Source: Roseateles asaccharophilus (GTDB lineage: Bacteria; Pseudomonadota; Gammaproteobacteria; Burkholderiales; Burkholderiaceae_C). From it: 64,000 nucleotides of DNA. This document shows positions 1 to 64,000 of the stretch, piece after piece (position 1 is the first letter of the stretch; every line of letters begins with the position of its first letter). The notes beneath the pieces are model-generated. The model ran no database searches. It was not told the origin of the DNA and was given only the letters and a program-made list of their open reading frames with translations. The stretch is taken from contig NZ_SNXE01000007.1 of NCBI RefSeq assembly GCF_004362405.1, positions 124,001-188,000 of the forward strand, given 5' to 3'. The translations under genes and the position numbers were made by a program.

Positions 1-730
1 TGTCGTCGTCTTCCACGCTGAAGAAACGCTGCTCCACGGTAGAGGCCGTGGCATTGGGCCGTGCCACCTCCACCAACTCGGGGTTCTGCAGATAGCTCTG
101 GGCCAGGCGCTTGATCTCGGGCGAGAAGGTGGCCGAGAACAGCAGGGTCTGGCGCGCCTTGGGCAGGTAGCTCAGGATGCGCTGCAGATCAGGCAGAAAG
201 CCGATGTCCAGCATGCGGTCGGCTTCGTCCAGCACCACATACTCGACCTGGTTGAGCACCGCGTTCTTGGCCTCGATATGGTCCAGCAGGCGGCCCGGGG
301 TGGCGATCAGCACCTCAACCCCGCCCTTGAGCTGCAGGGTCTGGGGCTTCATGTCCACGCCGCCAAAGACGCAGGCCACGCGCAGATTGGTGTGCTTGGA
401 ATAAGCCTTGACGTTGTTGGCCACCTGGTCGGCCAGCTCGCGGGTGGGCGCCAGCACCAGGGCGCGTACCGGGTGCCGGGCCGGTGAGGCGCTGGCGTTT
501 TCATGCTTGAGCATGCGCTGCAGCAGGGGGATGGAGAAGGCCGCGGTCTTGCCGGTGCCGGTCTGCGCAGCGCCCATCACGTCGCGGCCGCTGAGCACGA
601 TCGGAATGGCCTTGGCCTGGATCGGCGTCATGGTCGCGTAGCCCTGGTCGGCCACGGCGCGCAGCAGCTTGGCATCCAGCGGCAGCGTGTCGAAGCGGGC
701 GGGCGGCGGAGTGATGGTTTCTTCGGTCAT
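1..730 (-). CDS. rhlE: DEAD-box ATP-dependent RNA helicase, RhlE-like (C-terminus cut by the window edge)
   Basis: About 243 N-terminal residues of a DEAD-box helicase, which unwinds RNA duplexes using ATP in the cytoplasm (ribosome maturation and mRNA turnover in this family). Visible motifs in order are the Q motif (TPIQAKAIP), Walker A AQTGTGKT, PTRELA, the GG motif, TPGR, the DEAD box in VLDEADRMLD, and SAT (LLFSATF). The second RecA-like domain lies beyond base 1. The RhlE assignment rests on the GYATMTPIQ and RDVMGAAQTG context; a close paralogue such as DbpA or SrmB is less likely. The start is ATG at 728-730. The gene runs in the same direction as the glycan-lipid transferase gene downstream on the minus strand but is not part of the polysaccharide locus. 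Confidence 0.85.
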   Translation of the reverse strand, partial: MTEETITPPPARFDTLPLDAKLLRAVADQGYATMTPIQAKAIPIVLSGRDVMGAAQTGTGKTAAFSIPLLQRMLKHENASASPARHPVRALVLAPTRELADQVANNVKAYSKHTNLRVACVFGGVDMKPQTLQLKGGVEVLIATPGRLLDHIEAKNAVLNQVEYVVLDEADRMLDIGFLPDLQRILSYLPKARQTLLFSATFSPEIKRLAQSYLQNPELVEVARPNATASTVEQRFFSVEDDD

Positions 731-780
731 GGGGCGGGATTATCCCCCAGGGCGCTTGTCCAGCGGGATTTCACCAGGGC

Positions 781-1911
781 TCAACGCTCGCCCAGGCGTG
801 ATTTGTCCATGCTGCTTGACGCACGAAACACCAGCCACTTGGGTGTACGGAAACGCACGATGCGCCAATACAGACCCACGTACAGCACGGCAAACACCAG
901 CATGCAGGCAGCCAGCATGACCGTGGAACGCCAGAACAGCAAAGCCGGCACCAGGGAGGTCAGGCACAGCATCCACAGATAGGGCGCCGTCATGGAGTTG
1001 CGACGGGTCAGCGCACGCGCATCACGCGCACCCACGGCCCAGCGCATGAGCCGGCGATAAATCAGTGAGTGGAGATGGATGCCATCGGGCTCGCCAGGCG
1101 AGGCGTCGCGCAGGAAACGGCGCCGGTAGATGGAGAACACGGTCTCGAACACCGGATAGATGCAGACCATCAGCGGGAACAGGGGCGAGACCTCGGCATG
1201 ACGCGCGATCAGCAGAATGCCAATCTCGGCCAGGAAAAAGCCCATGAAATAGGCGCCGCCGTCCCCCAGGAAAATCAGGCCGGCCGGGTAATTCCAGACA
1301 AAGAAGCCCAGGATGGCGCCTACCCCAGCCAGAGCCCACAGCGTCAGCTCCGTGTCACCCAGCTGGTAAGCCACATAGGCAAACACCAGCAACATCAGGC
1401 TGACGCACATGGAGGAGAGACCATTGAAGCCATCGATGATGTTCACCGAATTGGCCACACCCGCCACCACAAAAACCGTGACCAGGGTGGCACCCACGGT
1501 GGTGGCCACCACCCAGTCCAAGCCGGGAATGTCGGTGCGCGTGATCAAGGCGCCGAGAAATGTGCCCCCAAGCGCCGCCGACACGGCCGTGGCCAGCAAA
1601 CGCTTGGCCGGCGATACGCGCTTGGTGAAATCCTCCACCAAGCCCGCACCGAAGGCCGGCAGGCCGCACAGCAGGATCAGCAGACCCAGATGCTCGTACG
1701 GCATCGAATCCAAGCCGAACCCCAGCAGCACGCAGGCCGCCAAGCCCGAGAAAATGCCCACACCCCCGATGCGAGGCACGGGACGGGCATGGAACTTCTG
1801 AGGACCGGAAAGATCATGGTCCGCCGAGAGATGCCCATGTTTGGCCGACGAATGGACCACCAGCAGCGTTACAGCCGCCGCGACCACAAAGGAAACGAGC
1901 AGGAACAACAT
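781..1911 (-). CDS. MraY/WecA-family undecaprenyl-phosphate sugar-1-phosphate transferase
   Basis: Polytopic inner-membrane protein of 376 residues with many hydrophobic helices. It carries the family's acidic motifs: a PRIGG segment near residue 50, an asparagine-aspartate motif (NSVNIIDGFNGLS), FLGDGGAYFMGF, and a basic loop around RRRFLRDASPGEPDGIHLHSL. Enzymes of this family transfer a sugar-1-phosphate (often HexNAc-1-P) from a UDP-sugar to undecaprenyl phosphate and so start O-antigen or exopolysaccharide repeat units. It is divergent from the export genes of cluster 1, which supports that role over the peptidoglycan enzyme MraY. I chose the ATG at 1909-1911 in front of a hydrophobic helix; an upstream TTG at 1941 would add ten non-hydrophobic residues. 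The exact sugar substrate cannot be read from sequence. Confidence 0.85.
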   Translation of the reverse strand: MLFLLVSFVVAAAVTLLVVHSSAKHGHLSADHDLSGPQKFHARPVPRIGGVGIFSGLAACVLLGFGLDSMPYEHLGLLILLCGLPAFGAGLVEDFTKRVSPAKRLLATAVSAALGGTFLGALITRTDIPGLDWVVATTVGATLVTVFVVAGVANSVNIIDGFNGLSSMCVSLMLLVFAYVAYQLGDTELTLWALAGVGAILGFFVWNYPAGLIFLGDGGAYFMGFFLAEIGILLIARHAEVSPLFPLMVCIYPVFETVFSIYRRRFLRDASPGEPDGIHLHSLIYRRLMRWAVGARDARALTRRNSMTAPYLWMLCLTSLVPALLFWRSTVMLAACMLVFAVLYVGLYWRIVRFRTPKWLVFRASSSMDKSRLGER

Positions 1912-2058
1912 ATGGCCGCGAGTGTACGGGCCGATCCCCAAAAAGCCGGCCCCGAGCAGACCAAACCGCCCCTTAGAATGTCGCGCCTAGCTCACACCCG
2001 GCCTGCCCTGCGGCACGGTCGGGATCGTCACGAGATGCTTCAATCGCCGAGACCACTC
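1912..2058. promoter_or_regulatory. Divergent intergenic region between the initiating transferase and the export gene
   Basis: This short region separates two divergently transcribed polysaccharide genes and must hold promoters for both, including the long cluster 1 operon. A weak -10-like TAGAAT lies at 1974-1979 on the plus strand without a convincing -35. I looked for a JUMPStart or ops element for RfaH-type antitermination and found none. An alternative in-frame ATG for the export protein lies at 2035. The regulatory role is inferred from gene orientation only. Confidence 0.4.
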
Positions 2059-4011
2059 ATGAATGTCCGCGCCTCTCGCGCCCGCCTGAACCTGCGCCCC
2101 CTTGTGGCAGCCCTCTTGGCCGCAGCGTCGCTGGGCCTGGGCAGCCTGCCAACCCAGGCCGCCCCGCTCTCCAACAGCACGGATCAGGAAGAGTCCGGCA
2201 TGGGGCCGGTGCGACTCAACAGTGGCAGAGCCACCGGCTCCGAGGGCATGAGTCTGCGCGAGAACGGCAGTGCACAGAGTACCTTGCGTGAGCGCAAGCC
2301 CGCCCCCTACAAGCCGGGTGAATTCGAGATCTATGTGAACAAGCTGCTGGGCTGGGAGCCAGTGAACTCTCGAATCCAAGGCAGCGATACCCAGGCACAG
2401 AGCGCGACTGGCGAGCCAGAGCGCGAACTGCTGGTCAAGCGTCTGGGTGCAGAGCTCATGATGCCTAGCGCGACGGACGACGCTCCGCGGCAAGTCCCGC
2501 TGGACTATGTGATCGGCATCGGCGATGAGGTGCAGCTCACCCTGTGGGGCTCGGTCGATGCAGACCTGCGCCTCACCGTGGACAACGCCGGCCGCATCGT
2601 CGTGCCGCGCGTAGGCCCCATCCTGGTGGCTGGTCTGCGCTATGCCGAGCTCAACGAGGCCATCAGCCGCCGTGTGGGCCAGGTCTTCAAGAACTTCCAG
2701 GCCAGTGCCTCGCTGGGTAGGCTGCGCGGCATCCGCGTCTATGTGACCGGTTTTGCCCAGCGCCCCGGCAGCTACAACATCAGCAGCCTGTCCACCATCG
2801 TCAGCGCCCTGATGCAGGCCGGCGGCCCCTCGGCGGCCGGTAGCTTCCGCCAGATCGAGCTGCGCCGCGCCGGCAAGCCCGCGGTCAAGTTCGACCTCTA
2901 CGACCTGCTGCTCAAGGGCAATCGCGCCGCCGACCTGCCTCTGCAGTCCGAGGATGTGGTGCATATCGGTCCCGTGGGCGCGCAACTGGCCGTGCTGGGC
3001 AGCATCAACAAGCCGGTGATCGCTGAGATCAAGCCCGGCGAGACGATTGACGACGCGCTGAACATGGCCGGCGGCTTCAACCCCGTAGCCGATCGCAGCC
3101 GCATCTCCATCGAGCGCCTGAGCGAGCGCAACGACCGCCGCGTCACCGAGCTGGCCCTGCCGGCCCAGTCCTCACAGCCGCTCAGCAATGGCGACATTCT
3201 TCGCGCCTTCAGCAGCGTGGCCGCCACCCTGCCCCAGCACAAGCAGTACAAGCGCGTGCGTGTGGAAGGCGAGGTGCAGCGCCCCGGCGAATATGTGCTG
3301 GCCCCCAACAGCACCATCAACGAAGCCATCCAGGCCGCCGGCGGCATGACCCCGCTGGCCTATGTCTTCGGCACCGAGTTCTCGCGCGAGAGCGTGCGCA
3401 TCAAGCAGCAAGAGAACTACGAGCGCGCCCTGCGCGATCTGGAAACCGAGTTCGCCCGCGCCACCAGCACGCAGCGCGCGCTGACCGCTGACGAGAGCGC
3501 CGCCCAAGCGGCCCGCGCCACCGGCACGACCCGACTGATCGAGCGCCTGCGTGCCGTCAAGCCCACAGGCCGCGTGGTACTGCAACTCAGCGCCGACGCG
3601 ACCAGCCTGCCCGAACTCACCTTGGAAGAAGGCGACCGCATCATGATCCCGCCGCGCCCCACCACCGTGGGCGTGTTCGGCAGCGTATTCAACAACGGCA
3701 GCTTCCTCTGGAAGAGCGGCAGCTCGGTGGACGACGCTCTGCGTCTGGCCGGCGGCCCCACCCGTGGCGCCGACACCAGCAGCACCTTTGTGCTGCGCGC
3801 CAACGGCAGCGTGATCAGCGCCCAGCAGACCAGCGGCGGCTGGGTCAGCTTCGGCAGCGCGCTCGCGAATGTGGCTGCCCTGCCCGGCGACACCGTCTTC
3901 GTGCCCGAAGAGATGAACAAGACCACATTCATGCAGTCGGCCAAGGAATGGACGCAGATCCTGTATCAGTTCGGTCTGGGCGCAGCAGCCTTGAAGACCA
4001 TCAAGAACTGA
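2059..4011 (+). CDS. Polysaccharide export protein with several SLBB domains (Wza-related)
   Basis: About 650 residues, well above the roughly 380 of E. coli Wza. Order: signal peptide (1 to about 33, ending PTQA), a linker, a poly-export domain (about 145-225, VPLDYVIGIGDEVQLTLWG), then four SLBB-like repeats beginning near residues 225 (VYVTGFAQRPGSY), 308 (LAVLGSINKP), 398 (VRVEGEVQRPGEY) and 535 (VGVFGSVFNNGS), and a short C-terminal amphipathic tail. Such proteins form the outer-membrane or periplasmic conduit for capsule or exopolysaccharide. There is no lipobox cysteine, so unlike Wza it should not be acylated. ATG 2059 is preferred because the signal peptide follows directly; ATG 2035 is in frame. 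The Wzz gene follows 52 bp downstream. The open frame extends far upstream but has no protein-like content there. Confidence 0.85.
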   Translation: MNVRASRARLNLRPLVAALLAAASLGLGSLPTQAAPLSNSTDQEESGMGPVRLNSGRATGSEGMSLRENGSAQSTLRERKPAPYKPGEFEIYVNKLLGWEPVNSRIQGSDTQAQSATGEPERELLVKRLGAELMMPSATDDAPRQVPLDYVIGIGDEVQLTLWGSVDADLRLTVDNAGRIVVPRVGPILVAGLRYAELNEAISRRVGQVFKNFQASASLGRLRGIRVYVTGFAQRPGSYNISSLSTIVSALMQAGGPSAAGSFRQIELRRAGKPAVKFDLYDLLLKGNRAADLPLQSEDVVHIGPVGAQLAVLGSINKPVIAEIKPGETIDDALNMAGGFNPVADRSRISIERLSERNDRRVTELALPAQSSQPLSNGDILRAFSSVAATLPQHKQYKRVRVEGEVQRPGEYVLAPNSTINEAIQAAGGMTPLAYVFGTEFSRESVRIKQQENYERALRDLETEFARATSTQRALTADESAAQAARATGTTRLIERLRAVKPTGRVVLQLSADATSLPELTLEEGDRIMIPPRPTTVGVFGSVFNNGSFLWKSGSSVDDALRLAGGPTRGADTSSTFVLRANGSVISAQQTSGGWVSFGSALANVAALPGDTVFVPEEMNKTTFMQSAKEWTQILYQFGLGAAALKTIKN

Positions 4012-4063
4012 GCGCGACAAGCACAACAACATCTGGCCTGACCCCGCCTGGAGCCATCCAACC

Positions 4064-5188
4064 GTGACGCAGAACAACAATGCTCAACCGCAAGCGCACC
4101 CCGCCGACCACAACCCCTGGAACGAAGACGAGGGCGTAGACCTTCTGGAGCTAGGCTCGCACCTGCTCAACAAATGGAAGCTGCTGGTTTCGGTGCCTTT
4201 GCTCGTCGGTACCCTGACCTTAGGGGGCACCTACCTCATCAAACCCACCTTCACGGCGCAAACAATCTTCCTCCCCCCCCAGCAACAACAAAGTTCAGCC
4301 GCATCCGCACTTGCATCTCTCGGTGCGCTTGCCGGCCTCGCAGGCGGCGCAGGCAGCCTCAAAACGCCAGGCGACCAATACGTTTCGCTGATGCAGAGCG
4401 CGAACGTGGAAGACCGCATCATCGACCGCTTCAAGCTCATGGCGCTTTATGAGGCGAAGTTCCGCTTCGAAGCTCGCAAGGAGCTCGAGCAAAACGTTCG
4501 CATCAGCCTGGGAAAGAAGGACGGCTTGATCACAGTAGAAGCCGATGCCAAAGATCCGCAGTTGGCCGCCGATATGGCCAATCAGTACGTCGCCGAATTG
4601 CGCCGGCTGACATCGGAACTAGCCCTCACCGAAGCGCAGCAGCGCCGTGCCTTTTTCGAGACTGAGCTCAAGAACACCAAGACCAAGCTCGCCGAGGCAC
4701 AGCAAGCACTCCAAAGTGGTGGCTTTAATGCCGGCGCCATCAAGGCCGAGCCCAAGGCCGCAGCGGAGAACTACGCACAACTTAAAGCTCAGTTGACCGC
4801 CGCCGAGGTTCGCCTACAAGCACTGCGCCGCACCCGAACCGACACTGCCCCCGAAGTGCAACAACAGGCCAGCTTAGTTGCCGCTCTACACGGACAGTTA
4901 GTCAAGCTCACGACCAAGACTGATGACAGCCCCAGCGCCGACTATGTCAGCCGCTATCGGGAGTACAAGTATCAGGAAGCTTTGTTCGAACTATTCTCCA
5001 AGCAGTACGAGATCGCGCGATTGGACGAGAGCCGCGATGGCGGCTCCATCCAAGTCATTGATGTGGCAACACCGCCCGAACTAAAGAGCAAGCCAAGGCG
5101 CGCCATCACCGCCGGCATTGCTTGGCTACTTGCGCTGACTGCTACTAGCATCTTCTTTATTGTCAACCACCGCAAACGGCCCACATAA
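4064..5188 (+). CDS. Wzz-family polysaccharide chain-length determinant protein
   Basis: 374 residues starting with GTG. An N-terminal cytoplasmic segment leads into a transmembrane helix (about residues 40-62, LLVSVPLLVGTLTLGGTYL), then a large periplasmic part with coiled-coil character (about 180-310, rich in Ala, Glu and Gln), and a second transmembrane helix near the C-terminus preceded by a proline-rich motif (ATPPELKSKPRRA). This is the Wzz/GNVR topology that sets glycan chain length together with Wzx and Wzy. No Walker motifs or tyrosine-kinase domain follow, so this is not a Wzc-type autokinase. It lies between the SLBB export gene and the EPS regulator. Base composition drops noticeably from this gene onward compared with the export gene. 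Confidence 0.85.
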   Translation: MTQNNNAQPQAHPADHNPWNEDEGVDLLELGSHLLNKWKLLVSVPLLVGTLTLGGTYLIKPTFTAQTIFLPPQQQQSSAASALASLGALAGLAGGAGSLKTPGDQYVSLMQSANVEDRIIDRFKLMALYEAKFRFEARKELEQNVRISLGKKDGLITVEADAKDPQLAADMANQYVAELRRLTSELALTEAQQRRAFFETELKNTKTKLAEAQQALQSGGFNAGAIKAEPKAAAENYAQLKAQLTAAEVRLQALRRTRTDTAPEVQQQASLVAALHGQLVKLTTKTDDSPSADYVSRYREYKYQEALFELFSKQYEIARLDESRDGGSIQVIDVATPPELKSKPRRAITAGIAWLLALTATSIFFIVNHRKRPT

Positions 5189-5241
5189 GCCATCACCATG
5201 GGTTGGACCACGGGCGAACATCTGCTACATTCACGCGTTCA

Positions 5242-5637
5242 ATGAGTGAACAATCGTCCCGCCCGACCGAGCAAGCAGGGACTAGTGCATTGGACGGCCA
5301 CAGTCTCGCTGCGCTCAGATTACTTGCGCGTGCGCCGCTGCAGTCACAGCGCGAACTAGCGACAGCTCTCGGCATGAGCCTTGGGCGCACTAACTTTGTT
5401 CTGCGGGCATTGCTCGAGAAAGGGCACGTGAAAGTTCGCAACTTCCGAAAGAGCGGCAACAAACTCGCGTACGCCTATGTTTTGACGCCATCCGGCATTG
5501 CGGAAAAACTGCGTCTTACGCGTCGCTTTATTCAACGGAAGGAAGAAGAGTTTGAGCAACTCAGGCTAGCGATTTACGAACTCAAGGCAGAACTAGAGAC
5601 AGGCTCAACAACGCAGAAGAATTGTGAGAATGAATGA
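5242..5637 (+). CDS. MarR-type EPS-associated transcriptional regulator
   Basis: 131-residue winged-helix protein matching the small MarR-like family usually found inside exopolysaccharide loci. The recognition region reads [20 protein letters not shown], followed by a wing ([21 protein letters not shown]) and a C-terminal coiled-coil helix ([21 protein letters not shown]) likely used for dimerisation. I chose ATG 5242; an in-frame TTG at 5203 would add 13 unconvincing residues. The stop overlaps the dehydrogenase start in an ATGA arrangement, so regulator and sugar genes are translationally coupled. Its target is unknown; a natural candidate is the divergent region at 1.9-2.06 kb or its own operon. 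Confidence 0.85.
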
Positions 5638-6953
5638 AAGCGACCGTAATTGGATCTGGATATGTTGGCCTAGTTACTGGCGCATGCTTGGCTGACGTTG
5701 GCAACGACATCGTTTGCTTAGACATCGACACACGCAAGATCGCCATGCTCGAGGCTGGCGATGTGCCCATCTACGAACCAGGGCTCAAGGAACTGATCGA
5801 GCGCAATGCGCGAGCAGGGCGACTACGTTTCACCACGGATGTGCAAGTCGCCGTGACCCACGGCGATCTGTTGTTCATCGCGGTGGGCACCCCGCCTGGC
5901 GAGGATGGTTCGGCTGACCTGCAGCATGTGCTGTCTGCCGCACGTGGAATAGGCAAGCATTTGCGCGGCAACCAAGTGGTGGTCAACAAGAGCACTGTCC
6001 CCGTCGGCACTGTCGATCTGGTGCGAAACGCAATACAGCACGAGCTTGCAGTACGCGGTACTGAGCTGCGCTTTTGCGTACTCTCCAATCCGGAGTTTTT
6101 GAAGGAAGGCGCAGCAATCGATGATTTCATGCGCCCCGACCGAATCGTCATCGGTGGCGAAGAGCCCTGGGGCTTGGAGCTGCTTCGCGCGCTCTACGCC
6201 CCCTTTGAGCGCAATCACCCCAAGGTGATCACGATGGATGCACGCTCAGCCGAGTTAACGAAGTACGCGGCAAATGCCATGCTCGCCACACGCATCAGCT
6301 TCATGAACGAGCTGGCACTGTTGGCCGATCAAGTGAACGCCGACATTGATCATGTCCGCCGAGGCATCGGCTCAGACCCGCGCATCGGCACACACTTCCT
6401 GTACGCCGGCTGCGGGTACGGTGGCTCCTGTTTTCCCAAGGACGTCCAAGCATTACTTCATACAGGGCAAAAGCATGGGCAACCTATGCGAATTCTGGAC
6501 GCCGTTGAGAAGGCTAACGAGCATCAGAAGCGGGTTCTCGTCGAAAAACTGGTGGCCGAATGCGGTGACCTGTCAGGATTGACTGTGGCAGTGTGGGGCC
6601 TGGCGTTCAAGCCAGAAACCGACGATATGCGCGCGGCGACAAGCTTGGTCGTTGTTCCTGAACTATTGGCTCGCGGCGCGGCGGTAGTGGCCTATGACCC
6701 TGTTGCTACCGAAACCGCGGCCAAGGAGTTGCCGAGGTCTGATCGCCTGCGCTTTGCCGAATCAGCCGATGCGGCAGTGGACGGTGCCGATGCCCTGCTG
6801 ATCGTCACTGAATGGAAAGAATTCAGGAGCCCGCGCCTTGAGCGCCTAGCCAGTGCACTGCGGCTGAAAGTCGTGGTGGACGGCCGAAACATCCTTGATC
6901 CGCGACAGGCCCGCGCGGCTGGACTGACCTATCTCTGCATTGGACGACCATGA
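5634..6953 (+). CDS. ugd: UDP-glucose 6-dehydrogenase family protein
   Basis: 439 residues. An N-terminal Rossmann domain ([21 protein letters not shown] binding), a [13 protein letters not shown] segment, catalytic region ([16 protein letters not shown]), and the active-site cysteine motif [14 protein letters not shown] near residue 262 are intact, with the C-terminal UDP-binding domain ([17 protein letters not shown]). It oxidises UDP-glucose to UDP-glucuronate, or possibly another UDP-hexose. The motif style is that of the Ugd/TuaD branch rather than the WecC/WbpA branch acting on UDP-HexNAc. Because the next three genes need a UDP-GlcNAc uronate, this enzyme's true substrate matters. Overlaps its neighbours by 4 bp on both sides. 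Confidence 0.9.
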
Positions 6954-8008
6954 TCAATTTCGCCATCATCGGCTGCGGCCGCATTGCCAAGCGCCATGCC
7001 GAACTGCTCGGCACTGGGCAGATTACAGGCGCTCGCCTGGTCGCCGTTTGCGATATCGATTCGACTCGCGCCCAGGCTTTCGCCGAGCGCTTTGGCGTGC
7101 CTGGATTTACCAGCATTAGCGAGATGCTGACCGCTCCTGGCATTGATGCTGTAGCAGTGCTGACGCCAAGCGGCATGCATGCCGAGCACGCCATCATGGC
7201 TGCAAATGCAGGCAAGCATGTCGTGGTCGAAAAACCAATGGCACTCCGCTTGGAAGACGCGGACGCCATGATTGCTGCCGCCGACCGAAACAAGGTCCGC
7301 TTGCTCGTCGTAAAGCAGAACCGCTTCAACGTTCCGGTTGTCAAGGCCTACGAGGCACTGAGTGCCGGCCGTTTTGGCCAACTGGTACTGGGCACGGTGC
7401 GCGTACGCTGGTGCCGCGATCAGGGCTACTACGCACAGGACGCTTGGCGCGGCACCTTCGCTCAAGATGGTGGCGTGATCGCCAATCAGGCCAGCCACCA
7501 TGTCGACATGCTGGGCTGGTTCATGGGCCCGGTGGAGAGCATTCATGCACGCGGCGTGCGCGCACTAGTGGACATCGAAGCCGAGGATACATGCGTCGCC
7601 ACAGTCAAGTTTCGCAGTGGCGCCGTCGGCGTCATCGAAGCAACCAATGCCACTCGACCCAAAGACCTGGAAGGCTCGCTGTCGATACTCGGTTCCGGCG
7701 GTACGGTTGAGATCGGCGGTTTCGCTGTGAACAAAATACGCCATTGGAACTTCGTCGCCCCCCGGGAAGAGGACGCCGAGGTGATGGATCGCTTCTCGGT
7801 CAACCCACCCAATGTGTACGGCTTCGGTCATCAAGCCTATTACGAGCATGTCGTTGCTGTACTGGAAGGCCGAGAGAAAGCGCTTGTTGACGGCCACGAA
7901 GGCCGGGCTAGCCTGGAACTGGTCGCCGCACTGTATGAGTCCATGGCCAGCGGCCTGGAAGTCTCGTTGCCTCTCAAAACCGAGCATAGCCGCCTCGGGC
8001 GCGCCTGA
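6950..8008 (+). CDS. Gfo/Idh/MocA oxidoreductase, WbpB/WlbA-like UDP-N-acetyl-glucosaminuronate 3-dehydrogenase (copy 1)
   Basis: 352 residues. It has an N-terminal NAD-binding fold ([15 protein letters not shown]), the EKPMAL catalytic-lysine motif (Gfo/Idh EKP signature), and a C-terminal domain with [16 protein letters not shown], as seen in WbpB/WlbA. This family oxidises UDP-GlcNAcA at C3 so that WbpE can aminate it and WbpD can acetylate it, giving UDP-2,3-diacetamido-2,3-dideoxy-glucuronate. The two following genes are the expected WbpD and WbpE partners. A second homologue is at 38492-39550; the two differ at many positions, so this is not a recent duplication. Starts in an ATGA overlap. 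Confidence 0.88.
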
Positions 8009-8010
8009 CC

Positions 8011-8490
8011 ATGAGCCGCGCTCCCACGCTGCTGCAAGCCTCCATACGGGACGTGACCTGCGGTGAAGGCGTCAAAATCGTCCAACCGGCGAACGTCTAT
8101 GAGTGCACGCTTGGCGATGGCTGCTTCGTCGGCCCCTTCACCGAGATCCAGAAAGGCGTGACGATCGGCGCGCGCACACGCGTCCAGTCCCACAGCTTTA
8201 TCTGCGAGCTCGTGTCAATCGGCGCGGACTGCTTCGTCGGCCATGGTGTCATGTTCATCAATGACGCCTTCTCTGTCGGCGGTCCGGCCCGCGGGCGGCG
8301 CGAACTATGGAGGTCCACCGAGATCGGTAACCGTGTCTCGCTCGGCTCGAACGCGACGATCATGCCTGTGCGGATCTGCGACGACGTGGTCGTGGGCGCC
8401 GGTGCGGTCGTCACCCGCGACATCACCGAACCCGGCTTCTACGTCGGAAACCCGGCGCGCCTGCTGCGTGCCATGCCAAGCAAGGATTGA
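8011..8490 (+). CDS. WbpD-like hexapeptide-repeat N-acetyltransferase (copy 1)
   Basis: 159-residue left-handed beta-helix acyltransferase with repeated isoleucine/valine-glycine hexads (VGPFTEIQKGVTIGARTRVQ and VSLGSNATIMPVRICDDVVVGAGAVVTRDI). WbpD uses acetyl-CoA to acetylate the 3-amino group of UDP-2-acetamido-3-amino-uronate. The operon position between WbpB-like and WbpE-like genes supports this precise role. It is shorter than copy 2 (190 residues at 37909-38481), lacking some N-terminal hexads. It starts 2 bp after the preceding stop and ends 7 bp before the aminotransferase start. Confidence 0.85.
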   Translation: MSRAPTLLQASIRDVTCGEGVKIVQPANVYECTLGDGCFVGPFTEIQKGVTIGARTRVQSHSFICELVSIGADCFVGHGVMFINDAFSVGGPARGRRELWRSTEIGNRVSLGSNATIMPVRICDDVVVGAGAVVTRDITEPGFYVGNPARLLRAMPSKD

Positions 8491-8497
8491 GAACATC

Positions 8498-9622
8498 ATG
8501 GCTGACACAGTCCACGTGCCTTTCGCAGATCTGCACGCCCAGTACCTGACCATCAAGAGCGATATTGATGCAGTCATCGCCGACGTGATCCGGACCTCCG
8601 CCTTCATCCGGGGCCCTTACGTCGACAAGTTCGAAGCCGCGTTCGCGGACATGATGAACGCTAAACACTGCGTGTCCTGTGCCAACGGTACAGACTCGCT
8701 TTACATCGCGATGCACGCTTTGGGCGTTAAGCCTGGCGACGAAGTGATCGCGCCAGCGCACAGTTGGATTTCGACGACCGAGACGATCACTCAGGCCGGC
8801 GGCAAAGTAGTGTTCTGCGATACCGACCCGCTCACCCACACGATCGACACGTCTAAGCTGGCTGCATTGGTGACACCGCGCACGGTCGGCGTTATCCCGG
8901 TCCACATCTACGGGCAGCCTGCCGACATGGACCCGATCATGGCCATTGCGAAACAGCACGGCCTGTGGATCTTGGAAGACTGTGCGCAGTCGCACTTGGC
9001 ACGCTACAAGGGCCGGCTGGTCGGCACCTTCGGCAATGCCGCCTCGTTCTCGTTTTATCCGGGCAAGAACCTCGGTGCGATGGGCGATGCAGGTGCTGTG
9101 ACGACCAACGATCCGGAACTCGCCAAGCGCATGGCCATGTTCGCGCGTCATGGTGGCCTGACCAAGGGCGACCACCAGATCGAAGGCATCAACAGCCGTC
9201 TGGACGGCCTGCAGGCAGCGATCCTGTCGGTCAAACTGCCGCACCTACCCAAGTGGACGCGGGCTCGCCAGCATTGGGCGAATGTCTACACCGAGCGGCT
9301 GAGCGGCATCCCGGGCGTCAGCGTCCCCGCAGTTGCCGAGGGCCGCGAGCCGGTCTGGCACCTTTATGTGATTCGCCACGAGCGTCGCGACGCGTTGGCC
9401 GCGCACCTGAAGTCCAAGGGGATCCAGACCGTCATCAACTACCCGACTGCCCTGCCCTTCCTGCCTTGCTACGCGCCGATGGGCCACAAGCCGTCGGACT
9501 TCCCGAATGCCCACCGCGATCAGAGCCGCATCCTGTCACTGCCCATCTTCCCGGAGATGACCGAAGCGCAGATCGATGCTGTGGTCGAGGCCATTCGCAG
9601 CTTCGATGGAGCCGCCGCATGA
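8498..9622 (+). CDS. DegT/DnrJ/EryC1/StrS aminotransferase, WbpE-like (copy 1)
   Basis: 374-residue PLP-dependent sugar aminotransferase. The PLP Schiff-base lysine is in SFYPGKNLGAMGDAG, and the typical NGTDSLYIAMHALGVKPGDEV and ILEDCAQSH motifs are present. In the WbpB-WbpE pathway the enzyme transfers an amino group from glutamate to the 3-keto uronic acid nucleotide. I set the start at ATG 8498; the same frame is open further upstream inside the preceding gene, but that extension reads as non-protein sequence. The stop overlaps the next gene by 4 bp, joining the uronic-acid set to the legionaminic set. Confidence 0.88.
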   Translation: MADTVHVPFADLHAQYLTIKSDIDAVIADVIRTSAFIRGPYVDKFEAAFADMMNAKHCVSCANGTDSLYIAMHALGVKPGDEVIAPAHSWISTTETITQAGGKVVFCDTDPLTHTIDTSKLAALVTPRTVGVIPVHIYGQPADMDPIMAIAKQHGLWILEDCAQSHLARYKGRLVGTFGNAASFSFYPGKNLGAMGDAGAVTTNDPELAKRMAMFARHGGLTKGDHQIEGINSRLDGLQAAILSVKLPHLPKWTRARQHWANVYTERLSGIPGVSVPAVAEGREPVWHLYVIRHERRDALAAHLKSKGIQTVINYPTALPFLPCYAPMGHKPSDFPNAHRDQSRILSLPIFPEMTEAQIDAVVEAIRSFDGAAA

Positions 9623-10629
9623 AGCTCGCAGGTAAGAAAGTCCTCGTCACCGGCGCCGATGGCTTCATCGGCTCCCACCTGACCGAGCACCTGGTCCGGC
9701 AGGGTATCGATGTCCGTGCATTCGTCTACTACAACAGCTTCAATTCTTGGGGTTGGCTGGACGAGTCCAGCGAGGACGTCCGCAAGTCACTGGATGTGTT
9801 CGCCGGCGACATCCGCGACCCGAACGGCGTGCGCGCCGCGATGCAGGGTTGCGACGTAGTGCTGCACCTCGCCGCACTGATCGCGATCCCCTACTCCTAC
9901 CACTCTCCCGACACCTACATCGACACCAACGTCAAGGGCACACTCAATATCGTTCAAGCCGCACGTGACCTGGGCGTCGAGCGGGTCGTGCACACATCGA
10001 CGAGCGAAGTCTACGGCACAGCGCGCTTCGTCCCGATCACAGAGGAGCATCCACTACAGGGCCAGTCTCCCTACTCGGCTAGCAAGATAGGCGCAGACCA
10101 AATCGCGCAGAGCTTCTTCCATTCGTTCGAGACCCCGGTGACGACCATACGGCCGTTCAACACCTATGGCCCACGCCAATCCGCACGTGCGGTGATCCCG
10201 ACGATCATCACGCAAATCGCCGCCGGCGCGCGTCAACTCAAGCTTGGCGCCCTGCATCCGACACGTGACTTCAACTACGTGCGCGACACGGTGCGCGGCT
10301 TCCTGGCGCTGGCCGAGTGCGATGCAGCCGTGGGCCAGGTCGTCAACGTCGGCAGCAACTACGAAGTCACCATCGGTGATACGGCGGCATTGATCGCCGA
10401 GTTGATGGGTCGTGAGGTCGAATTCGTCAGCGACGAGCAGCGCATCCGTCCGGCGGGCAGCGAAGTGGAGAGACTGTGGGCCGCGAACGCAAAGGCTCGC
10501 GAGCTCGCGGGCTGGACGCCCGAGTATCCCGGCGTAGAGGGCCTCAAACGCGGTTTGGCCGAGACCATCGACTGGTTTACCCAGCCTGAGAACCTGCGCC
10601 GCTACAAGGCCGGCGTCTACAACATCTGA
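9619..10629 (+). CDS. legB: LegB-type NDP-N-acetylglucosamine 4,6-dehydratase (SDR)
   Basis: 336-residue extended short-chain dehydrogenase. It has GADGFIGSHLTEHL for NAD binding, then STSEVYGT and the catalytic YSASKIGAD (Tyr-xxx-Lys), and RPFNTYGPRQSARAVIPT as in the family of LegB and GDP-mannose 4,6-dehydratase. It should remove water from GDP- or UDP-GlcNAc to give the 4-keto-6-deoxy sugar, the first step to legionaminic acid. The following LegC-type aminotransferase, hydrolysing epimerase, synthase and CMP-transferase confirm the pathway. The CBS-nucleotidyltransferase at 14710 suggests a GDP-linked substrate as in Campylobacter. Confidence 0.9.
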   Translation: MKLAGKKVLVTGADGFIGSHLTEHLVRQGIDVRAFVYYNSFNSWGWLDESSEDVRKSLDVFAGDIRDPNGVRAAMQGCDVVLHLAALIAIPYSYHSPDTYIDTNVKGTLNIVQAARDLGVERVVHTSTSEVYGTARFVPITEEHPLQGQSPYSASKIGADQIAQSFFHSFETPVTTIRPFNTYGPRQSARAVIPTIITQIAAGARQLKLGALHPTRDFNYVRDTVRGFLALAECDAAVGQVVNVGSNYEVTIGDTAALIAELMGREVEFVSDEQRIRPAGSEVERLWAANAKARELAGWTPEYPGVEGLKRGLAETIDWFTQPENLRRYKAGVYNI

Positions 10630-10645
10630 CACCTCAGGACCGCGC

Positions 10646-11812
10646 ATGTCCATCGCTCCAACCGTTCTCGACCGCATCCAGCGTGTCACGCAAGCACCAA
10701 AGGTTGCGCTCCATGAGCCAACCTTCGGCGGCAATGAGTTGAAGTATGTGACCGAGTGCATCCAGACAGGCTGGGTATCTTCAGTCGGCGAGTATGTCAA
10801 CCGTTTTGAGCGCGAGTTGGCGGCCTACACCGGCGCGGCACATGCCGTGGTCGTCAGCAACGGCACCTCCGGACTACAGGTAACTCTGGAGCTGGTTGGA
10901 GTTCGGCGCGATGACGAAGTGCTGGTGCCGGCTCTGTCTTTCGTGGCGACGGCTAATGCGGTGCGCCACTGCGGCGCATGGCCGCACTTTGTAGACAGCG
11001 ACGTGTGCACGCTCGGCATTGACGTGGCCAAACTCGAGGCTTATCTCCGCGATATCGCCGAGCAACGCAATGACGGCTGCTATAACCGCCGCACTGGCCG
11101 CCGTATTGCGGCTGTCGTGCCAATGCATACCTTCGGCCACCCGGTGGACATGCCAGCGCTGGTGGAACTCGCTGAGCGGCATCGCCTGGAGATCGTCGAA
11201 GATGCCGCCGAGTCGCTAGGCAGCTGGATAGGTGACAGGCACACTGGCACCTTCGGACGTTGCGCAATGCTGAGTTTCAACGGCAACAAGATTGTCACCA
11301 CCGGCGGCGGCGGCGCGATCATCACAAACGATGGTGCGCTGGCCAAGCGCGCCAAGCATGTCACCACGACGGCCAAGCAGCCTCACCCATGGGCGTTCTT
11401 CCACGACGAGGTGGCCTACAACTTCCGCATGCCCAACCTCAATGCGGCCATGGGCTGTGCGCAGTTGGAGCGGATCGGACAGTTCCTTGAGGCCAAGCGA
11501 TTGCTCGCCAGCCGCTACGTAGACGCTTTCCGTGATGTGCCGGAGGTTAGCATGTTCCTAGAACGCCCCGGTACCCAGGCCAATTACTGGTTGCAGACGC
11601 TGCTGCTCGCGCCCGAAGTGGCGGCGCAACGCGACGAGATACTCGCTACGACGAATGCCGCCGGCCAAATGACCCGCCCCGTCTGGGAGTTGCTTTACAC
11701 CCTGCCCATGTATAGCTCCTGCGAGCGCATGGCCACACCGGTGGCGGACGATCTCGCCCAGCGCGTCGTCAACCTGCCCAGCAGCCCGCAGCTGATGCCG
11801 GGGGTGGTGTGA
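10646..11812 (+). CDS. legC: LegC-family aminotransferase (legionaminic acid pathway)
   Basis: 388-residue DegT-fold PLP enzyme. The PLP lysine is in LSFNGNKIVTTGGGG, and the N-terminal region GGNELKYVTECIQTGWVSSVGEYV is characteristic of the LegC subfamily. It aminates C4 of the 4-keto-6-deoxy-GlcNAc nucleotide made by LegB. Sequence details (VVSNGTSGLQVTLELVG, IVEDAAESLGSW) separate it from the WbpE-like enzyme two genes upstream. The gene begins 16 bp after legB and its stop overlaps the GTG start of legG by 4 bp. Confidence 0.92.
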   Translation: MSIAPTVLDRIQRVTQAPKVALHEPTFGGNELKYVTECIQTGWVSSVGEYVNRFERELAAYTGAAHAVVVSNGTSGLQVTLELVGVRRDDEVLVPALSFVATANAVRHCGAWPHFVDSDVCTLGIDVAKLEAYLRDIAEQRNDGCYNRRTGRRIAAVVPMHTFGHPVDMPALVELAERHRLEIVEDAAESLGSWIGDRHTGTFGRCAMLSFNGNKIVTTGGGGAIITNDGALAKRAKHVTTTAKQPHPWAFFHDEVAYNFRMPNLNAAMGCAQLERIGQFLEAKRLLASRYVDAFRDVPEVSMFLERPGTQANYWLQTLLLAPEVAAQRDEILATTNAAGQMTRPVWELLYTLPMYSSCERMATPVADDLAQRVVNLPSSPQLMPGVV

Positions 11813-12972
11813 GCGCTCGTCGCAAGATCGCCGCGGTCACAGGAAGCCGCGCGGAGTACGGCCTGCTGTACTGGGTCCTGAAGGACCTACAGGCCTGTCC
11901 CGACGTGGAGCTGCAGCTGATCGTGACCGGCATGCACCTAGCGCCGGAGTTCGGCCTGACCGTGAGCGAAATCGAGCGCGATGGACTGCCTATTGCGCGG
12001 AGGGTGGACATGCTGGTGAGCGGCGACACGCCGACCAGCACGGCCAAGTCGCTTGCACTGGGTGTGCTCGGAATGTCGGATGCACTCGGGCACCTGGCGC
12101 CGGACATCATGCTGGTGCTCGGTGACCGATTCGAGATCCTCGCCGCAGCACAGGCCGCGATGATCCACAACATCCCGATCGCACACATTGCTGGCGGCGA
12201 CACGACCGAAGGCGCGTTCGACGAGGCGATCCGGCATGCGATCACCAAGATGTCGCACCTGCATCTGGTAACAACCGAGTCCTCCGCACGGCGAGTGCAC
12301 CAGATGGGCGAGGACCCGGTACGCATAAGGATCGTCGGCAGCCCAGGGCTGGACCATCTGAACCGGCGGCCGCTACTGGACCGCGCTGCACTCGAGGCGG
12401 CGCTTGGGGCACCGCTGGGTCACCGCAACTTGCTGGTCACCTTCCATCCCGTCACGCTCGAGGCCGGCGAAGGACTGCGTCAGCAGCAAGAACTGCTTTC
12501 GGTTCTGGCCGCCATGGGCAACGACACCGTGTGCTGGTTCACCTTGCCAAACGCGGACACGGGGGGCCGCGCTCTTGCCGCCGATCTGCGGGCCTGGGCC
12601 GCCGGCCGCGCCAACGCACATGTCTTTGCTTCGCTGGGACAATTGCGTTACTTGAGCTTGATGTCGCAGGCCGACATGGTCATCGGCAACTCTTCAAGCG
12701 GGCTGTACGAAGCCCCGTCATTCAAGTGCCCCACTGTCAACATTGGAGATCGCCAGCGCGGCCGGCTGGCTGCAGCCTCGGTATTGCATTGCGAGCCACA
12801 CGCGAACAGCATCGCCGCGGCAATTGAACGTGCCTGGACGCTGGACTGCACCAGCGTGGTCAATCCATATGGAGACGGCCACTCAAGCGCCCGCATAGTG
12901 CAGGCGCTGCTCGAATTGCCGCTGGGCGAAGCATTGCTCAAGAAGCAGTTCCATCTGATCCCCTCGAACTGA
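11809..12972 (+). CDS. legG: Hydrolysing NDP-sugar 2-epimerase, NeuC/LegG type
   Basis: 387 residues, GTG start in a GTGA overlap. NeuC-family features are TGSRAEYGLLYWVLKDL at the N-terminus, VLGDRFEILAAAQAAM, IAHIAGGDTTEGAFDEAIRHA and GNSSSGLYEAPSFKCPTVNIGDRQ. The enzyme inverts C2 and releases the nucleotide, yielding free 2,4-diacetamido-2,4,6-trideoxy-mannose for LegI. It acts in the cytoplasm. The neighbours LegB, LegC and LegI leave little doubt that the substrate is the 4-amino-6-deoxy derivative rather than plain UDP-GlcNAc (sialic acid pathway). Confidence 0.92.
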   Translation: MSARRKIAAVTGSRAEYGLLYWVLKDLQACPDVELQLIVTGMHLAPEFGLTVSEIERDGLPIARRVDMLVSGDTPTSTAKSLALGVLGMSDALGHLAPDIMLVLGDRFEILAAAQAAMIHNIPIAHIAGGDTTEGAFDEAIRHAITKMSHLHLVTTESSARRVHQMGEDPVRIRIVGSPGLDHLNRRPLLDRAALEAALGAPLGHRNLLVTFHPVTLEAGEGLRQQQELLSVLAAMGNDTVCWFTLPNADTGGRALAADLRAWAAGRANAHVFASLGQLRYLSLMSQADMVIGNSSSGLYEAPSFKCPTVNIGDRQRGRLAAASVLHCEPHANSIAAAIERAWTLDCTSVVNPYGDGHSSARIVQALLELPLGEALLKKQFHLIPSN

Positions 12973-12983
12973 GAACGCACGTC

Positions 12984-14060
12984 ATGAGTTCATCCGTCTT
13001 CTTCATCGCCGAAGCTGGCGTCAATCACAACGGGTCGCTGGATCTGGCCCGCCAACTCGTCGACGTCGCAGCCGAAGCCGGCGCGAACGCGGTGAAATTT
13101 CAGACCTTCAAGGCCGAGAACCTCGTCACTGCCGCGGCGCGCAAAGCACAGTACCAGATCGACAACACGCAGGAAGACGGCGGACAGCTCGCGATGCTGC
13201 GTCGACTGGAGCTGGCTCACGAGGACCATGAGGCTCTGCTAGCGCACTGCCGCGACCGCGGCATCGCCTTCATGTCGACCGGCTTCGACTCAGAGAGCCT
13301 GGCGATGCTCGGCACGCTGAACATGCCCGCGCTCAAGATCCCGTCCGGGGACATCACCTGTGGTCCATTGCTGCTGCAGGCCGCACGTCTCCGTCAGAAG
13401 CTGATCGTGTCCACCGGCATGTCCACGCTTGGCGACATCGAACAGGCACTGGCTGTCATCGCCTTCGGCTTGACGCACGACGGCACGCCGTCGTCCCGTG
13501 CCGAGCTCGAGGAAGCCTATAGCAGTGCCGAGGGCCGGCAGGCGCTGCGAGACCACGTCACGCTGCTGCACTGCGTCACGCAGTACCCGGCACCGGCCAG
13601 CGCTGTTCACTTGCGGGCGATGGACACCATGCGCGAAGCCTTCGGCCTGCCGGTGGGCTACTCGGACCACACACTAGGCCTGGAGGTCTCCATCGCGGCA
13701 GTGGCGCGCGGCGCCACCGTGATCGAAAAACACTTCACGCTGGACCGGACCATGCCGGGCCCGGACCACGCGGCCTCGCTGGAACCCGCAGAACTCAAGG
13801 AACTGGTGCGCTGCATCCGGACCGTCGAGCAGGCGCTGGGCAGCACGATCAAAGGGCCCGCGCCTGAGGAGCTCGGCAATCGCCGTGTCGCCCGCCGCAG
13901 CGTGGTGGCGGCCCGCCCGATCGCCGCTGGTGAGTCACTGACGCTGGACAAGCTGACAAGCAAGCGTCCGGGAGAGGGCATCTCGCCGATGGACATCTGG
14001 TTCCTCGGAGACCGCACCGCGCGCCGCGACCACGACTTGGACGACCTGATCGCCCCATGA
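12984..14060 (+). CDS. legI: N,N'-diacetyllegionaminic acid synthase (NeuB family)
   Basis: 358 residues. It has an N-terminal TIM-barrel NeuB domain (IAEAGVNHNGSLDLARQLVD, STGMSTLGDIEQAL, GYSDHTLGLEVSIAAVARGATVIEKHFTLD) and a C-terminal SAF or antifreeze-like domain (about 290-350, RRSVVAARPIAAGESL). It condenses phosphoenolpyruvate with the diacetamido-trideoxymannose to make a nine-carbon nonulosonic acid. The substrate call as legionaminic rather than sialic acid rests on legB/legC/legG in the same operon. PseI is excluded because the pathway genes are of Leg type. The stop overlaps the next start by 4 bp. Confidence 0.9.
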   Translation: MSSSVFFIAEAGVNHNGSLDLARQLVDVAAEAGANAVKFQTFKAENLVTAAARKAQYQIDNTQEDGGQLAMLRRLELAHEDHEALLAHCRDRGIAFMSTGFDSESLAMLGTLNMPALKIPSGDITCGPLLLQAARLRQKLIVSTGMSTLGDIEQALAVIAFGLTHDGTPSSRAELEEAYSSAEGRQALRDHVTLLHCVTQYPAPASAVHLRAMDTMREAFGLPVGYSDHTLGLEVSIAAVARGATVIEKHFTLDRTMPGPDHAASLEPAELKELVRCIRTVEQALGSTIKGPAPEELGNRRVARRSVVAARPIAAGESLTLDKLTSKRPGEGISPMDIWFLGDRTARRDHDLDDLIAP

Positions 14061-14713
14061 CCTCGCCTTGTTCCGTCATTGTGATCGGTGCCGGTGGACA
14101 CGCGCGCGTGGTGGCTGACGCACTGCTTTGCGTTGGCGTAAGAGTTCTGGGCTTCACTGATGCCGATCCTAGTAGGTGGAACCAGACGAGCTTCGGGCTG
14201 CCCATACTTGGTGGCGATGATGTACTCGCGAGCTACGATCCCACTGCAGTTTGCTTGGCCAATGGCCTGGGCATGGTCGATGCTCAAGGAGCAATAGTCC
14301 GCCGCCAAGTGCAGGTCAAGTTGGCCACGCAGGGCTGGCGCTTTGTTGCGGTACGCCATCCGTCGGCAGTCATTTCGCCTCGCGCACTGCTGGCTGAGGA
14401 CGTTCAAGTACACGCCGGTGCGGTCATACAAGCCGGTGCTTCGGTCGAAGCCGGCGCAATCGTCAATTCCCGGGCAGTCATCGAGCACGATGTACGCGTG
14501 GGTGCGTGGACGCATGTAGCGCCTGGCGCGGTGATCTGCGGTGAGGCGCAGATTGGCTCAGGCGCGCATATCGGTGCCGGAGCCGTCGTAAGGCAAGGCA
14601 TAGAACTGGGGAACAACGTGCTGGTTGGCGTGGGCGCTGCCGTCGTTCGCCATCAACTAAGTGCAACCGTGCTGGCCGGCGTGCCCGCGCGACCCATGGA
14701 TTGGAAGACATGA
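14057..14713 (+). CDS. legH: NeuD/LegH-type sugar acetyltransferase
   Basis: 218 residues with a PglD-like N-terminal nucleotide-fold subdomain (VIGAGGHARVVADALLCVG) and a C-terminal left-handed beta-helix with many hexads (VQVHAGAVIQAGASVEAGAI and GSGAHIGAGAVVRQGIELGNN). In legionaminic clusters such a protein acetylates the 4-amino group made by LegC; in sialic acid clusters NeuD O-acetylates. No other N-acetyltransferase for that step is present here, so the LegH role is preferred. It is coupled by 4-bp overlaps to legI upstream and to the nucleotidyltransferase downstream. Confidence 0.83.
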   Translation: MTSPCSVIVIGAGGHARVVADALLCVGVRVLGFTDADPSRWNQTSFGLPILGGDDVLASYDPTAVCLANGLGMVDAQGAIVRRQVQVKLATQGWRFVAVRHPSAVISPRALLAEDVQVHAGAVIQAGASVEAGAIVNSRAVIEHDVRVGAWTHVAPGAVICGEAQIGSGAHIGAGAVVRQGIELGNNVLVGVGAAVVRHQLSATVLAGVPARPMDWKT

Positions 14714-15759
14714 AAGACTGGGAATCCGCCCTTGTCCGGCCAGAGACGACGCTACGAGAGGCACTTGAGACCATTGATCGTACTGGTGCCCAGGCTGTGC
14801 TGGTCGTCGATCACACTCGCCGATTGCTCGGCACATTGACCGATGGTGATGCGCGCCGGAGTCTGCTGGCCGGTTTAGCCCTGTCCGCTCCAGTGTCCCA
14901 GGCCATGTTCCCGGACCCGACCTGCATCAGCCAAGGTGAGACACCACAAAGCATCCTGTCGACGATGCGTCGAACGGGTTTCCATCAGTTGCCCATCATC
15001 GATGCCGAGCGCAAGGTCGTAGGCTTGGCCTTGATCAACGACTACCTAACTGCGATTCGGCGAGAGAACTGGGTAGTCATCATGGCTGGCGGGCTTGGCA
15101 GCAGGCTTCAGGAACTCACGCGAGACGTACCCAAGCCAATGTTGAAGGTTGGTTCTCGCCCCATACTTGAGACCATTATCCGTAGCTATGCCGACCAGGG
15201 ATTTCACCGCTTTTACTTGGCAGTGAACTACAAGGCTGAGCAGATTGAACAGTACTTTGGGGATGGCAAGGCATTGGGCGTGGACATCCGCTACTTGCGA
15301 GAGAAGCAGCGTCTTGGCACTGCTGGCGCGCTGAGTCTGCTTCCGGAACGTCCGGAACAGCCCTTTATCGTTACCAACGCGGACCTACTAACGAAGGAAA
15401 ATTTCGGTCTCATGCTGGATCAGCATGAGCAAGCGCGGGCGCAGGCCACAATGGCTGTCCGGAACTATGAGATGCAGGTACCGTTCGGCGTGATCAAACT
15501 TCGTGACGGCTTCATCGAATCCATTGAGGAAAAGCCAATTCACCGCTTCATGGTTAGTGCGGGGATCTATGTGTTGTCGCCAGCAGCGTTGAATTTGGTG
15601 CCGGCGAACGAGTTCTTCGACATGCCCTCGTTGTTCGACGCAATGTTGGCAGCCAATATGCCCACCCGCTCACATCAGATGGATGGCTACTGGCTAGATA
15701 TCGGCCGGCTGCCCGATTACGAGCGGGCCAACCTCGATTTTCACGAGGTGTTTCAATGA
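14710..15759 (+). CDS. ptmE: CBS-domain sugar-1-phosphate nucleotidyltransferase (PtmE-like)
   Basis: 349 residues. A pair of CBS domains covers about residues 1-120 (AVLVVDHTRRLLGTLTDGDARRSLL and LPIIDAERKVVGLALINDY), followed by a nucleotidyltransferase domain with the signature MAGGLGSRLQELTRDVPKPML and a TNADLLT metal/sugar region. The same architecture occurs in Campylobacter PtmE, which makes GDP-glucosamine for legionaminic acid. I infer the same role here. The start is ATG 14710 in an ATGA overlap with legH; a TTG nine bases upstream is possible. The CBS domains suggest ligand control of flux into the pathway. Confidence 0.85.
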   Translation: MKDWESALVRPETTLREALETIDRTGAQAVLVVDHTRRLLGTLTDGDARRSLLAGLALSAPVSQAMFPDPTCISQGETPQSILSTMRRTGFHQLPIIDAERKVVGLALINDYLTAIRRENWVVIMAGGLGSRLQELTRDVPKPMLKVGSRPILETIIRSYADQGFHRFYLAVNYKAEQIEQYFGDGKALGVDIRYLREKQRLGTAGALSLLPERPEQPFIVTNADLLTKENFGLMLDQHEQARAQATMAVRNYEMQVPFGVIKLRDGFIESIEEKPIHRFMVSAGIYVLSPAALNLVPANEFFDMPSLFDAMLAANMPTRSHQMDGYWLDIGRLPDYERANLDFHEVFQ

Positions 15760-16448
15760 TCGACGGTCTGCGTGTTCTGGCGATTATTCCCGCTCGCGGC
15801 GGTTCAAAGGGTATTCCAGACAAAAACATCGCGCCGCTTGGCGGCATGCCGCTCATCGGCTGGACAGTAAAGGCGGCCCGCGCGTCGGAGCACATCGATG
15901 AAGTGATCCTATCGTCCGATGATGACAAGATCATCGATGAGGCACGCAAACTCGGGTGCAACGCTCCGTTCAAGCGCTCGCCAATGCTCGCCACCGACAC
16001 AAGCGCCTCGATAGACGTCGTCATGGACGCGCTTGACAGGACACCTGGATACGACATCGTTGTGCTGCTACAGCCAACTTCGCCGTTGCGGACGGCAGCT
16101 GACATTGATGGCTGCCTGCGCGCTATGGTTAACACCGCGGCGCCCGCTGCGGTGACAGTGCGACCGGCAGCAGATCACCCCTATCTCGTATTCAGTCAGG
16201 ACGACCAGGGGCGCTTGAGCCACTTTACGCGCCCCCCCGAGGGCGCCAGCTTGCGCCGGCAGGATCTGCCGAACGCTTGGTGCCTGAATGGCGCAGTCTA
16301 CGCAGCCCGCTGCGACTGGTTGCGTGCCAGCCGCAGCTTCCTATCCCCGCAGACAGTAGGCTTTCACATGCCAACTGACCGCTCCATCGACATCGACACG
16401 CCGGACGACCTTGCCAGAGTCCGGTCCCTTGTTCCATTCGCTTCCTGA
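15756..16448 (+). CDS. legF: CMP-legionaminic acid synthetase (acylneuraminate cytidylyltransferase family)
   Basis: 230 residues. The N-terminal nucleotide-binding signature is IIPARGGSKGIPDKNIAPLGG, followed by LLQPTSPLRTAADIDGCL and a C-terminal SIDIDTPDDLARV motif, all typical of NeuA/LegF/PseF enzymes. It activates the nonulosonic acid with CTP, giving the CMP-sugar donor for glycosyltransfer. It is the final step of the set that begins at legB. The start overlaps ptmE by 4 bp; the amidotransferase gene follows after 23 bp with its own GAGAGG ribosome-binding site. Confidence 0.9.
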   Translation: MIDGLRVLAIIPARGGSKGIPDKNIAPLGGMPLIGWTVKAARASEHIDEVILSSDDDKIIDEARKLGCNAPFKRSPMLATDTSASIDVVMDALDRTPGYDIVVLLQPTSPLRTAADIDGCLRAMVNTAAPAAVTVRPAADHPYLVFSQDDQGRLSHFTRPPEGASLRRQDLPNAWCLNGAVYAARCDWLRASRSFLSPQTVGFHMPTDRSIDIDTPDDLARVRSLVPFAS

Positions 16449-16471
16449 GCGGCCCAACCCGAGAGGTCAAA

Positions 16472-17632
16472 ATGAAGAAACGCGACGTTATCAATCAGTA
16501 CAAGCTGCCAACCGAAGTTCGGTTTTGCAAGTTGTGCACCATGTCCAACCAACGTCCGCGGATTACGTTCGATGAACACGGCGTCTGCTCGGCTTGCAAC
16601 TTCGCAAATTACAAGCGTAACAAGATCGACTGGGCAGAACGCGAGCGCGAATTGGTCGATCTTTGCAACCGCTATCGCAAGGGCAACGGCGAGTACGACG
16701 TCATCGTGCCCTGCAGCGGCGGCAAGGACGGCAGCTTCGTCGCCCACATGCTGAAGTTCAAATACGGCATGAATCCGCTGACCGTCACCTGGGCTCCGCT
16801 AAAGGCAACTGAGATCGGCCGTCGCAATCTCGACGCTTTCATTCAATCGGGATTCGATAACGTTCTGGGCACGCCCAACGGCAAGGTTACGCGCAAGTTG
16901 ACACGTCTGGCGCTGCAACATCTGGGAGACCCGTTTCAGCCGTTCATCTACGGCCAAACCAACTATCCCATGCACATGGCGGTCAAGCACAACGTGCAGC
17001 TCATCATGTACGGGGAAAACGGCGAGGTAGAGTATGGCGGTGACATGAAGAACGCCTTCCGCCCGGATCGCGACATTCAGGATCATGACAAACACTATTT
17101 TTCTGGTCTTCCACCCGAATTCTGGATCGAGCATGGTGTCACCCAAGCCGATCTGAAGCCGTTCATGGCGCCAAGCTATGAATCGCTAATGAACAACAAG
17201 ACACAGATCCACTTCTTCGGTTACTACAAATTCTGGGATCCCCAGGAAAACTTTTACTACTGCCGCGAGAATACTGGATTCCAGCCCAACACCGAGCGGT
17301 CGGAAGGCACCTACTCGAAGTACGCTAGCTTGGACGACCGCATCGATGGCTATCACTATTTCCTGGGCTACATCAAGTTCGGCATTGGCCGAACAACATC
17401 GGACACTGCGCACGAGATTCGCGATGGCAAGATCAGCCGCGAAGAAGGTATAGCGCTGGTCAAGCGCTATGACGGCGAGTTTCCCCGCAAGTACTACCAG
17501 GAGTTTCTGGACTATTGCGGCATCACAGATGAGGAATTCCAGGAGGTCGTCGACAGCTGGCGTTCGGACCATCTGTGGGAGAAAACAGCCGACGGCTGGC
17601 AGCTTAAGCATCCTATCTGGAACGAGGGCTGA
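16472..17632 (+). CDS. N-acetyl sugar amidotransferase, PseA-like (module 1)
   Basis: 386 residues. An N-terminal zinc-ribbon-like pair (FCKLCTMSN and GVCSACNF) precedes a PP-loop ATP pyrophosphatase motif (PCSGGKDGSFV). This family converts an N-acetyl group to an acetamidino group, using ammonia from a partner HisH/HisF pair. It differs clearly from the second amidotransferase at 23231 (motifs TVTWAPLKATEIGRRN and YGENGEVEYGGDMKN are only here), fitting the PseA-like branch known from nonulosonic acid clusters. It directly follows legF, so I infer that it amidinates the legionaminic acid branch. The HisF-like and HisH-like partners follow directly. It starts at ATG 16472 after a GAGAGG site. 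Confidence 0.87.
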   Translation: MKKRDVINQYKLPTEVRFCKLCTMSNQRPRITFDEHGVCSACNFANYKRNKIDWAERERELVDLCNRYRKGNGEYDVIVPCSGGKDGSFVAHMLKFKYGMNPLTVTWAPLKATEIGRRNLDAFIQSGFDNVLGTPNGKVTRKLTRLALQHLGDPFQPFIYGQTNYPMHMAVKHNVQLIMYGENGEVEYGGDMKNAFRPDRDIQDHDKHYFSGLPPEFWIEHGVTQADLKPFMAPSYESLMNNKTQIHFFGYYKFWDPQENFYYCRENTGFQPNTERSEGTYSKYASLDDRIDGYHYFLGYIKFGIGRTTSDTAHEIRDGKISREEGIALVKRYDGEFPRKYYQEFLDYCGITDEEFQEVVDSWRSDHLWEKTADGWQLKHPIWNEG

Positions 17633-17648
17633 CCCACAGCGACATCTC

Positions 17649-18407
17649 ATGAGAACCCGCCTCATCCCGCGCCTCGATATCAAGGGGCCAAACCTGATTA
17701 AGGGCATCAATCTGGAAGGCTTACGCGTAATCGGAGCCCCCCAGGACTACGCTCGAAAGTACTACGAGCAGGGCGCAGACGAATTGCTCTATGTCGACGT
17801 GGTGGCCAGCCTCTACGGACGCAACAGCCTGCACGACATCGTGCGTCGGGCAGCACAGGATGTGTTCGTCCCCTTGACGGTTACGGGCGGGCTGCGCTCA
17901 GTCGATGACGTTCGCGACATGCTGCGCGCTGGGGCAGACAAGGTCGGCATTAACACCGCCGCAACCAAACGCCCCGAGCTAATCAGTGAGGTGGCGCGCA
18001 AGTTCGGCTCGCAGTGCATGGTGCTCTCCATTGAGGCCAAACGCGTTGCATCTGGTCGCTGGGAGGCCTACACCGACAACGGCCGCGAGCCCACGGGCAT
18101 GGATGTCGTCGAATGGGCGCAACGTGGTGTCGAACTCGGTGCGGGCGAGATCCTGCTGACATCGGTAGACCAAGAAGGAACGCGCGAGGGCTTCGACCTA
18201 GCGCTACTCGCGGCGGTTGCGGGAGTGGTTCCTGTGCCCGTTATCGCCAGCGGTGGAATGGGCCAGCCGCAGGATGCAGTGAAAGCAGTCAGAGAAGGGC
18301 GGGCGGATGCGGTCGCGATGGCCGACATCCTCCACTACAACCGTTCGACGCTCGGGGACATCCGAACCGCAGCGTTGGCCGCAGGCGTAGGTGTGAGAAC
18401 TCAATGA
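17649..18407 (+). CDS. HisF-like subunit of sugar amidination complex (module 1)
   Basis: 252-residue TIM barrel similar to imidazole glycerol phosphate synthase HisF (LIPRLDIKGPNLIKGIN, TVTGGLRSVDDVRDML, GEILLTSVDQEGTREGFD, VIASGGMG). The first HisF catalytic aspartate is retained (RLDIK, residue 10), but the second is glutamate (SIEAKR, near residue 129). With no histidine genes nearby and an amidotransferase gene just upstream, it most likely channels ammonia from the HisH-like partner to the amidotransferase. ATG 17649 is chosen, 16 bp after the amidotransferase stop. The stop overlaps the HisH-like gene by 4 bp. Confidence 0.87.
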   Translation: MRTRLIPRLDIKGPNLIKGINLEGLRVIGAPQDYARKYYEQGADELLYVDVVASLYGRNSLHDIVRRAAQDVFVPLTVTGGLRSVDDVRDMLRAGADKVGINTAATKRPELISEVARKFGSQCMVLSIEAKRVASGRWEAYTDNGREPTGMDVVEWAQRGVELGAGEILLTSVDQEGTREGFDLALLAAVAGVVPVPVIASGGMGQPQDAVKAVREGRADAVAMADILHYNRSTLGDIRTAALAAGVGVRTQ

Positions 18408-19072
18408 AGAAGACCGTCACCATCATCGATTACGGCGTTGGCAATCTTCTGAGCGTCACGCGGGCCTTTGAACATTGCGGCGCCACCGTGAAGCTCGCCC
18501 ACGATGCCTATGACATCGAACGAGCAAGCCACCTCATTTTGCCAGGCGTTGGTGCGTTCGCTGACGGCATGCAAGGGCTCCGGGATCGCGATCTCGTCGA
18601 GCCTATCCGTCGCTATGCAGCCTCGGGACGTCCACTCATGGGGATTTGCCTGGGTATGCAGATGCTGGCCACTGCAAGCGAGGAATTCGGCGAGCACGAG
18701 GGCCTGAACCTGATTCCGGGCCGCGTGCGTGCAATACCGCGCGTCGCGGTAGACGGCTCCGCGCTGAAGACACCGCATATCGGCTGGAGCCCGCTCTACA
18801 AGCAAGCCCAGGTTGACTGGACCGACACCATCCTCGCGGATACCGTGCTCGAAAGCTCGGTCTATCTCGTCCACTCGTTCGCCGTCGAGCTCGACGATTC
18901 AGCAGATCTGTTATCCCACTGCGTCTATGGCGGGCATCGCATCTCGGCCGTGATCCGGCGCAACTCAGTCGTCGGTTGCCAGTTCCATCCAGAGAAGAGT
19001 GGCCCAGTTGGACTGAAGATCATCGCCGGCTTCCTAACCCAGGACGAGCTGGACCGGGCCTCGGTGACGTAG
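18404..19072 (+). CDS. HisH-like glutamine amidotransferase (module 1)
   Basis: 222-residue class I glutaminase. The nucleophile elbow is GICLGMQML (Cys near residue 82) and the His-Glu pair is in CQFHPEKSG, so the catalytic triad is complete. It should release ammonia from glutamine for the HisF-like barrel encoded just before it. Both genes overlap in an ATGA. The stop TAG shares its last base with the GTG start of the flippase gene, so this module is physically built into the polysaccharide operon. Confidence 0.88.
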   Translation: MKKTVTIIDYGVGNLLSVTRAFEHCGATVKLAHDAYDIERASHLILPGVGAFADGMQGLRDRDLVEPIRRYAASGRPLMGICLGMQMLATASEEFGEHEGLNLIPGRVRAIPRVAVDGSALKTPHIGWSPLYKQAQVDWTDTILADTVLESSVYLVHSFAVELDDSADLLSHCVYGGHRISAVIRRNSVVGCQFHPEKSGPVGLKIIAGFLTQDELDRASVT

Positions 19073-20337
19073 TGGCATCCTTCCTGCGCAGCGGCGGCAT
19101 CTACGTTGGTGCCGCGGCGATGAATGCGATCATTCCTTTCCTCGCCCTGCCGCCTCTCGTCCGCACGCTGGGTCCCGAAGAGTTCGGCAAGGTGGGGGTC
19201 TACCTTGCGCTGATCAACATCGCCACGGTGGTAGCCGGGCTGAGCGTGCACGGCATCATCAGCGTCGTGCACTTCAGGGATGGCGCACATGCTGTGCCGG
19301 CCTATGTGCGGGGCGCATTGCGCACCGTGGCACTGACGGGGTTCCCGCTGCTATTGGGCTGCCTGCTTTTCGCCCCGCTTCTCGAACGCCTCACCGGGCT
19401 AGCGGCCGGCTGGGTGTGGACCATCGCGCTGGTCGCGTGTGCCCAGTTCATCGTGTCGCTGAGCATGGCCATTTTCCAGGCCCGGGAGCAGCCACTTCGC
19501 TACGCAACGCTGCAGGTGGGCGTTACGGCCGGATGGGCTGCGCTCTCAATCCTGCTCGTGTGCAGCGCCGGCATGGACTGGGTCGGTCGGGCCCTAGGCC
19601 AATTGATCGCCACGATGGTCGTCGCGCTGGGGGCGCTGTACCTACTGCACCGTGAAGGCATGCTGTCGGCATCGACCGGGACAGCGCCGCTGTCCGCGCT
19701 GCTACGCTTCGGGTTGCCGCTGGTGCCTCACTCCATCGCGGGCGCCATCATGGCGGGAGCAGATCGGCTGCTCCTTTCCAGCATCGGTACGACGGAGATG
19801 GCGGGACAATACTTCGCGGCCTTCCAGATAAGCGCCGTGATTACCGTGGGCGCAGCAGCGATCAACCAGGCCTGGGTGCCCTGGATCTACCGTCGTCTCG
19901 CGTCGCCCTCACGCGAATCTGCTGTCGAGATCGTCCGCGCCACTTTCGCGCTGAATGCCGCCTTGCTGCTTGCCGCGCTAGTGCTAGCGCTAGCCGCGCC
20001 CTGGATAATTAAACTTGTCGCAGGCGAGCACTACGCCGAAGCCGTGCCCGTATTGCGTTGGCTGGCGCCTGCCGCGGCCTTTTCCGGCATGTACTACTTC
20101 GTCACGAACTACCTTTTTTACACCGGAAAGACAGGCGTGCTGTCGACGATCACGTTTTTCACCGCCGCGCTGCAGGTCGGACTGCTGCTGGTCTGCGTAC
20201 CGAGGTGGGGCATCAGCGGCGCCGGGTTCTCAACACTGGCTGCCGCTATGGTTTATTGGATGGCGACTTGGTTCGCCGCGCATCAGGTCTCGCCCATGCC
20301 GTGGATGAACGCTTTTCGCAAAGGGCCGTCGGCATGA
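19072..20337 (+). CDS. wzx: Wzx-type oligosaccharide flippase (cluster 1)
   Basis: 421-residue polytopic membrane protein, about 12 hydrophobic helices, of the MATE/MOP polysaccharide transporter superfamily. The N-terminus (FLRSGGIYVGAAAMNAIIPF, TLGPEEFGKVGVYLALINI) has the usual Wzx pattern. It should flip the undecaprenyl-linked repeat unit across the inner membrane. I chose GTG 19072, which overlaps the HisH stop by one base; an open frame continues upstream to 18976 but overlaps coding sequence and lacks membrane-protein character. A second flippase is encoded at 35538-36818. Confidence 0.87.
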   Translation: MASFLRSGGIYVGAAAMNAIIPFLALPPLVRTLGPEEFGKVGVYLALINIATVVAGLSVHGIISVVHFRDGAHAVPAYVRGALRTVALTGFPLLLGCLLFAPLLERLTGLAAGWVWTIALVACAQFIVSLSMAIFQAREQPLRYATLQVGVTAGWAALSILLVCSAGMDWVGRALGQLIATMVVALGALYLLHREGMLSASTGTAPLSALLRFGLPLVPHSIAGAIMAGADRLLLSSIGTTEMAGQYFAAFQISAVITVGAAAINQAWVPWIYRRLASPSRESAVEIVRATFALNAALLLAALVLALAAPWIIKLVAGEHYAEAVPVLRWLAPAAAFSGMYYFVTNYLFYTGKTGVLSTITFFTAALQVGLLLVCVPRWGISGAGFSTLAAAMVYWMATWFAAHQVSPMPWMNAFRKGPSA

Positions 20338-21818
20338 CAGCCCCCTCCCTGGACGCGCGCGCCATCGCCTCCCATGTGCTTGCCATCGAGCGGGGACTGG
20401 ACTTGGACTCGCCGGATTGGCGCGTGGGCGACGTCCACCTCTGGCCGCTCTACCGGCTCGAGCTGTACCGTATGCTATTTGTCTGCCATGCCGGTCCACC
20501 CAGCAAGGGCGTACGCCGGCCGGAGATCGGGCCCGTATTCCGCCGCACCGAATCCTCGTCGCCTGCCGCAGACGCGGACTCGCCAGTCTGGCTGGTGTCC
20601 GACGGCATTTCGTTTGCGGCGCTGGGCGATGACCAGATGGAACGCTTCTGCGGTCCGCTGCACCAAGCCCTGCGCGACATAGGCGTCGATTCCGTGCTCG
20701 TCGACCGTGGCAGCCCGCAACGGCGACGAGGTACCACGCCTACGCGCTGGTGGATGCCATTGACGCATCGCGCCAAGTTGTCCGGTGCGCTGCGGGCCGC
20801 CTTCTTGCCGGACCGCCGGCACCAGCGACTTGTCGAACAGGTCCGACTTGCTGCCGGACGCTCGGGAATCGTCTTGCCGCCCCTTAGCGCCAAGCGGTTC
20901 AACGCAATGACCAACGCAGTGCTGTCGCTAGCCTCGACGTTAGCAGTAAGGATGCGGCGCGAGCGGGTGCGTGCAGTGTTTGTCGTCGGCTACTACGACG
21001 TCGGTGGCTACGCGTACGTCCTGGCGGCACATCGGGCGGGCGCCGCCTCAATCGACGTGCAGCATGGCGTGACTGGCGACCTGCACATGGCCTACGCCGA
21101 CTGGCACGTCGAACCGGCCGGCGGCCTCGCGTTGCTACCCCGCTTCTTCTGGTGCTGGGCCGATGACGATGCCCGAGTCGTCGAGCGCTGGGTGGGATCT
21201 CATGCGTTGGCAACCCGCCAGGCATTCGTCGGAGGCCACCCGTTCTTGGAAGCCTGGCGCACGGGTTCGATCCGCTTGTCGGAGGATGCGCAGCAAGCGC
21301 TTGACCGCCTGCGTATCAGCGCCGAAGGCCGCCCGCCAGTGCTGGTGACCCTCCAACCTCACCTGACGACGGAGGAATCGCTGGCGCCACTGCTTCAAGC
21401 GTGGATCCAGCAGCCCAAGGTCGCGTGGTGGCTGCGGCTGCATCCGTTGGCGACAGACGATCGCGCGGGCATCGAAGCGCTGCTGGCAAGTCATGGTGTC
21501 ACACACTGGAACATCACTGACGCCACCTCGCTGCCCCTGCCGGTGCTTTTGCGGGATACAGCCGCGCACGCCACTCACAGTTCCAGCACTGTCATCGAAG
21601 CAGAGTTGCTCGGCATCCCTTCGCTCGTGTGGTCGGACTACGGCGAGCAACTCTTCGAGGCTCACATCCGCCGCGGTGTGGCCATCCGTGTGTCCGATGG
21701 CGACAGCTTCGTGCGCACGCTGCCGCAGCGCTGCGATATTGCACATCATTCGATCTCCGCTTCAGAGCCGTCGCGACTGACTGGCGTCCTGCAAACCATC
21801 CTCCAAGCCGCACAATGA
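20334..21818 (+). CDS. Probable glycosyltransferase of unrecognised family, candidate nonulosonic acid transferase
   Basis: 494 residues, soluble. I cannot assign a family with confidence. The C-terminal half has GT-B-like features: FVVGYYDVGGYAYVLAAHRA and SIDVQHGVTGDLH, then VTLQPHLTTEESLAPLL, WWLRLHPLATDD and ATHSSSTVIEAELLGIPSLVWSD. The last resembles the HxSSxxxEA region seen in CDP-glycerol and capsule transferases and in some sialyltransferases. It follows wzx by a 4-bp overlap and precedes a second HisH gene by another. As only one other glycosyltransferase is recognisable in this cluster, it is a good candidate to use CMP-legionaminate, but this is inference. Confidence 0.6.
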   Translation: MTAPSLDARAIASHVLAIERGLDLDSPDWRVGDVHLWPLYRLELYRMLFVCHAGPPSKGVRRPEIGPVFRRTESSSPAADADSPVWLVSDGISFAALGDDQMERFCGPLHQALRDIGVDSVLVDRGSPQRRRGTTPTRWWMPLTHRAKLSGALRAAFLPDRRHQRLVEQVRLAAGRSGIVLPPLSAKRFNAMTNAVLSLASTLAVRMRRERVRAVFVVGYYDVGGYAYVLAAHRAGAASIDVQHGVTGDLHMAYADWHVEPAGGLALLPRFFWCWADDDARVVERWVGSHALATRQAFVGGHPFLEAWRTGSIRLSEDAQQALDRLRISAEGRPPVLVTLQPHLTTEESLAPLLQAWIQQPKVAWWLRLHPLATDDRAGIEALLASHGVTHWNITDATSLPLPVLLRDTAAHATHSSSTVIEAELLGIPSLVWSDYGEQLFEAHIRRGVAIRVSDGDSFVRTLPQRCDIAHHSISASEPSRLTGVLQTILQAAQ

Positions 21819-22447
21819 TCGTCATCGTCGACTACAAGACCGCGAACCTCGGTTCCATCGTGAACATGTTCAAGCGCATCGGCGTCGCCGCACGCGTTGC
21901 AGAGCGACCTGCCGAGCTCGACGGCGCCACTCACATCCTGCTTCCGGGCATCGGCCATTTCGACACCTGCGCGCGTAATCTACGCCAACTGGGGTTTGCA
22001 GACGCACTTGCGCCGCTCGTACATGAGCGGCGTCTGCCGCTGCTCGGCATCTGTGTCGGTGCGCAGTTGCTGACGCGAGGTAGCGAAGAAGGCAACGAGC
22101 CCGGCTTGGGCTGGATCGATGCTGACACGCGGCGTTTTCCCGCCATCGACCGGCCCGACTACAAAGTGCCGCATATGGGCTGGAACCTCGCCGAGCCGCC
22201 AGCACCCCATGCTCTGTTCATGAACTTCGAAGGGCCGGCACGCTTTTATTTCGTCCACTCATACTTCATGAGCGCCGACCGCCCCGAATCAGTGCTCAGC
22301 CGCACGACACACGGCGTCGAGTTCGCCTCGGGCATCACGCGGAATAACATCGCCGGTGTCCAGTTTCACCCCGAGAAGAGCCACCGCTTCGGTATGCAGT
22401 TACTGCGGAATTTTGCTGCCACGCACAGCCCCGAGGGAGTCCGTTGA
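21815..22447 (+). CDS. HisH-like glutamine amidotransferase (module 2)
   Basis: 210-residue class I glutaminase with nucleophile elbow LLGICVGAQLLTRGSEEG and His-Glu in VQFHPEKSH; the triad is complete. It differs throughout from the module 1 HisH, for example YKTANLGSIVNMFKRIG against YGVGNLLSVTRAFEHCG, so the pair is not a recent duplication. Expected role: supply ammonia to the HisF2-like barrel and amidotransferase encoded next. Starts in an ATGA overlap with the glycosyltransferase gene and ends one base before the next start codon. Confidence 0.88.
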   Translation: MIVIVDYKTANLGSIVNMFKRIGVAARVAERPAELDGATHILLPGIGHFDTCARNLRQLGFADALAPLVHERRLPLLGICVGAQLLTRGSEEGNEPGLGWIDADTRRFPAIDRPDYKVPHMGWNLAEPPAPHALFMNFEGPARFYFVHSYFMSADRPESVLSRTTHGVEFASGITRNNIAGVQFHPEKSHRFGMQLLRNFAATHSPEGVR

Positions 22448-22448
22448 G

Positions 22449-23234
22449 ATGCTGCGCGCTCGTTTCATTCCCACGCTGTTGCTAAAAGGCAGCGGCTTGT
22501 ACAAGACGGTGAAGTTTAAGAACGAGACATATATTGGTGACCCGATCAACGCCGTTCGCATCTTCAACGACAAGGCCGTTGACGAACTGATCCTGCTGGA
22601 CATAGACGCGCATTCGCACGGTCGTGGCCCCAACTTCGATCTAATTGCCGACATCACCAGCGAAGCCTTTGTGCCGCTCTGCTACGGCGGTGGCGTCACG
22701 ACACTGGAGCAGATTGAGCGCCTATTCAAACTGGGCGTAGAAAAGATTGCCATCAATTCCGCTGCAGTCGGTGCACTAACGCTAGTTTCGGAAGCCTCTA
22801 AGATCTACGGCAACCAGAGCATTGTGGTCGGTATCGACGTAAGAAAGAGCTTCTTCGGTAAGCACGAACGCTTCATCAAATCTGCCCAGGTCAATACGAA
22901 GGAAGACCCAGTCGATGTCGCCCTCCGCGCGGAACACGCCGGCGCGGGCGAGTTGATGGTCTATAGCGTAGACCGCGACGGCACAATGCAGGGCTACGAC
23001 ATCGCCTTGACACGCAGCGTGGCACAGGCGGTGCAGGTTCCTGTCATTGCCTGCGGAGGTGCTGGCAGCTTGGCCGACATGATCCAAGTAATTGATGAAG
23101 GACACGCGGCTTCGGCCGCCGCCGGCAGCCTATTCGTTTTTCAGGGCAAGCATAGAGCGGTTCTGATCACCTATCCAGAAGAACAAGCGCTGGCGCAGGC
23201 CATCGCCCACAGCAAATCATTCGAACAACCATGA
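22449..23234 (+). CDS. AglZ/HisF2-like subunit of sugar amidination complex (module 2)
   Basis: 261-residue TIM barrel of the HisF2/AglZ type (FIPTLLLKGSGLYKTVKFKN, YIGDPINAVRIFNDKAVDEL, CYGGGVTTLEQIERLF, YSVDRDGTMQGYD). The first HisF catalytic aspartate is replaced by leucine at position 11 (TLLLK), while the second is retained (GIDVRK). This is the mirror image of the module 1 protein. Proteins of this type are associated with acetamidino sugar formation beside WbpG-like enzymes, and here the WbpG-like gene overlaps its stop by 4 bp. A role in histidine biosynthesis is therefore unlikely. Confidence 0.87.
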   Translation: MLRARFIPTLLLKGSGLYKTVKFKNETYIGDPINAVRIFNDKAVDELILLDIDAHSHGRGPNFDLIADITSEAFVPLCYGGGVTTLEQIERLFKLGVEKIAINSAAVGALTLVSEASKIYGNQSIVVGIDVRKSFFGKHERFIKSAQVNTKEDPVDVALRAEHAGAGELMVYSVDRDGTMQGYDIALTRSVAQAVQVPVIACGGAGSLADMIQVIDEGHAASAAAGSLFVFQGKHRAVLITYPEEQALAQAIAHSKSFEQP

Positions 23235-24340
23235 ACAGCGCTTACCAAATTTGCACGCGATGCGTGATGGACACCACCGCTCCGGGAATTGAGTTCGACT
23301 CGACGGGGATCTGCAACTACTGCAAGAGCCACGAGGAGAAAGTCGCGGCGACGCCGCTGTATCAAGGCGGTGCCGAAGAAAAACTCAGGCAACTGGTAGC
23401 GCGCCTGCAGTCGGAGAAACGGGGGGAATATGACAGCATCGTCGGCCTGAGCGGCGGGGTTGACAGTTCGTACGTGGCCTATCAGGCCGTCAAATTAGGT
23501 TTGAAGCCTCTGGCGGTCCATTTCGACAACGGATGGAACTCAGAGCTTGCCGTCAAAAATATCGAACAAATCGTCAAGCGTCTGGGCTTAGACCTGTTGA
23601 CCTTTGTCATCGACTGGGAAGAGTTCAAGGACATCCAGCGATCTTTCTTCAAGGCCCATGTGATCGACATTGAGATGGTGACCGATCACGCGATTTTCGC
23701 GGCCATGTACCAGATCGCCAATAAGCACAAGATTCGCTACATCCTGTCAGGCACGAATGCGGCCACTGAAGGGATCATGCCAGCGGCCTGGCAGCACTTC
23801 AAGTTCGACCTTCGCAATCTCAAGGCAATCCACAGGCAGTTCGGCACGCGCCCCATCAAGCGTTACCCGACGCTGAGCGTTTGGGAAATGGCCTGGAATC
23901 ATTATGTACGTGGCGCCAAGTCAGTCAGCCTGCTGAACTACTTGCCCTACCGCAAAGACGAGGCCATGCGCACGCTCAAGGACGAATTGGGTTGGCAGTA
24001 TTACGGTGGTAAGCATTACGAATCGACATTTACAAAGTTCTATCAGGCCCACATTCTTCCAGCCAAATTTGGCGTCGACAAACGCCGCATCCATCTCTCG
24101 GATCTAATCATGAATGGCGAGGTGACGCGCGAGGAAGCGCTTTCAGATCTCCATAAGCCGCTGTACGAGCCGTTGCAACTGGAACAGGACCAAGACTACG
24201 TACGCAAGAAATTGGGATTCTCCAAAGAGGATTTCCAAGCTTACATGTCGTCCCCCCCCGTCAGTCACTACGAATATCCGTCGTACGCCAAGCTAGCGCA
24301 GCGACTCGTGAGTGTCCACAAAAAGCGCCTACATAAGTGA
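23231..24340 (+). CDS. N-acetyl sugar amidotransferase, WbpG-like (module 2)
   Basis: 369 residues. CTRCVMDTTAPGIEFDSTG and GICNYC give two CxxC pairs; the PP-loop is GLSGGVDSSYVAYQ; later FDNGWNSELAVKNIEQIVKRL and LSGTNAATEG are typical of the WbpG/WbuX family. Pseudomonas WbpG with HisH2/HisF2 turns the 3-acetamido group of a 2,3-diacetamido uronic acid into an acetamidino group. The WbpB/D/E genes at 6.95-9.62 kb provide such a substrate, so I infer that module 2 acts on the uronic acid. The stop overlaps the GTG start of the next gene. Confidence 0.88.
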   Translation: MNSAYQICTRCVMDTTAPGIEFDSTGICNYCKSHEEKVAATPLYQGGAEEKLRQLVARLQSEKRGEYDSIVGLSGGVDSSYVAYQAVKLGLKPLAVHFDNGWNSELAVKNIEQIVKRLGLDLLTFVIDWEEFKDIQRSFFKAHVIDIEMVTDHAIFAAMYQIANKHKIRYILSGTNAATEGIMPAAWQHFKFDLRNLKAIHRQFGTRPIKRYPTLSVWEMAWNHYVRGAKSVSLLNYLPYRKDEAMRTLKDELGWQYYGGKHYESTFTKFYQAHILPAKFGVDKRRIHLSDLIMNGEVTREEALSDLHKPLYEPLQLEQDQDYVRKKLGFSKEDFQAYMSSPPVSHYEYPSYAKLAQRLVSVHKKRLHK

Positions 24341-25659
24341 CTAGCAACGGCCTCCTCGGGGCAGCCTCACCCGACCGCCCACGGCGTATGCTGTGGGTCT
24401 GGTACGGGCTTGTACTCGTGGCGACGTGGAATGCGGTGCTGCGCCCCTCAGCGAACATTCCGATTACCCCGTACTACTTGCTAATGCCGTTCGTCGGTGC
24501 CCTGATGGTTTCACGCTCTGCTTGGGCCAGTCGCTGGTTTCTATGGCTTGCACTTTTCGGGGTTTACGGTTTAGTCGTAGGCACGTGCTACGGCGTGCCG
24601 GTGAGCATGCAGGCCGCACAGTTGCTGAAGTACGCACAGTTGACCACCTTCTTGGGACTCTTAGTCTGGCTCGGTCGAATCGACCCCGGTTCCCGGCACC
24701 GACTTCAAAGAATAGTGCTTGCACTGACGGCGACGGCCTTCGTCATTGCTTCAATCCAACAGCTTACGGGCCTAGAGTTTCCCACCGTTGTAAACGAGGA
24801 GAGTAGCCTATGGCTGAACACCTTCTTCTTTACGCCCAACGATCTGGCGCTCTTTCTGTGCGGCGCGTTCTGCCTCGTGCTCTGCAGCGACAATGCTCTA
24901 TGGAAAAAGACTCTTTTCTTCTTGGCGTTTATTGCACTGAACTTGCGCAACGATGCTAAGGCAGCAATCTTGGCTTCGCTCTTGATGATCGGCATGTTTG
25001 CACTGTTATTAGCATGCCGAAGCCTAAATATAAGACCGTTGATTGGTCTCTTGACCCTCGTCGTACTGATGCCCCTGTCCGTAGTCGCCATGAACGACAC
25101 CATCGTTAAGATTGGAGAAACGGAGTTTGATTTCATCCAGCTTTTTCAAGACCCACTGAATCGACTCGCTAATCTAGAGCCCTATGATCTCGGCGGTTCC
25201 ATCTTTGACCGAACGGACGCGCTTATCCATTCAATCGAGGCGCTCAAATCGAACCATTGGCTTGGACTCGGGCCGGCAGGCTCCGTGCACACGCTCTCGT
25301 TGCCAAACTTCGAGCTATTAACTGCTAAGAGCCTACACAACGCCATTGCTGAGGTTTTGATCGAGTTTGGACCAGCTGCACTGATGCTGGCATTTATTCT
25401 GCTTCGCCCTTACGCTCAAGCCTTACTAAGTAAGCGACCAACGCCCCACCAGATGGGATTGATGTGCTTTGTAGCAGCCGCACCACTTCTCTCGGTGTCC
25501 CAGTCATCTGGCTACATCTCAAACTACGCATTCTGGCTAACTGCATATCTTATATGGAGCCCATGGAGCGATCGAAAGACTAGCGCACCATTTATGCTGC
25601 CAACAATCGCCCCATACTCACCTATACCCGTTGATTCTCGCGCAAGGGCCATTCACTAA
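24337..25659 (+). CDS. Candidate Wzy O-antigen/exopolysaccharide polymerase
   Basis: 440-residue polytopic membrane protein starting with GTG in a GTGA overlap. Around ten hydrophobic helices and a long periplasmic loop (about 255-330) followed by KSLHNAIAEVLIEFGPAALM match the O-antigen polymerase/ligase (Wzy_C-like) pattern, where an HN motif after the big loop is common. It is the only such protein in the window. Its position among flippase and transferase genes supports polymerase over ligase (WaaL), which usually lies elsewhere. The gene is visibly richer in A and T than its neighbours, as is usual for wzy. Confidence 0.75.
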   Translation: MTSNGLLGAASPDRPRRMLWVWYGLVLVATWNAVLRPSANIPITPYYLLMPFVGALMVSRSAWASRWFLWLALFGVYGLVVGTCYGVPVSMQAAQLLKYAQLTTFLGLLVWLGRIDPGSRHRLQRIVLALTATAFVIASIQQLTGLEFPTVVNEESSLWLNTFFFTPNDLALFLCGAFCLVLCSDNALWKKTLFFLAFIALNLRNDAKAAILASLLMIGMFALLLACRSLNIRPLIGLLTLVVLMPLSVVAMNDTIVKIGETEFDFIQLFQDPLNRLANLEPYDLGGSIFDRTDALIHSIEALKSNHWLGLGPAGSVHTLSLPNFELLTAKSLHNAIAEVLIEFGPAALMLAFILLRPYAQALLSKRPTPHQMGLMCFVAAAPLLSVSQSSGYISNYAFWLTAYLIWSPWSDRKTSAPFMLPTIAPYSPIPVDSRARAIH

Positions 25660-26834
25660 TGACTCTAAAAATTGCCGCCTTCTTTCAGCACATGCCCCCC
25701 TACTCGGGGGCGGCAGCGCTTCGTGGCCAGTCCATCATGTCGGGGCTGACACAGATTCCTGAGTTGAAAGGGGCGCACATCAAAGTACACACTTCCATTC
25801 CCTCACCGACATTGATGGCTGGCGTGGAGGTTGTCTCGCTCGGCACGCCGGAGGTGGAAAACTCGCTGTCGCTCAAGCGACGGCTGCTTGGGGAATTGCA
25901 GATGGGTTGGCGGGCGGCGCGCAGGCTTTTCGCCGGCGAAGGACGGCCTGACATAGCAATCATCTCTTCCCCCGGCTACCTTGCCGCCTTAGTCATTGCA
26001 GCCTATTCGCGCTGGCGCCGTGTACCCTATGTGCTGGAAATGCGTGACATCTACCCGCAGGTGTATGCGGAAGCCAGCTTGATTCGACGCGAATCTGCCC
26101 TGTACCGCTTCTTCTCCGGTCGTTCGCGCCAGTTGTACCGAAAGGCGCGCTTGGTAATTTGTGCAACACAGGGTTTGGCGCGCGAGGTCATGCACGACGA
26201 ACCGTCCGCCAAGGTCGCCTGCGTTTACAACGGCTTCCCTGCCGAACTGCTCGAACGCTCGGCCCATAAGCACTCGCGTTTCACGGTCTGCTTTCACGGC
26301 GTGTTGGGTTACTTCCAGGACGTAGACACCTTGGTGGCGGTGGCCGAACGCCTAGCTGAGCACAACATCGACATGCTCGTAATCGGGTATGGCCGCAAGG
26401 AATCGCAGTTGCAGGCTTCAACACTCTCGAATTTGCGCTTCCTTGGTCGTCAGCCCTTCGATGCCACGATTGCCGAGATCGAACGCTGCCATCTTGGCCT
26501 GTGCTTGCGCCTGGACGACGGCATTTCCAAAGACGCCTTTCCCGTCAAAGTGTGGGAGTATCTCGGCTTGGGCATCCCTAGCGTAGTTACGCCGCCTTGC
26601 GAGGCCGGTGACTTCCTTACCGCGCAGGACTGCGGTGTCGTCCACGCCGCAGGGGATGTGGGAGCCATCGTTTCTACCGTTCTGGCGCTGCGGGACAGCC
26701 CCGCCCGTTGGCAGGCGCTATCGAATCGGTGCAGGTTGGTCGGACGCAGCTATACGCGCGCCGCCACCGGGCTAGCCGTCGCCCGCCTCATCAGTGAAAC
26801 CTTGGACGTCAGCACTGCCCCGGCTGCGAAGTGA
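25659..26834 (+). CDS. GT4-family glycosyltransferase
   Basis: 391-residue GT-B enzyme. The N-terminal domain has an acceptor-side pattern (FFQHMPPYSGAAALRGQSI), followed by PYVLEMRDIYPQVYAEASL and a C-terminal donor domain with CFHGVLGYFQDVDTLVAVAERL, LVIGYGRKESQLQ and the family EX7E-like segment around DAFPVKVWEYLGLGIPSVV. It should add a sugar to the growing lipid-linked repeat unit on the cytoplasmic face. The donor sugar cannot be read. Its start shares one base with the polymerase stop (TAATG), and its stop overlaps the Kelch lipoprotein start (TGATG). Confidence 0.87.
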   Translation: MTLKIAAFFQHMPPYSGAAALRGQSIMSGLTQIPELKGAHIKVHTSIPSPTLMAGVEVVSLGTPEVENSLSLKRRLLGELQMGWRAARRLFAGEGRPDIAIISSPGYLAALVIAAYSRWRRVPYVLEMRDIYPQVYAEASLIRRESALYRFFSGRSRQLYRKARLVICATQGLAREVMHDEPSAKVACVYNGFPAELLERSAHKHSRFTVCFHGVLGYFQDVDTLVAVAERLAEHNIDMLVIGYGRKESQLQASTLSNLRFLGRQPFDATIAEIERCHLGLCLRLDDGISKDAFPVKVWEYLGLGIPSVVTPPCEAGDFLTAQDCGVVHAAGDVGAIVSTVLALRDSPARWQALSNRCRLVGRSYTRAATGLAVARLISETLDVSTAPAAK

Positions 26835-28141
26835 TGGACTTGGGCCCCAACAACAAGCCAGACGCTGGCAATGTGCGAGGCCTGTTACCCAGATCAGGCG
26901 CTTTGCTCGCGGCCCTCGTGCTTACGGGCTGCGGCGGAGGCAGTGGTGGGGACGAAGTCGGCAGCACCTCGGCGGCATCGACACTATCGGTCTCAGTGGC
27001 AGCCTGCGACGCCGCCGCGTACGATTCGGGCAAGCTGCTGTACATCGTGACGGAGCAGCGGTGCGCCATAAGCGAAGCGGGCACAACCATTCAGCTTCGT
27101 TACGGCTCGCCAGCCACCGAGGCCGTCAGCCTTTCGCTGAAACTGGGCCAGGAGCAACCTGGGGTCGATATTCCCGGTTTGGGCAAGCGCCAGGTCGGTC
27201 TGTTCCGATCCGGGCAATGGCGCAGTTTCCCCAACGAGCGGGCCTGGATCGCGCGGGACGGTGCCGGGCTGGTGGTACTCAACGGCAGCCTGTACTTGTT
27301 GGGCGGCTGGACCAACGGCCCGGTTACCAGCGAGGTCTGGCGCACAGACGATGTGGCCAACTGGACCTTCCTCGGCAACGCTCCCTGGAAGGGCCGCCAT
27401 GGCGCGGCGTGGCTCAGCCACAAGAACCAGATGTGGGTGATTGGGGGCGACCTTTTCACCGATGTCTGGTCATCGCCGGACGGTATCCAATGGGAACAAG
27501 CCACCGCCGATGCCGGCTTTGGTCCGCGTTATACACCCAACGCTGCCGTGATCGCGGACGAGATCGTGCTCTACGCGGGTCAGGACTGGACTCCCATTCC
27601 ATGGTGCAACGATCGGCCCGATTGCGTCGCCCGCGGCAATCGTAGCGTTTGGAAGTCTGCAGACGGCAAAACCTGGACCGAGATTCTTGCGCAAGTCCCC
27701 TGGGAGGGCCGCGCTCTCATCCACGGGTCGGTCGTCCACCAAGGACAGATCTACCTCATTGGCGGCGGCCTAAAGGTCGCGCCGCCCAATGAGCGCTACC
27801 AGGAAACCTTCGTGGAGTACACCGACATTTGGTCCTCTCCCGACGGAATCCGCTGGACGCAACGACTGCCCAGCGGCGCGTTTCCGGGTCGCAGCCATTT
27901 CTCGGTGGCGCATACCGCCAAGGGGTGTTTCGTCTCAGACGGCTCCGTTGGCACGCAAGCCGCCCTGTCCAACGACTTGTTCTTCGCTGCGGACTGCATA
28001 CGGTTCGAGCGACTGCCGGTCCCCCAAGAACTGCCTGTGCGTCACGCCAGTTCCTTGGTCGACTTCAATGGGTCGCTGGTGCTGCTCGGTGGCCCGAACT
28101 ATGGGAATGCCGGCACTTCAGTCTGGCAGTACTTCCCATAG
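26834..28141 (+). CDS. Kelch-type beta-propeller lipoprotein of unknown function
   Basis: 435 residues. The N-terminus has a basic region, a hydrophobic stretch and a lipobox LTGC followed by glycines (CGGGSGGDE), so it should be a lipoprotein. The rest holds repeated blades of the style VWxxxDGxxW (EVWRTDDVANW, DVWSSPDGIQW, SVWKSADGKTW, DIWSSPDGIRW), alternating with GG-containing strands (LYLLGGWTNG, MWVIGGDLF, IYLIGGGLK), consistent with a Kelch or galactose-oxidase-like propeller. No catalytic motif is recognised. It is translationally coupled to the glycosyltransferase (TGATG; an in-frame GTG lies one codon upstream), which makes a link to the polysaccharide likely, for example binding or surface retention, but this is inference. 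Confidence 0.8.
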   Translation: MDLGPNNKPDAGNVRGLLPRSGALLAALVLTGCGGGSGGDEVGSTSAASTLSVSVAACDAAAYDSGKLLYIVTEQRCAISEAGTTIQLRYGSPATEAVSLSLKLGQEQPGVDIPGLGKRQVGLFRSGQWRSFPNERAWIARDGAGLVVLNGSLYLLGGWTNGPVTSEVWRTDDVANWTFLGNAPWKGRHGAAWLSHKNQMWVIGGDLFTDVWSSPDGIQWEQATADAGFGPRYTPNAAVIADEIVLYAGQDWTPIPWCNDRPDCVARGNRSVWKSADGKTWTEILAQVPWEGRALIHGSVVHQGQIYLIGGGLKVAPPNERYQETFVEYTDIWSSPDGIRWTQRLPSGAFPGRSHFSVAHTAKGCFVSDGSVGTQAALSNDLFFAADCIRFERLPVPQELPVRHASSLVDFNGSLVLLGGPNYGNAGTSVWQYFP

Positions 28142-28166
28142 CCGATTTCCCTTCAGCACGGCGGAA

Positions 28167-30041
28167 TCAGCGCTGACCTCCTGCATAGCTCAGCGGAAGC
28201 TCGGCTAGCAGCGTCCGCACCGCCACGCCTGGCTTAGCCACAGCGGCGCCCTGGCTAGACGCGACGAATCGCGCGATTGCCTCACTGTCCCCCAACTGAT
28301 CGCCTAGTTGAGCGATCCGTAGGGCCGCGATCGATGTGGGAACGGTGGTGTCCTTGTCCCCCAACAATTCCTCGTGGAGCTTCTCCCCGGGCCGTAAGCC
28401 CGAGAACTCGATGCGGATTTCCTTCGGGTCCTTACCGCTCATCTGAATCATTGTCCGGGCCAGGTCAGCAATTCTCACCGGCTCTCCCATGTCGAGCACA
28501 AAAACCTGCCCTGCCCCTCCCATGGCACCCGCCTGCACTACCAAGCGCGCGGCCTCGGGAATAGTCATGAAATAGCGCGTGATGTCCGGGTGTGTCACCG
28601 TCAATGGCCCGCCACTGGCGATCTGGTCTTTGAACTTGGGGATCACGCTCCCGCTTGAGCCAAGCACATTACCAAAGCGCACCGCCATGAAGCGCGTTCT
28701 CGGGTGATCCTTGGCCATGCCGGCAAGCACCAGCTCCGCCGCCCGCTTGCTAGCCCCCATCACATTGGTCGGATTCACGGCCTTGTCGGTGCTGATCAGC
28801 ACAAAGCGCTCCGCCCCCTCTTCGGCCGCCGCCTGGCAGGCGTTGTGCGTGCCCAATACATTGTTGCGCACACAGGCCCAAGCGTTTTCTTCTTCCATCA
28901 GCGGCACATGCTTGTAGGCCGCGGCGTGGAAGACGATTTGCGGCTTGTATTTGCCGAAGACGTAGCGCAGATGCTCCAGGTCCTTCACATCGCCCACCAG
29001 ACGCACCAGGGGGATGTGGGGGAACTTCTCGCCCAGCTCCTGCTCGATGGTGTAGAGCGCGAACTCGCTCAGCTCGTAGAGCACGATGCTTGAGGGGCCG
29101 TAGCGCGCCACCTGGCGGCAGAGCTCGGAGCCGATGGACCCCCCGGCGCCGGTGATCAGCACCACCTTGCCGTTCAGACATTCGCTGATGCCGCCTTCGT
29201 CCAGTTCCACGGGCTCGCGGCCCAGCAGGTCTTCGGGCTCGATATCGCGCACTTGGTCCACATGGCGGCCGGCCAGCAGCTCCTGGCTGCTGGGCACGGT
29301 GAGCACGGGCAAGCCCGTCTGGCCGGCCAGGTCCAGGGCGCGGCGGCGCTGGGATGTGCTGGCCGCAGGCATAGCCACGATCAGGTGGGTGATGCCGTGC
29401 AGTTCGGCAAAGTGCCTGGCCTGCTCCAGCGTGCCCAGCACGGGCACGCCGGCCACGCGGGCGCCGCGCTTGGCCGGCGCGTCATCCAGATAGCCCACCA
29501 CCACCCAGCCCTGGCTGTGCTGGATGCCGGCCACCAGCAGGCGGCCGGCGTCGCCCGCGCCCATCACCAGGGCGCGGCGCTGCTCCTGGGCACTGCCACT
29601 GATGCGGCTGCGCATATGCTCATAGAGCATGCGGTAGCCCATGCGCAGCATGGCCAGGCCCATCAGGGTGAAGAGCGGGTGCAGGGCCAGCACGGCGCGC
29701 GGCACCTTGCTGAGCTGGGCCATCAGCACCACGGTGGCGCCCACCAGGCCGGCAATGGCGCAGGCCAGGGCCAGGCGCTTGACCTCGCCAAAGCCCGAGA
29801 ATCGCCACATGCCCTTGGGCACCTTCAGGCCCTTGAGCACCAGGGCGTAGAGCAGGACCAGGCCCAGCAGCACCCAATGGTCATAAGCCGGCCGTGCGCT
29901 GAACCAGCGCTCGAAGCCCAGGCGGAAAAGATAGGTCGCCTGCCAGGCCAGAGCCATCACCAGCAGGTCCAGGCCCAGGGCCAAGGCCTCGCGATGCGGG
30001 CGGATGCGGGTTAGCAAGGCATCCAGGGACAACCAGTTCAT
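28167..30041 (-). CDS. Membrane-bound NDP-sugar 4,6-dehydratase, PglF/WbpM/CapD type
   Basis: 624 residues. Four N-terminal transmembrane helices (about 1-130) are followed by a CoA-binding-like Rossmann segment (about 150-280) and a C-terminal SDR domain (ITGAGGSIGSELCRQV, FHAAAYKHVPLMEEN, STDKAVNPTNVMGASKRAAE, VRFGNVLGSSGSVIPKF). The usual Tyr-xxx-Lys is replaced by Met-xxx-Lys (MGASK), as in WbpM and PglF. It should convert UDP-GlcNAc to the 4-keto-6-deoxy sugar. The monotopic transferase and aminotransferase genes upstream fit a PglF-PglE-PglC type route to a 4-amino-6-deoxy HexNAc. The last third of the gene (28.17 to about 28.9 kb) looks lower in GC than the rest. Confidence 0.9.
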   Translation of the reverse strand: MNWLSLDALLTRIRPHREALALGLDLLVMALAWQATYLFRLGFERWFSARPAYDHWVLLGLVLLYALVLKGLKVPKGMWRFSGFGEVKRLALACAIAGLVGATVVLMAQLSKVPRAVLALHPLFTLMGLAMLRMGYRMLYEHMRSRISGSAQEQRRALVMGAGDAGRLLVAGIQHSQGWVVVGYLDDAPAKRGARVAGVPVLGTLEQARHFAELHGITHLIVAMPAASTSQRRRALDLAGQTGLPVLTVPSSQELLAGRHVDQVRDIEPEDLLGREPVELDEGGISECLNGKVVLITGAGGSIGSELCRQVARYGPSSIVLYELSEFALYTIEQELGEKFPHIPLVRLVGDVKDLEHLRYVFGKYKPQIVFHAAAYKHVPLMEEENAWACVRNNVLGTHNACQAAAEEGAERFVLISTDKAVNPTNVMGASKRAAELVLAGMAKDHPRTRFMAVRFGNVLGSSGSVIPKFKDQIASGGPLTVTHPDITRYFMTIPEAARLVVQAGAMGGAGQVFVLDMGEPVRIADLARTMIQMSGKDPKEIRIEFSGLRPGEKLHEELLGDKDTTVPTSIAALRIAQLGDQLGDSEAIARFVASSQGAAVAKPGVAVRTLLAELPLSYAGGQR

Positions 30042-30059
30042 AGCGTCAACAACAATTCA

Positions 30060-30647
30060 TCAGGGGCGCAGCGCGCCCAGGGTGGCCAGGATCACGCGGA
30101 GATCGCTGCGCAGCGTGGCGCGTCGCACATAGGCGGCGGCCAGGCGCAGCTTGGTGGGCATCACCACCTCCACATACTCGCGCTCGGGGTCGGCCGCGGC
30201 GGCCAGCAACTCGCTCTCGTTGCGAAAGCTCAGCGAGGCCGGATCGGTGATGCCCGGCCGCACCGAGAGCACGATCTCGCGCAGCTTGGGGGGGTACAGC
30301 GCCACATAGCGCGGCACCTCGGGCCGCGGGCCCACCAGGCTCATGGCGCCACGCAGCACGTCCCAGAGCTGGGGTAGCTCGTCCAGCTTGGCCGCACGCA
30401 GGACGCGACCCGCGCGGGTGATGCGCGGATCCACGCCCACGGTGATCTGCAGGCCCGCGTTGTCCACCCGCATGGTGCGGAATTTGTGGATGAAAAAAGG
30501 CCGGCCGAAGCGCCCTACCCGCTCCTGGCGGAAGAACACGGGGCCGGGCGAATCGAGCTTGACCCACAGCGCGATCAGCAGCAGCACAGGGGCCAGCAGC
30601 AGCAGGCCCAGGGCGGAGAGCAGCAGATCGAAAGCGCGCTTGGCCAT
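30060..30647 (-). CDS. Monotopic phosphoglycosyl transferase (PglC/WcaJ catalytic-domain family)
   Basis: 195 residues. One N-terminal membrane-inserted helix (FDLLLSALGLLLLAPVLLLIALWVK) is followed by SPGPVFFRQERVGRFGRPF, the KFRTMR motif, the DELPQLWDVLRG motif and SLVGPRPEVPRY, all hallmarks of the bacterial sugar transferase family. The short form lacks the extra N-terminal helices of WbaP and WcaJ and so resembles PglC. It transfers a sugar-1-phosphate to undecaprenyl phosphate on the inner membrane. It gives the locus a second initiating enzyme besides the WecA-like protein at 781-1911. It lies between the 4,6-dehydratase and aminotransferase genes. Confidence 0.9.
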   Translation of the reverse strand: MAKRAFDLLLSALGLLLLAPVLLLIALWVKLDSPGPVFFRQERVGRFGRPFFIHKFRTMRVDNAGLQITVGVDPRITRAGRVLRAAKLDELPQLWDVLRGAMSLVGPRPEVPRYVALYPPKLREIVLSVRPGITDPASLSFRNESELLAAAADPEREYVEVVMPTKLRLAAAYVRRATLRSDLRVILATLGALRP

Positions 30648-30651
30648 GGGC

Positions 30652-31830
30652 TCAGCTCAGGGCAATTTCGCGCACGGCAGCAATCACGCGCTGCACATCG
30701 GCATCCGTCATCGCGGTGTAGAGCGGGATGCTGAGCATGCGCTCATAGGCCTTTTGCGAATGCGGGAACTGCTCGGGCGTGAGGCCGTAGCGGTCGCGCC
30801 AGTAGGGATGCAAGTGCAGAGGGATGTAGTGCACGCTGCAGCCAATGCCCTTGGCATACATGCGCTCGATGAAGACATCGCGCTCGACGGCGCAATCGTC
30901 CGCCAGCCGTAGCACATAGAGGTGCCAGCTGTGCGTGTCGCCTTCCGGCGCCTGCGGCGGCAGGATCAGGGGCAGGTCGGCAAAGGCCGCGTCATAGGCC
31001 GCGGCAATCTGCTCGCGCCGCAGCTGAAAGGCCGGCAGGCGCTTGAGCTGGTGTAAGCCCAGGGCCGCGGCGATGTCGGTGAGGTTGTACTTGAAGCCCG
31101 GCGCCACGATCTCGTAGTACCAGCTCGGCACCTTGGCGGTGAAGCGGTCGAAGGCGTCGCGGTTCATGCCGTGCAGGCGCATCACCTTGGCGCGCTTGGC
31201 CAGCTCGGCATGGCGCGTCACCAGCATGCCGCCCTCGCCCGTGGTCATGGTCTTGTTGGCATAGAAGCTGAACACCGTGGCGTCGCTGCCCAGGGTGCCG
31301 ATCAGCTCCTTCTCCAGGGTGGTGGGCAGGGCATGGGCCGCATCCTCCACCACGCGCAAGCCGTGTTTGCGGGCGATGTCCAGCACGGCCAGCATGTCCA
31401 CGGCCAGGCCGGCATAGTGCACCGGCACGATGGCTTTCGTGCGCGGCGTGATGGCGGCCTCGATGGCCGCCACATCGATGTTCAGCGTGGCGGGGTCGAT
31501 GTCCACCAGCACCACGTCCGCGCCCAGATAGCGCACCACCTCGGCGGTGGCGGTGAAGGTGTGGGTGGTGGTGATGACCTCGTCCCCTGGGCCAATGCCC
31601 AGGGCCTCCAGCGCCAGATGCAGGCCGGCCGTGGCCGAGTTGACGGCGATGCACTCGAGCTGCGAGTCCTCGGCGTTCTGGGTCAGAAAGGCGGCGAAAG
31701 CCGCCTCGAACTGCTTGGCCTTGGGGCCGGTGGTGACCCAGCCGCTCTTCAGCGTGTTCACCACCTCGGCAATCTCCTCCTCGCCGATCTCGGGCAGGGC
31801 GAAGGGCAAAAAGGCTTGTTCAGTGCTCAT
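30652..31830 (-). CDS. DegT/DnrJ/EryC1/StrS aminotransferase, PglE-like
   Basis: 392 residues. The PLP lysine lies in [15 protein letters not shown]; other family motifs are [22 protein letters not shown] and [15 protein letters not shown]. The N-terminus [31 protein letters not shown] is that of UDP-4-keto-6-deoxy-sugar 4-aminotransferases such as PglE. Its substrate would come from the membrane 4,6-dehydratase encoded two genes downstream. It is the fourth DegT-type enzyme in the window and the most different from the WbpE-like ones. No PglD-type N-acetyltransferase is adjacent. The next upstream gene is separated by 130 bp that contain a repeat element. Confidence 0.88.
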
Positions 31831-31895
31831 ACAAATTCGATTCGGCAGAGCCGCACACGGTTGGCAGTCCGCATTTTCCCAGCGGGCAGCGTCGG

Positions 31896-31958
31896 TCCGG
31901 CTTCGCCGGCCGACCGGTGCCGCCCCCTGGAGGGGGCGCGCGCAGCGCGTAGGGGGTG
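31896..31958. repeat. 63-bp intergenic GC-rich repeat, copy 1
   Basis: A 63-base unit that matches the unit at 63411-63473 at 48 positions by my alignment, with identical length. It carries a perfect small hairpin (GCCCCC tgga GGGGGC) and a shared end GTAGGGGGTG. It lies 2 bp beyond the stop codon of the methyltransferase gene, that is, in the 3' untranslated region of a minus-strand gene, exactly like copy 2. The repeat may act as a transcript-end or REP-like element; function is inferred. Confidence 0.7.
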
Positions 31959-31960
31959 AG

Positions 31961-32668
31961 TCAAGGTTTCTCTATGACGGCCAGCACATGGGTGCGCAGC
32001 CAGGGAATGCTGTTGAAGACGGTGTAGGCGGCGGGATGGGCGCGGCAAACCAGACGGGCCAGCGGCGGCGCCAGGGTCAGACGCTGCCAGCGCAGCCGGC
32101 CCTCGGGAAAGAGCGCACGCACCCGCGCCAGGGGCACGCCCCGCACATCGCGGTTGCGTGGATTGTCGACGATGAAGTCGTACCAGAGCACCGCCCCGCC
32201 CGGCCGCAGCCAGCGCCACATGGCCTGGGCCAGGGCCTGCTGCACGCCGTCATCCAGGATGGAGGAGAACACGGTGGACTGCAGCACCAGGTCCTGGCTG
32301 GCCTCACCCACCCCCGCCTGCGAGGCATCCCCAAGGCTCAGCTGCACGGGTGCGGGCAGCACGGCCCGCGCCAGGGCATGGCGCTCGGGCAGCAGCTCGA
32401 TGCCGGTGAGGTGCTCGGGCGCCAGGCCCAGGCGCAGCATCTCCAGCAGATTGCCCCCGGCGCCGCAGCCCACCTCGGTGAGCCGCCACTGCTCGGGTCG
32501 CCCGGGCCGGCGCGCCAGCTCGCGCAGCAGGGCGCGCTGGCGCTCCTGCAGCATCTGCCAGACCTCGGGGCGCAGCAGGCTGTAGCGGTCATGCGCCACG
32601 GTCTCGGCCCGGCGCGCATAGCGCTGGGCAATGGCGTCCAGTTCCTGCTGCTTGCGCGGCGGGCTCAT
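31961..32668 (-). CDS. Class I SAM-dependent methyltransferase
   Basis: 235 residues. Motif I is [16 protein letters not shown] (near residue 65), followed by TGIELLPER and [13 protein letters not shown], then a [10 protein letters not shown] strand. These show a Rossmann-like SAM fold. The acceptor is not evident; within a glycan cluster it may methylate a sugar (O-methyl cap) or a lipid-linked intermediate. The gene overlaps the upstream GT4 gene by 4 bp, so it belongs to cluster 2, and a 130-bp gap with a repeat separates it from the aminotransferase gene downstream. Confidence 0.83.
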
Positions 32669-33900
32669 GACACGGCTTCGATGAACCGGCGCGCCAGCAC
32701 CGGGTAGGTGTGGTGGGCCAGCACAAAGGCGCGGCCGCGCTCGCCCATGGCGGCCCGCTCCTGCGGGCTCAGCGCCGCCAGTTGGCGCAGGCCCTGGGCC
32801 ACGGCCTGGGCATCCTCGGGCGGCACAGTCAGGCCGGCGCCGGCCTCGGCCACGGGGTCGTTGCCGGCCTCCACCGAATGCAGCACCGGGCGGCGCGCCA
32901 TCATGTAGTCCATCAGCTTGTTGGGGGCGATGCCAAAGCGGTAGATGGGCGTTCGCTGCCAGCCGATGTAGGCGATGTCAAAGGCCGCCAGCAGGGCCGG
33001 GATCTGGGCCTTGGGAATGGCATCGAACATGGCCACCTGGGCAATGCCCTCCTCACGCACCCGCGCGGCCAGGCGCGCCTTCTCATGCCCGCCGCCCACC
33101 ATCACGATGTGCAGGGGCGGCTGACCCGCGCTGTCCTGGGCCTGCAGCAGCTTGGCCGCGTCCAACAGCACGTCCAGGGCATTGGGCAGGCCGTGCGAGC
33201 CGGCATAGCCCACCACCAGCTTGCCAGCGGCGCGCTGGGTGGCGATATGGGCCGCGATGTCGGAGCGCAGGCCCGGGGCCTGACTCTCGTCCCACTCGTC
33301 CAGCGTGATGCCGTTGGGCACGATGTGCAGCTTGCTCAGATCCAGCCCATGGGCGGCCATGTGCTGCTGCACCTTGGGCAGCATGGAGACCACGCGGTCG
33401 GCGTCGCGGTAGGCATCGTTCTCGGCCTTCTGGCACAGCAGGGCAAATGGATGCCAGGGCGACATGCCCGAGAGCTCGATGGGCGAGAGCGGCCAGAGGT
33501 CGTGCACCTCGTAGACCAGTTTGGCCTGGGCTAAGCGGGCCACTTTGCGGGCCACCCACACATCCATGGGGTAGGTGCTGGAGGCGATCACCACATCGGG
33601 CGCGAAATCGCGGGCCAGGATGTCGGCGTCCTTGGCCACATGGCGGCAGAAGGCCCAGATATTGCGCAGGCGCCCGAAACCATTGCCCGCGTAGGCAGGG
33701 GTCTCGTACCAGCAGTAGGCAATGCCGTCCAGGGTCTGGCCGCCGGCCTGGGGCTGGCGGCTGCGCACATGCGAATGGCTGGCGGCCAGCACCAGCACCT
33801 GGTGGCCCATGCGCACCCACTCCCGCGCCAGGTAGTAGGGCCGGTACTCCATGCCCAGTTCGGGCGTGCCGGCGTAATGGTTGATCAGCAGAATCTTCAT
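32665..33900 (-). CDS. GT4 glycosyltransferase, WbuB-like
   Basis: 411 residues. The N-terminus MKILLINHYAGTPELGMEYR and PYYLAREWVRMGHQVLVLAAS is strongly reminiscent of WbuB-type transferases that add L-FucNAc or similar amino-deoxy sugars. Further on are YEVHDLWPLSPIELSGMSP, VVGYAGSHGLPNALDVLLDAA and the donor-site region with KLMDYMMARRPVLHSVEAGNDPV. I chose the ATG at 33898-33900; the frame is open further upstream, but that part overlaps the next gene and is not protein-like. It overlaps both neighbours by 4 bp. Confidence 0.88.
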   Translation of the reverse strand: MKILLINHYAGTPELGMEYRPYYLAREWVRMGHQVLVLAASHSHVRSRQPQAGGQTLDGIAYCWYETPAYAGNGFGRLRNIWAFCRHVAKDADILARDFAPDVVIASSTYPMDVWVARKVARLAQAKLVYEVHDLWPLSPIELSGMSPWHPFALLCQKAENDAYRDADRVVSMLPKVQQHMAAHGLDLSKLHIVPNGITLDEWDESQAPGLRSDIAAHIATQRAAGKLVVGYAGSHGLPNALDVLLDAAKLLQAQDSAGQPPLHIVMVGGGHEKARLAARVREEGIAQVAMFDAIPKAQIPALLAAFDIAYIGWQRTPIYRFGIAPNKLMDYMMARRPVLHSVEAGNDPVAEAGAGLTVPPEDAQAVAQGLRQLAALSPQERAAMGERGRAFVLAHHTYPVLARRFIEAVS

Positions 33901-34988
33901 CGGGGGGCGGCGGCGTGCGCCGGCGGGGGCGTGAGTTCGGTCAGGCGCGCCACAAAGCGCTCCACGGCCGGGGGAAAGAGTCCATGGCCGGCCACCCAGG
34001 CGCGGTTGGCGCGGCCGGCGGCCTCGGCGTCCAGGCCCTCTAGCACCGCCAGGCTCAGGCGCGCGGGCTCGTCCAGGATCAGGCCCTGGCCGGCCTCCGG
34101 CGCGATCAGCTCGCGATTGGCCGGCAGGTCCGAGAGCAGGGGCAGGCATTCATGCGCCATGGCCTCCAGCACCGAGACGGCCACCGAGTCGCTCTCCGGC
34201 AGGCTCAGGTACCAGCGGGCGCGTGCATACCAGCCCGCCTGGGTCTTGGCATCCAGGCGGCCCAGAAACTCCACGCGCTCGGCCAGGCCCAGCGCGCGCA
34301 CCTGGGCCTCCACGGCCGGGCGCAGCGAACCGTCGTTGGCCACGGCCAGGCGTGCCTCGGGCTGCTCGCGCGCCACAGCGGCAAAGGCCTCAATCACCCG
34401 CTCGGGCCGGTAGAGAGGCTCCAGGCCGCGGTTGGCAAAGAAGAGCCAGGGCTGCTTCTTCGCGCCCTGCTTGGGCAGGACCTCCAGGCCGAAGGGAAAG
34501 GTCATCACCTCGCCCGCGCCCAGCTCGCCCTGCATCACCGCCGTCATATGGCGCGAGTCCGAGGTGCACAGCCGCGCCTCACGCAGCGCGCGCCGGGTGA
34601 GCCAGCGGTAGGCCGCGCCCTGGCGGGGGGTCACCAGGATGTCGCTACCCCAGGCCGAGGCCGCGATCTGGGCACGCAGACGCCAGCCGGTGCGCGCGGC
34701 CCAGGCCAGGGTGCCGTGCGAGGTGAGGTAGTGGGCATGGATCCAGTCGGCATCGACCTTGGAAAGCCAGGCGCCCAGGGTGGGCAAGGTCTTGATCACC
34801 GCGATATTGCCGCCGCCATGCGCGCTGGCGTGGCCCAGGGCCAGGCGGCGCTGGGGCGGCAACAGGCTCTCGAACTCGGGCAGAAAGCCGCGGCTGGACG
34901 CCGCCCAGAGCTCCACCCGGGGCGCCAGGGCCCGTGCCCACTTCAGCAGATGCGGGCTTTCGCCATCGCCCAGCAGGACCAGTCTCAT
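33897..34988 (-). CDS. GT4-family glycosyltransferase
   Basis: 363 residues with GT-B layout: MRLVLLGDGESPHLLKWARAL, WIHAHYLTSHGTLAWAAR, an acceptor-loop segment (ASAWGSDILVTPRQG), then FFANRGLEPLYRPERVIEAF and a donor-binding region SLPESDSVAVSVLEAMAHECLPLLSDLPANREL. The last carries the EX7E-type spacing of GT4 enzymes. Donor and acceptor are unknown. It lies between the WbuB-like transferase and the acetyltransferase genes, with 4-bp overlaps on both sides, giving cluster 2 two recognisable transferases after the initiating step. Confidence 0.87.
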   Translation of the reverse strand: MRLVLLGDGESPHLLKWARALAPRVELWAASSRGFLPEFESLLPPQRRLALGHASAHGGGNIAVIKTLPTLGAWLSKVDADWIHAHYLTSHGTLAWAARTGWRLRAQIAASAWGSDILVTPRQGAAYRWLTRRALREARLCTSDSRHMTAVMQGELGAGEVMTFPFGLEVLPKQGAKKQPWLFFANRGLEPLYRPERVIEAFAAVAREQPEARLAVANDGSLRPAVEAQVRALGLAERVEFLGRLDAKTQAGWYARARWYLSLPESDSVAVSVLEAMAHECLPLLSDLPANRELIAPEAGQGLILDEPARLSLAVLEGLDAEAAGRANRAWVAGHGLFPPAVERFVARLTELTPPPAHAAAPR

Positions 34989-35554
34989 CGGGGAACCTCG
35001 TTGGCCCAGGCTTCGTAGTGCGGCGCGAGCTCGGGGTACTGGGCCAGCAGGGTCGCATCACGCTCGCGCACATCACCCACCTGGCGCGCGGGCTGGCCGG
35101 CCATGATGGCAAAGGCCGGCACCTCGCCGCGCAGCTGGGCATAGGCGCAGATCAGGGCACCGCGGCCGATGCGGGTGTTGGCCTCGATCAGGCTGTGCGG
35201 GCCCACGAAGACATAGGGGCCGATCTCGATGGGCCCCTGGATATAGCCCGGCGCCGGCCCGCTGTGGCTGGCATAGGCCCGACCCAGCAGGCGGATGGAG
35301 CGGTGCGAGCTGTGGGTGACGATGCTGCAGAAATTGGTGATCTGCACGCCCTCGCCTATCGTGAGCCCGGCCGTGGCATCCAGGAAGTTGAACTGGCCGA
35401 TGAAGACATGGTCGGCCAGGCGCAGACCGGCCTCGCCCTCGATGCAGGTGCTGGGGGCGATGCGGCTGTGCGGCGCCCCACGCTCACCGAAGATCATGCG
35501 GAAGAAGAGCTGGCGCCACAGGGCGCGGCGCACGCGGTTAAGCCAGGCTCTCAT
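34985..35554 (-). CDS. LbH-family O-acetyltransferase (WcaF-like)
   Basis: 189 residues. Left-handed beta-helix hexads are visible (FIGQFNFLDATAGLTIGEGV, GPIEIGPYVFVGPHSLIEAN) with a loop SIVTHSSHRSIRLLG, as in colanic-acid-type O-acetyltransferases. It probably acetylates a sugar hydroxyl of the repeat unit. The start ATG at 35552-35554 is preferred because it precedes a basic helix (MRAWLNRVRRALW); the frame is open to 35686, but that part is proline-rich and overlaps the flippase gene. It overlaps the flippase gene by 17 bp. Confidence 0.83.
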   Translation of the reverse strand: MRAWLNRVRRALWRQLFFRMIFGERGAPHSRIAPSTCIEGEAGLRLADHVFIGQFNFLDATAGLTIGEGVQITNFCSIVTHSSHRSIRLLGRAYASHSGPAPGYIQGPIEIGPYVFVGPHSLIEANTRIGRGALICAYAQLRGEVPAFAIMAGQPARQVGDVRERDATLLAQYPELAPHYEAWANEVPR

Positions 35555-36818
35555 CGGCAGGCCCTTGGGCAGTGGTGGTGGCGGTGGCCTTGGTGAAGGC
35601 GGGAAAACGCTTCCAGGTCGCCAGCGACCAGAAGAAGAAACCGAAGTACAGGGCCATGGCGGCCGACACGCCCCAGGCCGCGCCAATCAGGCCGCCCAGC
35701 TTGAGGCCCAGGGCCAGACCAGCCACGAAGAGCAGCTGCCCCACCAGGGCCAGACGCAGGGCCCAGCCCTGGGCCTGCCAGGCCATGGTGGCCACCGACA
35801 GCGGCGAGGCAATGAAGTGCAGCGCGATATAGGGCGCCAGGGCCTGAGCCAGATGGCCTGCATCCACCCAGCGCTCGCCAAAAGCCCAGGCAAACAGCGG
35901 CCCGCCCCAGAGCAGCAGGACGAGCAGCAGAGGAAGGGCCAGCACGGCCAGGGCGGCCAGGGCCTGGCGCACCAGGGCCAGGGCCTCGGCCGGATCGCGG
36001 GCGTTCACTAGGCGGGGATACAGGGTCTGGGACAGGGCGCCGCCCACCAGGCCGGCCGGTGCCTTCAGATAGCGCAGGGCCAGGGCCCAGTAGCCCGCCG
36101 CGGCATCGCCGGCCAGGCTGGTGATGATGAGCAGGGCCAGGCTGTCCTGCAGGGCGCCGGCAAAGGCATGCGGGGTGTTGAGCAGGGGGAAGTCGCGATG
36201 CTTGCGCGCCAGGGTCTGCAGCGCCGCGCGCGGCTGCGCCAGCAGGCCCAACCAGCCGCCCTGCGGCGCCGGACGCGCCAGCAGCGCGGCCGCGCCCAGG
36301 CCCGCCAGGCTGGCGCCCAGCAAAAGGCCCCAGGCCCCCAGGCCCGCCAGGCCCAGGGCCAGCTGCGCCACCGCGCCACCGCCGTACTGCAGCACGCGCG
36401 CCACGGCCAGCTGGGCATAGCGCTGGGCACGCGTGGCCCAGAGCGTGAGCCACTGGGCCGCGGCACCGGCCAGCACGGCCAGGGGCAGGCCCAGGGCCAG
36501 GTCATAGTCCTGCCAGGCCAGCAGCACCACGCCGGCCACCGCGCTGGCCGCCGTCACGCCCAGCAGCACCCGCAGGCACAGGCCCATCAGCAGGGCGGCC
36601 GGCCCCTCCTCCCGCTCCAGCGGCAGGGCGAACTCATAGCGCGCGCAGCCCACCACCGCCACATTGGTGGCCAGGGCCCAGAGCAGGGCGAACTGGCCGA
36701 ATTCGGTGGGCGAGTACAGGCGCGTGAGCCAGGGCCCCAGCAGCAGGGGCAGGGCCTGGGCCAGGGCGCCGCCGGCCAGCAGGGTGAGGGTGGAGCGCCA
36801 CAGCCCCCCGGCGTGCAT
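35538..36818 (-). CDS. Wzx-type polysaccharide flippase (cluster 2)
   Basis: 426 residues with about 12 hydrophobic helices and an early motif TLLAGGALAQALPLLLGPWL then TRLYSPTEFGQFAL, the classic N-terminus of MOP-superfamily flippases. It is extremely rich in Ala and Leu and its codon use is the high-GC type of the surrounding chromosome, unlike the cluster 1 flippase. Its presence means the locus can export a second undecaprenyl-linked oligosaccharide. No polymerase gene accompanies it in cluster 2. It lies 5 bp downstream of the WbpE-like gene. Confidence 0.87.
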   Translation of the reverse strand: MHAGGLWRSTLTLLAGGALAQALPLLLGPWLTRLYSPTEFGQFALLWALATNVAVVGCARYEFALPLEREEGPAALLMGLCLRVLLGVTAASAVAGVVLLAWQDYDLALGLPLAVLAGAAAQWLTLWATRAQRYAQLAVARVLQYGGGAVAQLALGLAGLGAWGLLLGASLAGLGAAALLARPAPQGGWLGLLAQPRAALQTLARKHRDFPLLNTPHAFAGALQDSLALLIITSLAGDAAAGYWALALRYLKAPAGLVGGALSQTLYPRLVNARDPAEALALVRQALAALAVLALPLLLVLLLWGGPLFAWAFGERWVDAGHLAQALAPYIALHFIASPLSVATMAWQAQGWALRLALVGQLLFVAGLALGLKLGGLIGAAWGVSAAMALYFGFFFWSLATWKRFPAFTKATATTTAQGPADESLA

Positions 36819-36823
36819 GAAGC

Positions 36824-37912
36824 TCAGGCCTCCAGGGCGCGGCGCAGGGCCGCGATCACCTCATCCTGCTGGGCCTCGCTCAGATCGGGGCTCATGGGCA
36901 GGCTCAGCACCCGGTCGGCCGCGGCCTCGGCATGCGGCAGGCTCAGCTCGGGCCGCGCATAGGCCGGCTGGCGATGCAGGGGCTTGGGATAGTGGATGGC
37001 CGTGGGAATGCCCTGGGCCTGCAGGGCCTGCTGCACCGCGGCGCGGTTCTCCACCATCACGGTGAACTGGGCCCAGACGCAATCGCGGTCCGGGCGCACG
37101 GCCAGGCGCTGCAGCGGCAGGCCGGCCAGGGCCTGCTGGTAGCGCTCGCCCAGGGCCAGGCGGCACTGAATTTCCCAGTCGAAGCGCTCCAGCTTGGCCA
37201 GCACCACGGCGCATTGCAGCGTGTCCATGCGGCCGCCCACGCCCACGCGGATGTGGGTGTAGCGCTGGCTCTGGCCATGCACGCGGATCTCGCGCGCCGC
37301 CTGGGCCAGGGCCGCGTCGTCGGTGAAGAGCGCGCCGCCATCGCCATAGCAGCCCAGGGGTTTGCTGGGGAAGAAGCTGGTGGCGCCAAAGGTGCTGAGG
37401 CCGCAGCTCTTGCGGCCCTTGTACGTGGCACCAAAGCTCTGGGCCGCGTCCTCGATCACCGGGATGCTGCCGGCCACGGCGCGGATCTCGTCCATATCGC
37501 AGACCTGGCCATAGAGGCTCACCGGCATGATGGCGCGGGTGCGCGGCGTGATCAGGGCGGCGATGCGCGAGGCGTCGATGTTGCAGGTGTCGGGCTCGAT
37601 GTCGGCATAGACCGGCACCGCGCCCAGCAGGGCGATCACCTCCACCGTGGCGGCAAAGGTGAAGGGCGTGGTGATGACCTCGTCGCCGGGCTTCAGGTCC
37701 AGGGCCATCAGCGCGATCAGCAGGGCCTCGGTGCCGCTGGAGACCGTGATGCAGTGCTGCACGCCCACATGGGCGGCCAGTTGCTCCTCCAGCTCCTTGA
37801 CCTCGGGGCCCATGATGTACTGGCCATGGTCCAGCACACGCTGGATGCGCGCGTCCACGCTGGACTTCAGCGCGGCGTACTGCGATTTCAGATCGATAAA
37901 GGGCAGGCTCAA
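36824..37912 (-). CDS. DegT/DnrJ/EryC1/StrS aminotransferase, WbpE-like (copy 2)
   Basis: 362 residues. The PLP lysine is in [16 protein letters not shown]; other motifs are [22 protein letters not shown] and [17 protein letters not shown]. The N-terminus ([20 protein letters not shown]) is that of WbpE/WlbC enzymes, which aminate C3 of UDP-2-acetamido-3-keto-uronate. The upstream genes encode the WbpD and WbpB partners in the expected order. It corresponds to copy 1 at 8498-9622 but differs at many positions. Its start overlaps the acetyltransferase gene by 4 bp. Confidence 0.88.
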
Positions 37913-38481
37913 GAGATCAGCTCCACATGCTCGCCGTTCAGGCGGTAGCGTTCGCCGGTGGCCGGGCAGCTCGCCAGGCCCGCGGCATCGAATTGCAGGC
38001 GCTCGCCGTGGCGGCTCATCCAGCCGATGCGCCGCGCGGGCACGCCCACCATCAGGGCATGCGGCGCCACATCCTTCTGCACCACGGCGCCGGCGCCGAT
38101 GAAGGCGTACTCGCCGATGGTGCTGCCGCAGACGATGGTGCAGTTGGCGCCCAGGGTCGCGCCCTTCTTCACCAGGGTGCGGCGGTACTCGTGCTTGCGC
38201 ACCACGGCCGCGCGCGGGTTGTAGACATTGGTGAACACCATGCTGGGGCCGCAGAAGACCTCGTCCTCCAGGGTCACGGCGTCATAGATCGAGACATTGT
38301 TCTGCACCTTGCAGCCGTCGCCGATCAGCACATCATTGCCCACATAGACGCCCTGCCCCAGCGAGCAGCCTGCGCCAATGCGTGCGCCCGGGCTCACATG
38401 GGCGAAATGCCAGACCTTGGTGCCCTCGCCCAGCTGGGCGCCTTCGTCGACGATGGCGGATTCGTGTTTCCAGTAGCTCAT
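37909..38481 (-). CDS. WbpD-like UDP-2-acetamido-3-amino-uronate N-acetyltransferase (copy 2)
   Basis: 190 residues of left-handed beta-helix with hexads [40 protein letters not shown] and [20 protein letters not shown]. The loop [18 protein letters not shown] is typical of the WbpD/WlbB group. It acetylates the 3-amino group made by the WbpE-like enzyme using acetyl-CoA. It lies between the WbpE-like gene (4-bp overlap) and the WbpB-like gene (10-bp gap). It is longer than the copy at 8011-8490. Confidence 0.88.
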
Positions 38482-38491
38482 GCGGCGGGGC

Positions 38492-39550
38492 TCAGAAGAC
38501 CAGGGGCAGGCCCACGCGCTGGCCGTCGCGCGCGCTGCGGTAGGCGGCGATCAAGATCTCCAGCGAGCGCAGGCCCTCGTAGCCATCCACCTCGGCGTGA
38601 GCCTCGCCACGCAGGGTGCGGATCACGTTGTCGTAGTAGAGCGGGTGGCCGAAGCCGTAGACGCTGCCGGTCTCATAGCTGGCGTTCTTGACCGCCTCAT
38701 CGTCCGGATGCGGCTCGGCAAAGGCCCAGTGCTCGATCTTGTTGACCGCAGTGCCGCCGATCTTGACCGTGCCCTTCTCGCCCAGGATGGTGATGGAGCC
38801 TTCCAGGTTCTGCGGCCAGGTGAGCATGGTGACGTTGATGGAGGCCAGGCCGCCGTGGCGCAGGCGCACGCTCATCACGCCGGTGTCCTCGGCCTCGATA
38901 TCGCGGGCCAGGGTGGCCGTATAGGCGTGGACCGAGTCCACCGGCCCCACCAGCCAGTCCAGCAGGTCCACATAGTGGCTGGCCTGGTTCATGAAGGCAC
39001 CGCCGTCCAGATCCCAGCGGCCGCGCCATTTGGCGGCGTCGTAATAGCTCTGCGGCCGGGTCCAGAACACATTGACCGTGCTCATATAGATGCGGCCGAA
39101 GCGGCCCTCATCGATCGCTTTCTTGACCAGCTGCACCGTGGCGTTCAGGCGGTTCTGCTTGACCACGAAGAGCTTGACCCCGGCGTCGCGGCAGGCCCGC
39201 ACCATGGCCTGGCCCTCCTCGAACTTGGTGGCCATGGGCTTTTCGCTCAGCACATGCACGCCGGCCTGGGCCAGGCGTATGGCTTGCTGCGAGTGCAGGC
39301 CCGAGGGCGTGGCCAGCACCACGATATCGGGCTGGCTGCCGGCCAGCAGCGCGTCCAGCGAGGCAAAGCCGGCCGCGCCGGTGGTGGCCACGGCGGCGGC
39401 CAGGGCCTCGGGCTGGGTGTCGCACACCGCCACCAGCTCGGCACGCTCGCCATGCTTGGCGATGGCGGCGAAATGGTTGTGGGCAATGCGGCCGCAGCCG
39501 ACCAGGGCAAAGCGGATCTTGCGATCCAGGATGGGGAGCGAGACGGGCAT
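38492..39550 (-). CDS. Gfo/Idh/MocA oxidoreductase, WbpB/WlbA-like (copy 2)
   Basis: 352 residues. NAD-binding motif [17 protein letters not shown], catalytic-lysine motif [12 protein letters not shown], then [20 protein letters not shown] and [16 protein letters not shown]. It belongs to the UDP-GlcNAcA 3-dehydrogenase group and opens cluster 2. The frame runs on to 40726 across lysS, but that extension is antisense to the tRNA synthetase and not real; ATG 39548-39550 is the sensible start. It is divergent from lysS, with a 72-bp intergenic region for both promoters. Confidence 0.88.
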
Positions 39551-39595
39551 GGAAGGCCGGATTCGAGCGGAACTCGGGATTCTAAGAGGCCCGGC

Positions 39596-39601
39596 TAAAA
39601 T
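39596..39601 (+). promoter_or_regulatory. Putative -10 element of lysS
   Basis: TAAAAT in the context GGCTAAAATC, 21 bp before the lysS start codon. The same context (CCGCTAAAATC) precedes ychF at 51141-51146, which supports a common housekeeping promoter style. No good -35 hexamer is seen. The leader would be only about 15 bases. Confidence 0.45.
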
Positions 39602-39622
39602 CGCAGCAAATTCAACGAGTTG

Positions 39623-41149
39623 ATGATGACCCAGCACACCCCCGCCACGCCGCACCACGCCCCCGCCGCTGCGGACGAGAACCAGCTGATCACGGAACGC
39701 CGCGAGAAGCTGGCCGCCCTGCGCGCCAAGACCGCGGTGCCCTTCCCCAACGACTTCAAGCCCCAGCACCGCGCCCTGCCCCTGTCCCAGCAGTACGGCG
39801 AGCTGGACAACGAGACGCTGGAGCCGCAGGGCGTCCAGGTCAGCGTGGCCGGTCGCCTGATGCTCAAGCGTGTGATGGGCAAGGCATCCTTCGGCACCCT
39901 GCAGGACGCCACGGGCCGCATCCAGCTCTTCGTCACCAAGGACGGCGTGGGCGAGGAAAGCTACGAGAGCTTCAAGCACCTGGACCTGGGCGACATCGTG
40001 GGTGCCGAGGGCACGCTCTTCAAGACCAAGACCGGCGAGCTGTCGGTGCGCGTCAGCACCCTGCGCCTGCTGACCAAGAGCCTGCGCCCCCTGCCGGACA
40101 AGTTCCACGGCATGAGCGACCAGGAGCAGAAGTACCGCCAGCGCTATGTGGACCTCATCACCGACGAAGACGCCCGCAAGCGCTTTGTGGCGCGCAGCAA
40201 GGCCGTCTCCTCCATCCGCAGCTTCATGGTGGACCAGGGCTTCCTGGAGGTCGAGACCCCCATGCTGCACCCCATCCCGGGTGGCGCCAATGCCCGTCCC
40301 TTCGTGACCCACCACAATGCGCTGGACCAGGAGATGTTCCTGCGCATCGCGCCTGAGCTCTACCTCAAGCGCCTGGTCGTGGGCGGCTTCGAGCGGGTGT
40401 TCGAGATCAACCGGAACTTCCGCAACGAAGGCGTCTCGGTGCGTCACAACCCCGAGTTCACGATGATGGAGTTCTATGCGGCCTACTGGACGCACCATGA
40501 TCTGATGGACTTCACCGAGCAGGTGCTGCGCCACGCAGCCATCGCCGCCACCGGCAGCGCCGCCATCAGCTATGCCGGCCGCCCCGTGGCCCTGGACAAG
40601 CCCTTTGCCCGCCTCTCGGTGCGCGACTCCCTGGTGGCACATGCCGGCCTCAGCGAGGCCCAGGCCGATGACGCCGAGCTGCTGCGTGCCAAGCTCAAGG
40701 AGCTGGGCGAGGAAGCGCCCAAGCACTGGACCCTGCCCGAGCTGCAGTTCGGCCTGTTCGAGGCCGCGGTGGAAGAGAAGCTCTGGGAACCCACCTTCAT
40801 CATCGACTATCCCGTAGAGGTCTCGCCCCTGGCCCGCGCCTCCGACACCAACCCCAAGATCACCGAGCGCTTCGAGCTCTTCATCACCGGCCGCGAGTAC
40901 GCCAATGGCTTCTCCGAGCTGAATGACGCCGAAGACCAGGCCGCGCGCTTCCAGGCCCAGGTGGCCAACAAGGAAGCCGGTGACGACGAGGCCATGTATT
41001 ACGACGCCGACTTCATTCGCGCCCTGGAATACGGCATGCCCCCCACCGGCGGCTGCGGCATCGGCATCGACCGCCTGATCATGCTGATCACGGACTCGCC
41101 TTCGATCCGCGACGTGATCCTCTTCCCCGCCCTGCGTCGGGAAGGCTGA
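39623..41149 (+). CDS. lysS: Lysyl-tRNA synthetase, class II
   Basis: 508 residues. N-terminal OB-fold anticodon-binding domain (about 60-150, [21 protein letters not shown]), then the class II core: motif 1 ([21 protein letters not shown]), motif 2 ([20 protein letters not shown]) and motif 3 ([15 protein letters not shown]). It charges tRNA-Lys in the cytoplasm. ATG 39623 is followed by another ATG at 39626, either of which could be used. It is a core gene marking the right edge of the polysaccharide locus and is followed by a clear intrinsic terminator. Confidence 0.97.
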
Positions 41150-41170
41150 GCGACCTCAGGCGCATGACAA

Positions 41171-41197
41171 AAGCGGCTCCTCGGAGCCGCTTTTTTT
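41171..41197 (+). terminator. Rho-independent terminator of lysS
   Basis: A 10-bp perfect stem (AAGCGGCTCC / GGAGCCGCTT) with a two-base loop, running into seven T residues, 21 bp after the lysS stop. It lies between convergent lysS and the DUF4148 gene; the opposite strand has only a short T run, so it should act mainly on lysS. Confidence 0.9.
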
Positions 41198-41245
41198 GTG
41201 CCCATGGCGCAGGCCGGCCCCATGGAGCCGGCTTGACGACCACGC

Positions 41246-41587
41246 TTACTGGGCGCTCTTGGGCTGACCGGCGAGACGCTCCGCCGACACCGCCCGAGCA
41301 CGCTGCAGGGCCTGCAGCTCGCCCAGGTCGGGATTGTTGCTGTTCAGCAAGGCCAGCTCGCCGCTGGCGCGGGCGCGCTCCAACTCGGCCACGACCTCGG
41401 CACGGGTCTTGGTCGAGGCCACGCTGCGCACGCTCGGGCTGTAGCTCTCGCTGTCCACGCGGGCGATCTCGCCGGCGGCGCGGGCACGCTGCAGCTCGGC
41501 CTGGACTTGTTCCCGGCTCAGGCCCTGGGCCATGGCGGCGCTGGCGGCGATCAGGGACAGGGCAACAACACTCAGCTTCTTCAACAT
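41246..41587 (-). CDS. DUF4148-type small exported protein
   Basis: 113 residues. Signal peptide MLKKLSVVALSLIAASAAMAQ, followed by two imperfect copies of a motif (LSREQVQAELQRARAAGEIA and KTRAEVVAELERARASGELA) and a third, weaker helix (LGELQALQRARAVSAER). Such proteins are abundant, short periplasmic products in Burkholderiales, usually called DUF4148, and their function is unknown. The start ATG at 41585-41587 has a good ribosome-binding site (AAGGAG in CCAAGGAGTACCC), which excludes the longer in-frame extension to 41686. It is convergent with lysS. Confidence 0.85.
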   Translation of the reverse strand: MLKKLSVVALSLIAASAAMAQGLSREQVQAELQRARAAGEIARVDSESYSPSVRSVASTKTRAEVVAELERARASGELALLNSNNPDLGELQALQRARAVSAERLAGQPKSAQ

Positions 41588-41778
41588 GATGGGTACTCCT
41601 TGGTAGTCGGTTGACGGAACCGGCTGCGGGCGCTGTGCCCTGCAATCACCGTGTCCATGGCCGCAACTGTAAAAACTAACCACCAAGTAAAAAACTAGCC
41701 CAGCATGAATTGACCATTCAAAGAATCAGAAGAATCCATGACAAGCCGCGCGGATTCAAACAAGAGTGCGAACAACGC

Positions 41779-44700
41779 TCAAACCTTGCCCGACCAGGTG
41801 CGCGCCAGCGCTTCAAAGTCCGCGATGGGCATGGGGCGCCCATAGAACCAGCCCTGGAAGGCATGGCAGCCCTGCTCGGCCAGCAGATCGCGCTGGGCGC
41901 GGGTCTCCACGCCCTCGGCGATCACCTCCAGACCCAGGCTGTCGCCCATCTGGATGATGGCCCGGGCGATGGCACGCGCATTGGGCTCCTCCAGCAAATC
42001 ACGCACAAAGCTCTGGTCGATCTTGAGCTGGGTCAGGGGCAGACGCTTGAGGTAGGCCAGGGAGGAGTAGCCGGTGCCGAAGTCGTCCAGCGAGAACTGC
42101 AGGCCCAGGGCGCGCAGCTGCGCCATCAGGCCGATGACGGCCTCGGTGTCCTCCAGCAGGGCACTCTCGGTCAGCTCGATCTTGAGACGCCCGGCCGGCA
42201 CGCCGCTGCGCGCCAGCTGCTGCTGCATCAGGCCCAGGAATCCCTTCTGGCGCAGCTGCAGGGCGCTGAGGTTGACGGCCAGGGTCAAGGGGGCCAGCGC
42301 CGGATCCTCGGTCCAGCGCGAGAGCCAGGCGCAGCATTGCTGCAAGGCCCATTCGCCCAGGGGCGCGATCAGGCCGGTCTGCTCGGCCAAAGGGATGAAC
42401 TGGGCGGGGGAGATAAAGCCCCGCTCTGCGTGCCGCCAGCGCATCAACAGCTCGCCCCCCATCAGGCGGCCGTCCCGGGCCACCTGGGGCTGGCAGTGCA
42501 GCTCCAGCTGCTGCAGATCGACGGCGCGGCGAAGCTCGGCCTCCAGCAGGGCGCGCTCGGCCATGGCCGCCTGGGTGGCCGGGTCGAAGAAGCACAGGCG
42601 ATTGCGCCCGGCGGACTTGGCCTGGTACATGGCGTGGTCGGCATGCTTGAGCAGCTCCTCGCAGTCGCCACCCTCCTCCCCCCACAGCACGATGCCGATG
42701 CTGGGCGTGCTGTGGTGCTGCTGCCCGCCCAGGGTGTAGGGCTGGCCCAGCACGCGCAGCAGCTTCTCGGCCGCCGCCTCGGCATGCAGCACGGCGTCCT
42801 GCTGCTGGACCCCCAGGTCCTGCAGCAGCACCACGAACTCATCCCCGCCCCATCGGGCCACCGTGTCGTCGGTGCGCAGCACCGCCTGCAGGCGGCGCGC
42901 CACGTCCTGCAGCAGCCGGTCGCCAATGCCATGGCCCAGGGTGTCGTTGATGGACTTGAAGTTGTCCATGTCGATGAACATCACCGCGCCGCGCCGCGCC
43001 TTACGCCGGCTGGCGGCCAGGGCCTGGCGCAGGCGATCCAGCAGCAGACGACGGTTGGGCAGCCCCGTCAGCGCGTCGTAAAAGGCCAGACGCTCGATCT
43101 CGGCCTCGGCGCGCTTGCGCTCGGTGATGTCGCGGGTCAGGCCGATGAAGCGGGTGCGGCCCTCGTGCTCGATGCGTGACACCGCCAGACTCATGGGGAA
43201 GACGCTGCCGTCGGCGCGCCGCCCCTCAACATCCCGGCCCTTGCCAATGATGCGCGCGGCGCCGCCGGCCAGATAGCGGGACATATAGCCGCCATGCTGG
43301 CGAGCGTCGTGCTCAGGCATCAAGATGCTGACATTGCGCCCCAGCACCTGATGCGCCTGATAGCCGAACATGGCGCAGGCCGCAGGGTTCAGGGATTCGA
43401 CACGTCCCTGCGCGTCGACGGTGATCACACCATCCACCATGTTTTCCAGCACGGCCTGGGTGTAGAGGGCCTGGCTGTGCAGCCGGTCCTGACCCGCGCG
43501 CAGCTCCGTGATGTCCAGATGCGTGCCCACCAGTCGCAGCACGCGGCCCTGGGCATCACGCGCCATCACCCGCCCCCGGCTGAGCACCCAGATCCAATGC
43601 CCGTCGCGATGACGCATGCGGAACTGCGCCTCGTACTGGTCCGACTCGCCCTCCAGGCTCAGCTGCAAATGGGTCTGCACCAGGGGGGCATCGTCCGGAT
43701 GCAGGCGCTCGTGCCAGCTCCGTACCGTGGACTCCAGGGTCGACTCACCCAGCATGGCGCAATAGCGGGCGTCAAAGCGCGCCGAACCACTGGCCACATC
43801 CCAGTCCCACACGCCCAGGGCGCCGCCCTCCAGCGCCAGAGACACCCACTCCGCCGCCTCCTGCTCCTGCTGCTTCTGGCGCTGCTGCAGATCGAAGATC
43901 AGGCGCTGGCGACGTTGCCACAGCATCAGGGCCAGCACCGAGAGCAGGCTGATGGACAGGCCCACGGCCAGCACCGCGGCGCGCTGGCGTCGCCAGGGCG
44001 CCTCCAGCGCGTGCACAGACCGCCCCACGGCCACCACCAGGGAGGGACGCGGGTCCAGGCCCGCGGGCCGCACACTGCGCACCGACATGAGTCGCAGATC
44101 GCCGCTGACCACGGCGCGCATGCGCTGCAAGCTGACATCGCGCCCTTCCAGCAAATGGCGATACAGCACACTGTCCTGGCGCGCGCTGAAGTCCTCGCCC
44201 AGCCAGCGGGGCTGCTCGGGCAGCAGGGCAAACAGGCGCCCTTGCTCATGCACCAGGGCGCTCCAGGTTTCGGCCGAGGGCTGCGCGGTGCGCAGCACCG
44301 CATCGAAATAGCTGGGGGCAAGCAGGGCGCTCACCGCCCCCTGCCAGCGTCCCTGGGCGTCACGCAGGCCCAGGGTCAGTGTCAGCGTCTGCTCCCCGCC
44401 GTCGGGCCTGATCTGCGGCGCAGCGATATGGAGCCGGCCGGCCTGCGGGCGCTGGGCGCGGGCCAGCTCATAGCCCGGGCGCAGGACCTCTACCAGGCTG
44501 GGCAGGGCGCTCGCGGAGCTGGCCTGCACGCGTCCCTGCTCATCCATGATGCTCAGGGCATGCACCCCGGGCATGGCCTCTGCCAGCGTGTGCAGCAGGG
44601 GCTGCAGCTGCGCCAAGGCATCCCCGCTGCGCTGGGCGCGCTGCCCGTCGATGGTCAGCAGGGCGGTGTTGATGCCGATGAGCTGCTGGGCCACCACGCC

Positions 44701-44877
44701 CTCCAGGGACTTGACCAGGCCCTCCAGCTTCTCGCCCTCGTGCCTTTGCAGCGCATCCCGCTCGAACTGCAGCCACCAGATGGCCCCAGCCCAGGCCAGA
44801 CCCAGCAGGACGAGCAAGCCCAGCCATTGGCGGGAGCGGCGCCCCAGGCGGGCGATGAAAGGGATGGACGGACTCAT
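41779..44877 (-). CDS. Membrane-bound PAS-PAS-GGDEF-EAL cyclic-di-GMP enzyme
   Basis: 1032 residues. A transmembrane helix near 17-35, a periplasmic sensor region of dCache type (about 40-290) and a second helix (about 300-322) precede two PAS domains (starting near 342 and 469), a GGDEF domain (DALTGLPNRRLLLDRL near 602, active-site WGGDEFVVLL near 675) and an EAL domain (DDFGTGYSSLAYLKRL near 932, EVIAEGVETR). The GGDEF motif is intact. The EAL signature reads GGELLMRW, so the catalytic glutamate is kept with Leu in place of Ala. It may both make and break cyclic-di-GMP. The gene is monocistronic, with about 190 bp to its downstream neighbour. Confidence 0.92.
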   Translation of the reverse strand: MSPSIPFIARLGRRSRQWLGLLVLLGLAWAGAIWWLQFERDALQRHEGEKLEGLVKSLEGVVAQQLIGINTALLTIDGQRAQRSGDALAQLQPLLHTLAEAMPGVHALSIMDEQGRVQASSASALPSLVEVLRPGYELARAQRPQAGRLHIAAPQIRPDGGEQTLTLTLGLRDAQGRWQGAVSALLAPSYFDAVLRTAQPSAETWSALVHEQGRLFALLPEQPRWLGEDFSARQDSVLYRHLLEGRDVSLQRMRAVVSGDLRLMSVRSVRPAGLDPRPSLVVAVGRSVHALEAPWRRQRAAVLAVGLSISLLSVLALMLWQRRQRLIFDLQQRQKQQEQEAAEWVSLALEGGALGVWDWDVASGSARFDARYCAMLGESTLESTVRSWHERLHPDDAPLVQTHLQLSLEGESDQYEAQFRMRHRDGHWIWVLSRGRVMARDAQGRVLRLVGTHLDITELRAGQDRLHSQALYTQAVLENMVDGVITVDAQGRVESLNPAACAMFGYQAHQVLGRNVSILMPEHDARQHGGYMSRYLAGGAARIIGKGRDVEGRRADGSVFPMSLAVSRIEHEGRTRFIGLTRDITERKRAEAEIERLAFYDALTGLPNRRLLLDRLRQALAASRRKARRGAVMFIDMDNFKSINDTLGHGIGDRLLQDVARRLQAVLRTDDTVARWGGDEFVVLLQDLGVQQQDAVLHAEAAAEKLLRVLGQPYTLGGQQHHSTPSIGIVLWGEEGGDCEELLKHADHAMYQAKSAGRNRLCFFDPATQAAMAERALLEAELRRAVDLQQLELHCQPQVARDGRLMGGELLMRWRHAERGFISPAQFIPLAEQTGLIAPLGEWALQQCCAWLSRWTEDPALAPLTLAVNLSALQLRQKGFLGLMQQQLARSGVPAGRLKIELTESALLEDTEAVIGLMAQLRALGLQFSLDDFGTGYSSLAYLKRLPLTQLKIDQSFVRDLLEEPNARAIARAIIQMGDSLGLEVIAEGVETRAQRDLLAEQGCHAFQGWFYGRPMPIADFEALARTWSGKV

Positions 44878-44962
44878 GGCGGGCTCAGCGAACCCGCGAC
44901 CATAGCGGCCGGCCCTGGGGCGCGGCTTGACTCACATCAAGCTGCGCCGTCGCTCAGGCGTT

Positions 44963-45751
44963 TCAGCGATGCTTGAACTCGGGCTTGCGCTTGTTCATGA
45001 AGGCATCCATGCCTTCGCGCTGATCCGCCGTACCGAACAGGGCATGGAAGTAACGACGTTCGATCTTCACCCCATCGCTCAGCGGCCCCTGGAAGGCCTG
45101 ATGCACCAACTCCTTGATCAGGGCCACCGAGGGCGCGCTGAAGCCGTTGATGGTCTCGGCCGCGGCCAGGGCCTCGTCCAGCAGCTTGTCGGCCGGCACC
45201 ACGCGTGCGACCAGACCGGCGCTCTCGGCCTCGGCCGCGTCCATCATGCGTGCGGTGAGCAGCAGGTCCATGGCCTTGCTCTTGCCCACGGCGCGCGGCA
45301 GGCGCTGAGTGCCGCCGGCACCGGGGATGATGCCCAGCTTGATCTCGGGCTGGCCGAACTTGGCACTGTCGGCGGCGATGATGAAGTCGCACATCATGGC
45401 CAGTTCGCAGCCGCCGCCCAGGGCGAAGCCGCCCACCGCGGCAATCACCGGCTTGCGCACCTGCAGAATGGTTTCCCAGTTCTTGGAGATCAGGCCGGTC
45501 TTGAAGGCGCTCATGAAGTCGTGAGGCGCCATGGTCGGGATGTCGGCCCCGGCGGCGAAGGCGCGCTCGGAGCCGGTCAGCACGATGCAGCCGACACCGT
45601 CATCGGCATCAAAGGCCAGCAGGGCCTGGCCCAGCTCGTCCATCAGCTGATCGTTCAGGGCATTGAGCTGCTTGGGCCGGTTCAGGGTGATCAGGCCGGT
45701 CTTGCGCTCACCGCTGCCACGCAGCTCGGTCAGGATGCACTCATAGCTCAT
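44963..45751 (-). CDS. Enoyl-CoA hydratase
   Basis: 262-residue crotonase-fold enzyme. The oxyanion-hole segment is AFAAGADIPTM, and both catalytic glutamates are present (GGGCELAMMCDF and FGQPEIKLGIIPGAGGTQRL), so true hydratase activity is likely, converting trans-2-enoyl-CoA to 3-hydroxyacyl-CoA in beta-oxidation. The 262-residue length is typical of bacterial enoyl-CoA hydratases of the FadB1x/PaaF group. It sits alone between the cyclic-di-GMP protein and the DUF3108 gene and its fatty-acid partner genes are not in the window. Confidence 0.92.
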   Translation of the reverse strand: MSYECILTELRGSGERKTGLITLNRPKQLNALNDQLMDELGQALLAFDADDGVGCIVLTGSERAFAAGADIPTMAPHDFMSAFKTGLISKNWETILQVRKPVIAAVGGFALGGGCELAMMCDFIIAADSAKFGQPEIKLGIIPGAGGTQRLPRAVGKSKAMDLLLTARMMDAAEAESAGLVARVVPADKLLDEALAAAETINGFSAPSVALIKELVHQAFQGPLSDGVKIERRYFHALFGTADQREGMDAFMNKRKPEFKHR

Positions 45752-45790
45752 GGGGTCTCCTCGTGATGTCTTGCTGTGGAAATTCGGCGC

Positions 45791-46963
45791 TCATTGTGCC
45801 GCCTGCAGCGGCGGCGCCTTGAGCATCAGGTCAAGATAGGTCTGTTCGTCCTGGGCAATGCGCAGGCGCAGCGGCAGGTACTGCAGGCTGGGGGCCAGCC
45901 AGACCTCGGCCTTGAGGTCCTGGGGACGGAGCTCCCGGTCGAGCAGCGGCCGCAGATGCCAGGCCGGCACCGGCCCCATGGGCGTGTCCAGCAGATCCTC
46001 GCCCAGCACCTCGTAGCGCCAGGCGTAGAGCCGGCGCGGCAGGGCCAAGGGCATGGACACGATGTGCCCGGGCGCTAGGCGCTCGCGCCCGGTCAGGAAC
46101 AGCCAGGTCAGTTGCACGAACTGGCTGGCCGCGTCCTGCACGCCCTCGGGCAGGGGCTGCGGGCTGCCATCGGCCAGGTACAGCTGCCGGGCTTGGCGAT
46201 CAAAGCGGAGCGCCACACGGCGACGCTCGCGCATCAGCATGCGGGTGTCTTCCTCGTAGCGATGGGGGCTGATGCCGGCCGCGCCCAAGAGGCCATCGCT
46301 GCTCATGCGGCGCTGGATCAGGGGCGCAAAGCGGGCCCCGACCAGGACCTCCAGATGCACCTGATAGCGCGCGCCCTGCCGCAGCCACTGCACCTCGGCT
46401 TCGCCCGTGACCTCGCCACGGTAGTTGCCGCTCAGGCGATAGCGCAGCTGGGTGGACAGCGGCCATTCCGGCCCGGGCTCGGTGGACGACTCCGCGGCGC
46501 TGGCCAGCGCCGACGCCGATGCCGATGCCGACGCCGATGCCACCTGGGCCGCTTCAGGCAGGGGCTCGGCCAAGGGCTCGGACGCAGCGCTGCCGCGGCG
46601 CTCCGGGCTTGCCGCCGCGTCGGCCACCGATGCCGCCGGCTCGGCCGGCGCCGCCACCGGCGCCTCGCTGGCCGCCAGGGCTGGCCCCGGCACCGTGATG
46701 GCCGGCTCGGGCTCCGGCCGTCTGGACTGCCCTGCGCGAGCAGCATCGGGCACCGAGACCACCGCCTGGGGACGCAACTCCTGCAAGAAGACCACAGCCA
46801 GCCGCTCAGGGAAGCGGTGGCGATCTCCACCCGTCTCCAGATGCCACAAGAGCTGACCCAGGCCCGCATGCAGGGCCAGGACCAGCGCCGCCACCAGGAG
46901 CGCCAGTCCGGTTCTGCGAGGCCAGGGACCGCGGCTCGCCGAGGGGTTCAGCCGCTCAGCCAT
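45791..46963 (-). CDS. DUF3108-family protein with Ala/Ser-rich linker
   Basis: 390 residues. An N-terminal transmembrane helix (about 15-38), then a proline/alanine-rich linker containing a run of alternating Ala-Ser (about residues 141-152), then a C-terminal DUF3108-like beta-rich domain (LRYRLSGNYRGEVTGEAEVQ, WLFLTGRERLAPGHIVSMPL, AEVWLAPSLQYLPLRLRIAQ). DUF3108 proteins are cell-envelope proteins of unknown function. The gene overlaps the M61 peptidase by 16 bp. The Ala-Ser run is encoded by a hexanucleotide repeat that could change in length without shifting the frame. Confidence 0.82.
   Translation of the reverse strand: MAERLNPSASRGPWPRRTGLALLVAALVLALHAGLGQLLWHLETGGDRHRFPERLAVVFLQELRPQAVVSVPDAARAGQSRRPEPEPAITVPGPALAASEAPVAAPAEPAASVADAAASPERRGSAASEPLAEPLPEAAQVASASASASASALASAAESSTEPGPEWPLSTQLRYRLSGNYRGEVTGEAEVQWLRQGARYQVHLEVLVGARFAPLIQRRMSSDGLLGAAGISPHRYEEDTRMLMRERRRVALRFDRQARQLYLADGSPQPLPEGVQDAASQFVQLTWLFLTGRERLAPGHIVSMPLALPRRLYAWRYEVLGEDLLDTPMGPVPAWHLRPLLDRELRPQDLKAEVWLAPSLQYLPLRLRIAQDEQTYLDLMLKAPPLQAAQ
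46509..46541. repeat. Short hexanucleotide-type tandem repeat in the DUF3108 gene
   Basis: Five and a half imperfect units of GCCGAY (GCCGAC/GCCGAT), encoding alternating Ala and Ser on the minus strand. Unit length is a multiple of three, so slippage would lengthen or shorten the linker in frame. Confidence 0.75.
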
Positions 46964-48705
46964 GCACGACGCAGGCTCAGCGCCCGCGCCGAGGGTTTGT
47001 CGGCCGGGCTCAGGCGCACCGGGGCCTCCGCCTGCCCCTCCAGGGGAAGGTCAAGCGCCAGCTCCAGGAGGCGCTGGTCCCGCGCCAGCAGCAGGGCCAG
47101 GCGCTGAGGCGCCTCGGGGCGCAGGGTCAGCAGGGCCTCCTCCAGCTTGCGCAGGCGCCAGCCATTGCAGGCCAGGATTTCATCGCCCGCGGCCAGACCG
47201 GCACGCTGAGCCGCGGAGCCCTGCAAGACCTGCTTGATGCCCAGACCCTCGCCGCCCTTGTCCAGGCGCAGTCCCAGACGGCGGGCCAGGCAGATCTTGT
47301 CGCTCCCCCAGCGTAGGCCCAGGCGCTCCAGCAGCACCGGCAGGGGCAGATCGTCGGTGCCATGGACCCAGTGACGCAGCTCATCGGCACGGGCCGGGCC
47401 TCCTAGCTCGGCCGCGGCTTCCAGAATCTGCGCCTCACTCACCGGGCCGCCAGCGCTGCGCTGCCAGAGCAGGCGCATCAAGTCGTCCAGGCTGCTGGCC
47501 TGTGCCTCACTGCTGCGCAGGCTCAGATCCAGCGCCCAGGCCAGCAGGGCGCCCTTGGCGTAGTAGCTCACCGTGCTGTTGGGCGTGTTCTCGTCGGGGC
47601 GGTAGTAGCGCACCCAGGCATCGAAGCTGGCCTGGGCCAGGCTCTGCTGGCGCCGCCCGGGTGCGGCCAGCACGGCATTGAGCGTGCCGCTCATCAGCTT
47701 GAGGTAGCGGGCCTCGTCGATCAGGCCGGTACGCAGCAGGAAGAGATCGTCGTAGTAGGAGGTGAAGCCCTCAAAGAACCAGAGCAGCTCCGTGTAGTTC
47801 TCCTGCTCGTAGTCGTAGCGCTCGAACTCGGCCGGGCGCAGACGCTTGACGTTCCAGGTGTGGAAGTACTCATGGCTGACGAGTCCCAGCAGGCGCACAT
47901 AGCCGTCGCTGAGGTCCGGCTGCCCGAGCACGGGCAGGTCCCGGCGTGACGCGATCAGGGCGGTGCTAGCCCGATGCTCCAGGCCGCCATAGCCCTCGTC
48001 CACCGCGTTGAGCAGGAAGACATAGCGTTCGAAGGGCGGCTTGCCGCAAGACGCCACGCCCGAACCGCGTCGCCCATGCCAGAAAGCGATCTGGGCCTCG
48101 CACAGGCGCTGGGTGTCGGCCAGCAGACGGTCGGCATCGAACACCGGCAGAGCGCCCGCCACCACCAGCTCATGGGGCACGCCGCCGGCCACGAACTCGC
48201 CGCGCCAGAAGCGGCCCAGCTCAAAGGGATGATCCAGCAGCTCGTCGTAGTCGGCCGCCTGATAACGCCCCTGCTCGACGGCCATGGCCGTGGCCACCTG
48301 CCAACCCGCGGGCAAGGGGCCCAGCTCGATGGCATGGGGTTCCTGCTCGCGCCCCTGGACCCGCAGACACAGGCTGCTGGGGTTGAAGAAGCCGCGCTGT
48401 GCGTCCAGAAAGGCCGCGCGCACGGACGAGTCGAAGGCATAGACCTGGTAGCTCAGCACCAGGGCCGCCCGGCCCTGGCAGTCCACCTGCCAGGCATTCT
48501 TGCGCAGCTGACGCAGCCCCAGCTCACGCTGTCCCTGGCGCGCGCTCAAGCCCTGCAGATGGCGGGCGAACTCGCGCACCAGATAACTGCCGGGAATCCA
48601 GACCGGCAGGCTCAGGGTCAGCCGATCGGACGGCGCGGGAATCGTGAGGGTGACCTGGAACAGATGCGCGTGGGCATCGGCAATCTCGACGCGATAGACG
48701 ATCAT
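46948..48705 (-). CDS. M61-family glycyl aminopeptidase-like protease with PDZ domain
   Basis: 585 residues. The zinc motif is SHEYFHTWNVKRL (HExxH near residue 280), with the third ligand expected in FFEGFTSYYDDLFLLRTG. An N-terminal beta-sandwich (VTLTIPAPSDRLTLSLPVWI) and a C-terminal PDZ domain (GLGIKQVLQGSAAQRAGLAAGDEILACNG, about 488-540) match M61 peptidases. No signal peptide is obvious, so it may be cytoplasmic. It overlaps the DUF3108 gene by 16 bp and lies just downstream of the DUF3429 gene (2-bp gap). Confidence 0.9.
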   Translation of the reverse strand: MIVYRVEIADAHAHLFQVTLTIPAPSDRLTLSLPVWIPGSYLVREFARHLQGLSARQGQRELGLRQLRKNAWQVDCQGRAALVLSYQVYAFDSSVRAAFLDAQRGFFNPSSLCLRVQGREQEPHAIELGPLPAGWQVATAMAVEQGRYQAADYDELLDHPFELGRFWRGEFVAGGVPHELVVAGALPVFDADRLLADTQRLCEAQIAFWHGRRGSGVASCGKPPFERYVFLLNAVDEGYGGLEHRASTALIASRRDLPVLGQPDLSDGYVRLLGLVSHEYFHTWNVKRLRPAEFERYDYEQENYTELLWFFEGFTSYYDDLFLLRTGLIDEARYLKLMSGTLNAVLAAPGRRQQSLAQASFDAWVRYYRPDENTPNSTVSYYAKGALLAWALDLSLRSSEAQASSLDDLMRLLWQRSAGGPVSEAQILEAAAELGGPARADELRHWVHGTDDLPLPVLLERLGLRWGSDKICLARRLGLRLDKGGEGLGIKQVLQGSAAQRAGLAAGDEILACNGWRLRKLEEALLTLRPEAPQRLALLLARDQRLLELALDLPLEGQAEAPVRLSPADKPSARALSLRRAWLSG

Positions 48706-48707
48706 CG

Positions 48708-49178
48708 TCAGCTACCCGCAGCCCCCAGGAAGCAGCACAGCGCGGCCACGGCGCTGAGGCGAAAGCGCAGGGTCAACCACGCCGAGGCCCCCAGGCCGGG
48801 GTACAGGCGCCGGTCCACCAGATAGCAGATCACCAGCATCAGGCCATGCAGCACCAGACCGGCATAAGCCGGCATCACCACCGCCACCCAGGCCAGCAGG
48901 GAGGGCACCACGCCCCAGACAAAGGGCATGGGCGAGGGAATCTGCTGGCGCATGGCCAATCCCCAGTGGATGCCGCCCAGAAAACTCAGGATCAGGGCGG
49001 CATAGGCCGACAGGCCCAGGGCCACGAAGGCATGGGCCTCCAGGCTGTAGCCGGCCAGCAACCAGATCAGCAAGGCCCCCAGCACAAAGGGAATCAGCCC
49101 GGCATAGCCCAGGCGCAAGGCCACCGGATTCAGGGGTAAGGGGCGGCCGGACTCGGCGGCCAGGGCGGCGGAGGGCAT
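48708..49178 (-). CDS. DUF3429-family membrane protein
   Basis: 156 residues with about five hydrophobic helices (LGYAGLIPFVLGALLIWLLA, HAFVALGLSAYAALILSFLG, LLAWVAVVMPAYAGLVLHGL). The central GGIHWGLAMRQ motif is characteristic of the DUF3429 family of small inner-membrane proteins of unknown function. It may form a transcription unit with the M61 peptidase gene (2-bp gap). No substrate or role can be read from the sequence. Confidence 0.85.
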   Translation of the reverse strand: MPSAALAAESGRPLPLNPVALRLGYAGLIPFVLGALLIWLLAGYSLEAHAFVALGLSAYAALILSFLGGIHWGLAMRQQIPSPMPFVWGVVPSLLAWVAVVMPAYAGLVLHGLMLVICYLVDRRLYPGLGASAWLTLRFRLSAVAALCCFLGAAGS

Positions 49179-49224
49179 GGCGTGAGGCTTGCGATAAGTG
49201 ATAAAGGGGGAGCGGGCCGTGGCC

Positions 49225-49956
49225 TCAGGAACCGGAGGCCGCCTTCAGCGCCGCCAGGCGACGCTCCAGCTGCTCGGCGCTGATGGCGCCCGGCACGCGG
49301 CTGCCATCCTCGAAGATCACGGCCGGCGTGCCATTGACCATATGCTTGCGCGCCAGCGCCAGATTGCGCTCCACGGCGGCATCGTCGCAACTCGCGGCCG
49401 CCTTGGGCGGCAGCTTGTTGTCCAGCATCCAGGCCAGCCAGGTGGCCTGCGAATCCTTGGCGCACCAGATATTGCGCGACTTCTCGGCCGAATCACCGCC
49501 CAGGATGGGAATCAGGAAGGTGTAGACCGTGATGTCCTTGAGCTCCTGCAGGCTGCGCTCGAAACGCTTGCAATAGCCGCAGTTCGGGTCGGCGAAGACG
49601 GCGATGCGACGCGTGCCCTTGCCGTTCTTCCAGACCAGGGCATCCTTGAGCGGCAGCGCGGAGAAATCGATCTGGTTGAGCTTGGCCAGACGCTCCTCGG
49701 TGAGATTGCGCCGCCCCTTCAGGTCGATCAGCTCGCCCTCGATCAGAAAGCTGCCGCTGGCATCGGTGTAGCGGATCTCATTGCCGGCGCGGATCTCCCA
49801 CAGACCCGGCATGGCCGACTGGCGCACCTCGTCGAGCTTGGGCCAGTTGGGCATGCGCTCGGCGATGTTCTTGCGGATCTGGGCCTCGCTGGCCAAGGCC
49901 AGCGGTGCAGCGGCCAGAAGGCTCAGGGCCAGGGCCGTGTAGGTCAGAAGCTTCAT
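49225..49956 (-). CDS. dsbC: Thiol:disulfide interchange protein, DsbC family
   Basis: 243 residues. Signal peptide (1-22, ending PLALA), N-terminal dimerisation domain (about 25-90, IRKNIAERMPNWPKLDEV) and thioredoxin-fold domain with active site DPNCGYCKRFERSL (CGYC) and cis-proline segment MVNGTPAVIFEDG. It isomerises wrong disulfides in periplasmic proteins. It is likely followed on the minus strand by the DUF3429 and M61 genes and preceded by the UbiH-type gene (45-bp gap), an order I recall for Burkholderiales. DsbG is less likely given the CGYC motif and length. Confidence 0.93.
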   Translation of the reverse strand: MKLLTYTALALSLLAAAPLALASEAQIRKNIAERMPNWPKLDEVRQSAMPGLWEIRAGNEIRYTDASGSFLIEGELIDLKGRRNLTEERLAKLNQIDFSALPLKDALVWKNGKGTRRIAVFADPNCGYCKRFERSLQELKDITVYTFLIPILGGDSAEKSRNIWCAKDSQATWLAWMLDNKLPPKAAASCDDAAVERNLALARKHMVNGTPAVIFEDGSRVPGAISAEQLERRLAALKAASGS

Positions 49957-50001
49957 ATCGGGTGCTCGGTCGGGAGAGGAGAACGTAGGGGACGGGCCGC
50001 C

Positions 50002-51126
50002 TCAGGCGCCCAGGGCCCGCGCCGTCAGCCAGCGCTTCAGGGGCGGGAGTTGGTTCAGCAGGCCCATGCCACGGTTGCGCAGCTCGCGCAGACCCGGAGT
50101 CTCGCTCGCAAACAGGCGCAGCAGACCGTCGGTGAGCTCACCCATGGCCAGGGTGGGTGCCAGGCGCGCACGCTCATAGCGGCGCAGCAGGCGCTCGTCG
50201 CCCAGGGGGCGCCAGGCCTCGCGCTCGCGCAGCACCTGGGCCAGGGCGGCCACATCGGCCAGGCCCAGATTCAGCCCCTGACCGGCCAGGGGATGGACCA
50301 CATGGGCCGCGTCGCCCAGCAGGGCCCAGCCGGGACCGCTGACGCGATCGGCCCGACCCAGACTCAGCGGCCAGGCGGCCCGGCCGCTGGCCAGGCGCAG
50401 CGGTCCCACGGCGCCCTCGGTGGCTTGCAGCAGGGCCGATTCGAATTCCGCCGGGCCGGCGGCCAGCAGTTCCTGGGCGCGCTCGCTGGGCAGGGACCAG
50501 ACCAGGCCGTAGGAGCACTCGGCCTGCGGCCGCTCGAAGGGCAGCAGGGCCAGCACATCGGGAGCGCGGAACCACTGGCGGGCCCCCCCCTGATGCGGCT
50601 GCTCCACCACCAGGCGGGCGGCAATCGCCTGCTGGCCATAGCCATGTCGCTCAAAACGCACACCCAGGGCCTCGCGGGCCTCGGATTCCTTGCCCTCGCA
50701 CAGGGCCGTCAGCGCCGCCGGCACCGGCGCGCTGACCCGTCGCACATGGGGCGCGAAGCTCAGGGCGGCGCCAAGCTGCTGTTCCAGGGTCGCGGCGTCC
50801 ACAATATGGGCCAGCTCGCCCACGCCCTGCTGCCAGGCGGAGAAGGCCAGGCGGCCAGCGGCCTGGTCGCCGTGGATCTGCATCTCGTAGACGGGGCTCC
50901 AGGCCTCGCGCGGCAGGGTCTCCCAGACCCGCAGCTCGCGCAGCAGGGCCACCGAGCTGGCGTTCAGGGCATAGGTGCGCAGGTCTTCGCTGCGGGCCGG
51001 CTGTTCGCGGCCGAGCAGGGCCACGCGCAGGCCCTGGGCCGAGAGGGCCAGGGCCAGGGCGCGGCCCACACAGCCATCGCCGCGCACCAGCACATCGAAC
51101 ACTTCTCGCTCTTGCATGGGGGGCAT
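50002..51126 (-). CDS. UbiH/UbiF/COQ6-family FAD-dependent hydroxylase
   Basis: 374 residues. FAD-binding GxGxxG-like motif VLVRGDGCVGRALALALSAQG at the N-terminus and the second FAD motif LLGDAAHVVHPLAGQGLNLG near residue 280 place it in the aromatic hydroxylase family of ubiquinone biosynthesis. The particular ring position (UbiH, UbiF or UbiI) cannot be decided. The start may be ATG 51126 or the in-frame ATG 51117, which follows three codons later. It is divergent from ychF; the intergenic region is only 56 bp. Confidence 0.87.
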   Translation of the reverse strand: MPPMQEREVFDVLVRGDGCVGRALALALSAQGLRVALLGREQPARSEDLRTYALNASSVALLRELRVWETLPREAWSPVYEMQIHGDQAAGRLAFSAWQQGVGELAHIVDAATLEQQLGAALSFAPHVRRVSAPVPAALTALCEGKESEAREALGVRFERHGYGQQAIAARLVVEQPHQGGARQWFRAPDVLALLPFERPQAECSYGLVWSLPSERAQELLAAGPAEFESALLQATEGAVGPLRLASGRAAWPLSLGRADRVSGPGWALLGDAAHVVHPLAGQGLNLGLADVAALAQVLREREAWRPLGDERLLRRYERARLAPTLAMGELTDGLLRLFASETPGLRELRNRGMGLLNQLPPLKRWLTARALGA

Positions 51127-51140
51127 TGTAGGCAGGCCGC

Positions 51141-51146
51141 TAAAAT
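51141..51146 (+). promoter_or_regulatory. Putative -10 element of ychF
   Basis: TAAAAT in the context CCGCTAAAATC, 36 bp before the ychF start codon, nearly identical to the element in front of lysS. A -35 hexamer at the right spacing is not evident. Confidence 0.4.
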
Positions 51147-51182
51147 CCCCGTTTTACATCCGGCCCCCAGCGAAAGTCCCCC

Positions 51183-52274
51183 ATGAGCCTCAAATGCGGC
51201 ATCGTGGGCCTGCCCAATGTCGGCAAGTCCACTCTCTTCAACGCCCTGACCAAGGCCGGCATCGCCGCCGAGAACTATCCCTTCTGCACCATCGAGCCCA
51301 ATGTGGGCGTGGTGGAGCTGCCAGACCCGCGCCTGCAGCAGCTGGCCGAGGTGGTCAAGCCCGAGCGCATCGTGCCGGCCATCGTGGAGTTCGTGGACAT
51401 CGCCGGCCTGGTGGCGGGCGCCTCCAAGGGCGAAGGCCTGGGCAACCAGTTCCTCTCCCACATCCGCGAGACCGACGCCATCGTCAATGTGGTGCGCTGC
51501 TTCGAGGATCCGAATGTGATCCATGTGAACGGCAAGGTCGACCCGATCTCGGACATCGAGGTCATCCAGACCGAGCTCTGCCTGGCCGACCTGGGCACCG
51601 TGGACAAGAGCCTGGTGCGCTACAACAAGGTGGCCCGCGCCGGTGACAAGGAGGCGCAAGCCCTGGTCAAGGTGTTGGAGAAGTGCCAGGCGGCACTGAA
51701 CGAGGCCAAGCCGGTGCGCTCCATCGACTTCAGCAAGGAAGAGCTGGTCCTGCTCAAGCCCCTGTGCCTGATCACGGCCAAGCCGGCCATGTTCGTGGGC
51801 AATGTGGCCGAGGACGGTTTCGAGAACAACCCCTTCCTGGACCGCCTCAAGGAATACGCCGCGGCCCAGAAGGGCCCGGTGGTGGCCATCTGCGCCAAGA
51901 CCGAGGCCGAGCTGGCCGAGATGAGCGATGAAGACCGCGCCATGTTCCTGGCCGAGATGGGCCAGGACGAGCCGGGCCTGAACCGCCTGATCCGCGCCGG
52001 CTTCAGCCTGCTGGGTCTGCAGACCTACTTCACTGCCGGCGTGAAGGAAGTGCGCGCCTGGACCATCCATATCGGTGACACCGCGCCCCAGGCGGCCGGC
52101 GTGATCCACACCGACTTCGAGCGCGGCTTCATCCGCGCCCAGACCATCGCCTTCGAGGATTTCATCCAGTACAAGGGCGAGGCCGGGGCCAAGGAAGCCG
52201 GCAAGATGCGTGCCGAAGGCAAGGACTACGTCGTCAAGGACGGCGACGTGCTGAACTTCCTGTTCAACGTCTAA
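51183..52274 (+). CDS. ychF: Redox-regulated P-loop ATPase YchF
   Basis: 363 residues. G1 loop [15 protein letters not shown]3-like [20 protein letters not shown], a coiled-coil helical insertion (about 130-200) and a C-terminal TGS domain ([20 protein letters not shown]; ends [12 protein letters not shown]). It is a ribosome-associated Obg-family protein that prefers ATP to GTP. The length and termini are standard. It is followed by a strong hairpin and is convergent with the HDOD gene. Confidence 0.97.
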
Positions 52275-52282
52275 ACCTGCGT

Positions 52283-52309
52283 GCAAGGGCCGGCAGCGTC
52301 GGCCCTTGC
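52283..52309. terminator. Hairpin between convergent ychF and HDOD genes
   Basis: Ten-base perfect inverted repeat (GCAAGGGCCG / CGGCCCTTGC) with a seven-base loop, 8 bp after the ychF stop and 7 bp before the HDOD stop. There is no T run, so termination strength is uncertain; it may serve both directions. Confidence 0.6.
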
Positions 52310-52316
52310 CACCGGT

Positions 52317-53150
52317 TCAATGCAAGAGGCTGTCCACATCGGCGCCCAGATCGCCGGCCGCCTCGATCTTGCTGCGCAAGAAGTCCAGATCCAGGTGCAG
52401 ATGCGCCAGCAGCTCAGGCACGGCGACTTGCATGGCCTGTACCGGATCGTCATGGTGCTCGGCAGCATCGGCCAAGACCTCGGCCAGGTGCAGCACCGCG
52501 GCCATCAGTGAGAAGGGCTTGATCTCCAGCGGCGTGTTGGCATCTTTGAAGGCCTCGACCATCTTGTCCGGGAAGTGCCAGCGCTGGGCCAGCACGGCCG
52601 TCACATCGGCATGGGTGCAGCCGAAGCGATACATCTCCAGCGAGAAGCGGCTGCCCGGCTCGGCGGCATGAGCCTCCACATCGGCCACCAGGGCCGGCTC
52701 GCTCATGGCCATCAGCAACTGCCCCGTGCGCAGCATCAGGCCGGCCAGATAGGCGGTGTCCGCATCCAGTTGCAACACCCGCGAGAGCACACGGGCATAG
52801 CCGGCGGTCATGATGCCGTGGCGCCAGAACAGGGCCCGATCCAGACCTGACACCAAGGGGAACGCCCCGGAGATGCAGGCCGCCAGCGAAAGGTTGCGCA
52901 GCTTGTCCATGCCCAGGGCATGGGCCGCGTCCTCCAGGGTCGCCACATTGTGGGAGGGGCTGTAGTGCGCCGAGTTGGCGAGCCGCAGCACCTTGGCGGC
53001 CAGCGTGGAGTCCTTGCCCACCAGCTCGGCGATGGCAGCCAGGCTGATGTTCTCGTCGTCAAAGCTCTTCAGCAAACGACTGGCCACCTCGGGCATGGTG
53101 GGCAGGGCCTTGTGGTTCTTGGTGAAAAACTGTTCGGCAAGGGCGCTCAC
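52317..53150 (-). CDS. HDOD-domain signalling protein
   Basis: 277 residues starting with GTG at 53148-53150, six bases after a good ribosome-binding site (AAGGAG at 53157-53162). This excludes the longer open frame to 53297. The HDOD domain shows LPTMPEVASRLLKSFDDENI, SLAAIAELVGKDSTLAAKVLRLANS and TLEDAAHALGMDKLRNLSLA. Such domains are HD-like but lack metal-dependent phosphodiesterase residues, and in many proteobacteria act in regulation of motility or biofilm. No further domain is attached. No ligand is evident. Confidence 0.9.
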   Translation of the reverse strand: MSALAEQFFTKNHKALPTMPEVASRLLKSFDDENISLAAIAELVGKDSTLAAKVLRLANSAHYSPSHNVATLEDAAHALGMDKLRNLSLAACISGAFPLVSGLDRALFWRHGIMTAGYARVLSRVLQLDADTAYLAGLMLRTGQLLMAMSEPALVADVEAHAAEPGSRFSLEMYRFGCTHADVTAVLAQRWHFPDKMVEAFKDANTPLEIKPFSLMAAVLHLAEVLADAAEHHDDPVQAMQVAVPELLAHLHLDLDFLRSKIEAAGDLGADVDSLLH

Positions 53151-53338
53151 GACGATCTCCTTCGGTTCTGGGGATGATGTCCGGGCGGCCTCAGCATCGC
53201 CGTGGCCGTTGACCCAGTCTAGGCATATGCCGTCGCATGCGGAACCAGGACCCAGCGCTTCGGCGACAAGTCGGCCTGCCCTGTGCCAAACGCGCAACGC
53301 TCAGCTGCGGCGCGACGGCCGGGTGCCAGAGCTGCGCC

Positions 53339-54010
53339 TCAGGGCTGGAGCCCGTTCAGCTGGGCCCAGCCCGTCCACATGATCTGCAGGCCGATGCACA
53401 GCAGCAAAAAGGCCATGAGACGCGTCAACACCAGGGTGCCCACCTCGCCCAGCTTGGCCATCAGTACCACCGAGTTGCGGTAAAGCAGATAGATCAGACC
53501 CACGGTCAGCGTGGCACCCAGCATCGCCACGCCCGCACCAGCCAGGTAGAGCGCCGGCGTGCGGGGCAGACCGGCGCCGATGGCGATGGCCGCCGCGATG
53601 GTGCCCGGCCCGGTGGTCAGGGGAAAGGTGATGGGAAAGAAGCTGCGGCGCACCAGCTCGCTCTGCGACAGGCCGCCGGACTGGGAGCGCCGCACCGCCT
53701 CCTGCACCGAGTCGTCATCGCTACGACTGAGCATGCGCCAGCCGGAGCTGGCGACCAGAAGGCCGCCGCCTATGCGCACTATGGGCAGGGAAATGCCAAA
53801 CAAATCCAGCACATAGGTGCCCACAAGCATGGAGCCGACGATGACAAACCAGCAGTTGATGGCCACCTGTCGGGCCAACTGCCGATTGACCAAGGGGTCG
53901 GTCCCGGCCGTCATGCTGAACACCGGGGCGCTGCTGAAGGGGTTCATGATGGGCAGCAGGGTGAGCGGCACCAGGAACAGGGCGTGCAGAAGATCGCTCA
54001 GCAGGGGCAT
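53339..54010 (-). CDS. MarC-family integral membrane protein
   Basis: 223 residues with six hydrophobic helices (LLSDLLHALFLVPLTLLPIM, INCWFVIVGSMLVGTYVLDL) and the family motifs LPIMNPFSSAPVFSMTAG and FFPITFPLTTGPGTIAAAIA. MarC/UPF0056 proteins are inner-membrane proteins of unresolved transport role; the old link to multiple antibiotic resistance was not upheld for E. coli MarC. The start is ATG 54008-54010; upstream extension to 54157 has no membrane character. Divergent from the histidine kinase gene. Confidence 0.88.
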   Translation of the reverse strand: MPLLSDLLHALFLVPLTLLPIMNPFSSAPVFSMTAGTDPLVNRQLARQVAINCWFVIVGSMLVGTYVLDLFGISLPIVRIGGGLLVASSGWRMLSRSDDDSVQEAVRRSQSGGLSQSELVRRSFFPITFPLTTGPGTIAAAIAIGAGLPRTPALYLAGAGVAMLGATLTVGLIYLLYRNSVVLMAKLGEVGTLVLTRLMAFLLLCIGLQIMWTGWAQLNGLQP

Positions 54011-54150
54011 GCGGAATCCCTCGGGGTCGGTGGGGCTGGCGCATCCTACTGCAAGCCCCCGCTCGGGGCATGCAGGTCCCGCGCGGTCATGCCCCCTTAC
54101 ATGGGCATGGCGTCTCTGGGCTAGGATGGGCTTCAGCGATTCATCCCGCC

Positions 54151-57100
54151 ATGCCACAGCCGTACCCCCTGCTTCGTAGCTGGCCCCTGCAAGCCCTGGC
54201 GCTGGCCCTGGTCTACGCCGGACTGGGCTTGCTGGCGACTCAGCTGCGCCTCCCTCCCAACTACGCCGCCCCGATCTACCCCTCGGCGGGGCTGGCGCTG
54301 GCTGCGGTGCTGGTGCTGGGCTACCGCATGGCAGCGGGTGTGTGGCTGGGCTCGGTGCTGGTCAACCTCTGGCTGGCCTGGTCGGCGGGGCGGCAAGCCG
54401 GCCTGCTGCCCCTGGTCCTGGCATTGGGTGCCGCCTTGCAAGCCGTGGCGGGCGCCTATCTGGTCAAACGCTTTGTCGCCGCCGCACCGGCGCTGACCGA
54501 GCCACGCGAGCTGGGACGCTTCTACCTTCTGGGCGCCGCCCTGGCCTGCCTGGTGAGTTCCAGCGTGGGGTCGGCATCCCTGCTGGCCCTGGGAGAGATT
54601 CCCCCCGAGCGCTGGCTCAGCAACTGGGCGGCGTGGTGGGTGGGCGACACCATGGGCGTGCTGATTGGCGCGCCGCTGACTCTGTGTCTGCTGGCGCATC
54701 CTCGTGAGGCATGGGTCGGACGTCGCCGCAACGTCGCCCTCCCCATATTGTTCACAACCCTGCTGATGGGACTGGGCACCTACCAGCTGGTGCAGTGGGA
54801 CGAGCGCCGGGAGCTGGACCTGTTCGAGCGTGAGGCCAGCACGGCTGGCACGGCCATGGAGCACGCCTTGCGCGAACCGCTGGGCGCCCTGGAGGCGACC
54901 CGGGGGCTGCTGCTGGTGGCGCCGGGCCTGTCACGCCAGGATTTCGAGCGCGGCACCGCGGCGCTACTTCGAGCCGATGGCGATCTGCGCGCCCTGGGCT
55001 GGGCCCAGCGGGTACCGCGTGATGCGCTGCAGGCCCTGGAAAAGAGCGCTCGCCTGGACGGCCTGCCCGACTATCGGGTCCATGACCGCCGCCGCCAGGG
55101 CGATCTGGCGCCGCCAGCGGACGAGGATATGGTGGCCATCCGGCTGATCGAGCCCCTGTCGCGGAATGCGCCCGCCCTGGGCGTGAACATCCGCTCCATC
55201 CCGGCCGCACGCGCGGCGCTTGAACGTGCGCTTGAGAGCGGCCGGCCCGCCGTAACCGCCGGCTTCCAGCTGTCCCAGGACAGTGCAACGGCCATTGGTG
55301 TGGTGGCCTACCAGGCGCTCTATCCGCAGGGCGCGGCCACCGGAACGCCCGCTCAGGCCCGCGGCGTCGTCTTTGCCACACTGCGTCCGGACCTGATGCT
55401 GCAGCGCATCGCCAAGACCATGCCCGAGGCTCTGGAGTTGTGCCTGATCGATCGAGAACCGGGCGCGGCCCAGGTCCGCCTTGCCGGACCCACGGGATGC
55501 GAGCGGCCGCCGCAGGGCAGCGAGCAGCACCGGCGGCCCCTGCGCTTTGCGGACCGACACTGGGAGTTTCTGGTGTACGCCCCCCAGGGACTGGGCGGCC
55601 GCACCGGGTATGGGAGCTGGGCCTTCGCCAGCGTTGGCCTGGTGAGCACCGCCTTGCTGGGCGCTCTGTTGCTGACGGTGACCGGGCGCGCCCGCCGGGT
55701 GGAGGCCCTGGTGGCACAGCGCACCACGGCGCTGGAACACGAGGTGGCGCAGCGCGAGGCCGCAGCAGCAGCCCTCAGCGCCAGCGAGCAGAGGCTGCGC
55801 TCCATCTTCGAGCAGGCGCCGATCGGCATCTTCTTCACCGATCTGGAAGGACATCCCCAGGAGGTAAATCCCCATTTCTGTCGTCTGCTGGGATACAGCG
55901 CCAAGGAACTGCGGGCCATGCGCACGCTCACATTCACCCACCCCGATGATCAAGAGGAGGATATGCGTCTGGCGGGTGAGCTGATCGCCGGTCGCAGCGA
56001 GATGTATCGATGCGAGACGCGCTACATCACCCGTGCCGGAGACACCCTGCACGTGCGGACCCGGGTCAGCCTGCTGCGCGATGCGCAAGGCCAGCCAGGC
56101 CGCCTGGTCGGTGTGGTGGAGGACATCAGCGATCAGCTGCGCATGCGGGCGCTGGAACAGGCTCGCGAGGCAGCGGAGGCGGCCAATCGGGCCAAAAACG
56201 AGTTTCTCTCGCGCATGAGTCACGAGCTGCGCACACCGCTCAATGCCATGCTGGGTTTCACCCAGCTGATGGATCTGGACCGCGAGCACCCTCTGTCGGA
56301 GCGCCAGCGCGGCTGGACCGCCCAAGTGCAGCAGGCGGGATGGCATCTGCTGCACATGATTGACGACATCCTCGACCTGTCCCGCATCGAGTCGGGCGCC
56401 CTGCGCCTGGAGCTGCAGGCGCAGAACCTGCCGGCCCTGCTGGACGATGCCCTGGCCCTGGTGGAGAAGCAAGCCGCCGCCGGGCAGATCAGCATCGAGA
56501 AGCAGCTGGACCCGCAAGCGGGCTATGCCCTGGGTGATGCGACCCGCATTCGCCAAGTGCTGACCAACTTGCTCAGCAATGCCATCAAGTACAACGTTCA
56601 GGGCGGACGGGTGCAGCTGAGCTCGCGGCGAGCCGATGAAGCCTATGTGGAGCTGAGTGTGACCGATACCGGGCTGGGTCTGAACCCGGCCCAGCTCGCC
56701 GCCCTGTTCCAGCCCTTCAACCGGCTGGGCCGGGAGCACAGTGGCACGGAGGGCACGGGCATTGGCCTGGTCATCTGCCAAAGGCTGATGGAGCTCATGG
56801 GCGGGCGGCTCACGGTGAGTTCCAGCGAGGGCCGTGGCTCGACCTTCACCCTGCGCTTCCCCCTGGCGACGCCAGCCAGCCCCCTACCCGCGGCGCCCGC
56901 CCTGGACAGCGCGTCGCCAGCAGCCGTGCCGAGCCGGCGCGTGCTCTATATCGAGGACAACGCGGCCAATATCGAAGTCATGCGCGGCATCTTCGCCCAG
57001 CGGCCCCAGTTCTCGCTGCAGGTCTGCGAGGACGGTGCCAGCGGGCTGGCCGCAGCGCTGGACGCGCCCCCGGATTTACTGCTGCTGGACATGCAGCTGC

Positions 57101-57297
57101 CCGACACCGATGGGCTGGCCCTGCTGGCCCGGCTGCGCAAGCATGCGGCGTGCGCCACGCTGCCCGTGGTGGCCGTCTCGGCCAATGCCTTGCCCGAGCA
57201 GATTGAACGCAGCCGGGCCGCCGGCATCCGGCATTACCTGAGCAAACCCCTGGACGTCCGTGAACTGTTGAAGCTGCTGGACCAGCTGCTGGCCTAA
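54151..57297 (+). CDS. MASE1-CHASE-PAS hybrid sensor histidine kinase with receiver domain
   Basis: 1048 residues. A multi-helix MASE1-type membrane sensor (about 10-215), an extracytoplasmic CHASE domain (about 225-430), a last helix (about 487-510), a PAS domain (about 545-665, IFEQAPIGIFFTDLEG), HisKA (SRMSHELRTPLNAMLGF, phospho-accepting His near residue 691), HATPase (VLTNLLSNAIKYN, DTGLGLNPAQL) and a C-terminal receiver with phospho-accepting Asp near residue 980 (LLLDMQLPDTDG). No separate response regulator is next to it. The start is ATG 54151; the frame is open to 54070 but lacks any hydrophobic start there. A cheW gene follows after 59 bp. Confidence 0.93.
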   Translation: MPQPYPLLRSWPLQALALALVYAGLGLLATQLRLPPNYAAPIYPSAGLALAAVLVLGYRMAAGVWLGSVLVNLWLAWSAGRQAGLLPLVLALGAALQAVAGAYLVKRFVAAAPALTEPRELGRFYLLGAALACLVSSSVGSASLLALGEIPPERWLSNWAAWWVGDTMGVLIGAPLTLCLLAHPREAWVGRRRNVALPILFTTLLMGLGTYQLVQWDERRELDLFEREASTAGTAMEHALREPLGALEATRGLLLVAPGLSRQDFERGTAALLRADGDLRALGWAQRVPRDALQALEKSARLDGLPDYRVHDRRRQGDLAPPADEDMVAIRLIEPLSRNAPALGVNIRSIPAARAALERALESGRPAVTAGFQLSQDSATAIGVVAYQALYPQGAATGTPAQARGVVFATLRPDLMLQRIAKTMPEALELCLIDREPGAAQVRLAGPTGCERPPQGSEQHRRPLRFADRHWEFLVYAPQGLGGRTGYGSWAFASVGLVSTALLGALLLTVTGRARRVEALVAQRTTALEHEVAQREAAAAALSASEQRLRSIFEQAPIGIFFTDLEGHPQEVNPHFCRLLGYSAKELRAMRTLTFTHPDDQEEDMRLAGELIAGRSEMYRCETRYITRAGDTLHVRTRVSLLRDAQGQPGRLVGVVEDISDQLRMRALEQAREAAEAANRAKNEFLSRMSHELRTPLNAMLGFTQLMDLDREHPLSERQRGWTAQVQQAGWHLLHMIDDILDLSRIESGALRLELQAQNLPALLDDALALVEKQAAAGQISIEKQLDPQAGYALGDATRIRQVLTNLLSNAIKYNVQGGRVQLSSRRADEAYVELSVTDTGLGLNPAQLAALFQPFNRLGREHSGTEGTGIGLVICQRLMELMGGRLTVSSSEGRGSTFTLRFPLATPASPLPAAPALDSASPAAVPSRRVLYIEDNAANIEVMRGIFAQRPQFSLQVCEDGASGLAAALDAPPDLLLLDMQLPDTDGLALLARLRKHAACATLPVVAVSANALPEQIERSRAAGIRHYLSKPLDVRELLKLLDQLLA

Positions 57298-57356
57298 ACC
57301 ACTGCAGGCTCGCGTCCAAGCCATGCACAATAGGCACTCAAGCCCTCCCGACCATC

Positions 57357-57857
57357 ATGAGCTCCACCGAACTCGCCCCAGCACCCTCGACCGCCCTGGT
57401 CACCACCGCAGCCACCGACACGGTGAGGCAATGCCTGACCTTCCGCGTTGGCGCCGAGGAATACGGCATCGACATCCTGAAGGTTCAGGAAATCCGCTCC
57501 TACGAGAGTCCGACCCGGATCGCGAATGCGCCGCCCTTTGTGAAGGGCGTGGTCAATCTGCGGGGGGTGATCGTGCCCATCGTGGACCTTCGTCTGCGCC
57601 TGGGTCAAGCCGCGGAGTACAACGGCTTCACCGTGGTGATCATCCTGAACGTGCTGGGCCGCGTGATCGGCGTTGTGGTGGACTCGGTGTCCGATGTGCT
57701 GGAACTGGGCACCGACACCATCAAGCCGCCGCCCGAGATGGGCGCCGCCATCGATGCCCGGCACATCACCGGGCTGGGCCGCATCGGCGACCGCATGCTC
57801 ATCCTGCTCGATATCGAGCGCATGGTGGCCAGCCCTGATTTCGGTCTGGTCGACTGA
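57357..57857 (+). CDS. cheW: CheW-type chemotaxis scaffold protein
   Basis: 166 residues. The CheW fold is clear: QCLTFRVGAEEYGIDILKVQEIRSYES, then NAPPFVKGVVNLRGVIVPIVDLRLRLG and VVVDSVSDVLELGTDTIKPPP. CheW links methyl-accepting receptors to the CheA kinase. No cheA, cheY or receptor gene is nearby, so it is an orphan here; its neighbours are a hybrid kinase upstream and rpoH downstream. It has a 30-residue N-terminal extension rich in Ala and Thr. Other chemotaxis genes are presumably elsewhere in the genome. Confidence 0.93.
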   Translation: MSSTELAPAPSTALVTTAATDTVRQCLTFRVGAEEYGIDILKVQEIRSYESPTRIANAPPFVKGVVNLRGVIVPIVDLRLRLGQAAEYNGFTVVIILNVLGRVIGVVVDSVSDVLELGTDTIKPPPEMGAAIDARHITGLGRIGDRMLILLDIERMVASPDFGLVD

Positions 57858-57992
57858 GTCCATACCGGGCCCCAAGCCCGCAGCCCTGGCTGCTCTTGGC
57901 CCGAGCGCCAGGCTTCATGCGGGCTAGAGCGTTAGTAAACACCAACGCGGCGGGCAGTCACATCACGTCGCCGCGAGCCTGTGTGTCCGCAC

Positions 57993-58019
57993 TTAGCACT
58001 CTCTTCGGTAGAGTGCTAA
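57993..58019. promoter_or_regulatory. CIRCE operator (HrcA-binding site) upstream of rpoH
   Basis: A perfect CIRCE inverted repeat, TTAGCACTC at 57993-58001, nine-base spacer, GAGTGCTAA at 58011-58019, matching the classic consensus at all 18 arm bases. It ends 48 bp before the rpoH start. HrcA repressor binds such sites in front of groE and dnaK operons and releases them under heat stress. Overlapping promoter-like hexamers are TTAGCA at 57993-57998 and TAATAT at 58017-58022, 18 bp apart, so HrcA could sit directly on the promoter. Confidence 0.93.
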
Positions 58020-58067
58020 TATAAGCATGTCGGGAGCCCTGGGCTCCCACTGGCTGGAGGATATGGA

Positions 58068-58985
58068 ATGAGCAACCCCACCGCACTGGCTGTTCGCGAC
58101 CCTTGGGCACTGGTTCCCTCGCTTGGCAATCTGGACGCCTACATCTCGGCCGTCAACCGCCTGCCGATGCTGACGCCCGAGGAGGAGCTGTCCTTTGCCC
58201 GCCGGCTGCGCGAGAGCGGTGATCTGGAGGCTGCGGGCCGCCTGGTGCTCTCGCATCTGCGCCTGGTGGTGTCGATCTCGCGCCAGTATCTGGGCTACGG
58301 CCTGCCCCAGGGCGATCTGATCCAGGAAGGCAATGTGGGCCTGATGAAGGCCGTCAAGCGCTACGACCCCGAGCAGGGCGTGCGCCTGGTCAGCTATGCC
58401 ATGCACTGGATCAAGGCCGAGATCCACGAGTACATCCTGAAGAACTGGCGCATGGTCAAGGTCGCCACGACCAAGGCCCAGCGCAAGCTCTTCTTCAATC
58501 TGCGCTCCATGAAGCACAGCCTCAAGGAAGAGGCGGCCGAGGGCCAGACCCATCGCAACACGCTCACCGAAAGCGAGCTGGAGCATGTGGCGCGCGAGCT
58601 GAACGTCAAGCGCGAGGAAGTGCTGGAGATGGAAACCCGCATGGCGGGTGGCGATGTGGCCCTGGAGCCCCAGGGCGAGGACGACGGCGAGCAGGCCTTC
58701 GCCCCGATCGCCTATCTGGCCGATGAGCGTCATGAACCGACCCGCGTGCTGGAGTCCCGCAGCCGCGACGAGCTGGCCGGCAACGGCCTTGCCCGCGCCC
58801 TGGATGTGCTGGACGAACGCAGCCGCCGCATCGTCGAGGAGCGCTGGCTCAAGGTGAACGACGACAACTCGGGCGGCATGACCCTGCACGAGCTGGCGGC
58901 CGAGTACGGCGTCTCTGCCGAGCGCATCCGCCAGATCGAGGTGGCCGCCATGAAGAAGATGAAGAAGGCCCTGGTCGCCGCCTGA
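58068..58985 (+). CDS. rpoH: RNA polymerase heat-shock sigma factor (sigma-32)
   Basis: 305 residues with the expected regions: 1.2-2.1 (MLTPEEELSFARRLRESGD), core-binding 2.2 (GDLIQEGNVGLMKAVKRYDP), 2.4 (SYAMHWIKAEIHEYILKNW), the RpoH box QRKLFFNLRSMK and region 4.2 (LHELAAEYGVSAERIRQIEVAAMKKMKKAL). The ribosome-binding site GGAGG lies upstream of ATG 58068. It directs RNA polymerase to chaperone and protease promoters after heat shock. The perfect CIRCE site upstream adds HrcA control to the usual regulation. A strong hairpin terminates the gene, separating it from the convergent sco gene. Confidence 0.97.
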   Translation: MSNPTALAVRDPWALVPSLGNLDAYISAVNRLPMLTPEEELSFARRLRESGDLEAAGRLVLSHLRLVVSISRQYLGYGLPQGDLIQEGNVGLMKAVKRYDPEQGVRLVSYAMHWIKAEIHEYILKNWRMVKVATTKAQRKLFFNLRSMKHSLKEEAAEGQTHRNTLTESELEHVARELNVKREEVLEMETRMAGGDVALEPQGEDDGEQAFAPIAYLADERHEPTRVLESRSRDELAGNGLARALDVLDERSRRIVEERWLKVNDDNSGGMTLHELAAEYGVSAERIRQIEVAAMKKMKKALVAA

Positions 58986-59011
58986 TCTCGGCGCCCTGCC
59001 CCACCCAAGAA

Positions 59012-59035
59012 AAAGCCCCGGCATGCCGGGGCTTT
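59012..59035. terminator. Bidirectional terminator between rpoH and sco
   Basis: A perfect 24-base palindrome (AAAGCCCCGGCA / TGCCGGGGCTTT) 26 bp after the rpoH stop and 28 bp before the end of sco, with short A and T runs on its two flanks. It can terminate both convergent genes. Confidence 0.85.
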
Positions 59036-59063
59036 GTTCATTCCGAGGCGGCCGTGGGCGGTC

Positions 59064-59681
59064 TTACTTCTCGGCCAGCAGCAGCTTGATATCGTCCACC
59101 AGGGCCTGGGCGCCCGAGCCATAGCGCGAGAACACGCGCACCCGGCCCTGGGTGTCGAAGATGAAGCTGGCCGCCGTGTGGTCGATGGTGTACGACCCTT
59201 CGGTCTTGCCCGGCACCTTGGAATAGAAGACCTTGAACTCCTTGGCCACGGCCTTGGTCTGCTCCTCGCTGCCGCGCAGGGCCACAAAGCTGGGATCAAA
59301 GCTCTGCAAATAGGCCTTGAGCAGCTCGGGCGTATCGCGCTCAGGGTCCACCGTGACAAAGATGCCCTGCACCCGCTCACCATCCGGCCCCAGGGCCTTC
59401 TTCACCTGGGCCAGCTCGGCCAGGGTGGTGGGGCAGACATCCGGACACTGGGTGAAGCCGAAGAACACCACCAGGACCTTGCCCTTGAAGTCGCCCAGGG
59501 TGCGCTCGCGGCCATCCTGATCGGGCAGTTTGAGCTCGCGCGCATAGGCTGCGCCGGTGAGGTCGATGCCCTTGAAGGCGGGCTTGCTGGCCCTGTCGCA
59601 GCCGGCCAGCAGGGCAAGAAGCCCGGCCGCGGCGGCCGAGAGCATGAGCCGGCGTGCCGGCTGGAGGACGGAGTTCTTCAT
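59064..59681 (-). CDS. SCO1/SenC-family copper chaperone lipoprotein
   Basis: 205 residues. Lipobox-like LLAGC near residue 28 gives a membrane-anchored lipoprotein. The thioredoxin-like domain has the copper-binding CxxxC in FTQCPDVCPTTLAEL and the histidine ligand in TIDHTAASFIFD. SCO proteins deliver copper to the CuA site of cytochrome c oxidase. It lies 4 bp downstream of ctaB in a block ending with coxC. A second protein with a CxxxC motif is encoded three genes away at 61729-62433. Confidence 0.92.
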   Translation of the reverse strand: MKNSVLQPARRLMLSAAAAGLLALLAGCDRASKPAFKGIDLTGAAYARELKLPDQDGRERTLGDFKGKVLVVFFGFTQCPDVCPTTLAELAQVKKALGPDGERVQGIFVTVDPERDTPELLKAYLQSFDPSFVALRGSEEQTKAVAKEFKVFYSKVPGKTEGSYTIDHTAASFIFDTQGRVRVFSRYGSGAQALVDDIKLLLAEK

Positions 59682-59685
59682 GGCA

Positions 59686-60597
59686 TCAGGCCCACAGGGG
59701 CGTCAGATAGTGGTCCAGCAGCAGGGCCGCAAACAGCAGCGAGAGGTGCCAGATGGAGAAGCGGAAGGTGGCACGCGCCAGCTCGTCCGAGTACTGGCGC
59801 CACAGCCGCCAAGCGTAGTGGCAAAAGCGCAGTCCCAGCACCAGGGCCGCGGCCAGGTAGATCCAGCCGCTCATGCCGGTCAGGAAGGGCAGCAGGGTGG
59901 CGGCCAGCAGCACCCAGGTGTAGAGCAGCACCTGCAGCCGGGTGAACTCCGAACCGTGAGTTACCGGCAGCATGGGCAGGCCGGCCTTGGCATAGTCCTC
60001 GGTACGGTACAGGGCCAAGGCCCAGAAATGCGGCGGAGTCCACAGGAAGATGATCAGGCACAGCATCAGGGCCTCCGGGCCCACCTCGCCCCGCAGGGCG
60101 GCCCAGCCCAGCACCGGCGGCATGGCCCCCGAGGCGCCGCCGATCACGATGTTCTGAGGCGTCAGTGGCTTGAGGATCACGGTGTAGATCACCGCATAGC
60201 CCACGAAAGTGGCAAAGGTCAGCCACATGGTCAGCGGGTTGACCCAGACCCACAAAATGGCCGAGCCCAGTGCGCACAGCAGGGCGGAGAAGGCCAGGGT
60301 CTGCGGCCGGCTGAGCTCACCCTTGGCCGTGGGCCGCCAAGCGGTGCGTTTCATCTTGGCGTCGATATGCTCTTCGATCAGGCAGTTGAAGGCGGCGGCC
60401 GCGCCTGCCACCAGCCAGATGCCTGCCGTGGCGGCAAGAATCACGCCCCACTCGGGCCCGCTGGGCCAGCCGGGAATGGCCAGGGCCATGCCGATCACGG
60501 CGCAGAACACAATCAGCTGCACCACGCGTGGCTTGGTGAGCTGGTAGAACTGGCGCCAGCGCGAGGCCTGCGTCGCAACAAGAGAAGCTTGATTCAT
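59686..60597 (-). CDS. ctaB: Protoheme IX farnesyltransferase (heme O synthase)
   Basis: 303 residues, with about nine membrane helices. The first prenyl-binding motif is [20 protein letters not shown] (N-x-x-x-D-x-x-x-D region), and [20 protein letters not shown] and [11 protein letters not shown] are family signatures. It makes heme O from heme b and farnesyl diphosphate, feeding heme A synthase. ATG 60595-60597 is chosen, overlapping ctaA by 4 bp; the frame is open to 60777 but covers ctaA in antisense register. Confidence 0.93.
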
Positions 60598-61721
60598 AGG
60601 GGACCGGGATGCACGGCGCCCTGCCTGAGGCGCGCCAACAGAAAACTCAGCAAGGTGAGCAGCGCCGCAGCGCCGCCGGTGTGGGCCAGGGCGGCCAGCA
60701 GGGGCCAGTCCAGCACCACATTGGACAGGCCGCTGAGCAGCTGCCACGCAGCCAGCCCCAGCAGCCAGACGCCCCAAGGCCGGGCCTCGGCACCGCTGCG
60801 CCAGAGGCCCCAGGCCACGCCGACCAGCACCGCCAGCAGGACCACGGCCCCCAGGCGGTGCGCCATGTGGATGGCCGTCAGTGCGGCAAACGACAGCAGG
60901 CCACCCTCGGCGTTCTCGCCCAGAGCGCGCCAGAGCGTGAAGCCCTGTTCAAAGTCCATGGCGGGCCACCACTGGCCGGCATGGCACTGCGGAAACGCGT
61001 CGCAGGCGAGAACGGCGTAATTGGTGCTGACCCAGCCGCCCAGGGCCACCTGGGCCACGGTCAGCACAAACAAGACCAGCACTGCGCGGCGCAGGCCCGA
61101 GCCCAGCCGCAAGGGCCGCGGCGCATAGGCCTGCGCCTGCCAGGCCAGCAGGACGAGCAGCCCCAGGCCGCCCAGCAGGTGCAAGGTCACAATGGCCGGA
61201 AACAGCTTCATGGTGACCGTCAGCGCGCCAAACGCGCCCTGCATGCAGACCCAGACCAGGGTCAGCGTGGACCACCAGGGCGAAACCAGGCTGCCGGCCT
61301 GACGGCGCTGGCGCCAGCTCTGGATGCAGAGCACCAGGATCAGAAAGCCCACCCCACTGGCCAGGTAGCGATGGATCATCTCGATCCAGGCCTTGCTGTG
61401 AGTGACCGGCCCGGTGGGCATGGCCGTCTGGGCAGCCTGGATCTCGCCACGCGCACCCAGGGGGCTGAACTGTCCATAGCAACCCGGCCAGTCCGGGCAG
61501 CCCAGGCCCGAGTCGGTCAGGCGGGTGAATGCGCCAAAGATGACCAGATCAAAGGTCAGGAACAGCGTCAGCAGGGTCAGGGCACGCAGGCGCTCCGGAC
61601 TGCCGGCGCGGGCCCGCGAGCGCAGGCGCAGCCACAGCAGGGGCGCGCCGCCCACCAGGGCGCCAAAGGCAAGCAGCTGGGCCAGCGGCGCCAGATTGAC
61701 CAGATCGACGGAAGCATCCAT
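60594..61721 (-). CDS. ctaA: Heme A synthase, COX15/CtaA family
   Basis: 375 residues with eight hydrophobic helices. Family motifs are [22 protein letters not shown] near residue 60, [20 protein letters not shown] (heme-binding His), [16 protein letters not shown] and [20 protein letters not shown]. It oxidises the methyl group of heme O to a formyl group, making heme A for cytochrome aa3 oxidase. It lies between the small CxxxC protein gene and ctaB; the 4-bp overlap with ctaB implies coupled translation. Confidence 0.93.
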
Positions 61722-61728
61722 GAGAATC

Positions 61729-62433
61729 TCAGCGCCCCGGCTGGTCCCAGGAAGCGCTGGCCTTGAGCAGGCGGCTCAGATCGCGCTTGAGCTTGGAGGG
61801 CTCGGGGTTCGAAGGGGCTCTCAACATCCAGCGCCCCATGGGATCCATCAGAAAGAAGTGATCCTGCAGCCCCTGCCCCGCGGCCGGCTTGAGCCAGGCC
61901 TGCAGCTGTTCGCGCGGCAGGCGCAGCACCGTGACGCCCACGCCCTGGGCCAGCGCCTCGCGCAGGGCCGCCGAGGGCTCAGGCGCGTCCTCGGGCAGCA
62001 GCAGCAGCTTGTCGACCTTGTCCCGCTCCTTGCCCAGCATCTCGCGCAGCTGTCGCTGGGTATAGAGCCGGTGCTCGCAGGCGCTGTCGCAGGCCTGTTC
62101 CTGCACCAGGGTGAGCAGCCACTGGCCCTTGAGGCTCTCGGCCGGCACGCTCTGGCCCTTCAGGTCTTGCAGCTGCAGCGTCGGCAGCTCGATCGGCGGA
62201 TGGATCAGCTCGCCATAAGCCTTGCCCTGGGGCTTGAACACATAGAAGGTCAGATAGGAGGCGACGACCGGCGCTGCGCAGGCCAAGACGACCAGCAGCA
62301 TCCAGAGGCGGCCACGCAGCGTTCGCTGCGACTCAGCCATGCTTCTGGGATCGGGCAGGCTGTGCACGGTCAGGGTCAGGCCCTGATCAGCGAGCTTGTC
62401 GGCGGCGGGGACGGATGAGTTGGAACCAGACAT
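61729..62433 (-). CDS. Membrane-anchored Sco-like protein with CxxxC motif, oxidase assembly block
   Basis: 234 residues. A transmembrane helix lies at about 47-68 (LWMLLVVLACAAPVVASYLTFYV). The soluble part has LKGQWLLTLVQEQACDSACEHRLY, whose CDSAC resembles the CxxxC copper site of SCO proteins, and ends with LQDHFFLMDPMGRWMLR. The SCO histidine ligand is not in the usual spacing from the conserved Asp, so copper binding is uncertain. It lies between SURF1 and ctaA. If it starts at ATG 62433 it overlaps SURF1 by 47 bp; an internal ATG at 62340 would avoid this but remove 31 residues. Confidence 0.72.
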   Translation of the reverse strand: MSGSNSSVPAADKLADQGLTLTVHSLPDPRSMAESQRTLRGRLWMLLVVLACAAPVVASYLTFYVFKPQGKAYGELIHPPIELPTLQLQDLKGQSVPAESLKGQWLLTLVQEQACDSACEHRLYTQRQLREMLGKERDKVDKLLLLPEDAPEPSAALREALAQGVGVTVLRLPREQLQAWLKPAAGQGLQDHFFLMDPMGRWMLRAPSNPEPSKLKRDLSRLLKASASWDQPGR

Positions 62434-63109
62434 AAAGACCCAGGATCAAGGCGCCTAGCGCGAACCATTGAAAGGCATAGCCGTAGTGTTTCTGCACACC
62501 GGCATCAGGCGCCGGCCAATCGCGGAGCAGGCCATCCGTACCCGCCAACGCATCCCCTTGTTGCAGCACGGTCAGCGGCAGCAAGGGGCGACGAATCTCT
62601 TGGGCAAATGCCACGGCGTCGAGATTCTGCCGGATACGTCCGCCCCCTGCCTCGCCAAGCTGATAAAGCCGGGTCGGGGCCTCAATCAGACGCCCCTCGA
62701 TTTCCACCTCGGCGGACTGCTGGGGCAGCTCGGGCAGGCGCTCGCGATCCCGGGCATCCCGCGGCAGCCAGCCGCGCTGTACCAGGATGGCCTCGTTGCG
62801 ACCCACCAGTTGCAGGGGCGTGATCACATAAAAGCCGGTGCGCCCGGCCATGGGCCGGTTCTCCAGGTACACGGTATGCGCATCCAACCAATGGCCGCGC
62901 AAACGCACCCGCCGCTGCAACTGCTCGCGGGCCTGCGGCGGCGCAGCGACCAGCTCGACGGCGGACAGCGGCGCCCGCTTGGCCTGGGCCTGTTGCGCCT
63001 GCAGCAGGGCGGTTTTCTGGGCCGCCCGATCCAGCTGCCACCAACCCAGCCGCAAGGCCAGCCCCAGGCTCAGCACCGTGGCCAGCAGGATCAGGGCTCG
63101 CCCCCTCAT
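62387..63109 (-). CDS. SURF1-family cytochrome oxidase assembly protein
   Basis: 240 residues with two transmembrane helices, one at each end (ALILLATVLSLGLALRLGWW and FQWFALGALILGLYVWFQLI). Family motifs are LGWWQLDRAAQK, ENRPMAGRTGFYVITPLQL, RGWLPRDARDRERLP and HYGYAFQWFALG. SURF1 helps insert heme A into oxidase subunit I. The start at ATG 63107-63109 puts the first helix at the N-terminus; the frame is open to 63403 but that part is not protein-like. The 63110-63142 gap separates it from the divergent DUF2909 gene. Confidence 0.92.
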   Translation of the reverse strand: MRGRALILLATVLSLGLALRLGWWQLDRAAQKTALLQAQQAQAKRAPLSAVELVAAPPQAREQLQRRVRLRGHWLDAHTVYLENRPMAGRTGFYVITPLQLVGRNEAILVQRGWLPRDARDRERLPELPQQSAEVEIEGRLIEAPTRLYQLGEAGGGRIRQNLDAVAFAQEIRRPLLPLTVLQQGDALAGTDGLLRDWPAPDAGVQKHYGYAFQWFALGALILGLYVWFQLIRPRRRQAR

Positions 63110-63142
63110 GTCTGATCGACCCTGGTGGAATAATCCCACGTC

Positions 63143-63352
63143 ATGAAATTCGTCCTTCTGCTTGCTTTGCTTGGCATTGTCGGCGCCCTGGGGGCGGCGG
63201 GCCTGTTCATGCTCAGGCGCAGCAAGGGCCGCAGCAGCATGGCTCGCGCCCTGGCGCTGCGTGTGGCCCTGTCGGTGGCGCTCTTCCTCTTCATCCTGCT
63301 GAGCTACTACATGGGCTGGATCAAGCCCACGGGCGTGCCTCTGGGCCGCTGA
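63143..63352 (+). CDS. DUF2909-type twin-transmembrane protein
   Basis: 69 residues with two hydrophobic helices (FVLLLALLGIVGALGAAGLF and VALSVALFLFILLSYYMGWI) joined by a short basic loop (RRSKGRSSMAR). Such small proteins often sit beside cytochrome oxidase assembly genes in betaproteobacteria, but their function is unknown. It is read from the plus strand, opposite to SURF1 and coxC, and has its own terminator at 63359. Confidence 0.82.
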   Translation: MKFVLLLALLGIVGALGAAGLFMLRRSKGRSSMARALALRVALSVALFLFILLSYYMGWIKPTGVPLGR

Positions 63353-63358
63353 AACAAG

Positions 63359-63381
63359 AAACGCCGCACAACGCGGCGTTT
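63359..63381. terminator. Hairpin terminator after the DUF2909 gene
   Basis: Nine-base perfect stem (AAACGCCGC / GCGGCGTTT) with a five-base loop, beginning 7 bp after the stop. The terminal AAA/TTT makes it usable in both directions, between the convergent DUF2909 gene and coxC. Confidence 0.75.
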
Positions 63382-63410
63382 GCTGCATTTCCCCCAGCGA
63401 CACCCGAGGA

Positions 63411-63473
63411 TCCGGCTTGGCCGGGCCTGCGGGTGTGCCCCCTTCAGGGGGCCGGCGCAGCCGGTAGGGGGTG
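63411..63473. repeat. 63-bp intergenic GC-rich repeat, copy 2
   Basis: Same length as and 48 of 63 positions equal to the unit at 31896-31958. It keeps the CCCCCTtcAGGGGG hairpin and the GTAGGGGGTG end, with the same orientation. It lies 8 bp beyond the stop of coxC, again in the 3' untranslated region of a minus-strand gene. Confidence 0.7.
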
Positions 63474-63481
63474 GGCCGTCC

Positions 63482-64000
63482 TTACATCCAGTAGACGACG
63501 ATGTACAGGCCGAGCCAGACCACGTCCACAAAGTGCCAGTACCAAGCCGCACCTTCAAAGCCGAAGTGGCGCTCGGGCGTGAAATGGCCCTTGTGAAGGC
63601 GCAGCGTGATGAAGAGCAGCATCAGCATGCCCACGAACACATGGAAACCGTGGAAGCCGGTCAGCATGAAGAAGGTGGAGCCAAAGATGCCGGAGTTGAG
63701 CTTGAGGTTCAGGTCGTTGTAGGCATGGGCGTACTCATAGCCCTGGACGACCAGGAAGATGGCGCCCAGGATCACCGTCATCCACATGAAGGCGATGGTC
63801 CTGCCCCGGTTGCCGGCGATCAGCGCGTGGTGCGCAATCGTCAGCGTCACGCCCGAGGTCAGCAGCAGGGCCGTGTTGATGGTGGGCAGGGGCCAGGGGC
63901 CGATAGTGCTGAAGGGCTCCACCGTGCCGCCAGGCGCGGCCGTTGCACCGGCCGAAACGCTGGGCCACAGGGCCTTGAAGTCGGGCCACAGCAGGGCATG
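63482..64000 (-). CDS. coxC: Cytochrome c oxidase subunit III (N-terminus cut by the window edge)
   Basis: About 173 C-terminal residues. Hydrophobic helices with TGFHGFHVFVGMLMLLF, the conserved EYAHAYNDL region and the C-terminal AAWYWHFVDVVWLGLYIVVYW are typical of subunit III. The subunit is part of the aa3-type oxidase in the inner membrane. The frame is open to base 64000, so the true start lies beyond the window; an internal Met-like codon at 63922 is not the start. The neighbours SURF1, ctaA, ctaB and sco supply the assembly factors. Confidence 0.93.
   Translation of the reverse strand, partial: HALLWPDFKALWPSVSAGATAAPGGTVEPFSTIGPWPLPTINTALLLTSGVTLTIAHHALIAGNRGRTIAFMWMTVILGAIFLVVQGYEYAHAYNDLNLKLNSGIFGSTFFMLTGFHGFHVFVGMLMLLFITLRLHKGHFTPERHFGFEGAAWYWHFVDVVWLGLYIVVYWM

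Follow-up and report, generated by a model that had tools for sequence, protein, structure and literature searches.

Does a CIRCE element directly in front of rpoH, the gene for the heat-shock sigma factor sigma-32, place this gene under control of the HrcA repressor, and is such an arrangement unusual? The question arises from a window of Roseateles asaccharophilus DNA (the whole stretch analyzed here, 64,000 nt) for which a perfect CIRCE had been predicted at 57993-58019, 48 bp before rpoH. A sequence scan bore this out exactly. The element, on the forward strand, is a perfect 9-9-9 inverted repeat that reads TTAGCACTC-TCTTCGGTA-GAGTGCTAA, i.e., with 0 mismatches to TTAGCACTC-N9-GAGTGCTAA, its 3' end lies 48 bp before the ATG at 58068, and it is the sole match with up to 3 mismatches in the window (shuffled-window mean 0.02). 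The ORF that begins there (58068-58985, forward strand, 305 aa) scores 398.8 bits against the RpoH equivalog model TIGR02392 (cut-off 323.1), which rules out a wrong gene call, and 414.7 bits against NF005143; a Shine-Dalgarno-like GGAGGA (58056-58061, forward strand) precedes its ATG by 6 nt. On the same strand, the stop codon of a CheW-like upstream gene (57357-57857; NF007903, E 5e-56, 189 bits, below the curated cut-off of 260) lies 135 bp before CIRCE.

The presumed 5' leader of rpoH contains an inverted repeat of its own, GGGAGCC-CTG-GGCTCCC (58032-58048, forward strand), with similar repeats in both same-genus loci (L005 and L006), and other small hairpins are predicted at the rpoH leader in some relatives. 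An unusually stable leader in the window was considered and discarded, as positions 58029-58090 are no more stable than shuffled sequence (z 0.15).

CIRCE sites and hrcA within the genome and across relatives

The original prediction had named the lack of an hrcA gene as an observation that would speak against it, but this objection is ruled out because a profile search found a single hrcA in the genome (PF01628, 229.3 bits against a cut-off of 22.2). The features by which an HrcA/CIRCE operator is recognized, i.e., the inverted repeat, an hrcA gene in the same genome, and a location at or close to the predicted promoter of a heat-shock gene, are all found here. Across the genome (4.36 Mb in 22 contigs) there are two CIRCE in total, the one at rpoH and one with 1 mismatch before groES; at dnaK, the stretch retrieved for the best-scoring locus contains none (closest match 7 mismatches). 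The same picture emerges from 30 relatives (own genome included), all of which encode hrcA. Exactly two CIRCE with up to 2 mismatches are present in 25 of these genomes, the remaining five having 0, 1, 1, 3, and 3; an element precedes 27 of their 28 rpoH loci, and one with up to 2 mismatches precedes the best groES locus in each of the 29 genomes that yielded one. The predicted HrcA regulon in this group would therefore consist mostly of groESL plus rpoH. We conclude that the CIRCE at rpoH is real and probably works as an HrcA operator.

To place the site among its counterparts, we compared 108 rpoH loci of Burkholderiales, 28 from the 30 relatives (the two genomes without an rpoH match are both incomplete) and 80 from a genome collection. 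The latter are the best of at least 547, so that the sample favors near relatives, and most of them are titled as Burkholderiales or by genus, some vaguely or oddly. Searching up to 600 bp upstream of rpoH, we found a CIRCE with up to 3 mismatches in 106 of these 108 loci, 80 of the 108 being such best matches. Of the two exceptions, L067 has no more than 6 bp before rpoH, and L021 (genome G026) carries a relic with 4 mismatches even though this genome has hrcA and a groES CIRCE. For alignment, we removed L039, which duplicates L008, and added L171 of the same family, which again gives 106 CIRCE-bearing loci. Across these the spacers have diverged, while the arms are nearly invariant. In one locus (L214, genome G039) we noticed a tandem pair of CIRCE-like copies upstream of rpoH, the outer with one mismatch as judged by eye.

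These comparisons leave little of the novelty that had been claimed for the strength and placement of the window site. Perfect elements occur at 76 of the 106 aligned loci (own included), and the projected distance from CIRCE to the rpoH start has a median of 47 bp with a range of 11-100. For Geobacter sulfurreducens, moreover, a perfect CIRCE was predicted in 2004 at position -51 relative to rpoH, and that report describes the same TTAGCACTC-N9-GAGTGCTAA before rpoH together with a CIRCE at groESL (PMC545781). The regulons differ in that the Geobacter element is also found before hrcA-grpE-dnaK-dnaJ (PMC545781), whereas groES is the only other site of the window genome. The window site is thus a further case of an already known arrangement, and an ordinary one for its group, since nearly all close relatives examined share it.

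For a wider view, 66 genomes were drawn evenly from the class Gammaproteobacteria in the sense of GTDB (own included), 61 of which encode RpoH; leaving out the own genome and G088, where the gene lies at a contig end, we counted 60 loci in 59 genomes. CIRCE with up to 3 mismatches is present at 38 of these 60 loci from other families, i.e., it is common before rpoH of the class in this sample. Its presence follows hrcA closely: 35 of the 38 genomes with CIRCE at rpoH encode hrcA, which is absent from 18 of the 21 without (Fisher 2e-9 for the 59 genomes, from a hand-filled table and with kinship ignored). An element that is mostly kept or absent together with the gene for its presumed repressor is what would be expected of a working HrcA operator. 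Three genomes carry CIRCE at rpoH without detected hrcA (G034, G045, and G067, at loci L146, L208, and L152), with assemblies that are 62, 97, and 81% complete. Conversely, G042, G055, and G066 encode hrcA and lack CIRCE at rpoH; together with G026 and its relic they indicate that the link between HrcA and rpoH is dispensable.

A sample of the whole phylum included 8 loci of the class, of which 2 carry CIRCE (the one in G083 is already part of the class count); the 6 others were scanned for CIRCE alone. Outside the class, none of the 18 loci examined, out of 33 RpoH places in this sample, has CIRCE before rpoH. The 39 other class loci used below are the 38 CIRCE-bearing ones plus L177, with L179 left out because it repeats G083. 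Going by its title, a paper by Permina and Gelfand from 2003 covers the beta and gamma groups. It may already describe CIRCE at rpoH in these groups, so that we do not claim this wide distribution as unpublished.

Promoter-like elements in and around CIRCE

The element had been read as apparently overlapping the rpoH promoter. Aligned on CIRCE, the Burkholderiales rpoH loci have A at position +2 after the element in 102 of 106 cases and T at +3 in all 106, so that the right arm and its flank read TGC-TAA-N-A-T in the manner of an extended -10 element. The T at +3 is also present at 36 of the 39 other class loci, compared with only 2 of 30 groES loci (Fisher 5e-27 for the 106 and 1e-13 for the 39 loci, kinship ignored). 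These groES loci include the second groES of G002 (L141, 3 mismatches), while a second groES of G022 had no locus. As this T is rare at groES CIRCE, HrcA itself seems not to need it. The groESL site of the window genome (L002) illustrates the difference: its operator and presumed regulator are shared with rpoH, but it lacks the T at +3 and sits just downstream of CTTGAA...CCCCTATAAT, which we take to be a sigma-32-like promoter motif, whereas the rpoH CIRCE covers the -10-like region.

In the window, the right arm plus TAT forms the extended -10-like element TG-C-TAATAT (58014-58022, forward strand), recognized by the conserved T at +3. A weak -35-like hexamer, TTAGCA (57993-57998, forward strand), lies 18 bp before TAATAT, though its conservation is no independent evidence because it is part of the left CIRCE arm, and the spacing to the -10-like element would put the transcription start at 58028-58030 on the forward strand. 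Both hexamers match the consensus at 4 of 6 positions, and a sigma-70 consensus scan of 57850-59080 (9 or more matches at the 12 hexamer positions and a spacer of 16-18 nt) found no promoter; the sigma-70 reading at CIRCE therefore rests on conservation. The predicted overlap of operator and promoter is thus backed by the -10-like element at the right edge of CIRCE and not by the 9-of-12 scan, and this pattern suggests that the right arm serves at the same time as part of the operator and as an extended -10-like element of rpoH. Mismatches in the arms also fall unevenly between left and right, with 31 against 4 in the 106 Burkholderiales loci, 12 against 6 in the other class loci, and 12 against 7 at groES, though the difference between the 106 rpoH loci and groES is modest (p 0.04).

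Many relatives have a second promoter-like signal in or near CIRCE. The motif GGAACTT, which is the -35 motif of sigma-E promoters, is found directly upstream of CIRCE in many rpoH loci. We tabulated distances of 8-44 bases from each GAAC near CIRCE to a following TCNNA and found a spacing of 22 in 57 of 78 pairs for the 106 Burkholderiales loci and in 24 of 35 pairs for the 39 other class loci, with no other distance in more than 5 pairs. No such pair occurs near CIRCE at the 30 groES loci. Further upstream of rpoH (-400 to -60), 5 of 63 pairs in the Burkholderiales loci and none of 7 in the other class loci have the spacing of 22. GAAC stands at -11 in 43 rpoH loci, 40 of which have TCNNA at +11. 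In another 25 it stands at -15, and 21 of these have TCNNA at +7; in this second register only the A is informative because the TC belongs to the CIRCE arm. In 77 rpoH loci GAAC is at neither position. Allowing 21-23 bases between -60 and +90, a pair is present at 58 of 106 Burkholderiales loci, 29 of 39 other class loci, and 0 of 30 groES loci, with 40 pairs at -11, 21 at -15, 16 at +34 to +36, i.e., downstream of CIRCE, and 12 elsewhere. A stricter version of the pair occurs in one (L175) of those rpoH loci of the class and phylum samples that lack CIRCE.

The downstream register is seen in L034, L037, L043, L048, L059, L061, L070, and others. In 16 of the 17 loci listed, the -10 of this pair is followed after 6-7 nt by an in-frame rpoH start codon, so that such a promoter could produce an rpoH mRNA with almost no leader. 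A further candidate start lies a few codons upstream in several of the loci.

The window itself contains no GAAC/TCNNA pair 21-23 bases apart between 57601 and 58120, and neither of the two same-genus relatives (G001 and G002) has a sigma-E-type pair at rpoH. No RpoE is recognizable in the window genome, where the best TIGR02939 match reaches 30.5 bits against a cut-off of 236.15; scores are low also in G009, G015, and G026. With neither the pair in the genus nor a recognizable RpoE in the genome, HrcA would, under the composite switch proposed below, be left as the main gate there. The idea that the motif was lost following loss of RpoE found no significant support, as it is present in none of the 4 relatives scoring up to 200 bits with TIGR02939 and in 10 of the 24 with higher scores (Fisher p 0.27; 28 relatives, G001 counted as RpoE-positive and G026, with its 4-mismatch CIRCE, as motif-negative without being scored). 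Moreover, G001 (201.6 bits, below cut-off) and G002 (247.9 bits) have RpoE-like matches yet lack the motif, which argues against a simple link between the two.

Across a large part of the class, HrcA on CIRCE might gate both the housekeeping extended -10 in the right arm and the sigma-E promoter, a composite switch that we propose tentatively and rate somewhat short of even. The -10 of the sigma-E promoter would then fall at the edge of the left CIRCE arm or within the spacer; the sigma-E part occurs in three registers with near-constant spacing. If so, cytoplasmic stress sensed through GroEL and HrcA and envelope stress sensed through RpoE would converge on a single short DNA segment, which raises the question of whether HrcA limits the activation of rpoH by envelope stress. 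A literature search with few subscription journals found no paper joining HrcA, rpoH, rpoE, and "sigma E". We regard this composite, which is seen in relatives and absent from the window itself, as more interesting than the window site.

A known counterpart is found at rpoH of E. coli, where promoter P3 is described as RpoE-controlled (PMC8745692). In E. coli K-12 (L233), a GAAC/TCNNA pair lies 120 bp before the rpoH start, 22 bases apart and of the same kind as in many relatives of the window, but without CIRCE, whereas the pair of these relatives is interleaved with CIRCE or near it. The window shows the reverse of E. coli K-12, with CIRCE present and a P3-type pair absent.

Probable HrcA control of rpoH and rival explanations

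Taken together, the site very probably is an HrcA operator over the rpoH promoter at which repression is lifted when heat titrates GroEL. HrcA, held active by GroEL, would bind CIRCE and cover the -10 region, so that rpoH is transcribed at a low level; upon heat shock, unfolded protein would fill GroEL, HrcA would become inactive, and rpoH would be transcribed and sigma-32 made. Sigma-32 would in turn drive chaperone genes including groESL, itself equipped with CIRCE and a sigma-32-like promoter, and the newly made GroEL would restore HrcA activity. Binding, repression, and feedback at rpoH are here extrapolated from HrcA in other bacteria, where the feedback by GroEL is known. The original prediction of HrcA control is favored by the hrcA gene, conservation of the site amid diverged spacers, its tracking of hrcA, and its overlap with the -10-like element. 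If correct, the heat-shock sigma factor would itself be under a repressor circuit, so that two classical controls would act in series and not in parallel. Such wiring would apply to many Proteobacteria, although textbook E. coli K-12 lacks the operator.

CIRCE could be a minor damper through which bound HrcA only trims basal transcription, with heat control of RpoH being mainly post-transcriptional through an mRNA thermosensor and the action of DnaK and FtsH on sigma-32. Sigma-32 of E. coli K-12 is controlled mainly by translation and turnover, and the 260 bp that precede rpoH in this strain contain no CIRCE (closest match 8 mismatches); the element is likewise missing at rpoH of some genomes that encode hrcA. 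Turnover of RpoH by FtsH is described in PMC8745692. Yet retention of CIRCE at 106 of 108 loci, 80 of them the best of at least 547, and its tracking of hrcA suggest a non-trivial effect, and we regard the damper as doubtful, if worth serious consideration. The same retention, together with the shuffle mean of 0.02 at up to 3 mismatches, rules out a chance palindrome without function, to which we give practically no credence.

That the inverted repeat acts mainly in the RNA appears very unlikely. Transcription from an upstream promoter, for which the 135 bp behind the CheW-like gene would leave room, could place CIRCE in the rpoH leader as a hairpin affecting stability or translation, as has been reported for CIRCE in Bacillus. 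Against this stands the one-sidedness of the mismatches in the 106 sites (31 left, 4 right), which breaks pairing, as do the tracking of hrcA and the -10-like element conserved at the CIRCE edge. Relief of HrcA repression by heat titration of GroEL thus appears to be the likeliest reading of the locus.

A third CIRCE in a same-genus relative

The genome of G002 has a third, perfect CIRCE (L236:1512-1538), which lies 16 bp upstream of a minus-strand CBASS-type operon (L238:6350-8938), counted from its listed start. The operon encodes a cyclase (PDLC00817, 546.8 bits, SMODS), an E2 protein (131 bits), and a 4TM effector (314 bits), and the position of the element suggests HrcA control of this anti-phage system. 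Among 399 genomes of the order there are two distant relatives of the cyclase, and the stretches retrieved for these contain no CIRCE (closest matches 6 and 7 mismatches); further relatives are found on 11 plasmid records, all below 60% identity. Adjoining the operon, an ORF at L238:2852-4738 matches the candidate defense model PDC-S39 with 678 bits.
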